A stretch of 29,427 nt of DNA, taken from a virus. The first letter of the stretch is position 1. Every line of letters begins with the position of its first letter. The stretch covers positions 1 to 29,427 of IMG/VR virus record IMGVR_UViG_3300023174_000502. The stretch is one strand, 5' to 3'. The position numbers and the translations under genes are program-made. Below the pieces are notes generated by a model. The model did not search any database and was not told where the DNA came from. It saw only the letters and a program-made list of their open reading frames with translations. Shown one piece after another: positions 1 through 29,427 of this stretch.

Positions 1-1
1 T

Positions 2-15
2 GTCTCGCGTTCACC
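2..15. repeat. Left copy of 14-bp terminal direct repeat
   Basis: The 14 bases GTCTCGCGTTCACC here are identical to the last 14 bases of the window (29414-29427). The match breaks one base earlier (T at position 1 against G at 29413). This could be an assembly overlap of a circular molecule or a cos-like terminal redundancy. The terminase genes lie next to the right end, as the lambda packaging genes lie next to cos. Confidence 0.7.
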
Positions 16-31
16 TGTTTCTGGGAGGGGG

Positions 32-409
32 TCAGGAGACTTCTTGACCTGTTGCGTTTGATGATAACGGGTTGTTGTTGTTTAACAATAGCCGCTGTTC
101 ATGTAGAAATTGTTCATGCCCCTTTGCAATTATGTAAGCAACAGAACCGCGGGCCACACCGCAGGCCTTGGCGACATCTTCGAGTGTTAAACCACGGTCG
201 CGCAACACATACGCCTTCCGACATATTTCCGGTGTGTGTACAGTAGTTGTCACGAGGTAATCTGTTTCTGTGGTGTCGATCACATCACCGTCATCGTTGA
301 CCTTTACGCTGGCCGGGTATGACATCCACCCGCGTTTAACTGCTCGAGCAACGAGGAATCGGGCTTCAGCCAGAAGCATCGCATTGGTGACCGTAGACTT
401 TAGAATCAT
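32..409 (-). CDS. Small helix-turn-helix protein, putative regulator
   Basis: 125 aa, last gene of the leftward series. The ATG at 409 overlaps the stop of the upstream zinc-ribbon gene as ATGA, which decides this start over longer in-frame options. Residues about 62-96 read as a helix-turn-helix: an arginine-rich helix (ICRKAYVLRDRG), then LTLEDVAKACGVARGSVAYI, the pattern of sigma-region-4 or resolvase-type recognition helices. The N-terminal 60 residues are featureless, and the tail after residue 108 is Asn/Ser-rich and probably disordered. It could be a DNA-binding regulator or a replication accessory. The domain is visible; the target is unknown. Confidence 0.72.
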   Translation of the reverse strand: MILKSTVTNAMLLAEARFLVARAVKRGWMSYPASVKVNDDGDVIDTTETDYLVTTTVHTPEICRKAYVLRDRGLTLEDVAKACGVARGSVAYIIAKGHEQFLHEQRLLLNNNNPLSSNATGQEVS

Positions 410-711
410 AGAAGTGATGGTTGAATATGTACTGCGAAAGTGTGCTTCTGCTGTTTGTTGCCGATGATAGCGAATATGCGCTTGCGGTGTTGTGAGCCTG
501 AATACCCTGGGTGACATACGCAAGCGAAACGGCCGTCATCCCAGATGATGAGGTGGTTCCCGCCTTTGTCCTGGCCGGCCTCGTGACAGGCTGGGCACCG
601 GCCAACAAAGCCACCCGATTGTTTGCGGAGGTTACCGACAAGGTTGAGCTGGAGGCCTGGGATGCCGTGGTCGACCTGTGGGGCGGATGGGGCGGATATT
701 TTGAAACTCAT
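406..711 (-). CDS. Primase-type zinc-ribbon protein
   Basis: 101 aa. The core, residues about 34-84, has the look of the zinc-binding domain of phage/DnaG primases: CPAC (C39, C42), then a glycine- and charge-rich turn with NHLIIWDDGRFACVCHPG, giving C64 and H67 as the other probable ligands. It carries no catalytic primase domain, so it is a stand-alone template-recognition module that may work with the PrimPol-D5 protein encoded just upstream. Only one ATG is possible, because an in-frame stop lies close upstream. No SD is seen; the leader is TCTACAACCACA. Codons 6-12 (ISAPSAPQ) are written over one arm of a 19-bp inverted repeat whose partner lies in the 5' leader, so translation could depend on RNA structure. 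Confidence 0.8.
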   Translation of the reverse strand: MSFKISAPSAPQVDHGIPGLQLNLVGNLRKQSGGFVGRCPACHEAGQDKGGNHLIIWDDGRFACVCHPGYSGSQHRKRIFAIIGNKQQKHTFAVHIQPSLL

Positions 712-851
712 TGTGGTTGTAGATGCAGAATAGTCGATTTTTAGGAGCCATTAAGAGTTGGAAATTGCCGCCCCATCCGCCCCACATTGCATTTTCGTCA
801 ATGCTGGCGGGCCTAAAGTGTGGGGCGGATCTTTTTCGTATCCGCCCCACA
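677..851. promoter_or_regulatory. GGGGCGGAT repeat cluster: candidate origin or RNA switch
   Basis: The stretch between the primase-helicase stop (858) and the first codons of the zinc-ribbon gene holds six copies of GGGGCGGAT or close variants in both orientations (680-688, 689-697, 767-774 variant, 775-783, 822-830, 840-848). Two perfect inverted repeats result: TGTGGGGCGGAT at 819-830 with its complement at 840-851 (12 bp, 9-nt loop), and a 19-bp arm at 677-695 with its complement at 768-786. Arm 819-830 can also pair with 775-786, so the folds exclude each other. The 696-767 interval is AT-rich and contains the start codon at 711. No U-tract follows the short hairpin. Iterons of a replication origin or a leader RNA switch both fit. 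Confidence 0.6.
808..821. repeat. 14-bp repeat shared with the 8.8-kb intergenic region (copy 1)
   Basis: CGGGCCTAAAGTGT occurs here and again at 8820-8833 in the same orientation, both times in non-coding DNA upstream of a leftward gene. Its last bases run into the 819-830 arm of the GGGGCGGAT cluster. It is a possible protein- or RNA-polymerase-binding site. Confidence 0.6.
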
Positions 852-857
852 TTCGGC

Positions 858-2855
858 TCATTCGAGGTCGTTACAGGCTTCATCGAGGCGGTAGAGCATG
901 ACTCGGAGGTAGCCGCGGGTGCCTGAATCGTCACGGTCAGAGCGGTTGAGATGCTTGGTCGGGATGGCCTGGTGGACCTCGAGCATCAGCTCAGCGGCAC
1001 GTCGTTGGAACTTCTTCTCAGGCTCGGAGGCCCACTCCTTGTTGCCGCACATCTGCAGGTAGGCTTGGAACAGTTCCTCGGTGCTGATGCTGTCTGCGGC
1101 CATGCTGGTGGGCTTGATGTGGTTGGTGATGAAGTAGCGGATCGAGTCGCTCTCTGACAGAAGGCTGTCGATGCGTGCCCGCTGTTTGGTGGTCACCGGG
1201 AACGAGCGGCCTTGTTTCAATACACGCTGCAGTGATTCGGCACCGGAAAGGAACCAGTTGAGAATACCGGGCCCCTCTTTATCAATCATCACATCGTGAT
1301 AGTTTGGTATTACAGTTGATGGCTTAGGCTGTGAGAAATCGAGCAGCAGTAGGCGACGAGACCACGCACCGAGATCGCCCTGCACGTTGACTCTGAGTTT
1401 GCTATTTGCTGTGACAATGACATTCCAGTCTCCGATCAGTGTCTTAACACCGTTGCGGTTCTTGAACTCGGCGATGATACGGTCGCCTCCGGTCATGGCC
1501 TTCAGGAACGATGATCCCTCGCACGATAGGAAGTCCGGGGCCACGTCGGCGCCGATCAGGAGTGTCTTGTCATGGAACAGGCCGGCCTCGAAGCGCCCGC
1601 CGAGGTGGTTGGTGCGGAGCTCGGAGCAGTTCTCGTCGCCGACGAGACGCCGGACAACACCTGCCACCGTCGACTTTCCGCCACCGCCGGTGCCGGTCAG
1701 CAGGAGGATGACCTGGGGCTGGTTGCGCTGCAGGAGGGCCAGGCCGCCCCAGTGCTGCAGCATGAGCTGGTCTTCGGCCTCTGGCAGAGCGTGGTCGAGG
1801 AAGGCCTGCCACATCGGGCTGGTGGCGCCTTCGACGTATCGGATGGGCGTCTGGTTCCGGGACATCCACTCCGGCGAGAAGCCATGCATCCCGTAGGGTG
1901 TGACTCGAAGGTCGACCATGACGTTCTCGGTGTGGACTATGGCGTCGGGCCGGTTGAATGGCGCTCGCTCGACCTGGAGCTGGGCGGCCAGGTCGATGAC
2001 GCTGTTTGAGAACTGCGCGGTCAGCTTGGGCAGGAGGCTGCGCAGGTGGGGCGCTGCCTGGTCAGCGGCGTGGTCGAGGATGACCTTGCGGGCCATGGCC
2101 AGCACCCGCTGGCCGACTTCCTCCCGGGTCATGGACTGCCAGATGCCGCGGTCGGCCAGGTAGAAGTAGAAGCAGCCGGTGACGGTATCGAAGAGAATGC
2201 GTTCCTTGGCAGCCAGGTAGGCCGCGAAGAACGGGGCCTGCAGGGTGCCGGTGCCCTGCTTTGAGAACACCCAAGGGTCGCCGTGTTGTTGCAGTAGCTC
2301 GGCGATGGCCTCGTTCTCGCCGGGCACCGGCCAGCCTTCGGGCCAGCGGATCTGGGAAAAGTCGAGTGTGATAGGCGGGTTGTCGACCAACACGGTGTAC
2401 TCACAGCCCGATGGGTGCGTGCCCTTGACGGTCGACAGGTTTCCGGTGCTGCGCCACTCATAGAGGGGACGCCCGAGCTGCCGGCCGTTGACCTCGACCA
2501 TCTCGGTGGTACTACGGGCCGAGGAAGGGCCCGGGTATGGCCCGGAGATGCGCACACCGATCTGGGCGCCGCGGCGGCCTCGCCACCGGGCAGTGGTCTT
2601 CAGCTTCGGGTTGACGGCGAGGAAGGCCTCGAGGCTCTGGTCATCATCGAAGTCGATGGCGCAGAACCCGCCGGAGTGCTCGCCCAGGCGCACGGCGACG
2701 TTCCCGTGCTCCAGTAGGGCCTGATAGGTGGGCGCCGCGGTGCTCTGCAGGGTGTGCTGGGTGTACTTGACGAGCGGCACCTTTGTGCCCGGGCGGCAAG
2801 GCACCAGGAACAGCGGCGTGCCGAGCCATTGCTCGATCTCATGCGTGGACATCAT
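858..2855 (-). CDS. PrimPol / D5-like SF3 helicase
   Basis: 665 aa replication protein. The N-terminal half looks like a bifunctional primase-polymerase (archaeo-eukaryotic primase fold): FCAIDFDDD with D68 and D70 as metal ligands, RRGAQIGVRI about 93-102, and a conserved-looking KGTHPSG at 143-149. The C-terminal half is a superfamily 3 (D5/poxvirus type) helicase: Walker A GTGGGGKST 387-395, Walker B LLIGADV about 431-437, sensor VIVTANSKLR near N483, and arginine finger WSRR about R499-R500. Such fusions prime and unwind at phage and plasmid origins; some also polymerise DNA. No other polymerase is seen in the window. The start is ATGATG (2855 or 2852), nine bases after the upstream stop and without a clear SD. 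The repeat cluster just downstream may be its origin. Confidence 0.9.
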   Translation of the reverse strand: MMSTHEIEQWLGTPLFLVPCRPGTKVPLVKYTQHTLQSTAAPTYQALLEHGNVAVRLGEHSGGFCAIDFDDDQSLEAFLAVNPKLKTTARWRGRRGAQIGVRISGPYPGPSSARSTTEMVEVNGRQLGRPLYEWRSTGNLSTVKGTHPSGCEYTVLVDNPPITLDFSQIRWPEGWPVPGENEAIAELLQQHGDPWVFSKQGTGTLQAPFFAAYLAAKERILFDTVTGCFYFYLADRGIWQSMTREEVGQRVLAMARKVILDHAADQAAPHLRSLLPKLTAQFSNSVIDLAAQLQVERAPFNRPDAIVHTENVMVDLRVTPYGMHGFSPEWMSRNQTPIRYVEGATSPMWQAFLDHALPEAEDQLMLQHWGGLALLQRNQPQVILLLTGTGGGGKSTVAGVVRRLVGDENCSELRTNHLGGRFEAGLFHDKTLLIGADVAPDFLSCEGSSFLKAMTGGDRIIAEFKNRNGVKTLIGDWNVIVTANSKLRVNVQGDLGAWSRRLLLLDFSQPKPSTVIPNYHDVMIDKEGPGILNWFLSGAESLQRVLKQGRSFPVTTKQRARIDSLLSESDSIRYFITNHIKPTSMAADSISTEELFQAYLQMCGNKEWASEPEKKFQRRAAELMLEVHQAIPTKHLNRSDRDDSGTRGYLRVMLYRLDEACNDLE

Positions 2856-2864
2856 ATCGGGAAA

Positions 2865-4136
2865 TCAGGTCAGCGGTTCGCGGCGTTCAAAGCGGATGGC
2901 CTCCTCGCTGATGAACCAGCCCTTTGGCCATTCCTTGAGGTGCAGGCCGACCAGTGTCCTGACTCGGCTTAGGGCCACATAGCCTTGCCCTGGCTCCCGG
3001 GCCGCTCGGATGTCGATGTAGGCTGCGTCGAGAGTCAGGCCTTGGGCACGGTGGATGGTCATGGCGTAGGCGAGGCGGAGCGGATATTGCCACACGGTGA
3101 CGCCCAACGTCTCGAAAAACCATTTCCTTAGCCCCACAGAAATGGTTTTGCCGCGGGTGTAGACGTCGATGGTGTCGCCGCATTTGCCGGTGACGAACCC
3201 GATCTGGCCATTGGCGAACCCGGTCTCTGCATCGTTTGCGGTGAACATCACGGCTGCCCCGATCTTGATCTGGAGCACTCGAGGCGTGCTCATGTTCTTG
3301 GTGGCGAAGTCGATAGCCTGCGCCACGCCTTTGGTATGGGCCTCGAGGGTGATCAACTCGCCGTTGACGGTCTCGAGGCGGTAGCTGTTCCACTTGTCGA
3401 CCTGAGCGTTGTGGGTCAGGAGATGGGTGATCTCGGCCTTTGGGAACCAGGAGACTCGGGAGCGCAGCACGTCGGCGTCGGTCTTGGCCAGCTTACCGAT
3501 TCGGAACCCGCTCAGGGCCTGAACGAACAGCTTGTCGTCCTGGCGCCGAACGGTCTCGAGCTTGATCGTCTTGAAGTCGGCCTCGGCCCAGGCATCGGAT
3601 CGGAAGGCCCAGTCATAGGGCTTCGACTGGTCGATTCGCACCGGCGGTAGCTGCAGGAAGTCACCGAGCACAATGACCTGCAGCCCGCCGAACGGCCGGG
3701 CATCATCTCGGAGCAGCTTCAGCCAGAAGTTTAGGAAATCGAATTGGCGCCCGGCCATCATGCTGATCTCGTCGATCACGAGGATCTCGGCTTCCTCGAC
3801 CCGCTTGCGGGCATTGTGAATGGTCGGCTGATCGAACAGGCGGTTTGCGGCCTGGTCGAAGGTCTCGTTGTCGCCGGGCCCGAGCTGCATCCCGCACCAG
3901 CGGTGCACCGTGGTGCCGCCGATGTTGAGTGCTGCGATGCCGGTGGGGGCTGTGATGGCGACGTTCTTGGTGCCTTCGATCTGCTGCAGGAATTGCCGCA
4001 GAAGGTATGACTTGCCGGTGCCGGCCTGCCCGGTCAGGAACACGTTCCCGCCGGTGGTCGCCCAGGTGATGAACCGGGATTCGGGCGTGAACTCCGGGAA
4101 GTCGGTGTCGATGACCGGACAGGTGGCTGGTGTCAT
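2865..4136 (-). CDS. Pif1/RecD-like SF1 DNA helicase
   Basis: 423 aa. ATP-dependent 5'-3' DNA helicase by family. Motifs visible in order: Walker A GQAGTGKS 36-43, motif Ia TAPTGIAA about 62-69, Walker B VIDEISM 120-126, motif III GDFLQLPPV 158-166, and near the C-terminus the motif V/VI pair AMTIHRAQGLTLD and YVALSRVR. It is a minimal Pif1 core with no visible extra domain. It starts one base after the exonuclease stop and is followed by the PrimPol-D5 gene, so it lies inside the replication operon. It probably clears roadblocks or supports recombination-dependent replication alongside the hexameric D5 helicase. Confidence 0.92.
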   Translation of the reverse strand: MTPATCPVIDTDFPEFTPESRFITWATTGGNVFLTGQAGTGKSYLLRQFLQQIEGTKNVAITAPTGIAALNIGGTTVHRWCGMQLGPGDNETFDQAANRLFDQPTIHNARKRVEEAEILVIDEISMMAGRQFDFLNFWLKLLRDDARPFGGLQVIVLGDFLQLPPVRIDQSKPYDWAFRSDAWAEADFKTIKLETVRRQDDKLFVQALSGFRIGKLAKTDADVLRSRVSWFPKAEITHLLTHNAQVDKWNSYRLETVNGELITLEAHTKGVAQAIDFATKNMSTPRVLQIKIGAAVMFTANDAETGFANGQIGFVTGKCGDTIDVYTRGKTISVGLRKWFFETLGVTVWQYPLRLAYAMTIHRAQGLTLDAAYIDIRAAREPGQGYVALSRVRTLVGLHLKEWPKGWFISEEAIRFERREPLT

Positions 4137-4137
4137 A

Positions 4138-4866
4138 TCAGTAGAGTTCCGGGCAGAGCACGTCGTGCACCTTCTGTGTCAGCTCGACATCCTGCAGTGC
4201 ATAGGCGATGGCGGCTTCACGATCCCGGAGCCACAGGTCGGAGAAGTCGGCGCCGCTGCCGGACTTCTCGCCGAGGTTCAGGTGCCGGCAGATTGCAGCC
4301 AGGCTGCCGTGGGCCCGGTTGTCCCCGAGCTGCCAGATCTCCCGGAGGTCGACGATCAGATCATTCCAGTATCGGCCATGCCGCATCCAGTAGGGTGGTG
4401 TCACACGGTGCTTCCAGGAGCGTTTGTAGAGGAACGGCAGGTCGAAGGCCTTCACATTGAAGCCAACGAGGCGGGCCTGGCGCTCGAAGCCGGCAACGAT
4501 CTTCCACCATTGCACGAGCATTTCCTTCTCGCCGTCGGTATCGGCGCAGAGCACCCGGGCCTTCTCGCCGGGCACCTTGTATCCGATGCAGAGCACCTGG
4601 CCGCTCAGAGCGTCGAGCGCAGCGTTCTTGATGTAGTCGGCGACGTGGTTCTCCTCGGCCTTCTGGATGCGCTCGGCGATCAGGTCCGGGTTCTTGATGT
4701 TTCCCAGCTTCACGTCGGCCGGATTGAATGGCGGGATGTTGAGCTGGTCGACCGGCAGCGGCCCGGTCTCGATGTCGAAGATGATTGTCGGATTGGCTGG
4801 CATAGTTGTCTTGGTTGAAATTGTTGCGCGTTTGTCCGCCGATGCGCGCCCCCGGCAACGAACCAT
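4138..4866 (-). CDS. DEDD-family 3'-5' exonuclease
   Basis: 242 aa from the first ATG. The ribonuclease-H-like exonuclease signature is clear: ExoI motif FDIETGP (D31, E33), ExoII around GFNVKAFDLPFL, and the C-terminal YALQDVELT giving the ExoIII aspartate. No polymerase domain follows, so this is a free-standing proofreading or repair nuclease. Two starts are possible. ATG 4866 has AAGGA a few bases upstream, but adds 21 basic residues before the fold. ATG 4803 (MPANPTIIFDIETG) fits the domain edge but lacks an SD. I keep the long form because of the SD. Confidence 0.88.
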   Translation of the reverse strand: MVRCRGRASADKRATISTKTTMPANPTIIFDIETGPLPVDQLNIPPFNPADVKLGNIKNPDLIAERIQKAEENHVADYIKNAALDALSGQVLCIGYKVPGEKARVLCADTDGEKEMLVQWWKIVAGFERQARLVGFNVKAFDLPFLYKRSWKHRVTPPYWMRHGRYWNDLIVDLREIWQLGDNRAHGSLAAICRHLNLGEKSGSGADFSDLWLRDREAAIAYALQDVELTQKVHDVLCPELY

Positions 4867-4873
4867 GAGTCCT

Positions 4874-5275
4874 TCAGCAACGGGCTGAAGAAAGTGTCTT
4901 GCCGCAGTGCGGGCAGATGTTGAGCTGGTACACGGGCTCGACGCCCAGCCAGTCGCAGATCTCGTGATAGGTCTTCACGCCGAAATTGGCGACACAGCCC
5001 GGCCGGATGTGGCCTTTTTTGAAGAGATCGAGAGCCTCGTCACGATTGCGGATGCCGATGGCCTCGATGAATCCGAGGCACCGGACGGTGAATGGGTAGC
5101 CCCACTCGGCCATGATGGCCTCGCGCCGGCCGTACTCCCGGAGGATCTGGTCGATGCGCTGCTTGGTCAGATTGAACCGAGCGGCGATCTGGTACAGCTT
5201 GAGCCCTTCGTTGCGCAGCGCCAGCACCTGCGGGATCAGCTCTTCGGTCTTCTGCTGTGGTTTGCGTGTGGCCAT
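4874..5275 (-). CDS. Sigma4-like / RNAP alpha-CTD-like / zinc-knuckle protein
   Basis: 133 aa with three parts. Residues 11-49 (LIPQVLALRNEGLKLYQIA then FNLTKQRIDQILREYG) resemble the sigma region 4 helix-turn-helix. Residues about 60-111 match the pattern of the RNA polymerase alpha-subunit C-terminal domain: PFTVRCLGFIEAIGIRNRDE, LDLFKKGHI, then VANFGVKTYHEICDWLG, compare the bacterial alpha-CTD LSVR-LNCLKNAGI and NFGRKSLNEIKE. The end has CPHCGK plus a terminal Cys (C121, C124, C133), a possible metal site. By inference it binds promoter DNA and/or contacts host polymerase; a generic helix-hairpin-helix DNA-binding role is the alternative. It sits between the SSB-like and exonuclease genes. 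The leader GATCACACC has no SD. Confidence 0.72.
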   Translation of the reverse strand: MATRKPQQKTEELIPQVLALRNEGLKLYQIAARFNLTKQRIDQILREYGRREAIMAEWGYPFTVRCLGFIEAIGIRNRDEALDLFKKGHIRPGCVANFGVKTYHEICDWLGVEPVYQLNICPHCGKTLSSARC

Positions 5276-5282
5276 GGTGTGA

Positions 5283-6053
5283 TCAATATGGGATCTCGTC
5301 TGAATCCTGATCCGCGGCTTCGGTGGCGAACTTGGCCTGATACCAGTCGAGCGCCTTGATCAGACGGCGGTCATCCGCGGTGGTCTTCTCTTGGGTTTTG
5401 GTCTTCGGCAGCCAATGCTCGATGAGGGCCCCGATGGCTTCCTCGGTCATCTCGCGCAGCTCGACTCCCTTGTGCTTGCCGACATGCACCTTGGTCTTCG
5501 AGAGATCGGTCTCCTCCTGGTTGTCCTGGCTGCCCGATGTCTTCCGGTAGCTTGTGTCGCCGCCTTCGGTGGCCTGAGTGCTGCCGTCCTTGGCCGGCCT
5601 GTCCTGCAGTCGCACCCACAGCCCCGAGGCCTGCAGGGCCTCGCCGGCCTTGTGAGGTGTGATGAGCTTGATGTTGGCGAACGTCTTCGAGCCGTCCTGG
5701 CTCTGCTCGTGGACGATGACGACATTGGCCGGGCGCCCGATGAGCTGGTCGAGGTCGAGGCTGCTGGTCTCCTGGTCGGTGAGTTTGCGCCCGAACCAGT
5801 CGCGCAGGAACTTTGTGAGGCCCGCCTTCTCATGCAGGCTCGGAGTCATGGGGGCGGTCATGACCACCCAGGGCTGTGCCGGGTTGCGGCTTTTGTCGAT
5901 GAGATCGAGCTCGAAGGCGATCTTGAACTTCTCCTTGGTGCCGTACTGCGTTTCGTATGGTTTGAGCGGCGTGATATCCACGCATACTGCGCGGCCATTG
6001 TATTCGGGGCACGGGGCGTAATCCTTGCCACCTGTTTTTCCACTTACGATCAT
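5283..6053 (-). CDS. Phage single-stranded-DNA-binding-like protein
   Basis: 256 aa. The N-terminal 140 residues look like a beta-rich OB-type fold of phage recombination/replication operons (YAPCPEYNGRAVCVDITP, then VVMTAPMTPSLHEK, then LIGRPANVVIVHEQSQDG). A low-complexity linker about 150-185 follows. The C-terminal segment is helical and ends in QDSDEIPY. That acidic, hydrophobic-tipped tail copies the DDDIPF tail with which bacterial SSB recruits partner proteins, and it is the main reason for this call. It is first in a run with the alpha-CTD-like, exonuclease, helicase and primase genes. The leader is an ACAACAACAACAACAC-type stretch without SD. Another OB-fold recombination cofactor would look similar. 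Confidence 0.65.
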   Translation of the reverse strand: MIVSGKTGGKDYAPCPEYNGRAVCVDITPLKPYETQYGTKEKFKIAFELDLIDKSRNPAQPWVVMTAPMTPSLHEKAGLTKFLRDWFGRKLTDQETSSLDLDQLIGRPANVVIVHEQSQDGSKTFANIKLITPHKAGEALQASGLWVRLQDRPAKDGSTQATEGGDTSYRKTSGSQDNQEETDLSKTKVHVGKHKGVELREMTEEAIGALIEHWLPKTKTQEKTTADDRRLIKALDWYQAKFATEAADQDSDEIPY

Positions 6054-6086
6054 GTTTTCGTCTTACGTTGTGTTGTTGTTGTTGTG

Positions 6087-6281
6087 TTATTTCGAGGCCT
6101 TCTCGACCTCGGAAAGTTGTTGAGCCATACGGGTGTAGTTCGCCCAGTAGTCGGGGAATGCATCCCGCAGCTTCTTCAGGTTGCTGGGATCTGCAGCCAG
6201 TGCCGCGGCGCCCAAGGCACGCACGAAGCTGCCGCCGTATTCCTGCATCGTCCTAGCCACATCTCGGTCGGTGACGTTCAC
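6087..6281 (-). CDS. Small phage protein of unknown function (64 aa)
   Basis: 64 aa starting at a GTG that overlaps the upstream stop as GTGA, with AAGGGA a few bases upstream. It is mostly helical (TDRDVARTMQEYGGSFVRAL, then PSNLKKLRDAFPDYWANYTRM) and Ala-rich in the middle, with no membrane segment or metal motif. It is the last gene of a run of tiny coupled genes (7823-6087), followed by a 33-bp gap before the SSB-like gene. The role is unknown. Confidence 0.7.
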   Translation of the reverse strand: MNVTDRDVARTMQEYGGSFVRALGAAALAADPSNLKKLRDAFPDYWANYTRMAQQLSEVEKASK

Positions 6282-6427
6282 TTGGTTCCCTTTCCACGTT
6301 TGCGCGTCCAATAGGACGTGTACTCCATCTTCTTAGCCTTTGATGCCGCCACGATCTCGCTGATCTCGCCCTTGCGGAAGCGGTAGTGGCCGGTGCCTTC
6401 GTGTCTTAGTTTGTCTGCTCGGTTCAT
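6278..6427 (-). CDS. Very small basic protein (49 aa)
   Basis: A 49-aa ORF bounded by ATGA with the upstream gene and GTGA with the downstream one, which is strong support despite its size. It begins MNRADKLRHEGTGHYRFRKG and ends with a basic KRGKGTK tail (about 15 Lys/Arg in all). The strong positive charge suggests nucleic-acid binding. No family is recognised. Confidence 0.65.
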   Translation of the reverse strand: MNRADKLRHEGTGHYRFRKGEISEIVAASKAKKMEYTSYWTRKRGKGTK

Positions 6428-6642
6428 ACCTTTTCGGTGAGTGATCTGATGTACCTGTTCCGCTCCTTGGGTTTGACATTGATGAGGTATTCAATGGCCA
6501 TACAGGCGTTGACGCTTGCGGTATGTTCCCAGTCCTCCTTGTTGTCGTAGTACTCATGCCACCGCTCGCTGGGTGCTACGATGACTTGGCCGGTTCGCTT
6601 GTGCTTGAACACGAATGCGGCAGGTCCGATTGGAACGTTCAC
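6424..6642 (-). CDS. Small phage protein of unknown function (72 aa)
   Basis: 72 aa from a GTG that overlaps the previous stop as GTGA, with an excellent SD (AAGGAGG at 6656-6650, 7 nt away). It starts NVPIGPAAFVFKHKRTGQVI with a beta-strand look, has an aromatic and acidic middle (WHEYYDNKEDWEHT) and ends with a helix. No family is recognised. It is one of the stack of coupled early-type genes. Confidence 0.72.
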   Translation of the reverse strand: MNVPIGPAAFVFKHKRTGQVIVAPSERWHEYYDNKEDWEHTASVNACMAIEYLINVKPKERNRYIRSLTEKV

Positions 6643-6845
6643 GGCTTCACCTCCTTCTCATTCCACAGCAGCAGATCGGCGCGGAGAGCGTCGTTCTCTC
6701 GCTCTAGTCGGGTGATGCGTTCACGCTGCCCCTCAAGACGCTGCGCTGCTTCAGCAATCGCCGCGTTGGCTATCCCATCGTCGGATTGAATATCCTGAGA
6801 CAATATCCGCATGGCGGCGATTAGTGTTTCGGTTGAGGTTCTCAC
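6639..6845 (-). CDS. Small coiled-coil protein (68 aa)
   Basis: 68 aa. The GTG at 6845 is chosen because it forms GTGA with the previous stop and has AAGGAGG at 6859-6853, 7 nt upstream; a longer ATG start at 6872 would lie inside the neighbour. It is almost all helix, with a leucine-heptad stretch in the second half (QRLEGQRERITRLERENDAL) that predicts a coiled coil. It resembles the product of the next gene upstream (6842-7111) in type but not clearly in sequence. Oligomerisation or scaffolding is the only inference. Confidence 0.72.
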   Translation of the reverse strand: MRTSTETLIAAMRILSQDIQSDDGIANAAIAEAAQRLEGQRERITRLERENDALRADLLLWNEKEVKP

Positions 6846-7111
6846 AGCTTTGCCTCCTTGGCTTTGTGCCATCGGTTAATGTTTGCCATGTCGTCATTGT
6901 CATACAGGAGTTCATCCCCCGCCTCTTCCAACCGCTTGATGCGTTGCTTAAGATCCTCGTTCTCCTTCGCCATGTCTCCGATGGATTTGCACAGGCGTTC
7001 GTGCGCTTCGTATTGAGGGTTCACGGCTTGTTTGCGTTCGAGTCTCCTGCACAGCATACCGAGTTCGGCCACATTGTGCGGAGTCGAGTCTGATATGGGC
7101 GTGTCGCTCAC
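6842..7111 (-). CDS. Small coiled-coil protein (89 aa)
   Basis: 89 aa from the GTG at 7111, coupled to the upstream stop (GTGA), with GGAGGA at 7126-7121. An ATG at 7129 would add six residues. The N-terminus is polar. From about residue 30 on it is helical and highly charged (ERLCKSIGDMAKENEDLKQR, then IKRLEEAGDELLYDNDDM), with a heptad pattern typical of a coiled coil. Function unknown. Confidence 0.7.
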   Translation of the reverse strand: MSDTPISDSTPHNVAELGMLCRRLERKQAVNPQYEAHERLCKSIGDMAKENEDLKQRIKRLEEAGDELLYDNDDMANINRWHKAKEAKL

Positions 7112-7452
7112 GGCTTGGCTTCCTCCCATTTATCAATCGTGCGGAGGAAAGCCTCTGCGCGTTGTGATGCGGTGGCGAATGCAGGCGTGGACCATCGCTC
7201 ATTCATTGACTCAAGCGAGTACACATACGATGTAACGTGCTCGCTAGTCAGCACCTTCTCCGCCTCATGCATCGCATTGAGGTCGTTGAGGTAGTCTGGG
7301 ATTGAATTATGAGTGACAAGTTTTGCCTCTGGCGTAAGGACAAATTGGTAGGCAAATTCCCATCCTACCGTGGCGGCTAGTTGATCTGGATGTCCATTGC
7401 ATTTCCACCCACACGCTTCTGCGATGGCAATTCGTTGTTCTTCTGGTGTCAT
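7108..7452 (-). CDS. Phage protein of unknown function (114 aa)
   Basis: 114 aa. The ATG at 7452 overlaps the previous stop (ATGA) and has GGAGGAGG just upstream. The N-terminus has the look of a common phage hypothetical group: EEQRIAIAEACGWKC, then PDYLNDLNAMHEAEKVL, and a C-terminal SQRAEAFLRTIDKWEE. That pattern is familiar from early regions of many phages but has no known role that I can name. It is probably a small helical cytoplasmic protein. Confidence 0.75.
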   Translation of the reverse strand: MTPEEQRIAIAEACGWKCNGHPDQLAATVGWEFAYQFVLTPEAKLVTHNSIPDYLNDLNAMHEAEKVLTSEHVTSYVYSLESMNERWSTPAFATASQRAEAFLRTIDKWEEAKP

Positions 7453-7823
7453 TTCCCCTCCTCCATCACTCCGCACGGGAGCCATGTGACGCCCTTGTCG
7501 GTGGAGTGTTCGTGATTTTCCAATGCGGCTTCACGAGAAATAGGACCGGAATTAACCCAAATCTGTCCTATTTTATCGACTTCAAGGATAAGGCTTTTGG
7601 AATTATCATGCTTTGACTTGATCCACGCCCCCAGCGGAACCTCATCCGCAGTCCACGGGCGGAGTTTAGCGATGGATTTGATTCGGTACATTTCTGTGTC
7701 GTCACCCCAGTTCCAATACGGATCATCTGCTGTCACATTAGGTGTACGCTTTAATAACACTTCCTTCCCATCCACAAATGCTTGCATTACGCGGATGACT
7801 TCTTTGGTTTGTTTGATGTTCAT
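7449..7823 (-). CDS. Phage protein of unknown function (124 aa)
   Basis: 124 aa, first gene of the coupled run. Its middle (PYWNWGDDTEMYRIKSIAKL, followed by RPWTADEVPLGAWIK) is a recurring pattern in phage early hypothetical proteins, possibly a small beta-barrel. The start has an A-rich, SD-free leader (AAAAACAAACAAAATG) after a 16-bp gap from the resolvase gene. Function is not known. Confidence 0.78.
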   Translation of the reverse strand: MNIKQTKEVIRVMQAFVDGKEVLLKRTPNVTADDPYWNWGDDTEMYRIKSIAKLRPWTADEVPLGAWIKSKHDNSKSLILEVDKIGQIWVNSGPISREAALENHEHSTDKGVTWLPCGVMEEGK

Positions 7824-7839
7824 TTTGTTTGTTTTTTGC

Positions 7840-8295
7840 TTATTTGACTCCCTCCGAAATCATGGCGTGCTCCAGGATCAGCACGGCGTCCGCGGTTTTG
7901 AGCGTGATGTGCAGGCTGGGCCTCCTTTGCTGTGCCAGCCCCTTCAGGTGGGTCTTCCAGCCCTTGCCGTGCGTCTTGCTGGTGCCAGCCCCAATTGTCT
8001 TCTGCCAACGCTGTGGCGGCACCTCGATCACCCGGGTCTTGGATGCTGCGATCAGGCCATGCAGGAATCCGACGTTGCGCCCGAAGTTGAACATGGCGCT
8101 GCCGGGTGCTCCCTTGCCGCCGATGTAGCCGCCGACCTTTTCGATGTAGACCACGTCACTCACACCCAGCCTGTCGAGCATTAGGTTGCACACATCGGCA
8201 TCGGTGGTAGGCATAACGTCTAGCGTTATACCGCTGGGGCCGTAGTGCGCCAGGCCGCCTGACAGGCCCGGGTCGATTGCTAGGATGCGCTTCAC
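7840..8295 (-). CDS. RuvC-like Holliday junction resolvase
   Basis: 151 aa with the RNase-H fold of RuvC/poxvirus-type resolvases. Acidic residues sit where expected: D8 in LAIDPGLSGG, E52 in VVYIEKVGG, and D136 in LKTADAVLILEHA. Between them lie GFLHGLIAA and VPPQRWQKTIG, the usual helix and basic loop. It would cut branched DNA from recombination or replication, giving linear substrates for packaging. The start is GTG (8295), coupled to the ribbon-helix-helix-like gene as GTGA, with AAAGG upstream. Confidence 0.87.
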   Translation of the reverse strand: MKRILAIDPGLSGGLAHYGPSGITLDVMPTTDADVCNLMLDRLGVSDVVYIEKVGGYIGGKGAPGSAMFNFGRNVGFLHGLIAASKTRVIEVPPQRWQKTIGAGTSKTHGKGWKTHLKGLAQQRRPSLHITLKTADAVLILEHAMISEGVK

Positions 8296-8429
8296 TTTGC
8301 AGCCTTTCTTAGCCAGGTCATAATTGCCTTGTCGGCTACTGCCTGCATTTTTAGGCCGTAGGCGAGGCAGTAGTCCCGCAGGGCCTTATGTGTGGTGGGT
8401 GTCACGTTGATGGTTTTTGGTTTGGTCAT
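8292..8429 (-). CDS. Ribbon-helix-helix-like small protein (45 aa)
   Basis: 45 aa, coupled by ATGA to the lysozyme-like gene and by GTGA to the resolvase gene. A short strand (KTINVTPTTH), then two helices (KALRDYCLAYGLKMQAVADK and AIMTWLRKAA), matches the size and order of Arc/CopG-type ribbon-helix-helix DNA binders. That makes it a candidate autoregulator; an alternative is a small uncharacterised helical protein. Confidence 0.68.
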   Translation of the reverse strand: MTKPKTINVTPTTHKALRDYCLAYGLKMQAVADKAIMTWLRKAAK

Positions 8430-8758
8430 TTGAGATGCTTCTTCACCTTGGCCCAGTAGGCCTCGGTGGCAGATTTGCGGTCGCCTGCAGGACCGCCATT
8501 CCATCTCCTGGCCAACTGCTCGGTGGTGGCGCCGCGGCCGTAGTGCTTCAAGTAAGCCTCGCACACTGCTCGGGCCTGCACCCGGTTGGTCATGTCCTCC
8601 CAGCGGTAGTGGCTGCCAGTGATCCGGTTCACATCCTGCACCACACCGCGGTGGATCTGCAGGGGGCCAATGGCGCGTCCGTTGTCGCCAATGGCTAGAT
8701 CGTTGCCGGAGGACTCGACGATGATCAGGGCGCTGATGAGGTTTGAGATGGTGGTCAT
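8426..8758 (-). CDS. Lysozyme-like muramidase / transglycosylase
   Basis: 110 aa. A compact lysozyme-superfamily domain: catalytic Glu E15 in IIVESSGND, the GPLQI motif at 31-35, and WNGGP at 86-90 followed by a Tyr-containing helix (EAYWAKVKKHL). It would cleave the glycan of peptidoglycan, as endolysin or to let DNA through the wall. There is no signal peptide or transmembrane anchor, so release through a holin would be needed. Start ATG 8758 (MTTISNL) is chosen over one 20 residues upstream because the fold begins there; its leader CTCCAAACC has no SD. It lies far from the putative holin genes at 19.5-19.9 kb. Confidence 0.85.
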   Translation of the reverse strand: MTTISNLISALIIVESSGNDLAIGDNGRAIGPLQIHRGVVQDVNRITGSHYRWEDMTNRVQARAVCEAYLKHYGRGATTEQLARRWNGGPAGDRKSATEAYWAKVKKHLK

Positions 8759-8945
8759 GGTTTGGAGATTTATGCGCGTTGGCCAGTCGCGCCCCTGGTT
8801 GGGTGGTATTGGCCCCACCCGGGCCTAAAGTGTTGTTGCCTTCGACGTGATCAAGATGACCCAGACCACGCCAACGGTCTACATAAAAAACTGTTTTTCT
8901 GTAGATTTGAGAAAAAACCCAATGTTTACCGAGTCGAAACCGCTG
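8759..8945. promoter_or_regulatory. 187-bp intergenic region with hairpins and shared 14-mer
   Basis: The longest gene-free stretch. It contains CGGGCCTAAAGTGT at 8820-8833 (identical to 808-821), a small GGCCC/GGGCC stem next to it, and an imperfect inverted repeat at 8879-8904 (CTACA/TGTAG around A5/T5 tracts). T-tracts on both strands could mark a weak terminator for the gene at 8946-9128. I cannot identify a consensus promoter. Confidence 0.5.
8820..8833. repeat. 14-bp repeat shared with the primase leader (copy 2)
   Basis: CGGGCCTAAAGTGT, same orientation as 808-821, lies 62 bases upstream of the lysozyme-like gene start. It is preceded by GGCCCCACC, giving a local GGCCC/GGGCC stem on the minus-strand transcript. 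Confidence 0.6.
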
Positions 8946-9128
8946 TCACTTTTTGTCGATCAGCACGAATTTGGCGAAGAACTCAGCCTTGGGACGGCAA
9001 TGGATCTGGCCGTCGTCGACCCTGCGATAGACCACGGCGTCCCATTTGGTCTCACCGACGCGCAGTTTGGCGTCGAGAGTGACCACCTCGACCTCAATCA
9101 ACGGCTTGAATTTGTTGAAGAAACGCAT
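8946..9128 (-). CDS. Small phage protein of unknown function (60 aa)
   Basis: 60 aa from ATG 9128 (MRFFNKFKPLIEVEVVTLDA). Beta-strand-rich, with alternating hydrophobic residues (VEVVTLDAKLRV, WDAVVYRRVDDG), and ending FAKFVLIDKK. It overlaps the end of the winged-helix gene by 31 bases in another frame. A longer ORF starting at 9284 exists but would run through that gene. No SD is seen, so the start is uncertain. Confidence 0.6.
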   Translation of the reverse strand: MRFFNKFKPLIEVEVVTLDAKLRVGETKWDAVVYRRVDDGQIHCRPKAEFFAKFVLIDKK

Positions 9129-9355
9129 CGGTAGTGTGGCACTGGGTAAGATGCCCTGGTTGGCATCGGTATGCGGAATGTCCTGAACTCCATGATGCCG
9201 TTCTTGACCGCCGCAGTCAGCATTTGATTTGTCTGAGCCCTCGCAAGCCCCCATTCCTTGCCCCACTGGAGCGCGGTTTTCCATTCAGGGGCCGGGACCT
9301 CAACTTTACGCTGAATCTCGTCCCGAATGCGTTTTAGAAGCTCGGCAGATTCCAT
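9098..9355 (-). CDS. Winged-helix-like DNA-binding protein (85 aa)
   Basis: 85 aa. The start ATG at 9355 is fixed by a strong SD (AAGGAG at 9368-9363, 7 nt away) and overlaps the end of the metallophosphoesterase-like gene by about 20 bases. Residues 22-57 read as a helix-turn-helix (EWKTALQWGKEWGLARAQTN, QMLTAAVKNGIMEF), followed by a possible beta wing with FRTFRIP and YPVPHYR. A small transcription regulator or DNA-binding accessory is likely; the target is unknown. Confidence 0.72.
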   Translation of the reverse strand: MESAELLKRIRDEIQRKVEVPAPEWKTALQWGKEWGLARAQTNQMLTAAVKNGIMEFRTFRIPMPTRASYPVPHYRCVSSTNSSR

Positions 9356-10053
9356 AGCTTTTCTCCTTGGGGCCATTGGTGGACGTAGAGTTGGGAGGTG
9401 GTGTCGGTGTACTCGCCGAACACGATGCCGTGCGACCACGCTAACGTACCGCGTCGCCGTAGCGCGTAATCCATGCATGGCGCGTCCGCCAGTGTCCCGG
9501 GCGACAGACACACCGGATGGTCGCTGCGACGCCCTGTGGCCATCCCTGCGCGATGCGCATGGGCCACCACGGTGTTGCCCCAAGTCTCTGCGGTGTCGCG
9601 CATAAAGTTCTCGGAGTAAAGGATGCCATGGCCCCACTTGTAGCCTCCCAACGTGTACCAGCTGCGAGGCAGCACGTCGTGATGTTTGATGAAAACTTGG
9701 GCATGCCGCTTGATCGGCTCACACATCTTGTCCCAGATGGCTTCGGCAAAGCCCCGCACCACGGTGTTGTGGTGGTGCAGGTACTTCAAAGCTCTTTGAT
9801 CGTGGTTGCCCAGGATGAACACCGTCGGTCTCAAGGCATTTAGAAAGTCTCGACCACACTCAATGTCATCGAGATAGTCGTCCGCATGATCCGAGTCGTC
9901 AGGATTGGCAAGAGAACCTGCGCGGAGGCTGGCGAGGTCGTAGGCGTCCCCCAAGTGGATCACTTCATCGGGCTTGAATTGCTCACGGAAAAGCAGGGCA
10001 GCAGCCAGCGCATCCTTGTTTGCCCTGTTACCGTGACTGCACCCGACAGCCAT
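9334..10053 (-). CDS. Calcineurin-like metallophosphoesterase
   Basis: 239 aa from ATG 10053; GTG 10056 and TTG 10095 are alternatives. Metallophosphoesterase motifs: motif I region VGCSHGN (H7), HLGDAYD (D36), LGNHDQR (N83, H84, D85) and a C-terminal AHAHR. Motif I normally reads D-x-H; here the Asp position is Cys5, so metal-site chemistry may differ or activity may be lost. By family it could act as a phosphodiesterase or phosphatase on nucleic acid, nucleotides or protein; the substrate cannot be told. Its start faces the only plus-strand gene across a short divergent region. Confidence 0.84.
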   Translation of the reverse strand: MAVGCSHGNRANKDALAAALLFREQFKPDEVIHLGDAYDLASLRAGSLANPDDSDHADDYLDDIECGRDFLNALRPTVFILGNHDQRALKYLHHHNTVVRGFAEAIWDKMCEPIKRHAQVFIKHHDVLPRSWYTLGGYKWGHGILYSENFMRDTAETWGNTVVAHAHRAGMATGRRSDHPVCLSPGTLADAPCMDYALRRRGTLAWSHGIVFGEYTDTTSQLYVHQWPQGEKLWNLPSF

Positions 10054-10123
10054 CACACGTTTTCGGCCTTGGACAATGGTCACACCGGATTGCAAGCATT
10101 TTCTCTAATCAATTGCAAGCACT
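10054..10123. promoter_or_regulatory. Divergent start region with 10-bp direct repeats
   Basis: This is the only divergent gene pair in the window, so promoters in both directions are expected here. ATTGCAAGCA occurs twice (10089-10098 and 10112-10121), 23 bp apart, about two helical turns, a spacing typical of operator pairs. The second copy abuts the plus-strand ATG at 10124. I find no good -35/-10 pair. If the TTG at 10095 is the true leftward start, copy 1 straddles it. Confidence 0.5.
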
Positions 10124-10372
10124 ATGGCTACACCTCGCATCAAAATCACGGAACGTAAGCTGCACCGGCACAAGGCAGACGGCCTCGCTTGGGTCGGTGA
10201 CGGCCGCATTGAGATCGACCCTCGGCTGGATGAAAAGTACCGGCTCGAGGTCCTGGTGCATGAGCTACTGCACCACATGCATTCAGAGTGGGTCGAGGAG
10301 GAGGTAGAACGCCACGGCGAATGGCTTGGGAAGATCCTGTGGCGGCAGGGGTATCGAAGGGTCAAAGGTTAA
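10124..10372 (+). CDS. Small zincin-like (HELLH) putative metallopeptidase
   Basis: 82 aa, the only rightward gene. It has a short N-terminal strand region (GLAWVGDGRIEIDPRL) and then a helix with HELLHH (H46, E47, H50), the HExxH zinc motif, followed by an acidic helix (EWVEEEVERHGEWLGKILW) whose Glu residues could supply the third ligand. At this length it is a minimal zincin core of the kind seen as small phage-encoded metallopeptidase-like proteins. There is no secretion signal, so it acts inside the cell; the substrate is unknown. Its stop is one base from the stop of the convergent 890-aa gene, leaving no room for a terminator. Confidence 0.75.
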   Translation: MATPRIKITERKLHRHKADGLAWVGDGRIEIDPRLDEKYRLEVLVHELLHHMHSEWVEEEVERHGEWLGKILWRQGYRRVKG

Positions 10373-10373
10373 A

Positions 10374-13046
10374 TTAAGCCACATCCAGATCGACTAGCCT
10401 GATTGTCCGGTACAGATCGCCGTTGGTTGCGTCAACGTAACTGGCTCCGACAACGGTCTCACCAAATCCGTAGGCCCGTTTTGGAATCCACGCAGTAGCC
10501 GCAACAGGAGTTGATGCGTATGGCCGCGCATTGGTCACGTCAAAATTGTATGATCGAAAACCCTTGCTTCCGCAATAGCTAGCAATTGCGGTTTGCGACA
10601 CGTAGTAATACGGATCTCCGGTTGCCGGATCAGTTCCCGTTTGCGCACGGATTCCGTTAGCAAGACAAGCATCATATTGGTCAAGACTGAGGTAAAAACC
10701 CTCAGCGCCGGTAGGGGTTGTGTCTTTTGAGATAAAGTCTCCCAGCTTTGATGGGGCAAGCACCCCAGATGCATCAAATGCGTAAATTGGGCACCAAACC
10801 TCACCGTGAGCCAACGGGACAGCGCGGTTCCATCCAGAAACGTGAGCCTCCAACAGATTCCAAAGAAATGCTGACTTTGGAATCTTGTGATAAAACTGGC
10901 CAATCCCGTCGTAATCCAAAGCGTTTGCAGTTGGGATGTAGGGTAGATCAAAATAGGTCGATGCGGTCCATCTAATGTCTGAAATGTAAGCCTGTTCAGT
11001 CGAAGTCACAGAGACTTGCGTGTACCATGGAGCCAAACAAGCCATTGCAGCATTGTTTCGGTCTTTGAAAACATCATCGGAGACACCAGTGCTTTGAACT
11101 GTTCTGTCTGGCCTCCCTAAAACTCTGACAGATGCGTCAACACCACCTTTGCCGCCCCATTTGTTGACCCAAAAATCAGATCCAAAAACATTGGTGGTTG
11201 CTGGGCTTACAGGATTTGTCGTAAAAACTCGCTGAAGATTGTAATCGTAGACGCTGCTGGAAAATCCCCACGGTCCACCAGATGGAACGTAGGAGCAATT
11301 TACGGCAGGATGTGATGCTCCTCCACCAATTGCGGTTCCTATTTGAGGGAATACATATCCATACATTCCGCTGTAATTGCTTGGCTGCGCAAGAATGTAT
11401 GTTTTTTTGGAAGATATGTAAGGTGTATTGCTGTATGATCCAGCACCAAACCGAGACGGCCTCCAATCTGTTCTAAGCTCCATAACGTTTGCCGTGCGCT
11501 CATAGCTAGGTATGTCGCTGAAAGCATTTGCATCAAATTGGTCTATTCCAACAGCAGTTGAAACGGCCACTTGCAATCCAATTGGAGTCAATCTGACAAT
11601 TCCAACCTTTTCTTCAGAAATGTCGGCAACGTCGTTAAAGCTGTTGATAAAACCCTCCTCAACAGCAATCCGTCTGCGAAGTGTTCGCATTGTTTCCATC
11701 CAGGTCGGGACATTTCCGGATTGCCATTGGGTTGCTGCATTCGGTGTTGCTACGTTTTGCGTGTAGTAGTAGGACGGGTAAGCAATTGAAATGTAAGTTG
11801 TAGTAGGATTGATCTGCCAATATGGATCGGTTGAACCAAAAAACACATTGCAATCAATCGGATAGATTCTGACAATTGCATTTAGTCTCTTGCTAGTCAT
11901 CACCAATACATCACCAGAAACCTCAGCGTTGATACCTATGCGTTGCAGCTTAGGCATGAAGTCGTAGACTCCGGTAAAGACAGTGATGTAATCTTCAAAC
12001 ACAGCACCGGAAAGACTGCTGTAAATCTGAACCCTAGCGCGACCCCAAGTAAAGATTGCATCACCAATTGCGGTGTTTGCATTGGTTGGATCTTCGTATT
12101 CCGGAAATATTGCTCGGATATCGTACATGTACCGAGCGTCAACCCAAGCATCCATTGCTCGCATCCATTGGAGCAAAAGAAACGGATTTGCTATGTTGTT
12201 GGCTTTTGCTGATCGCTCCATGCAGACGGCAAGGGAATCCGGTTGTCCATACATTGGAGGCCCGCCAGCAAAATACGGAACGTCACCTTGGAAGTACGGG
12301 AAGAAATATGTGCATGCAGAGCCTCCGGGCCATGTTGTAGCCCAAGTTCCATCTGGTCGCCTTCTAAACGATCTGCAGCCCCTTGGTGGAACTATGTGGC
12401 GGTCTGCGCTCCCGTCTGGAAGCTGAAGAAACACAGTCGCCCCATTGGAACCGCAATTGTGAACCCTCCAACAATCGAAGCGTTGATATGTGTTGAGAAT
12501 CTTAAACTCAGAAACTCCTTCTAGCTTAATGTCAGCAACTGCGATTTTGTGTTTGTGGATTCTTCCGGGAGGCAGTGAAGGAGTTGAGCTTACTGAGGAA
12601 AAATAAGACCTTACGTATGAACTCATCCCAGAGTTCCAATCATCAAAACCTAGGTGAACGTCGTAATCAATGCCATTGATATTGCGCTTGTGTAATTCAA
12701 AAGACTTTTGAATTGATTCAACATTGCAATAGCTGGAATTGAATGATGCAACGTAATGGTCTACATAAACCTGACCACCAACAACGTCCAGATATTTGTT
12801 TTCAAGTTTTGAAAGCTCTACGGCAATCTGCGTCTGCGTTGGCGTGTTTCCTGTCACATAAAAGCTTGCAGCAGGATTGGTGCAATATTCGTATTGAACC
12901 CCAAATGGAATTTTAGAATTTAAACCAATAACAAACGGGCTTTTGCCGTCTAATGTTCTTGCGCACTTGTTGTCAAACCTCGCATACAGATCGTTCAGGT
13001 TGCGAGCATTCCACATCGCATCCTTTCTATCAATTGCCAGTGGCAT
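10374..13046 (-). CDS. Large tail-tip / receptor-binding candidate (890 aa)
   Basis: 890 aa, the largest gene and last of the tail block. No family is recognised. The sequence is rich in Tyr, Ser, Asn and aromatic residues, with many short strand-like segments and scattered Cys, as in large beta-rich virion proteins. The N-terminus (MPLAIDRKDAMWNARNLNDL) could be a virion-anchoring helix. The C-terminus has KRAYGFGETVVGASYVDATN, reminiscent of small carbohydrate-binding-like repeats. By eye the gene is clearly AT-richer and uses more A/T-ending codons than its neighbours, which suggests separate acquisition, typical of host-range genes. It follows the distal tail genes by one base (TGATATG). 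Confidence 0.65.
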   Translation of the reverse strand: MPLAIDRKDAMWNARNLNDLYARFDNKCARTLDGKSPFVIGLNSKIPFGVQYEYCTNPAASFYVTGNTPTQTQIAVELSKLENKYLDVVGGQVYVDHYVASFNSSYCNVESIQKSFELHKRNINGIDYDVHLGFDDWNSGMSSYVRSYFSSVSSTPSLPPGRIHKHKIAVADIKLEGVSEFKILNTYQRFDCWRVHNCGSNGATVFLQLPDGSADRHIVPPRGCRSFRRRPDGTWATTWPGGSACTYFFPYFQGDVPYFAGGPPMYGQPDSLAVCMERSAKANNIANPFLLLQWMRAMDAWVDARYMYDIRAIFPEYEDPTNANTAIGDAIFTWGRARVQIYSSLSGAVFEDYITVFTGVYDFMPKLQRIGINAEVSGDVLVMTSKRLNAIVRIYPIDCNVFFGSTDPYWQINPTTTYISIAYPSYYYTQNVATPNAATQWQSGNVPTWMETMRTLRRRIAVEEGFINSFNDVADISEEKVGIVRLTPIGLQVAVSTAVGIDQFDANAFSDIPSYERTANVMELRTDWRPSRFGAGSYSNTPYISSKKTYILAQPSNYSGMYGYVFPQIGTAIGGGASHPAVNCSYVPSGGPWGFSSSVYDYNLQRVFTTNPVSPATTNVFGSDFWVNKWGGKGGVDASVRVLGRPDRTVQSTGVSDDVFKDRNNAAMACLAPWYTQVSVTSTEQAYISDIRWTASTYFDLPYIPTANALDYDGIGQFYHKIPKSAFLWNLLEAHVSGWNRAVPLAHGEVWCPIYAFDASGVLAPSKLGDFISKDTTPTGAEGFYLSLDQYDACLANGIRAQTGTDPATGDPYYYVSQTAIASYCGSKGFRSYNFDVTNARPYASTPVAATAWIPKRAYGFGETVVGASYVDATNGDLYRTIRLVDLDVA

Positions 13047-13047
13047 A

Positions 13048-13257
13048 TCAATAGAACCAAGACTCTTCCGAGGTCTGTACCGTGGTCGAGCTTACCGGGG
13101 TCTTGAGCGTCGTGCCATTGGCATTCTGCTCGACACGTTGGCCGGGCCCGGCAACAAGCTGGACACGGCGCACGGCCTCAATGAGCTGATTGATGGCCCG
13201 GGCATGGTCTGCCTTCAGGCCGCGCTCGGACAATTTGGCTGGGAGTTGTATCGGCAT
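13048..13257 (-). CDS. Small tail-region protein (69 aa)
   Basis: 69 aa. Helical N-terminal half (LSERGLKADHARAINQLIEA, VRRVQLVAGPGQ), then a Thr/Ser-rich end (NGTTLKTPVSSTTVQTSEES) closing with WFY. The pattern of a short helix followed by glycine/threonine-rich strand resembles small phage proteins lying before fibre genes. It is likely a tail-tip accessory linking to the 890-aa protein encoded next. Function is inferred from position only. Confidence 0.65.
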   Translation of the reverse strand: MPIQLPAKLSERGLKADHARAINQLIEAVRRVQLVAGPGQRVEQNANGTTLKTPVSSTTVQTSEESWFY

Positions 13258-13261
13258 GGCC

Positions 13262-13618
13262 TTAGATCTCGCAGAACTGCGCGAAGATCTTCACCGGGCT
13301 GTTCGATGCTCTGACGTACATCGTGGCATCGACCCACGGGATCAGGATGAACTGCCCGGCAGGAATCTGGAAGCTGTACGGCGAGGAAGGCCCGATTGAG
13401 ACCGGGTTGACCAGATCGAGGTTGACCACCAGAAGGCGGTACGGTGTACCGAGATCCGCGGTCAGATCGAGGGCCTCGTCGGTGGTTCCGACCACCTGAG
13501 TCTGCTGCCCCATATCGGTGCCGGTCATGTTGGCCACCGCGCTGTAGGACAGTGAATTGATCGTTGCACCGCCTTTCGCAGCATAAAGCCGCGCCGACAT
13601 CTCGACTTCGTTGGCCAT
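13262..13618 (-). CDS. Distal tail protein, tandem paralog B (118 aa)
   Basis: 118 aa, clearly homologous to the upstream neighbour (13631-13990). Shared landmarks are M(A)(N/D)E at the start, ARLYA-K-GA, GTDMG-QTQ, EALD, IPAG---LIP and an identical FCEI end; I estimate somewhat under half the residues identical. Beta-rich, with a hydrophobic strand pattern and no catalytic signature. The two may form a hetero-oligomeric ring or collar at the tail tip. The leader CTACCAACACC has no SD. Confidence 0.75.
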   Translation of the reverse strand: MANEVEMSARLYAAKGGATINSLSYSAVANMTGTDMGQQTQVVGTTDEALDLTADLGTPYRLLVVNLDLVNPVSIGPSSPYSFQIPAGQFILIPWVDATMYVRASNSPVKIFAQFCEI

Positions 13619-13630
13619 GGTGTTGGTAGG

Positions 13631-13990
13631 TTAGATCTCGCAGAAGGTGGCCTGAATGGTCACCGAGGAAGTGTCGGCCTTCAGGTAGAGCGTGGCGCTG
13701 ACATAGGGGATCAGCAGCGTCTCGCCGGCCGGGATGCGCATCGTGTAGGTGCCGGAGACAAACCCGGCCTCGACGAAGTTGGTGCTGTCGAGGTTGCTGA
13801 TCAGCAGCTTGTAGGGGCTGGAGACATCGACCGGCACGTCGAGGGCCTCGACCGTGATGCCGATGAGCTGTGTCTGGCTGCCCATGTCGGTGCCGACCAT
13901 GGTGGCGGTTTTGGTGTAGGTTACCGAGGGCAGATACGCACCGTTTTTTGAAGCGTACAGCCGGGCCGTCATTTGAATCTCGTCTGCCAT
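13631..13990 (-). CDS. Distal tail protein, tandem paralog A (119 aa)
   Basis: 119 aa, the upstream member of a tandem duplicated pair. It carries TARLYASKNGAYLPSVTY, GTDMGSQTQLIG, MRIPAGETLLIPYV and ends QATFCEI, aligned end to end with the neighbour without large gaps. It follows the 275-aa minor tail gene, whose own end lies 25 bases away. The leader CACTCACACCTT is A/C-rich and lacks an SD. A structural role in the tail tip is inferred from position and the beta-rich sequence. Confidence 0.75.
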   Translation of the reverse strand: MADEIQMTARLYASKNGAYLPSVTYTKTATMVGTDMGSQTQLIGITVEALDVPVDVSSPYKLLISNLDSTNFVEAGFVSGTYTMRIPAGETLLIPYVSATLYLKADTSSVTIQATFCEI

Positions 13991-14014
13991 AAGGTGTGAG
14001 TGTTTTGGTTAATG

Positions 14015-14842
14015 TTAGAAGAACGGGTAAATATCCAGATCGTATGGGGCGAACGTCCAGGAGATCACCTGCTCGACCTGGTTGGTCTTGGTGATCAGGT
14101 TGGTCGAGTAGTTCGTTTGCTTCCAGCCCCACGCGGTCCCGGATGGAGCCTGCACCTGTCCGGTGATCGGATGAACAGGAACGGGTGGCAGCATTGATGA
14201 GACCGAAAAAGGAAGGCTCCAGATCTGTATGAACGAGAGCGGGTAGTAGACAGGCGGGATGCCTTGCGGAACCTGCGGCAGCCCCAGATTGCCGGAGAAT
14301 GTGGCGATGCGCGTCAGGCTTACCCGAGCCACAGGGAACGAGTCCTCGCCGCGGGCCAGCTTCGCCCAGATCCGGCGAGCAATGGGAAGGTTTCCTAGCG
14401 GAGAAACATCCTCGAGCTTTTGTCCATTCCTGACCGCATCTTCAATGGTCTTCTTGTAGTATGCCGCATCCCCAGTGGCGTCGGCCTCCTTGGCCACAGC
14501 AGATAGCGCAAAAACGCTGATGTCGACGTAATCCGTGCGGAACTCGTAGCGGATGTCGGCGATCTCACCTGGCTGCGGAACCGACTGCTCGTAAATTTTA
14601 ACGCCGGGGTCGTAGCTGCTTCCACCGATAGTGACCGTGGCTTCAGAGTAGGGGCCGTCCTCCCGGATCGAATACTTGGCGCCAATGGCCACCCATTGCG
14701 CCGAGGCGATTCGGAGAACGTCCTTTGGTCCTCTGAATGTAAGCTGAACCACTCGGCCTGTGCCGCTGTTGTCGTAGGATCTCGAAACCTCGATGTAGCC
14801 CGGAAACGCTGCCAGCTCGTTTGCTTGTTGGATCGTCGCCAT
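14015..14842 (-). CDS. Minor tail protein (275 aa)
   Basis: 275 aa, directly after the tape measure gene (stop TAA, one base, then ATG), the slot of distal-tail / tail-tip hub proteins in siphoviruses. Beta-rich N-terminal half (GTGRVVQLTFRGPKDVLRI, then DIRYEFRTDYVDISVFALS), a middle helix, and an aromatic end (TFAPYDLDIYPFF). No lysozyme or peptidase motif is seen. Distal tail protein by position; no family match that I can name. Confidence 0.72.
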   Translation of the reverse strand: MATIQQANELAAFPGYIEVSRSYDNSGTGRVVQLTFRGPKDVLRIASAQWVAIGAKYSIREDGPYSEATVTIGGSSYDPGVKIYEQSVPQPGEIADIRYEFRTDYVDISVFALSAVAKEADATGDAAYYKKTIEDAVRNGQKLEDVSPLGNLPIARRIWAKLARGEDSFPVARVSLTRIATFSGNLGLPQVPQGIPPVYYPLSFIQIWSLPFSVSSMLPPVPVHPITGQVQAPSGTAWGWKQTNYSTNLITKTNQVEQVISWTFAPYDLDIYPFF

Positions 14843-14843
14843 G

Positions 14844-15941
14844 TTATTCGGAGACGGCCTCGGCCGTGCGTTGGGTGTTGCGGCTGATGTCGCGGATGTC
14901 CTGAGCCTGCGTCTTCACGGCGCCAAAGTAGCGGTCCATGTTGCTCTGGAAAGCGGTGAACCCACCAGTGCGTGCGAGCTGATCGCCCGATACCGCGGAT
15001 ACGGCAACCATCTTTCCGGCCGGGCTGTTTTCAAAGGAAGCGTTGCGCATCAGTTCAGCCCTCTTTTCGCGGGCCTCCCTGCGAGCCTGCAGCTCGGTGT
15101 CCTGTTCATCCATTGATGTTCTGAAGGCCTGCAGGCTTTGCGAAATGATGTTTTGAGTCTCACTCACAACACCTTTGCCGGAAATCATGTTCACGAACGT
15201 CTGCGACCGCATTCTGGCGAATGTGTCGAACATATTCCCGACAGCTTCCATCAACTTGAAAAACGGCACCACCACATTGGCTATCAATGCGCCCGTGCCT
15301 GAAGACATGGTTTTGTTCATGATCTCCACGCGATCATTGGCTTCGTCGAGTGTGGTGATGACTTCGTTCGACATGACCATGCCGAGGTTCCTGGCCTGCT
15401 GCGCTGCTTCGCCAAGGCCTTCGACCATTGACGGGATCAGTGCGCCAGAACCCCTGCCAGCAAGTTCTCGAAACGGTTCGAGCAGTTGCTGTGGATTTGA
15501 TACGTTCTCGAAGGCCTTTCCTATCTTCAGGAAGATGTCCTCGAGTTTGGCTGTCTTCAGCTCTTCGGCCGTGATGCCGAATTTGGTGAACGCTGCAATC
15601 AGGCCTTGATTCCCTTGAAGTGCACCAGTCCTAGCCACCGCGATTTTCTCGAGTGCGCTGCTGACTCCTTCCAGGCTTCCACCAGACATCTCGGCGGCGA
15701 ACTGCATCTCTTGCAGGAACTCCGCGGTCACGCCGAGCTGAGTCGACAGGTCGTTGATTTTGCCGGCTGCATCAATGGCCTGCATCCCGAACTGAGCGAG
15801 CTTGTCGACGGTGAAGATATTGGCCAACGACGAGCTGATTTCCCGACTGATACCTTTGGCCAACGAGGTCGCCCTCTTGGCGCCTGTTTCAAAGGCCGTA
15901 CCATCGAACCCCAGCTTTGCCAACAGTGAGAAGATCGCCAT
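14844..15941 (-). CDS. Tape measure protein
   Basis: 365 aa. Typical tape-measure composition: long Ala/Gln/Glu-rich helices (ATSLAKGISREISSSLANIF, LQEMQFAAEMSGGSLEGVSS, EAANQA-type segments), a possible membrane-active hydrophobic patch (TGALIANVVVPFFKLMEAVG) about residues 213-232, and a C-terminal coiled coil. N-terminal FDGTAFETGAKRATSLAKGI is the usual opening. Tape length sets tail length; at about 0.15 nm per residue this predicts a tail near 55 nm, short for a siphovirus. It starts right after the chaperone-position gene. Confidence 0.88.
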   Translation of the reverse strand: MAIFSLLAKLGFDGTAFETGAKRATSLAKGISREISSSLANIFTVDKLAQFGMQAIDAAGKINDLSTQLGVTAEFLQEMQFAAEMSGGSLEGVSSALEKIAVARTGALQGNQGLIAAFTKFGITAEELKTAKLEDIFLKIGKAFENVSNPQQLLEPFRELAGRGSGALIPSMVEGLGEAAQQARNLGMVMSNEVITTLDEANDRVEIMNKTMSSGTGALIANVVVPFFKLMEAVGNMFDTFARMRSQTFVNMISGKGVVSETQNIISQSLQAFRTSMDEQDTELQARREAREKRAELMRNASFENSPAGKMVAVSAVSGDQLARTGGFTAFQSNMDRYFGAVKTQAQDIRDISRNTQRTAEAVSE

Positions 15942-15943
15942 GG

Positions 15944-16501
15944 TCAGTTATGAGGATGTTGCTGCGCCCAACGCCACAAGGCCTCGTCCTTGGCGCTCCA
16001 CAGTTCGACTTCACCATGGGTCTCGGCTCGAGCCAGGACAAGCCTTTCGGCGTCACCTATCGGCATTGACAGCACGGTTTCCTCGCTCAGACCAAGCTCG
16101 AGGCAGCAGGCCATCATTCTCTCGGGCCAAGGCATCGACAATGCCTTTTTCACGCCGGGCTTGGTCAGGATCTCCGGCGCCGTAGATTGGCCGGCCATCC
16201 AGTTGTTCCATTTCTCGAACTCGACCTCGAACGACAGCTTGATTGTTTTGCGCGTCCAAAAACGAACCGCAATGCCTCGGAGAGGTGATCGCATCGTTTT
16301 TAGTGATTCTCTGATAGGCTGGGAGCAGATCAGAACCGCCTGCATGAGTTCTGGCCTGCCAACCTCACCACCGACAACCAGCGGAGACTGGAGTCTGTGC
16401 AGCACCAACGAGTGCCCGACAGAAAACGGAACAAGGCGCAACCCCATCACAATCGGACAGGGTGGCGCCGTGGCTATTAGGATGTCGGACAGGCCGATCA
16501 C
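15944..16501 (-). CDS. Tail assembly chaperone-position protein (185 aa)
   Basis: 185 aa lying between tail tube and tape measure, where assembly chaperones are encoded. Its start is coupled to the tube gene stop (ATGA) and its stop is two bases from the tape measure start. The N-terminal part (LRLVPFSVGHSLVLHRLQSP, then LMQAVLICSQPIRES) and the helical C-terminal part (LSEETVLSMPIGDAERLVLA) suit a soluble helical protein. I found no slippery sequence or -1 extension, so this phage appears to make one product instead of the lambda G/GT pair. The call rests mainly on position. Confidence 0.68.
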   Translation of the reverse strand: MIGLSDILIATAPPCPIVMGLRLVPFSVGHSLVLHRLQSPLVVGGEVGRPELMQAVLICSQPIRESLKTMRSPLRGIAVRFWTRKTIKLSFEVEFEKWNNWMAGQSTAPEILTKPGVKKALSMPWPERMMACCLELGLSEETVLSMPIGDAERLVLARAETHGEVELWSAKDEALWRWAQQHPHN

Positions 16502-16974
16502 AGGTTGATGGCGGCTCCCGAGGCGGTCAGGTTGGTGTAGCGCTTCAACGTAATGGTGCCGGTAGCCTTGCCGGTCTGGGTCGTCTTGATCGAGCCACCG
16601 CCAGCATAGATCCAGCGGTTGCCGGTGGCCGCATTAATGGCATCGGGGTATCCACCAATCTCAATGATCGGAGCGCCGGTGATCACACAAGTGCCGTTGA
16701 CGTCCGGCAGGCTGGCCGCCAGGAGAGCATTGGCCGTGCTGGCGCCGCTCGGGATGAAGTTGAGCGTCAGCGTCAGGCGGTTGTTGTATCCGATGTGGCC
16801 AACAACCTCGCCGGCGCTGTTGCGCACCTCTTCGGTGTCAGCCTCGTGCGTGATGTCGTAGCTCTCGACGTCCGGGGCGACGTAGCCAGTGACAACGAGG
16901 GCACCCGCGGCGTCATAGAGCGCCATCGAGGCCGGTGATCCGAAAACGTATTTACTGCCTTGAGTGTTAGCCAT
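16498..16974 (-). CDS. Major tail tube protein
   Basis: 158 aa, beta-rich, of the right size for a siphovirus tube subunit. Landmarks: SPASMALYDAAGALVVTGYV, then the loop DITHEADTEEVRNSAGEVVG, which is typical of tube proteins, and the C-terminal strand pair KATGTITLKRYTN. It lies after the tail terminator and before the chaperone-position and tape measure genes, the canonical order. The leader ACACATCACC has no SD despite presumed high expression. Confidence 0.86.
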   Translation of the reverse strand: MANTQGSKYVFGSPASMALYDAAGALVVTGYVAPDVESYDITHEADTEEVRNSAGEVVGHIGYNNRLTLTLNFIPSGASTANALLAASLPDVNGTCVITGAPIIEIGGYPDAINAATGNRWIYAGGGSIKTTQTGKATGTITLKRYTNLTASGAAINL

Positions 16975-16983
16975 GGTGATGTG

Positions 16984-17466
16984 TTACAGGGTTGAGGAAC
17001 AATACAGCGTGAAAGTCCGGGTGAACGTCCTAGACCTATTTGAAATTGAAGATGCACCGAAATCAAGCGGTGCGGCGAACTGCGCCGTGAATGGACCGCT
17101 GGCGTTGTCCTGGTCGGCATCTAGCACCGATGCACCATTCGCGTCGAAAAGCGGCAGAATGAGGCTGTCCAGCGCTGCCACGGTGGTCAGCATATCGGCC
17201 TCGTCGGTGTCGTCGGCCGATAGCTGCAGCTCGACCTCGATATTGACCTCGCAGGTGAGATCCGTGCGCTGCATTGGCCGCGCAGAAGTCGACGAGACAA
17301 CCACCCGCGGGAAGCTGGGCATGGTGTCCTGCTCGTCGGGATCGTCGTACAGGCCGCGGCTGTAGGATGTCAGAAACGACGGGGTGCCGGCGCCGGCCCC
17401 AGACCAATCTCCGGCGGCCAGGTAGTCGACAAGCGCCTTCTCGGCTCTGGGTGCAACGCCGTTCAT
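16984..17466 (-). CDS. Tail terminator / minor tail protein U-like
   Basis: 160 aa. Pattern of tail-terminator proteins: an N-terminal helix (APRAEKALVDYLAAG), a central strand PSFPRVVVSS, then VNIEVELQLSADDTDEADML with a helix and a closing beta hairpin (SRTFTRTFTLYC). It starts by ATGA overlap with the gp10-like neck gene and sits just before the tail tube gene. By role it forms the hexameric ring that ends tail growth and binds the head. Sequence support is moderate, order support is good. Confidence 0.75.
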   Translation of the reverse strand: MNGVAPRAEKALVDYLAAGDWSGAGAGTPSFLTSYSRGLYDDPDEQDTMPSFPRVVVSSTSARPMQRTDLTCEVNIEVELQLSADDTDEADMLTTVAALDSLILPLFDANGASVLDADQDNASGPFTAQFAAPLDFGASSISNRSRTFTRTFTLYCSSTL

Positions 17467-18260
17467 TTGATGTCGATGCCGTTATCTACCAACACCTGCC
17501 CATTGGCAAGCAGTGCATCGGTAAGGTGAGTTGATAGTTCTGCCAGTTCGTCGTCGTAGGCCTTCTGCATCGACGAATCATAGATCGACTTCACTCGACC
17601 GAGTTGATTGTCGGCAATGCCGGATTGCATCAGCACCGATGCCGTTGGATTCCAGCCAGGCACAGCTTGATAGCCTTTGGCCTTGGTGCCCTTGTGAACG
17701 GCGACATTTTCCGCTGGAAGTCCGTATTGGTTGGCGATGGCAACCAACGCTGCGTTGGGCTTTTTCGGGGCCTTGTATCCGGCCGGCTTCACAAGCGGCT
17801 TCCACTTCGGCTTGTCGTATTGGCTGAAGCCTTTGTTGAAAACTCGGATTGCCTTCACCACACCGGAGCGCAGGTAGCCTACCGACCCGATGGCCTTGCG
17901 GTAAACTGCCGATGCGGCCTCCTTCATTTCCTCACCGTACAAACCGCGGCGGCCGGCCTTGCGTTCCCGGGCCTGCGCAATCAGGTGAACACGGCGCAGC
18001 AGCCGGCTCTTGCCGATGCGCTTGCCGGTCTTCTTGCTCTTCCGGTTGATGTCTCCTAGCGGTTTGGAAAGGTAGTCTGCGATGCGTGCGCGTTCCGATG
18101 CCGGGCTCTTGGGCGGCACCAGAACGAACAAGCGCACCATCAGGTAGAACATCCGGGCGTTCACCGCCTTATCGAGATCGCGGGTGGTAGCCAATAAGTA
18201 CTGCTTTAGCGCAGCGTCGAACCTCGAGGAATCCACCGTGATATTGACGACAGGCCTCAT
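17463..18260 (-). CDS. Neck / tail-completion protein (gp10-like)
   Basis: 265 aa from ATG 18260, chosen because it overlaps the upstream stop as ATGA; a longer ORF begins at 18317. The N-terminal start (VVNITVDSSRFDAALKQYLL) resembles HK97 gp10/lambda Z-type neck proteins, followed by a very basic segment (NRKSKKTGKRIGKSRLLRRV) and a helix-rich remainder. It is longer than usual gp10 proteins (about 110-150 aa). It lies between the connector and tail terminator genes and probably helps join tail to head. Confidence 0.72.
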   Translation of the reverse strand: MRPVVNITVDSSRFDAALKQYLLATTRDLDKAVNARMFYLMVRLFVLVPPKSPASERARIADYLSKPLGDINRKSKKTGKRIGKSRLLRRVHLIAQARERKAGRRGLYGEEMKEAASAVYRKAIGSVGYLRSGVVKAIRVFNKGFSQYDKPKWKPLVKPAGYKAPKKPNAALVAIANQYGLPAENVAVHKGTKAKGYQAVPGWNPTASVLMQSGIADNQLGRVKSIYDSSMQKAYDDELAELSTHLTDALLANGQVLVDNGIDIK

Positions 18261-18712
18261 TTGGTCTTCGCCCCGAGATCGAGGCTGTAATAGGCGCCTG
18301 AAGCGTCCACGCGGCACGATAGGATGCGCAGCGTCCGGCCTTGGTACATCAGCGTACGCCCGACCACCGGCCGTGGCTTGCAGAAGGTCATAGCGATGCG
18401 GTCGGTGTTCTCCAGGAGAACGAACCCGGAGTCTTCACGCTGCAGCCTCGAGAAGGTCGTGCCCTGGTCGAGCGTGTACAGCGTCGAGTCCATCGAGACC
18501 AGCGTGCTGTCGCACGTCTTCCAGTCGCTGAACATGACCAGGATCCGGGACGTCACGTTGTCCTGAAAACCACCGGCCACCGGGTTATTTGCGTCGATGA
18601 CGGCTGCCGGGATGCATCGGATCGACGAGCCCTCCCAGATGAACATCGGCGCCCCGAGCATTTGCTGGAGCACCGCCATGCCCTGCTGGAGACTGGATCC
18701 GATGGTGGTCAT
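18257..18712 (-). CDS. Head-tail connector / stopper candidate (151 aa)
   Basis: 151 aa, beta-rich with short helices, in the position of head-closure proteins, directly before the neck protein. Visible pieces: LQQMLGAPMFIWEGSSIRCI, VTSRILVMFSDWKTCDSTLV, LLENTDRIAMTFCKPRP, and a closing RTLRILSCRVDASGAYYSLD. It shares one base with the stop of the upstream appendage-type gene (TGATG). The role is inferred from order. Confidence 0.68.
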   Translation of the reverse strand: MTTIGSSLQQGMAVLQQMLGAPMFIWEGSSIRCIPAAVIDANNPVAGGFQDNVTSRILVMFSDWKTCDSTLVSMDSTLYTLDQGTTFSRLQREDSGFVLLENTDRIAMTFCKPRPVVGRTLMYQGRTLRILSCRVDASGAYYSLDLGAKTK

Positions 18713-19215
18713 CAGGCGGTGAAGTAAGTGCCAGAGACTATTAGGCGGCTGGTGGCCTGGAGATGGGGGGCCAGGCTATTGGCTGCTCCGGTCTCGAAGT
18801 GCGACAGCTCAAGGTAGCTGGTGCCGGCGATTAGCCTGGCGATGATTGCAGTCTTGGCCTGGTTGGTGGCATTGGTCAGCCACACCGCGGCGGCGGCCTC
18901 GTAGGTCACGGCATCAGGCAGCGACAGCCGGAGGTTGCCTGTGGCGGATCCGGTAACCGAGTTGACGGTCACATCCGCGGTAAATGTGGTCACATACCCG
19001 ATAGAAGTGTGGCGTGCCGTGTTGGTCGTGATGGCATATGTACGGCCGCCACCGGAATCGGTCAGCGTAGGCACCCAGGTCGACGGCGCTGCATCAATGG
19101 GAAGATTGCCATACAGCTCGTCGAAGTTGTCGTTGATCTTCTGGCCGGCGCCCCGGAGCGTGTCGCCGGTGTTGTCGTTGGCGATGGCGCCGATGTTGAT
19201 GGTTTGCTGGGCCAT
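18712..19215 (-). CDS. Virion appendage protein with fibre-type N-terminus
   Basis: 167 aa. The N-terminus INIGAIANDNTGDTLRGAGQ followed by KINDNFDELY is a signature found at the start of many phage fibre and appendage proteins, where it forms the virion-attachment helix. The remainder is Thr/Ala/Ser-rich beta sequence (TTFTADVTVNSVTGSATGN, then RLIAGTSYLELSHF) suited to a trimeric fibre or head fibre. AAGGAAT about 7-9 bases before the ATG could serve as SD. It lies outside the tail block, after the lysis genes, which would fit a head- or neck-attached fibre. Confidence 0.75.
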   Translation of the reverse strand: MAQQTINIGAIANDNTGDTLRGAGQKINDNFDELYGNLPIDAAPSTWVPTLTDSGGGRTYAITTNTARHTSIGYVTTFTADVTVNSVTGSATGNLRLSLPDAVTYEAAAAVWLTNATNQAKTAIIARLIAGTSYLELSHFETGAANSLAPHLQATSRLIVSGTYFTA

Positions 19216-19219
19216 GATT

Positions 19220-19450
19220 TTATTCCTTAGGGAGAGCGTACCAACCTTCTGCGAGCGTTATACGGTTCTTGGAGAGAGCAGGAACACCGTCTGCACCTTT
19301 GACCCAGATTCGCGCCTTAACACTCTCAGCCAGGCGCACAGGCTCTCCGTGGGGCACATAGACCACACGGGTGGCGCAGCCACAGCTAGACGCCAGACTT
19401 ATCAATACGATCCAGCAGCTTTTGTTTAAGCTCAGGGTCGGGTTTGGCAT
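19220..19450 (-). CDS. Small lipoprotein / outer-spanin candidate
   Basis: 76 aa. N-terminal signal: short polar head, then KSCWIVLISLASSCGCAT with a hydrophobic core and Cys residues; the lipobox (LASSC) is weak. The mature part (PVRLAESVKARIWVKGADG, then NRITLAEGWYALP) is a pattern I associate with small phage proteins near lysis genes. Its 5' 65 bases lie inside the 47-aa upstream ORF in another frame, as Rz1 lies in Rz. A role in outer-membrane disruption is plausible but not proven. The ATG has only GAAG nearby as SD. Confidence 0.6.
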   Translation of the reverse strand: MPNPTLSLNKSCWIVLISLASSCGCATRVVYVPHGEPVRLAESVKARIWVKGADGVPALSKNRITLAEGWYALPKE

Positions 19451-19529
19451 CTTCGGCAGTGGGTTGAGTTTTAGCCAGGCCGGTCAGCCATTTCAAAATG
19501 GCTGTCACGATCTGCTCGATGACGTTCAT
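19386..19529 (-). CDS. Small amphipathic protein (47 aa), possible lysis partner
   Basis: 47 aa, coupled to the holin-like gene by ATGA. An N-terminal hydrophobic/amphipathic helix (NVIEQIVTAILKWLTGLA) is followed by a charged tail (EDAKPDPELKQKLLDRIDKS). The lipoprotein candidate overlaps its 3' part. It could be an inner-membrane spanin or a peripheral membrane peptide, but the helix is short for a firm membrane anchor. Confidence 0.6.
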   Translation of the reverse strand: MNVIEQIVTAILKWLTGLAKTQPTAEDAKPDPELKQKLLDRIDKSGV

Positions 19530-19705
19530 TCCTTTTTCTCGGCGTCCTTGGCCATAATGAGGCCGATACCGGCGGTCACCGCTGCGATGGTGACGGTAGG
19601 ATCGACCGAGGTGGCCGGATCGGCGTCGAAGATGGCCTTTAGAGCCCCGCCAACAGCAACGAGGATTGCGCCGATACCTGCGAGTGTGGTTTTGATGTTT
19701 TTCAT
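19526..19705 (-). CDS. Holin-like small membrane protein (59 aa)
   Basis: 59 aa, starting MKNIKTTLAGIGAILVAVGG. Two hydrophobic segments (about 6-27 and 37-53, the second TVTIAAVTAGIGLIMA) flank a short acidic loop, and the end is charged (KDAEKKE). This size and layout match small two-segment holin candidates found in many phages. The start overlaps the previous gene as ATGA. With its small neighbours it forms a lysis-type cassette, although the muramidase is encoded 11 kb away. The holin role is inference. Confidence 0.7.
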   Translation of the reverse strand: MKNIKTTLAGIGAILVAVGGALKAIFDADPATSVDPTVTIAAVTAGIGLIMAKDAEKKE

Positions 19706-19881
19706 TTGCGTTTGATGGCTTTGTACAGTGCGACACAAGCGGCGGCAAGGCCAACCACGGCGGAAAAGAATCGGATTTGGTCGGTGAGCTGGGGAAGCAT
19801 AGAGGCTCCGGTAGCTGCTGCCGATGTTGCCAGTGAGGCTACGAGTCCATTCGTTCCACCGCCGTGGTTGGTTGCGTCCAT
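19702..19881 (-). CDS. Small membrane protein, second holin candidate (59 aa)
   Basis: A 59-aa ORF (MDATNHGGGTNGLVASLATS) with one clear hydrophobic segment near residues 38-53 (FFSAVVGLAAACVALY), a weaker Ala-rich one at 13-29, and a basic end (KAIKRK). ATGA overlap with the next gene and one base between its start and the stop of the upstream gene support it. It may be a holin, antiholin or other membrane protein. Confidence 0.65.
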   Translation of the reverse strand: MDATNHGGGTNGLVASLATSAAATGASMLPQLTDQIRFFSAVVGLAAACVALYKAIKRK

Positions 19882-19882
19882 G

Positions 19883-20035
19883 TTACTCGGGCTTGTGTTG
19901 TGCGGCTGCGGTCTCGAGGATTTCGACTAACGGCAGGCCGACTTTCATGTTGTTGACGTTGCCGGCTTTCATACCAATGACCAGCAGTTCGTAGAGCTGG
20001 TTGAATTGCTGGGGAGTGAGTTCGATTTGAATCAT
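19883..20035 (-). CDS. Small helical phage protein (50 aa)
   Basis: 50 aa from the ATG at 20035, coupled by ATGA to the upstream gene. One long amphipathic helix (LTPQQFNQLYELLVIGMKAG) and a second (VGLPLVEILETAAAQ). No transmembrane segment, zinc site or known signature. It sits between the fibre-linked gene and the membrane-protein cassette. Function unknown. Confidence 0.65.
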   Translation of the reverse strand: MIQIELTPQQFNQLYELLVIGMKAGNVNNMKVGLPLVEILETAAAQHKPE

Positions 20036-20451
20036 ACGGTGGGAACTTTGACGCTGGCGGCCTTCTCCGCAACCAAAACCGGCTCCACCTGCGGCAACAT
20101 CGGAGGCACGATCATCACCGGCGGCGATGAAGGCTGCGCCGCCCACGGCAGCGGCGGAGCGATGATCGGAGGGTTGATCTGGTCGTTGATCTGCTGCGTC
20201 ACGTTCGCTTCAATGGCCGCTTGATCGACGCCATTGGCGAAGCACCAGCCGAGGACTTGCGCTTCGGTCAGATCAGGATACGGCGTGAACGAACCACTCG
20301 GCGGAGCGAAGCTGGTCGATCCGTAGCAAGTTCCGCTGTAGTTATCCTGCGAGCCGTTGCAGCGCCAATCGGCGGTAATCACAACGTCCGTGAGAGTGCC
20401 TTCGGTCGGGCGGACGAAAAGGCGTTCGATGATCCAAGAGAGGGTAGTCAT
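20032..20451 (-). CDS. Fibre-associated phage protein (139 aa)
   Basis: 139 aa. The first 95 residues show a pattern common in phage proteins encoded next to fibre genes: WIIERLFVRPTEGTLTDVVI, ADWRCNG, TSFAPPSGSFTPYPDLTEAQ and VLGWCFANGVDQAAIEANV. I recall this as a widespread domain of unknown function in environmental phages. The last 45 residues are proline- and valine-rich. It starts 4 bases after the S74 fibre gene, so an assembly factor or accessory of the fibre is likely. Confidence 0.7.
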   Translation of the reverse strand: MTTLSWIIERLFVRPTEGTLTDVVITADWRCNGSQDNYSGTCYGSTSFAPPSGSFTPYPDLTEAQVLGWCFANGVDQAAIEANVTQQINDQINPPIIAPPLPWAAQPSSPPVMIVPPMLPQVEPVLVAEKAASVKVPTV

Positions 20452-20455
20452 GGGA

Positions 20456-21814
20456 TTAGGCGAGTTTGGTTTCTAGGGCTTGAACTTTAGCAGCGAGTTC
20501 TTTGATGGCCGACACAAGTCGAGCTTCGGTCTTGCTCCATCCGGTGACGGTCAGGAATCCATCCTGTTCGCCAACGACATCGGGATAAACCTCCTGCATT
20601 TCTTGAGCAACAAAACCGATCTGATGGCCAGAACCGTTTTTGAAATCAAACTCGACCGGACGCAATGAGACGATTTTTTCAAGCTGCGAAGGAATGCTTG
20701 CGATGTTTTCCTTCAGACGAGAATCAGAGAACGTACCGAAAGCGGCAGCATTGGCTCCGTTGGCAGTAATCTGACCCGAACCAGCTGCGTTGTTATTGAT
20801 CGTGAATCGAACAAGTATCTGAGAAGTGGTCGAATCGTTATCAAACTTACCGACAAGTAAAGCAGGATTGGCGGTATCACCAGTCGAGCTTTGAATGGCC
20901 AGCGTTGTGGCTCCGCCAGTTCCGCGAGCAAAAACGCGCGAGCTGTTTGTGTTTGTCGTCGCCCCCACCAAAAGATTCCCGCTCGCATCGAGGGTCATTG
21001 TTTGGGTGAAGGTGGCAACATTACCGGCTGTGCCGCTTGGTGCGGTCAACCAAGAGTGAATCCCGTTTTGCTGCTGGTAGTACGAAGCGAAATTGGTGGT
21101 CTTGTAAATCAACTGTGCGGCAGCATTGGCGTACATATTGTGTGTCAGAATTGACGTGGCAGATCCACCCATCAATCCAAGCACACTTGAAACCTCCAAG
21201 CCTTTCCAGCTTACGCCCCACGCACTCGGCGTAACCCCCACGCCGACGTTGCCGAGACTGTCCAGCGTAACTTGAGCGGAGGTTGCCCCATTTGCCCCAA
21301 GTTGAAGAGCTTGTAACGAACGGTTGTAAGTAATGTTTCCGCCATTGGTTCCAGCGCACTCAAGATACACCCGCGCATTTGAGGCACCGGCACTCGTCGC
21401 TCGGACAGCAATCGTCGGAAGCGTTGCACCCAATACGTCGATGTTGTAAGTCGGACTCGCAACCCCCACGCCCAGCCCCGTGCTGTTGAGGGTCATTCGG
21501 GTGCCGCCTGCGCCGTCATACCATGAGAATACACCAAGCGGTGCAATGCGGTATTGAGCGAGACTGTTCGCGGCAAACTCAAGCGTGTTGGTTGTCGGAA
21601 GATAGAGACCATTTGCCGGAATTGAAGATCCGGTGACGTTGAGGCTGGCGAGGGTGGCGGTGGGAGAACAAGCGAGAATGTTGTTGATTGATATGCGCTT
21701 GGTTGTACCACTTGCTGCCATGGTCGTGTCAGAAACATCGACTAACGGAAACATGTCATTTGCTGGATCAGCACCAGTCAGTGCCGTCAGGGCTGTGATT
21801 TTTGAATCAGGCAT
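20456..21814 (-). CDS. Tail/head fibre with C-terminal S74 intramolecular chaperone
   Basis: 452 aa. N-terminal attachment-type segment (MPDSKITALTALTGADPAND then MFPLVDVSD), a long Thr/Ser/Gly/Ala beta repeat region, and a C-terminal chaperone domain starting SDSRLKENI at residue 363, with GHQIGFVAQEMQEVYPDVV further on. In this family (peptidase S74, as in endosialidases) the domain trimerises the fibre and then cuts itself off, using the Ser-Lys pair of SDxRLK; here S363 and K368 are both present, so release of a 90-residue tail piece is expected. A terminal coiled coil (IKELAAKVQALETKLA) ends it. It is a receptor-binding candidate, placed among the head genes rather than after the tail genes. 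Confidence 0.9.
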   Translation of the reverse strand: MPDSKITALTALTGADPANDMFPLVDVSDTTMAASGTTKRISINNILACSPTATLASLNVTGSSIPANGLYLPTTNTLEFAANSLAQYRIAPLGVFSWYDGAGGTRMTLNSTGLGVGVASPTYNIDVLGATLPTIAVRATSAGASNARVYLECAGTNGGNITYNRSLQALQLGANGATSAQVTLDSLGNVGVGVTPSAWGVSWKGLEVSSVLGLMGGSATSILTHNMYANAAAQLIYKTTNFASYYQQQNGIHSWLTAPSGTAGNVATFTQTMTLDASGNLLVGATTNTNSSRVFARGTGGATTLAIQSSTGDTANPALLVGKFDNDSTTSQILVRFTINNNAAGSGQITANGANAAAFGTFSDSRLKENIASIPSQLEKIVSLRPVEFDFKNGSGHQIGFVAQEMQEVYPDVVGEQDGFLTVTGWSKTEARLVSAIKELAAKVQALETKLA

Positions 21815-21817
21815 GGG

Positions 21818-22048
21818 TCAGTTGGATTGAATTTGGAGTTTGAAAGTGTCTTCCTGCTGAAGAAAACTAGCGTCTTCCCGCAACAAAGAATCAAAAGTGC
21901 CAAGTGTGATAACTAGCTTTGAGGTTCCGTCTTCCTGCCACAGGAATCCATCATCTTCTCTTAGAACATCTCGGCGCAACACGGGCAAGTCAGTGCCACC
22001 GGATTGACCGGTAAACAACCGATTTAGTGCTATGCCGAGTGAAATCAT
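21818..22048 (-). CDS. Small protein with two internal repeats (76 aa)
   Basis: 76 aa. Two copies of a unit lie at about residues 27-50 and 54-76: LREDDGFLWQEDGTSKLVI and LREDASFLQQEDTFKLQI, with a leucine/acidic 'L-ED--FL-QED' rhythm predicting stacked beta hairpins. Similar LxED repeats occur in small phage structural proteins near capsid genes. Its ATG abuts the stop of the 86-aa gene. It may decorate the capsid or anchor the fibre encoded next. Confidence 0.65.
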   Translation of the reverse strand: MISLGIALNRLFTGQSGGTDLPVLRRDVLREDDGFLWQEDGTSKLVITLGTFDSLLREDASFLQQEDTFKLQIQSN

Positions 22049-22309
22049 TTAGGCGCGGGCGTTAAACGCCACCACAGAGCCGCTGGAGATTTGAAATCCG
22101 GTGATGTTACCAACCAGCGGAAAACCGGCGGGAATCGTCTTGGATGTCCAAGTTCCTGCAATGCGATTGCCGGTGATCGACGTGAAAACAGTCGGCTCGG
22201 TCGGAATCAAGCCAGACCAAGCGCCGGTCTGCGCTGCGGTAGTGGTAAACAGCTCAAAGCCTTCTCGGCCCATGCTGTACTCGGTGGAAATGTCTGCTTG
22301 AACGGCCAT
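22049..22309 (-). CDS. Small post-capsid protein, decoration candidate (86 aa)
   Basis: 86 aa, beta-rich (FELFTTTAAQTGAWSGLIPT, then FTSITGNRIAGTW, PAGFPLVGNITGFQISSG, VVAFNARA). Size and position right after the capsid genes suit a head decoration or cement protein, but I recognise no family. The leader CCGATCAAACAAA is A-rich without SD and lies behind a GC-rich hairpin (22327-22356). Confidence 0.62.
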   Translation of the reverse strand: MAVQADISTEYSMGREGFELFTTTAAQTGAWSGLIPTEPTVFTSITGNRIAGTWTSKTIPAGFPLVGNITGFQISSGSVVAFNARA

Positions 22310-22326
22310 TTTGTTTGATCGGTAGA

Positions 22327-22356
22327 GGGGGCCCCGGCCGTATTGCCGAGGCCCCC
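22327..22356 (-). terminator. Strong GC hairpin after the capsid genes
   Basis: GGGGGCCTCGGC, a 6-nt loop, then GCCGGGGCCCCC on the minus-strand transcript form a 12-bp stem with one G-U pair. It lies between the 58-aa gene (stop at 22367) and the 86-aa gene. No U-tract follows, so full termination is unlikely. Attenuation of transcription or protection of the 3' end of the capsid mRNA is more plausible. Confidence 0.55.
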
Positions 22357-22366
22357 GGGTTGTGTG

Positions 22367-22543
22367 TTATCCTTTGCGAACTTTCGGTGCAATGCTGCCC
22401 TGTATCCACAGGATCAGCTTCGTGCCCTCTGCAATCTTCGCGGTGTTGAAGTCTTCGCGCTGGGCAGCAGCGTTGACTTCGGGACCGGCGACAATCTTAG
22501 ACTTGCCGCTTTTGTCCACCGAGATGGTCGTGGCGATTCTCAT
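22367..22543 (-). CDS. Small post-capsid protein (58 aa)
   Basis: A 58-aa ORF starting at ATG 22543, ten bases after the capsid stop: MRIATTISVDKSGKSKIVAG, then EVNAAAQREDFNTAKIAEGT, and ending KLILWIQGSIAPKVRKG. It has a strand-helix-strand look and is basic at the end. Position suggests a small virion or head-assembly protein. A strong hairpin follows its stop. Confidence 0.62.
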   Translation of the reverse strand: MRIATTISVDKSGKSKIVAGPEVNAAAQREDFNTAKIAEGTKLILWIQGSIAPKVRKG

Positions 22544-22552
22544 TGGTCAGCC

Positions 22553-24688
22553 TTAGGCGGTGACGAGAACCTCGGCCTGCGTGGTGTCCGCAGCGGCGGC
22601 GCCGAACATGATATCGTAGGACGCCATGTGGCTGCGGCTCGCCCGGCTGTACCAGACCGACAACAAGCAGCTCAGACCGTTTGTAGTGGTCACCGTGCGC
22701 TGCTCAATGAACTCGCCGGCGATCATGCCGACCGGGAGGCCCGCGGCGATGGCGATCGAATCAGGGCCGCAGACGAAGCCAACGGCGTTGGTCTCGGCCG
22801 AGGTCCAGCGGTTGTTCTCGGCGATCACGTCGAACCCGAACCGGCCGTTGGCGAGCTGGTCGAACCGGCCATCGGGGAAGTAGTTCGCGGCGCCCGAGAA
22901 CTGCAGGCGGGCCAGGTGGCCACCGTCCAAGATCAGGTTCTTGCTGCGGTAGTTCTTGGCCAAGGCCAGGATCGCAGGCAGATCCGAGGTGTCAAAGTTC
23001 GCGGCCGTGCCGATAGCGGTGGCGGCGCCGTAGTTCCCGGAGACCATCAGAGCGGTCAGCACGTCGCTGATGCCGTAGGCGAACAAGTCAGCCGAACCCG
23101 CGGCCAAGTCGGCCAGGCTGAAGCCCTGGTTGAGCTCGGCCTGAGTCACGGTGAAGTTCTTCGAGATCTGGTTCACGGTCACCGAGGTGGCCGCCAGCGT
23201 GCTGTCGTTGTTGGTCTCCCAGGAGGTCGGGTTGGTCTGGGCCGCGGTGCCAGTGGTGTATTTCTTCACCTGCACGGTGGCGCGGGGGCGCAAGTTGTCC
23301 AGGCCGACGTTGCGGCTGAACGCGGAGACCAAGGCCAGCCGGTTGGCAGCCACGGTGATCACGGCGTCGGCGAGGTAGTCGACCACCAAGCCCGAGGCGA
23401 ACGTGTTGGCGTTCTGCGGGGCGTGAATGGCGCTCTGGCGCAGCAGCTCGCTGTGGTTCTGGATCAACCAGGAGCGGCGATCAGCACCAGCCTGCAGCTT
23501 CTTGTGAGCCTCGAGCAACGGGTTGCCGAGGTTCTCAATGCGGGCCGGGGCGATGGGCTCCGGGGCCGGGGCGGCGGTGGGGGCCTTGGCGCTGATGGCA
23601 GCGGCGACGGCCTTGGCGACGATGCTCTCGATGGACGAGGCATCCAAAGTAGCGGTCGGCGCAGTAGGAGCGGCCGCCACCACGGTGTTGGAATCAGTCA
23701 TTTTGTGTGGTGTCTGCTGTGATGTCGGCGCGGTTGTCGCGCCATCTGCGGCAGCGGAAGTGCTGACCGTAGAAATCTTGTCTTCGGGCTCGGAGAGCTC
23801 CTGTTCCTGGTCGATCTGGGCAGCCAGCGCCTTGAACCAGTCACGTCCGGCGGCACCTCCCCAAAGGTTGGCGGCCACGTCGGCCGGGGTGTCGGCTTCG
23901 GCATCGAGGAAGCGCTCATTGCGGGCCCACCAGGCCACAGCCTTCTTCACCTTGTCGACGCTGGGCTCCTCGCCCTTGGCCATGTTGCGGGCCTCGATCA
24001 CGGTGGCCTCCTCGAGGCCGTCGCCACCAAGGCCATCCTCGTACTGCCGGATGCCGCGCTCGAGGTTTCGGACTACAGTCGGAGGCGCCGTCTTGGTCAC
24101 CGCCCGCGGGTGCCAACAGGCAGCCATGGCCAGCATCTCGGTCATGCTGTCAGCCAGGCCGAAAGCCACAGCTTCCTGCGCGGTGAACCAGGTCTCGGCG
24201 GTCATGGCCGCTCGGATCTGCGCCACCGGCTTTCCGGTGCGCTTGGAATAGATGCCAGCCAGAACCTCGGCGTGCTGATCTAAGGCACCAGCCATCTTGC
24301 GCATATCGTCGGCCGTACCGGCAACCATGCCGGACGGGTCGTGAATCATGAACAGCGCCGCATCGGCGATCTCCACGGTGTCGCCGGCCAAAGCGATGAT
24401 CGAAGCGATTGAGGCAGCGATGCCGACCACCCGGGTTGTCACCTGGGCATTACGGCCGCGCAGCATATTGTAGATGGCCAGACCGTCCCAGACGTTGCCG
24501 CCGGGGCTGTTGATCTCGACCACCAAAGGGCCAGGGCCCACAGACTGCAGAGCATCGGAGAAGGCCTTGGCCGAAACACCAGAACCACCGAACCAGTCTT
24601 CGCCGATCTGGTCGAAGATCTGGATCATGGCGGGCTCAGTCGCCGCCGCTCGGGGCTGGTAGGAAAGCCAGTTTGTGACCTTGGTCAT
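22553..24688 (-). CDS. ClpP-like prohead protease fused to major capsid protein
   Basis: 711 aa with three parts. Residues about 20-190 are an S14/ClpP-type protease: INSPGGNVWDGL about 60-70, nucleophile S93 in GIAASIAS, H116 in MIHDPSG, and an acidic site near ETWFTAQEAVAFGLAD (about 165-180). Residues about 205-290 carry a helical module ending in LWGGAAGRDWFKAL, a 'WGGdpG' motif known from many phage proteins. Residues 330-711 are an Ala/Pro-rich leader, then the HK97-type capsid protein (LLEAHKKLQAGADRRSWLIQ, then VGLDNLRPRATVQVK, and ITVAANRLALVSAF). An in-frame ATG at residue 330 (23701), preceded by ACACCACACAAA, could give a separate 382-aa capsid precursor. The start overlaps the portal stop (ATGA). 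Confidence 0.88.
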   Translation of the reverse strand: MTKVTNWLSYQPRAAATEPAMIQIFDQIGEDWFGGSGVSAKAFSDALQSVGPGPLVVEINSPGGNVWDGLAIYNMLRGRNAQVTTRVVGIAASIASIIALAGDTVEIADAALFMIHDPSGMVAGTADDMRKMAGALDQHAEVLAGIYSKRTGKPVAQIRAAMTAETWFTAQEAVAFGLADSMTEMLAMAACWHPRAVTKTAPPTVVRNLERGIRQYEDGLGGDGLEEATVIEARNMAKGEEPSVDKVKKAVAWWARNERFLDAEADTPADVAANLWGGAAGRDWFKALAAQIDQEQELSEPEDKISTVSTSAAADGATTAPTSQQTPHKMTDSNTVVAAAPTAPTATLDASSIESIVAKAVAAAISAKAPTAAPAPEPIAPARIENLGNPLLEAHKKLQAGADRRSWLIQNHSELLRQSAIHAPQNANTFASGLVVDYLADAVITVAANRLALVSAFSRNVGLDNLRPRATVQVKKYTTGTAAQTNPTSWETNNDSTLAATSVTVNQISKNFTVTQAELNQGFSLADLAAGSADLFAYGISDVLTALMVSGNYGAATAIGTAANFDTSDLPAILALAKNYRSKNLILDGGHLARLQFSGAANYFPDGRFDQLANGRFGFDVIAENNRWTSAETNAVGFVCGPDSIAIAAGLPVGMIAGEFIEQRTVTTTNGLSCLLSVWYSRASRSHMASYDIMFGAAAADTTQAEVLVTA

Positions 24689-26220
24689 GTCGTCTTCGAT
24701 CTAGGTTTCCGCTTTTTCGGCGCCTTGGCAATAACCTGCTGACTAGGTTCAGCCGGGATTTCTTCAGGCATGGCGCCAGTGGGCTCGACCTCGGGCGTCG
24801 GCTCGGCCGGTTCAGGCGCGATTGGGAGCTTCTGGGCGGTCGAGATCTCGGAGACGTCGATGCCGTATTTCACGGCCAGATCCCGGATGTGCTTGGCCTG
24901 CTGCGCCTTGGCCTCGAGGGCCGAGCGCCAGTCGATGCCACGGGCTCCGTAAATCTCGTCGTAGGTCGTCACGCCGGCCTCGAGCTCGGCGAGCTGGGCG
25001 GCTGAATTGCGGCCGACGTCGACATTGGGGGCCCGGGGCGCCTGGATCGCCACCTCGTACCAGTCGTCCGGCGAATCCTGCAGGCTGGGGTCCACCCGGA
25101 TGGCGTACTCCATGACGTACTCCCAAATCCGACGGGCGGCCGAGGCCATCACCTGGTGCCGGCTTCGGAACCAGACCGACGACATATCCAGAGCGCCGCG
25201 GTACACGGTGCCCTGCATTCCCTCGGGGAAAACCAGAACGTACGGGATGCCGACTCCAGCGCACACCTTCTCGGTGAGTTGGCGCCAGTATTCCCGCATA
25301 TTGACGTTTGGCCGGTCGGCTTGGAACTGCTCGAACTCGTCGCCGCTCTTCAGAACCTTGACGGTCGATCCGAACACGTTCTCGTAGTAGGTCTGGGCCG
25401 TGCCTTGCGAGCCAGCCACACCGGAGCGCAAGCTGGTGGCCTGCACCTCGCCGGATGCCGTCTTGATGACCTGGGCCACGCTCGAGGCGAGCTTGCAGCT
25501 TTCCATCTCGAGCTTCTGCAGGTCGTCGAGGTCGTGCAGGTCGTTGATCACGCACGCAACGAAAGGCAGGCCGCGAAGCTGTCCGGCACGCTGGGCCTCG
25601 TAGATGTGGATGATCGAGTCGGACGAGATTGACCGGATGTCCTGGAGCTGGCCCTGTTGCGATTCCTGCCCGATGTAATAGGACAAGGCCCGGCCGGTCT
25701 TGGTGTCGAACCGGACGCCATCGAACACGTCGACGTCGTTCTCCTTGCCATTAGGCGTGGCCACCTGCTGCGGCTCGATGAGCTGCAGCCGGGGACGCCC
25801 GGAATCTCCCTTGGTCAAAAGGATGAAAGATTCGCCATCGTAGAACCACCCGCGGGCAGCCAATGACATCAGGGTGCCGAACGATTGCCGGCTGCCGATG
25901 TCAGGATACCGGCACCAGGTATCCCACCAGCGCTTCGCCCGGAGGTTCCAGTCAGGATCCGAGCTGGCCGGCTGAACCGAGAAATTGCTGCCGACGGTGT
26001 AGTTCTCGAACAGGTCACCAAGTCGGTTCATCACCGCGTTGTTCTGCTCAAAGAACCGGCTTTTCCGCACGATCTGCTGCCGGGTCGAGGCCGTGACATC
26101 GAACCGCACCGATGTGTAGGACGTGTCGAGGAACGAACGGCGGATCGAGTTGGCCGCCCCCTCGTAACGATCAACGGGCTGTGACCTGAGCTTCTGCAGG
26201 ATGTTGGCGAAGATTCCCAT
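24685..26220 (-). CDS. Portal protein, lambda gpB family
   Basis: 511 aa, the usual length of lambda-family portals. Landmarks: ARG-rich N-terminal DRYEGAANSIRRSFLDTSYT, the conserved region RLGDLFENYTVGSNFSVQPA and WDTWCRYPDIGSRQSFGTLM, then FYDGESFILLTKGDSGRPRL, QLIEPQQVATPNG, and the stem-region IHIYEAQRAGQLRGLPFVAC. Low-complexity Pro/Glu and a basic tail (APKKRKPRSKTT) end it. The portal forms the 12-subunit DNA gate of the head. It shares one base with the upstream stop and is coupled to the protease-capsid gene. Confidence 0.93.
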   Translation of the reverse strand: MGIFANILQKLRSQPVDRYEGAANSIRRSFLDTSYTSVRFDVTASTRQQIVRKSRFFEQNNAVMNRLGDLFENYTVGSNFSVQPASSDPDWNLRAKRWWDTWCRYPDIGSRQSFGTLMSLAARGWFYDGESFILLTKGDSGRPRLQLIEPQQVATPNGKENDVDVFDGVRFDTKTGRALSYYIGQESQQGQLQDIRSISSDSIIHIYEAQRAGQLRGLPFVACVINDLHDLDDLQKLEMESCKLASSVAQVIKTASGEVQATSLRSGVAGSQGTAQTYYENVFGSTVKVLKSGDEFEQFQADRPNVNMREYWRQLTEKVCAGVGIPYVLVFPEGMQGTVYRGALDMSSVWFRSRHQVMASAARRIWEYVMEYAIRVDPSLQDSPDDWYEVAIQAPRAPNVDVGRNSAAQLAELEAGVTTYDEIYGARGIDWRSALEAKAQQAKHIRDLAVKYGIDVSEISTAQKLPIAPEPAEPTPEVEPTGAMPEEIPAEPSQQVIAKAPKKRKPRSKTT

Positions 26221-26663
26221 CAGGTCATTCCGGTTCTAAAAGTGCCTTCGCGTCGGAAGTTCGAGAAGTCACCGCCGTAGGACGTGGCCGCGATCAGCAC
26301 CACGGTCATCAGCTTGTTGTAAATCTGGGCGTCGGTCGGACTGGTGATGCCGTTTTGGCCGAGGTAATACACGGCCAGATCGTAGTCGTTCAGCAGGCTT
26401 TCCCACATCTCGACCATTTCGGAAGGCGTCGGGCCACCTTTGCCTGGCTCGGCGAACTCGACCGATACATCCGAGGATGATGTCGACCGAACAATCTGGC
26501 CGGACTCAATCACCGAGGATGCCGCGATGGACTTGGCCGACAGGGCAGCCAGAAGCGTCGAACCTCCGAGGGCCGAGTAAACGGCCCGCAGATAGGAGCG
26601 CTTGATGGCAACGGTGAACGTGAACACCCGGCGGGAGAATGCATCTTCCGAGTGCCGGTGCAA
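26220..26663 (-). CDS. gpW-position head protein (147 aa or shorter)
   Basis: Up to 147 aa between large terminase and portal, the slot of lambda gpW. The region from about residue 50 (VIESGQIVRSTSSSDVSVEF, then a helix PTPSEMVEMWESLLNDYDLA) has a strand-then-helix order that suits a small head-completion protein, but similarity is weak. The start is unclear: TTG 26663 gives the full length, a GTG 13 residues in is possible, and no SD precedes either. No catalytic motif is seen. Confidence 0.6.
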   Translation of the reverse strand: MHRHSEDAFSRRVFTFTVAIKRSYLRAVYSALGGSTLLAALSAKSIAASSVIESGQIVRSTSSSDVSVEFAEPGKGGPTPSEMVEMWESLLNDYDLAVYYLGQNGITSPTDAQIYNKLMTVVLIAATSYGGDFSNFRREGTFRTGMT

Positions 26664-26678
26664 TAGGTTAGCAGAACA

Positions 26679-28526
26679 TCATGTCTCGGCAGCCTGCACC
26701 AGGTCGTTCCAAAGCATCACCATGGCGAGCTGCATGATCTCGCAGTCGTGCAGGTGGTCCGGCCACTTCTGGTTGCGCTTTGTCCAGATGTGCTTGATCC
26801 GGCCGGCACGATTGGCCACCGGCCGGAGCTGGTGGCTGTCGAGATGGCGCCAATACAGCTCCTGGTCGGCCAGGTAGGCGCCTTCGGCCTCGAGCACCGG
26901 AGGCGTCGGGCAGACGCCCCACTCCCGGTCGATGTCTCCTTTTCGCAGGCGGGAGAGCATATCGCGCAGGTGCTCGGTGTCGAACACTAGGAGGGGCTGC
27001 ACCACATCGGTGCGCATCGAGGATGATGTCGACAGGCCGAACGGGTGCACCGTGCCGCTCTGGGCAGTGAACCGGGCGCCGGTCTCCCGGCCTTTGAGCG
27101 GCAACCACCCGATGATCATGGGCTTGCGGAGGCCTCCCTCGGGCGGATACCGAAGGCCGCACGGGTAGGTGATCGGGTTGGATGTGATGGTCGAATAGGC
27201 GCCGCAGGCATCGTACACGGCCTGCGTGTTAAAGCCTGAGTCGATGCCGACATCCATGTCATGCACCTCGAGCGCGATCTGCACCCGCCGGAGCGCTGCG
27301 AAATCATCGGCATGGCCCGCGGCGATCAGCGTGGAATTGCCATCCTTCCATTCTCGGCACACCCACCACAGGAATGGCGCCACGGCCTGCACGTCTGCGG
27401 TAAGGTAGCGGCGGCCGCCGTCGAGCTTAACCTCGACCGATGTTTCCGGGCGCTCCTGCTGCACGTCCTGCTGCTCCCAGGGCTCGGCCAGATTTCCATT
27501 GATGAATCCCTGCAGTCCGCCCATCGACTGCTTGGCCTCGATGAACGAGACAGCGAGGTGGCCCCAGGTGCATTTCCGGTCGGGGCTGTAGAGGCTGGAA
27601 AGATGGTATGAACGCACGCCGGGCAGCGCCCCGGGGTTCTCCGGGATCCACCGGCCATGGCGAAGCGCTGCAACCTTGTGGGCGTCGGTGATCTTGCCCT
27701 GGCAGAGTTGGCAGACGTAATGCGCCGACGCCCGGATCTTCGAGAGGTCATGCTTGCCGTCATCGGTCTTGTGGTCCTCCCAGGTCACCTGGCGCCACTC
27801 CAGTCGGATGTATTCTTTGCAGTGCGGGCACGGCAGGTAGAACCGCCGCTGGTCGCCGCGGAGGAATCGCTGCCAGATCCGCCCCTCGACCACGGTCGGC
27901 GTCGAGGTCATTAAGGCCTTCGACGATGAGAACGATTTGAGACGTTGCTCGGCCAGGTCGAGTGCGTCGGCTTCCTTGGCCGTGGCCTCGGCGAACTTGT
28001 CCACCTCGTCGGCGATCAGCACCCGCACCGGACGGCTGGCTAGGTTGGCCGGGCTGTTTGATCCGACAAAGGTCAGCGTCGACCGGGTGAAGTTCTGCTC
28101 GAGGTTGGTGATCTTGTCGGCCTCGGCCGGAAAGCATTCCAACATGGCCGGGCTGTCCTCGAGCATTGGCAGCCACCGGCTCTTCGAGAACGAGCGGGCC
28201 AGGTTCTCGGTCGGCATCAGCCACAAGGCCGGACTCGGCTCGTTGGCGATCAGCCAGGCCAGGCCGGCCATCAGGGTGGTGGTCTTCGAGGTTTGGCTGC
28301 CCCAGCACAGCGTCACCTCGGATACGCTGGTGTCCTTCCAGCATTCCATCGGTTCCCGGGTGTACGGCCTGACCGAGGTGCTGAACGGGCCCGGGTGCTC
28401 AGTCTGCCGGGCGGTCAGCCTGAGGTTGGCCTCGGACCATTCGACTACGGTCTGTACCGGGGTCGGCTTGTAGAGGTTCCGGCGATAGTCGAGCAGGTTC
28501 CGCTGCAGGTCGGTCAGGATTTCCAT
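26679..28526 (-). CDS. Terminase large subunit, GpA family
   Basis: 615 aa. Packaging motor and headful/cos nuclease. ATPase: deviant Walker A WGSQTSKTTT about 75-84 (Lys81), Walker B VLIADEVD about 169-176, coupling motif MTSTPT about 206-211. A zinc-ribbon insertion CPHC 233-236 with CQLC 272-275 is typical of GpA. The RNase-H-like nuclease has D378 in LTADVQ, D429 in GIDSGFN and a late DHLHDCE motif. GpA-family enzymes usually cut at cos sites, which matters for the terminal repeat of this window. Its start overlaps the small terminase by 13 bases. Confidence 0.95.
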   Translation of the reverse strand: MEILTDLQRNLLDYRRNLYKPTPVQTVVEWSEANLRLTARQTEHPGPFSTSVRPYTREPMECWKDTSVSEVTLCWGSQTSKTTTLMAGLAWLIANEPSPALWLMPTENLARSFSKSRWLPMLEDSPAMLECFPAEADKITNLEQNFTRSTLTFVGSNSPANLASRPVRVLIADEVDKFAEATAKEADALDLAEQRLKSFSSSKALMTSTPTVVEGRIWQRFLRGDQRRFYLPCPHCKEYIRLEWRQVTWEDHKTDDGKHDLSKIRASAHYVCQLCQGKITDAHKVAALRHGRWIPENPGALPGVRSYHLSSLYSPDRKCTWGHLAVSFIEAKQSMGGLQGFINGNLAEPWEQQDVQQERPETSVEVKLDGGRRYLTADVQAVAPFLWWVCREWKDGNSTLIAAGHADDFAALRRVQIALEVHDMDVGIDSGFNTQAVYDACGAYSTITSNPITYPCGLRYPPEGGLRKPMIIGWLPLKGRETGARFTAQSGTVHPFGLSTSSSMRTDVVQPLLVFDTEHLRDMLSRLRKGDIDREWGVCPTPPVLEAEGAYLADQELYWRHLDSHQLRPVANRAGRIKHIWTKRNQKWPDHLHDCEIMQLAMVMLWNDLVQAAET

Positions 28527-29149
28527 GGGTCGGTGTTGTGAAGGGTTTTTAGAGCCACCTCTTGCACCCAGCGGGAAAGTTCACGCTCGGCGTGCTCCGG
28601 ATCGTGCGGTGCTATCCGGCCGGAAAGCTGCTTGGGCATGGCCTTCAATAACGAGGCCACCGCCCCATCGTGCTCCTGCATGACCTTGCGCACCCAATCT
28701 CCGGAGATCAGGCGCCTTTCCTTCTCGGCCTGGGCGATCACCTCGTCGCGAGCGCTGGTCAAGTTCTTGGCTGCGGCTGCGTGGATTGCCACCAGCCGCC
28801 CGGCGTCTGCCCGACCACCGCGGAGGGCATCGACGGCAAGATCGTAGGCTGCACGCTCAATCTGGCGCTGGCGTTCGTAGGCGCCCTGTGGCGAGTCGGA
28901 AGCGGCTGCCGCGGTGTCGACAGGCTGCGAGGCTTCCGCGGGTCTGTAGGGGCCTTCCTGCTCGATGGCGGCGGGTTCTGGTGTGGGCGGCATCTCGATA
29001 TGCTGCGTGGTCGACTTTGCGCGGATGTTTTTCCGGCGCCAGGCATCGGCAGCCTCTGGGCTGTCCATAGGCATCCCCTTCGCCACCAGTTGGGTGACGT
29101 AGCCATGGGAAACACCGGCGTGTTTGGCGTAGCCTCGTTGAGTCATCAT
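28514..29149 (-). CDS. Terminase small subunit, Nu1-like
   Basis: 211 aa from ATG 29149 (MMTQRGYAKHAGVSHGYVTQ), which overlaps the upstream stop as ATGA; a longer ORF begins at 29263 inside the preceding gene. Residues 1-35 are a winged helix-turn-helix like lambda gpNu1 (YAKHAGVSHGYVTQLVAKGM, P-x-D-S-P--A-AW). The middle is Pro/Ala-rich and disordered, and the C-terminal third is helical (AAKNLTSARDEVIAQAEKER), suitable for binding the large subunit. It recognises the packaging site in phage DNA. Confidence 0.85.
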   Translation of the reverse strand: MMTQRGYAKHAGVSHGYVTQLVAKGMPMDSPEAADAWRRKNIRAKSTTQHIEMPPTPEPAAIEQEGPYRPAEASQPVDTAAAASDSPQGAYERQRQIERAAYDLAVDALRGGRADAGRLVAIHAAAAKNLTSARDEVIAQAEKERRLISGDWVRKVMQEHDGAVASLLKAMPKQLSGRIAPHDPEHAERELSRWVQEVALKTLHNTDPWKS

Positions 29150-29373
29150 GGCGTCAATGCGTTTAGAACTTCTGGCGGCAACATCGAATTGGGAACAGTG
29201 GCTGCGTATTGCAGCGCCCGAAACACGCCGTCCCGGCGGCTGTCCTGCGCATTCGGCACACAATAGCCGGCTAGTTGCTCCGGTGGCGTGCCGCGCTTCA
29301 TCAAACGGATAAACCAGGCCACATTGGCAACGCCGTATTGGTCGACCAGAAATTGAATGTGATTATTTTGCAT
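29146..29373 (-). CDS. Small protein preceding terminase (75 aa)
   Basis: 75 aa, first gene of the leftward series. Starts MQNNHIQFLVDQYGVANVAW, then FIRLMKRGTPPEQLAGYCVP, and ends with NSMLPPEVLNALTP. It has two helices with a hydrophobic core and no known motif. Coupled to the small terminase by ATGA, so it may be a packaging accessory. The leader ATTTATCT lacks a clear SD. I see no family. Confidence 0.66.
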   Translation of the reverse strand: MQNNHIQFLVDQYGVANVAWFIRLMKRGTPPEQLAGYCVPNAQDSRRDGVFRALQYAATVPNSMLPPEVLNALTP

Positions 29374-29413
29374 AGATAAATGCCTTGACGGTTACTCGCA
29401 CGGAATCATAGGG

Positions 29414-29427
29414 GTCTCGCGTTCACC
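29414..29427. repeat. Right copy of 14-bp terminal direct repeat
   Basis: Last 14 bases of the window, identical to 2-15. It lies 41 bases upstream of the first gene's start, next to the packaging genes. If the ends are joined, the gap between the last gene (stop at 32) and the first gene (start 29373) is about 70-85 bases and would hold the late promoter and packaging site. Confidence 0.7.

Follow-up and report, generated by a model that had tools for sequence, protein, structure and literature searches.

The window, by which we mean the whole stretch of DNA analysed, is a 29,427-base virus record that carries, on its minus strand and close to one end, a PrimPol-D5 primase-helicase gene followed by a small zinc-ribbon gene, with an array of inverted repeats lying between and partly within the two. 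The best PDB sequence match of the PrimPol protein is the SaPI5 primase-helicase (7OLA, E 6e-11), and its Foldseek matches are AsfvPrimPol and, again, 7OLA; the zinc-ribbon protein matches no Pfam or PHROG family above cut-off. The phage collection contains no close cultured relative, the best tblastn identity being 26%, and a megablast search with the locus L185 gave no match among E. coli or phage records. More distant relatives, with PrimPol identities of 36-38%, were found in Verrucomicrobiota assemblies, and their location hints at that phylum as the host. Elsewhere in the window, amid structural genes, positions 13262-13618 and 13631-13990 encode adjacent paralogous small proteins (MANEVEMSARLYAAKGG / MADEIQMTARLYASKNG). 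The features of the locus are as follows.

858..2855, minus strand: PrimPol-D5 (SF3) primase-helicase, the proposed initiator (Pfam Prim-Pol, D5_N, DUF5906)
861..1220, minus strand: C-terminal winged-helix domain of PrimPol, residues 546-665, the proposed origin-binding domain (AF2 model, pLDDT 82.7)
954..956, minus strand: codon of Lys634 at the start of the wing, the sole PrimPol column tracking iteron base 4
840..851, minus strand: arm A, one unit (TGTGGGGCGGAT), exact
819..830, plus strand: arm B, one unit, inverted relative to A, exact
768..786, minus strand: arm C, two tandem 9-bp units with a 9-nt lag, the primase-proximal array
696..767, no strand: AT-rich loop between the arrays, a candidate unwinding element, with a TTTCCAACTC box beside array C and the zinc-ribbon start codon
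677..695, plus strand: arm D, inverted to C and likewise made of two tandem units, which overlap the first zinc-ribbon codons
406..711, minus strand: zinc-ribbon gene, 101 aa, with a CPAC...C..H primase-type motif found by eye and array D in its N-terminal codons

Inverted repeats behind the PrimPol gene

Six copies of a unit of about 9 bp form head-to-head arrays that flank the AT-rich loop directly 3' of the PrimPol-D5 gene. The six iteron-like units named in the preliminary description comprise five exact copies of GGGGCGGAT, at 680, 689, 775, 822 and 840, and a sixth (768-774 plus flank) that reads GGGGCGGCA; beyond 680-848 the window has a single further copy of GGGGCGGAT. The four arms and their pairings are likewise exact as first described, with 19 of 19 pairs for C:D and 12 each for A:B, B:C and A:D, and they lie far beyond chance. 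Extended, C:D spans 25 nt with 92% pairing; its score of 19 exceeds the best score, 13, obtained by shuffling the 400 nt behind the PrimPol gene 300 times, and the second-best inverted repeat of the whole 29-kb window also scores 13. The folding of the minus transcript from 860 to 670 that had been suggested as a check gave a z of -8.4 as RNA and -8.3 as DNA, with none of 200 shuffles as good.

The A:B arms form a compact hairpin 6 nt past the PrimPol stop codon, and C:D begins 72 nt after that codon, producing a large stem-loop directly 3' of a PrimPol-SF3 gene. As originally noted, C lies in the leader and D in the first zinc-ribbon codons, with the start codon (709-711) inside the loop, which is 67% AT as compared to 42% for the window (6 of 2,936 windows were as high). 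Tandem short repeats beside an AT-rich segment, as found in iteron origins of the SaPI/P4 type, are therefore present (9-nt lag, AT 0.67). The idea that the four arms pair in mutually exclusive ways holds in so far as all the alternatives exist, but they exist only because all arms copy one unit, and the relatives L008, L018, L112 and L143 lack the A:B hairpin. Relatives also share the TTTCCAACTC box beside the 5' array, along with its mirror, GAGTTGGAAA, which precedes the 3' array; Pan4 and L153 have this pair in part, and many other loops contain ACGCGCG.

Conservation among related loci

Scans of IMG/VR yielded more than 80 related loci, in which the repeat was judged where the gene end was in hand. 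The preliminary description had made its case depend on conserved arms in related phages with the same genes, and it is the structure, not the sequence, that is conserved: about 80 related loci with PrimPol identities of 61-100% retain an inverted repeat in the interval from the PrimPol stop to the zinc-ribbon start. Throughout, the 3' arm falls in the first zinc-ribbon codons while the arm sequence changes wholesale, from TGTGGGGCGGATGGGGCGG in the window to TGTGGCACACAAGTCACAC in L007 (PrimPol 80% identical), TGTGGTACGGATGTCAC in L018, TGAGACGGATGAGACGG in L112 and TTGGGACGGTTGTGACAC in L143. The large L008 clade has an arm of about 50 bp that includes TTTGGGACGGGGGACGG; here (L008:5984-6014 and clade-mates) further units (GTCAAGCGTTGTCAAGCG) outside the GGGACGG core lengthen the arms.

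Aligning six representatives revealed the compensatory changes that had been sought, with two or more Watson-Crick types at 14 of the 19 pairs; a phage's own arms pair at 16-19 of 19 positions, as compared to a mean of 11.8 for arms of different phages. Structure is thus kept while sequence changes, which is the pattern of pRN1-type origins. The A:B hairpin is confined to the window and the L007/L054 clades and is absent from most relatives. Two loci, L153 and L155, have the repeat within the zinc-ribbon ORF itself; positions 7200-7480 of L155 (Verrucomicrobia MAG CAINLR010000092.1) contain GGGACGCTTGGGACG-type arrays, two of them forward and three reverse, that translate into GTLGTP and VPSVP peptides, and the loop there has an in-frame start codon. 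The idea that the leader extends the zinc-ribbon ORF at its N-terminus was rejected: the frame is open in L008 and some of its mates, but L036 has it out of frame and the window has a stop.

The same layout in other phages

A pattern scan for GGGACGNNNGGGACG, 60-90 nt and CGTCCCNNNCGTCCC found 44 stretches in about 26 groups, many of them directly 3' of a D5/PrimPol gene, whereas the pattern with its arms swapped found 4; arm direction therefore matters. Annotated phages show the same layout built from other units, namely AmM-1 (GGGAGGCTA), Pan4 (GGGAGGATA), Pthi1 (GGGCCTGAC), RcapNL (GGGACGCAA), phi105 (GTTACTTTT) and GMA4 (GGGTGCCAC). Most phages have a within-arm lag of 9 nt (Sfi21 has 8, and PSA gives no clear value), and all 14 further loops measured are at least slightly more AT-rich than their flanks.

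The repeat is not universal behind D5-type primase genes. No such repeat lies directly downstream of the D5-type primase gene in RR1-A or Vibrio phage 13VV501A, and BPP-1, near-identical to BIP-1, in which a stem-loop is reported (PMC4234260), has a 9-bp repeat only. Among D5_N loci in Verrucomicrobiota genomes the repeat was present in at least 3 of 27, a lower bound given that the crude gene-end finder left some ORFs short or misframed. In L168, L174 and L187 the inverted repeat separates a primase/helicase-like gene from one that looks by eye NusG/RfaH-like (WYVVVTHVNQEK...), possibly a second replication-linked arrangement.

DNA or RNA

The inverted arms were also described as a possible leader switch, in which alternative pairing among A-D in the minus-strand transcript would control translation of the zinc-ribbon gene. 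The very stable RNA fold (z -8.4), the start codon in the loop and the compensatory changes among relatives are all what such a switch would produce. The DNA fold z is, however, equal to that of the RNA, and the mismatches tolerated in the stem do not point to RNA: selected transcript pairing should give more G-U than A-C, but close relatives have 52 G-U and 60 A-C mismatches (counts that are not independent, the sequences being related), and 21 repeats of other phages have 28 and 27. Rfam gave no match at or above the gathering score, only four weak matches far below it that are attributable to chance; the A:B pairing is missing in most relatives, and in L153 and L155 the repeat sits within the zinc-ribbon ORF. 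A switch would also give PrimPol residue 634, described below, no reason to track a base of the repeat. The RNA switch was thus discarded on the mismatch balance, the direction of the arms and the covariation with PrimPol, and we regard it as very improbable.

A hairpin that ends the transcript or stabilizes the mRNA would account for a site directly 3' of a long gene and for the compact A:B pairing 6 nt past the stop codon. Positions 500-1000 nevertheless contain no terminator-like G+C-rich hairpin with a T run, and no sigma-70-like promoter. Such a hairpin needs neither 9-bp tandem units nor a fixed arm direction, and array D overlaps coding sequence; we give this reading almost no weight.

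The C-terminal domain and residue 634

In structural alignments made with VIA-align, the nearest match of the predicted C-terminal domain is the DNA-binding domain of RFX (Z 10.0, rmsd 2.5 over 76 residues), with the C-terminus of AsfvPrimPol (Z 9.4) and the origin-binding domain of phage P4 (1KA8, Z 9.3, rmsd 2.8 over 84 residues) similarly alike. The C-terminal winged helix of SaPI/P4-type initiators thus has a counterpart here as a predicted fold (Z 9.3 to 1KA8). Between the window and L007 the domain is 63% identical and the helicase part 86%, indicating that the domain diverges faster. The AF2 models put residue 634 at the beginning of the wing, just past the strand that comes next after the recognition helix (613-628). 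RFX reads DNA largely by its wing, and a specificity residue in the wing would fit that mode of reading.

Among 484 variable PrimPol columns in 79 relatives, residue 634 is the only one that separates phages with a GGGGCGG unit from the rest. It is Lys in the 9 GGGGCGG phages, Asn in 68 and Glu in the 2 GGCACAC phages; put in terms of the fourth base (G in GGGGCGGAT, A in GGGACGGAT), Lys634 occurs where the unit is GGGGCGG and Asn634 where that base is A. Contacts of Lys with guanine and of Asn with adenine are textbook ones. Two rare phages of the L008 clade, L022 and L030, have GGGGCGG like the window in place of GGGACGG, and residue 634 is the only PrimPol column in which both differ from their 63 clade-mates. 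That residue and base change in step points to PrimPol as a reader of the repeat DNA, as judged from these sequence comparisons.

The Lys state requires three changes on a tree of the gene without its C-terminal domain, changes that are forced by supported branches. The codon is AAA in L022, whose background is 98% identical to Asn types, and AAG in L030 and the window clade, which have other backgrounds (haplotypes). Lys634 arose two or three times, two independent events instead of three being possible because the 5' arm is identical in L022 and L030; their iteron change may in part have been shared through recombination. The only further relative of the GGGGCGG type, L254, ends before its PrimPol gene.

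The preliminary description had also taken the codon-level overlap (ISAPSAPQ) to suggest selection on the DNA or RNA itself, and L022 and L030 bear out that the nucleic acid, not the peptide, is what is selected. Two Val-to-Ala codons, both inside array D, are the only columns of the zinc-ribbon gene that separate the groups: the base change forces Val to Ala, and the protein follows the DNA.

Comparison with known origins

The record of Streptococcus phage Sfi21, a phage on which Foley reportedly worked in 1998, annotates a 302-bp origin 3' of the primase. This origin contains CTTTAGTTACTTAGTTAC, 71 nt and GTAACTAAGTAACTAAAG, that is, 18-bp perfect arms around a 71-nt AT-rich loop. The S. thermophilus element, an origin and phage-inhibitory sequence, resembles the window in being a noncoding element 3' of the primase with two-unit inverted arms and an AT-rich loop, but its unit is about 8 bp and AT-rich (AGTTACTT).

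The crenarchaeal plasmid pRN1 has a stem-loop of about 100 nt 3' of its PrimPol-SF3 gene that is needed in cis and is movable; its sequence is not conserved, restoring the symmetry of the stem rescues a stem mutation, and specific binding of the Rep protein to it was not detected (Berkner 2014, PMC4234260). The same authors proposed a stem-loop origin of this kind for phage BIP-1 (PMC4234260). Shared with the window are a large stem-loop (stem of about 20 bp, loop of about 60 nt) directly 3' of a PrimPol-SF3-winged-helix gene, and a structure that is kept as the sequence diverges; no iteron structure is described for pRN1 (PMC4234260), whereas the arms of the window are tandem 9-bp units that overlap the next gene.

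The Rep helicases of SaPI use a C-terminal domain to read iterons that lie directly downstream of the gene (Ubeda 2007, as cited in PMC7581432), and SCCmec Cch2 binds the direct repeats at that place (PMC7581432). On that account SaPI (SaPI5, 7OLA) resembles the window in its D5/Primase_Cterm helicase, its iterons directly downstream and their reading by a C-terminal domain, the candidate reader in the window; the likeness is one of arrangement, and it differs in that the 3' array of the window extends into the next gene and both arrays belong to one long inverted repeat. The alpha protein of P4 shares with the window PrimPol an SF3 helicase and a C-terminal winged helix of matching predicted fold (1KA8, Z 9.3), which in P4 binds origin repeats, but its primase is of the Toprim type, and the P4 origin is described as iterons and not as one inverted array pair behind the gene.

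A candidate replication origin

To our knowledge, few origins have been mapped for phages with PrimPol-D5 or P4-type primases. The earlier suggestion of an origin with iteron-like units bound by PrimPol-D5 is well supported by the conserved position and structure, the 9-bp units, the AT-rich loop, the P4-type domain and the covariation of residue and base, and it is highly probable that the repeats are the start site for copying the phage DNA. Immediately behind the gene for their own initiator, two head-to-head arrays of iterons of about 9 bp (C and D, with the single inverted pair A/B) would enclose an AT-rich segment. The C-terminal winged helix of PrimPol-D5 would read the iterons, residue 634 at the base of the wing being matched to base 4 (Lys/G, Asn/A), and two hexamers would assemble on the two arrays in opposite orientation. 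The SF3 motor would then open the AT-rich loop, perhaps helped by a cruciform, and the PrimPol domain would prime in the opened loop as the origin fires.

GC skew, another check proposed at the outset, gave a divided answer. Over 3 kb it passes from +0.17..+0.19 before the repeat to -0.09..-0.12 after it in the L022, L049 and L062 records, clade-mates with genes almost all on one strand, and there it supports an origin; the window, L007 and L054 records show no flip at the repeat, the site in the window lying at the record end, where skew is uninformative, and in this clade the skew is silent or mildly contrary. Only one of the two clades shows the flip; the two may differ in how they replicate or in the age of their lineages. 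The lack of a flip in the window's clade counts against an origin, as do the D5-type genes without a repeat and the undetected binding of the pRN1 Rep protein.

The arrays could instead be a DNA operator, bound by the PrimPol C-terminal domain or another protein to control the zinc-ribbon and later genes. The covariation of residue and base speaks to DNA recognition by PrimPol, not to a replication start, and the site does lie between genes. The layout nevertheless equals that of the annotated Sfi21 origin and the pRN1 origin, skew flips at the site in one clade, positions 500-1000 have no sigma-70-like promoter, and origin binding is the main task of initiators; an operator thus appears unlikely.

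The best reading is an origin akin to those of pRN1, SaPI and P4, distinguished by its overlap with coding sequence and by a specificity rule of one residue and one base. A broader picture, which we consider somewhat more probable than not, is that the origins of D5-primase phages diverge fast, their 9-bp iterons and the initiator wing evolving together by a simple code (634 Lys reading G and Asn reading A at base 4), near-identical phages repeatedly splitting into origin-specificity groups and dragging the overlapping zinc-ribbon coding sequence along. The shared layout of inverted arrays of about 9 bp around an AT-rich loop, behind a primase gene, makes candidate origins findable by eye even though their sequences differ. 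What the initiator reads was left unshown by the pRN1 work; here one residue and one base covary in parallel lineages. This pair would permit a test of origin recognition by single substitution, and it suggests how related phages come to differ in origin specificity.

Follow-up and report, generated by a model that had tools for sequence, protein, structure and literature searches.

The gene at 10374..13046 of the window, by which we mean the whole virus record of 29,427 bases that was analysed, has been exchanged in its entirety for an allele of a lower-GC sister lineage, here called A. This focus gene encodes a protein of 890 amino acids (the focus protein), and both its position and its full-length sequence are conserved among relatives. 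We think it fairly probable that the product is a virion protein of the tail tip, belonging to a spike or the baseplate, and that it was recombination which exchanged the whole gene for the A allele.

The analysis offers a probable role for a widespread protein family of uncultured phages which has no name in the databases, and it provides a view at near base resolution of a tail gene exchanged as one unit between lineages, with the odd composition of one genome traceable to an allele that belongs to a sister lineage. The type of allele would predict host shifts in phages that have never been grown, if the focus protein sets the host range.

The focus gene and its surroundings

The genes needed in the following sections are these.

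10374..13046, minus strand: focus gene (890 aa), a conserved gene of the tail block, present here as the low-GC A-type allele
13048..13257, minus strand: 69-aa gene directly upstream of the focus gene
13262..13618, minus strand: 118-aa gene, tandem paralogue, 53% identical to 13631..13990
13631..13990, minus strand: 119-aa gene, tandem paralogue of 13262..13618
14015..14842, minus strand: 275-aa conserved tail gene of unrecognised family, used for sorting the backbones into A and B
14844..15941, minus strand: tape-measure protein, 365 aa (phrog_9483, E 2.2e-19)
20456..21814, minus strand: tail-fibre protein with an S74 intramolecular-chaperone domain (phrog_5668, E 3.3e-29; PF13884, E 8.6e-16)

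The frame of 890 codons was confirmed to be open on the minus strand, which the original prediction had left unstated, and the plus-strand reading of 10374..13046 is full of stops. The GC content is lower than in the rest of the window, as had been claimed: GC is 0.465 and GC3 is 0.426, against means of 0.605 (sd 0.032, minimum 0.526) and 0.763 (sd 0.086) in the 16 other picked ORFs. Only one of the 39 listed ORFs lies below it in GC (21818..22048, 76 aa, 0.459), and the four lowest-GC 1-kb windows of the record are all situated inside the focus gene. The claimed richness in Tyr, Asn and Ser holds for Tyr (6.4% vs 2.6% in the other ORFs) and Asn (5.4% vs 3.8%), while the excess of Ser (8.2% vs 6.8%) is slight, because the structural proteins alone have 7.8%.

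Upstream and on the same strand are present the terminase (26679), the portal (24685), an ORF at 22553 in which a ClpP-type protease is joined to a longer protein, the S74 tail fibre (20456), a gene at 18712 whose N-terminus is of fibre/baseplate type, and small conserved genes. The ORF at 22553..24688 has 711 aa with the ClpP-type head-maturation protease at its start (residues 54-183), and its remainder is possibly the capsid part of a protease-capsid fusion. The order of nine genes, from 17463 down to the focus gene, is kept in all 121 loci which hold all nine; the focus gene is the last of them, at the end of the tail block as predicted, and in 135 loci its start lies 1-10 bases beyond the 69-aa gene, with up to eight contigs possibly counted twice in both numbers. 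The two tandem paralogues come after the tail genes and before the focus gene. The next clear gene beyond it is a metallophosphoesterase at 9334. A profile of the 275-aa gene (39 members) matched no PHROG at E <= 0.1 and, in the PDB, gave just E 2.2 and 2.3. None of the scanned proteins was recognised as a tail sheath, from which we infer a siphovirus-type tail. Scanning for promoters and terminators around the focus gene gave 0 promoter-like and 4 terminator-like sites, which is no more than in shuffled sequences.

No family was recognised for the focus protein, in agreement with the original prediction: nothing was matched at E <= 0.001 in Pfam, PHROGs, NCBIfam or the PDB sequences, and comparison with 50,697 phage records gave only noise (E 5) for the focus protein and no match for the B-type copy of L040. 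Against the PDB sequences, profile A1 had no match at E up to 10 and profile A4 just 14 unrelated chains (E 0.45-1.8). The description of the protein as an orphan has to be given up, for complete copies, at least 39% identical to the protein of the window, occur in 129 distinct IMG/VR records other than the window itself. Alignment A1 of 31 copies has a mean column identity of 62% over the full length. Single-sequence patterns of the focus protein picked out 112 viral_contigs stretches with relatives and those of alignment A1 picked out 169, with 80 loci retained from either search; a B-type query gave 75. The focus gene is thus a core gene of a group of uncultured phages.

More distant branches were looked for by a scan with conserved-motif patterns, which returned 87 stretches and no new branch. 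Four loci (L163, L201, L203 and L217) gave no match to the focus protein in the loci check, and L163 holds just its first 29 residues. In genome_contigs the family-alignment patterns returned 36 stretches with no relative, and the terminase patterns, used for a prophage or host, 20 stretches with none, in scans of a kind that misses distant relatives. The lysozyme-like gene downstream matches phages of Cellulophaga and Microcystis, and the primase matches, weakly, phages of many hosts. In the relative L147 the frame is interrupted midway by one TAG (L147:9229-9231), for which sequencing error, decay and readthrough are all possible explanations. L149 and L159 are one contig of 32,237 bases with both ends inside the focus gene, as expected if the genome, of about 32 kb, were circular or permuted.

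Exchange of the whole gene between two lineages

The 275-aa gene was used to sort 119 distinct records, the window included, into backbone A (34 records, less than 52% identical to the window) and backbone B (85 records). All 34 A backbones carry A-type focus alleles, and B-type alleles are found in 82 of the 85 B backbones, the three others with A-type alleles being the window, L001 and L010. A truncated locus which was left out of the count, L095, resembles a fourth such case, with B-like neighbours and a focus gene 80% identical. None of the 34 A backbones has a B-type allele, and from these proportions (3/85 against 0/34) the exchange is read as going from A-type to B-type backbones.

The same conflict is present in the trees. 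In the backbone tree, made from four proteins of 44 loci, the window adjoins L108 and L010 adjoins L076, both inside B with strong support, and the tree of the focus gene itself unites all 11 A-type rows in one clade; the A-type label takes four changes on the former tree vs one on the latter. Holding the A-type rows together on the backbone was rejected (p-AU 3.4e-40), and the same was the outcome for the window held together with L108 on the focus-gene tree (p-AU 6.5e-34) and for L010 with L076 and L068 (p-AU 1.3e-07). The log-likelihood differences in these tests are large, 884 to 1593, and belong to quick trees with long-branch warnings whose groups were named after identities already seen. 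The exact donor lies outside the sample, because the allele of the window branches beside, and not within, the sampled A-lineage alleles.

The edges of the exchange can be followed in the comparison of L001 with L063 by bins of 100 bp. Their identity is 89-100% over 1.8 kb upstream of the focus gene, 29-69% inside it and 84-98% over 1.7 kb downstream; it drops within about 40 bp before the ATG and is back within 20 bp after the stop. These two loci differ by a clean exchange of a single gene; beyond the upstream flank, in the tape measure, their identity drops once more (bins down to 40%). Against L063 the window shows the same pattern, with flanks of 76-90% in the nearest 1.1 kb upstream and 80-94% over 1.7 kb downstream. 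Compared with L111, the window keeps an identity of 90-100% for about 3.2 kb upstream; from there identity drops through the 69-aa gene (86%, 72%) to 33-67% in the focus gene and stays low downstream, and hence in this pair the exchanged stretch is larger than the focus gene. Similar flanks with dissimilar focus genes were found in 13 of 116 pairs (97 loci, 89 distinct) by blastn identities, which are sums of pieces and can exceed 100%.

The low GC content agrees with the same origin. In the 34 A backbones the focus gene has a GC of 0.476 vs 0.480 in the 4-kb upstream flank, in the 82 B backbones with B allele 0.588 vs 0.567, and in the three B backbones with A allele 0.459 vs 0.545; the window has the largest deficit among all 119 records (-0.114). 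As the GC of the A allele fits the A flanks and falls below the B flanks, the low GC is that of the donor. It could be argued that a protein rich in Tyr and Asn, the codons of which are AT-rich, has a low GC by its own nature and without any exchange, and to this we give next to no probability: the orthologues of the B lineage have a GC of 0.588, higher than their flanks, and rule it out as the cause of the dip, and GC3, which is largely independent of the protein, is 0.426 in the copy of the window against mostly 0.6-0.9 in the B-type copies. The conflict of the trees, the clean swap of one gene between L001 and L063 and the composition fitting the donor lineage bear out the horizontal replacement proposed in the original prediction, with the correction that the gene which came in is an orthologous allele from a sister lineage and not a foreign gene.

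The focus gene is exchanged, yet it is not the most exchanged gene of the block. In a crude sorting of each gene into two clusters, from which 17463 and 13262 (split 76/1 and 2/75) were not used and in which L086 and L089 of an intermediate lineage fall differently, disagreement with the backbone was seen for the focus allele in 4 of 77 loci, for the tape measure in 18 and for the 119-aa gene in 28, so that the allele of the latter is at odds with the backbone more often than that of the focus gene; the 69-aa gene follows the backbone clade in 77 of 77. When distances were compared with those of the eight other genes, the 119-aa gene had a Spearman correlation of 0.07-0.16 with seven and of 0.49 with its paralogue, and since it hardly correlates with the seven it may be exchanged very often. 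L106 differs from the window in a block that reaches from the putative tail tube as far as the 14015 gene, and the genes on either side are alike.

Predicted fold and putative role at the tail tip

Three parts of the focus protein were distinguished in the predicted models.

12306..12911, minus strand: residues 46-247, putative XD1-like beta-sandwich with long insertions (model of residues 1-262, VIA)
10881..11282, minus strand: residues 589-722, conserved in sequence, pLDDT under 50
10377..10880, minus strand: residues 723-890, C-terminal region, modelled with fair confidence

The full-length model, a single chain, has a mean pLDDT of 70.0; Foldseek found nothing for it at E <= 0.001 in PDB or BFVD, and its VIA list is taken up by pairings of residues 332-416 with unrelated folds. 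When residues 1-262 were predicted alone, the best of five models (62.7-78.1) had a mean pLDDT of 78.1. Foldseek gave no match at E <= 0.001 for this part in BFVD, and VIA gave eight best entries with Z from 5.9 to 3.1, 78-86 residues aligned and rmsd 3.0-4.2, followed by cupredoxins and others at Z 2.7 or less. The eight are 6o38 (CpaA, Z 5.9), 4dny (StcE, Z 5.3), 24qj (Solidus gp83 tailspike), 7rfo and 7rej (CBA120 TSP4), 9ny6 (capsid spike of phage Pa223), 9f4b (KP1 baseplate) and 5iv5 (T4 baseplate, a chain of 602 residues which we take to be T4 gp10). Among the 50 BFVD rows shown, 9 of the 13 with telling names are tail-fibre, spike or RBP, all at E > 0.001.

The range matched in TSP4 is 78/79-178. 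In the published description of this protein (PMC8825819), XD1 of TSP4 comprises residues 80-178, its structural relatives are given as T4 gp9, gp10, CpaA (6O38) and StcE (4DNY), and its role is described as not fully understood and seemingly that of a spacer. Four of the five XD1 proteins named there (TSP4, gp10, CpaA and StcE) are thus among the eight best VIA entries, and T4 gp9, the closest published XD1 relative, is absent from the list for residues 1-262 and has Z 2.9 with the full-length model. VIA calls Z 7-8 typical for models without a true match, and none here reaches 8, the best being 5.9. The XD1 likeness is therefore a lead which agrees with the position of the gene and is not a proof of membership.

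The predicted beta-sandwich at the N-terminus aligns weakly with the XD1 range of TSP4 as delimited in PMC8825819, and the focus gene stands in the tail block like the genes of the XD1-bearing baseplate and tailspike proteins. In contrast, no sequence similarity to these proteins was found, the VIA Z of the TSP4 and T4 entries is just 3.1-4.3, XD2/XD3 jellyrolls and a catalytic beta-helix were not recognised in the focus protein, and its phage looks like a siphovirus and not like a myovirus. The best VIA matches, CpaA and StcE, are secreted metalloproteases with XD1-like glycan-binding modules; the likeness is limited to the module, and the focus protein has no protease family match.

Together with gene position, the weak XD1-type fold matches support a tail-tip, baseplate or spike role, and this much of the receptor-binding tail tip originally predicted is retained, the receptor binding itself being putative. 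The protein could also be an enzyme or another late protein encoded after the tail genes and be no part of the virion, which would suit the lack of a sequence match to any tail protein and the metallophosphoesterase and lysozyme-like gene that follow downstream. We regard this as very unlikely, since the position of the gene is fixed directly behind the tail genes, the fold matches lean to spikes and baseplates, and no enzyme family was matched. A match to a non-virion enzyme family, named in the original prediction as what would refute it, did not appear in Pfam, PHROGs or NCBIfam, which lend no support to such an enzyme.

Mechanism, variability and host range

For the tail-tip protein that we favour, the following course can be proposed. 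The focus protein, likely as a trimer, would dock on the tail by its N-terminal part with the XD1-like beta-sandwich, and its middle and C-terminal parts would be exposed towards the host surface; its virion location, trimeric state, docking and host contact are what we infer. The gene would be inherited as one unit, and recombination in the conserved flanks would have swapped it whole, docking part included, for the allele of lineage A, with the swapped gene still bearing the base composition of the donor. Given the good conservation of its docking partners upstream, an entire foreign allele could work in the new backbone, and this would explain why the exchange takes the focus gene as one piece.

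The variability of the gene is not of the kind expected from the original prediction, which had proposed to look for local hypervariability among close relatives. The pN/pS values of eight close pairs are 0.11-0.24, indicating purifying selection in all eight. Among 77 loci, thinned to 65, the focus gene and the putative tail-tube gene have the same median protein distance, 0.50; the tape measure, the most divergent gene of the block, exceeds both at 0.70, and most neighbours lie lower, at 0.17-0.45. Residues 361-390, 541-570, 661-690 and 751-810 are less conserved between the allele clades than the N-terminal third, and C-terminal residues 723-890 are likewise more diverged than that third. 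A hypervariable receptor-binding region was not found in whole-gene averages and bins of 30 residues, in which the divergence is diffuse. The conserved N-terminal third and the variable stretches fit an inner docking and an outer part, far from a hypervariable tip.

These values can also be read in favour of a conserved hub or baseplate of the tail tip which does not choose the host, with the host range set by the S74 fibre (20456..21814) and the exchange being ordinary, unselected mosaic recombination. The strong purifying selection and full-length conservation, the divergence resembling that of the putative tail-tube gene, the more frequent disagreement of the tape measure and 119-aa gene with the backbone, and the clear tail-fibre match of the S74 gene all suit this explanation, which we hold to be possible, though we lean against it. 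The XD1-type matches include spikes besides baseplate proteins, and S74 was matched in 37 loci vs 120 for the focus gene, most loci being cut before the S74 slot, which limits any comparison of the variability of the two genes.

The opposite extension of the tail-tip reading is a host-specificity spike which can be exchanged only whole, including its docking part, so that the B phages with an A allele would have moved to hosts of lineage A. Exchange only in one piece would then follow from a docking site on the tail that is the same in both lineages, and host jumps of uncultured phages could be read from the type of allele. We consider it unlikely, and that the exchange changed the host range at all is a guess.

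Receptor-binding proteins of the siphovirus tail tip are known from lambda gpJ and the lactococcal RBPs. Like these, the focus gene is the last of the tail block, large and horizontally exchanged; in contrast, the focus protein has no homology to them, its gene was swapped whole with the anchor, and it shows no hypervariable tip. The C-terminal domain characteristic of S74 tail fibres is present in 20456..21814 and absent from the focus protein at E up to 1.

A second dip in GC was observed between the capsid and tail genes, formed by the S74 fibre 20456..21814 (0.526) and the 76-aa ORF 21818..22048 (0.459), and this pair is a candidate for a second exchange.
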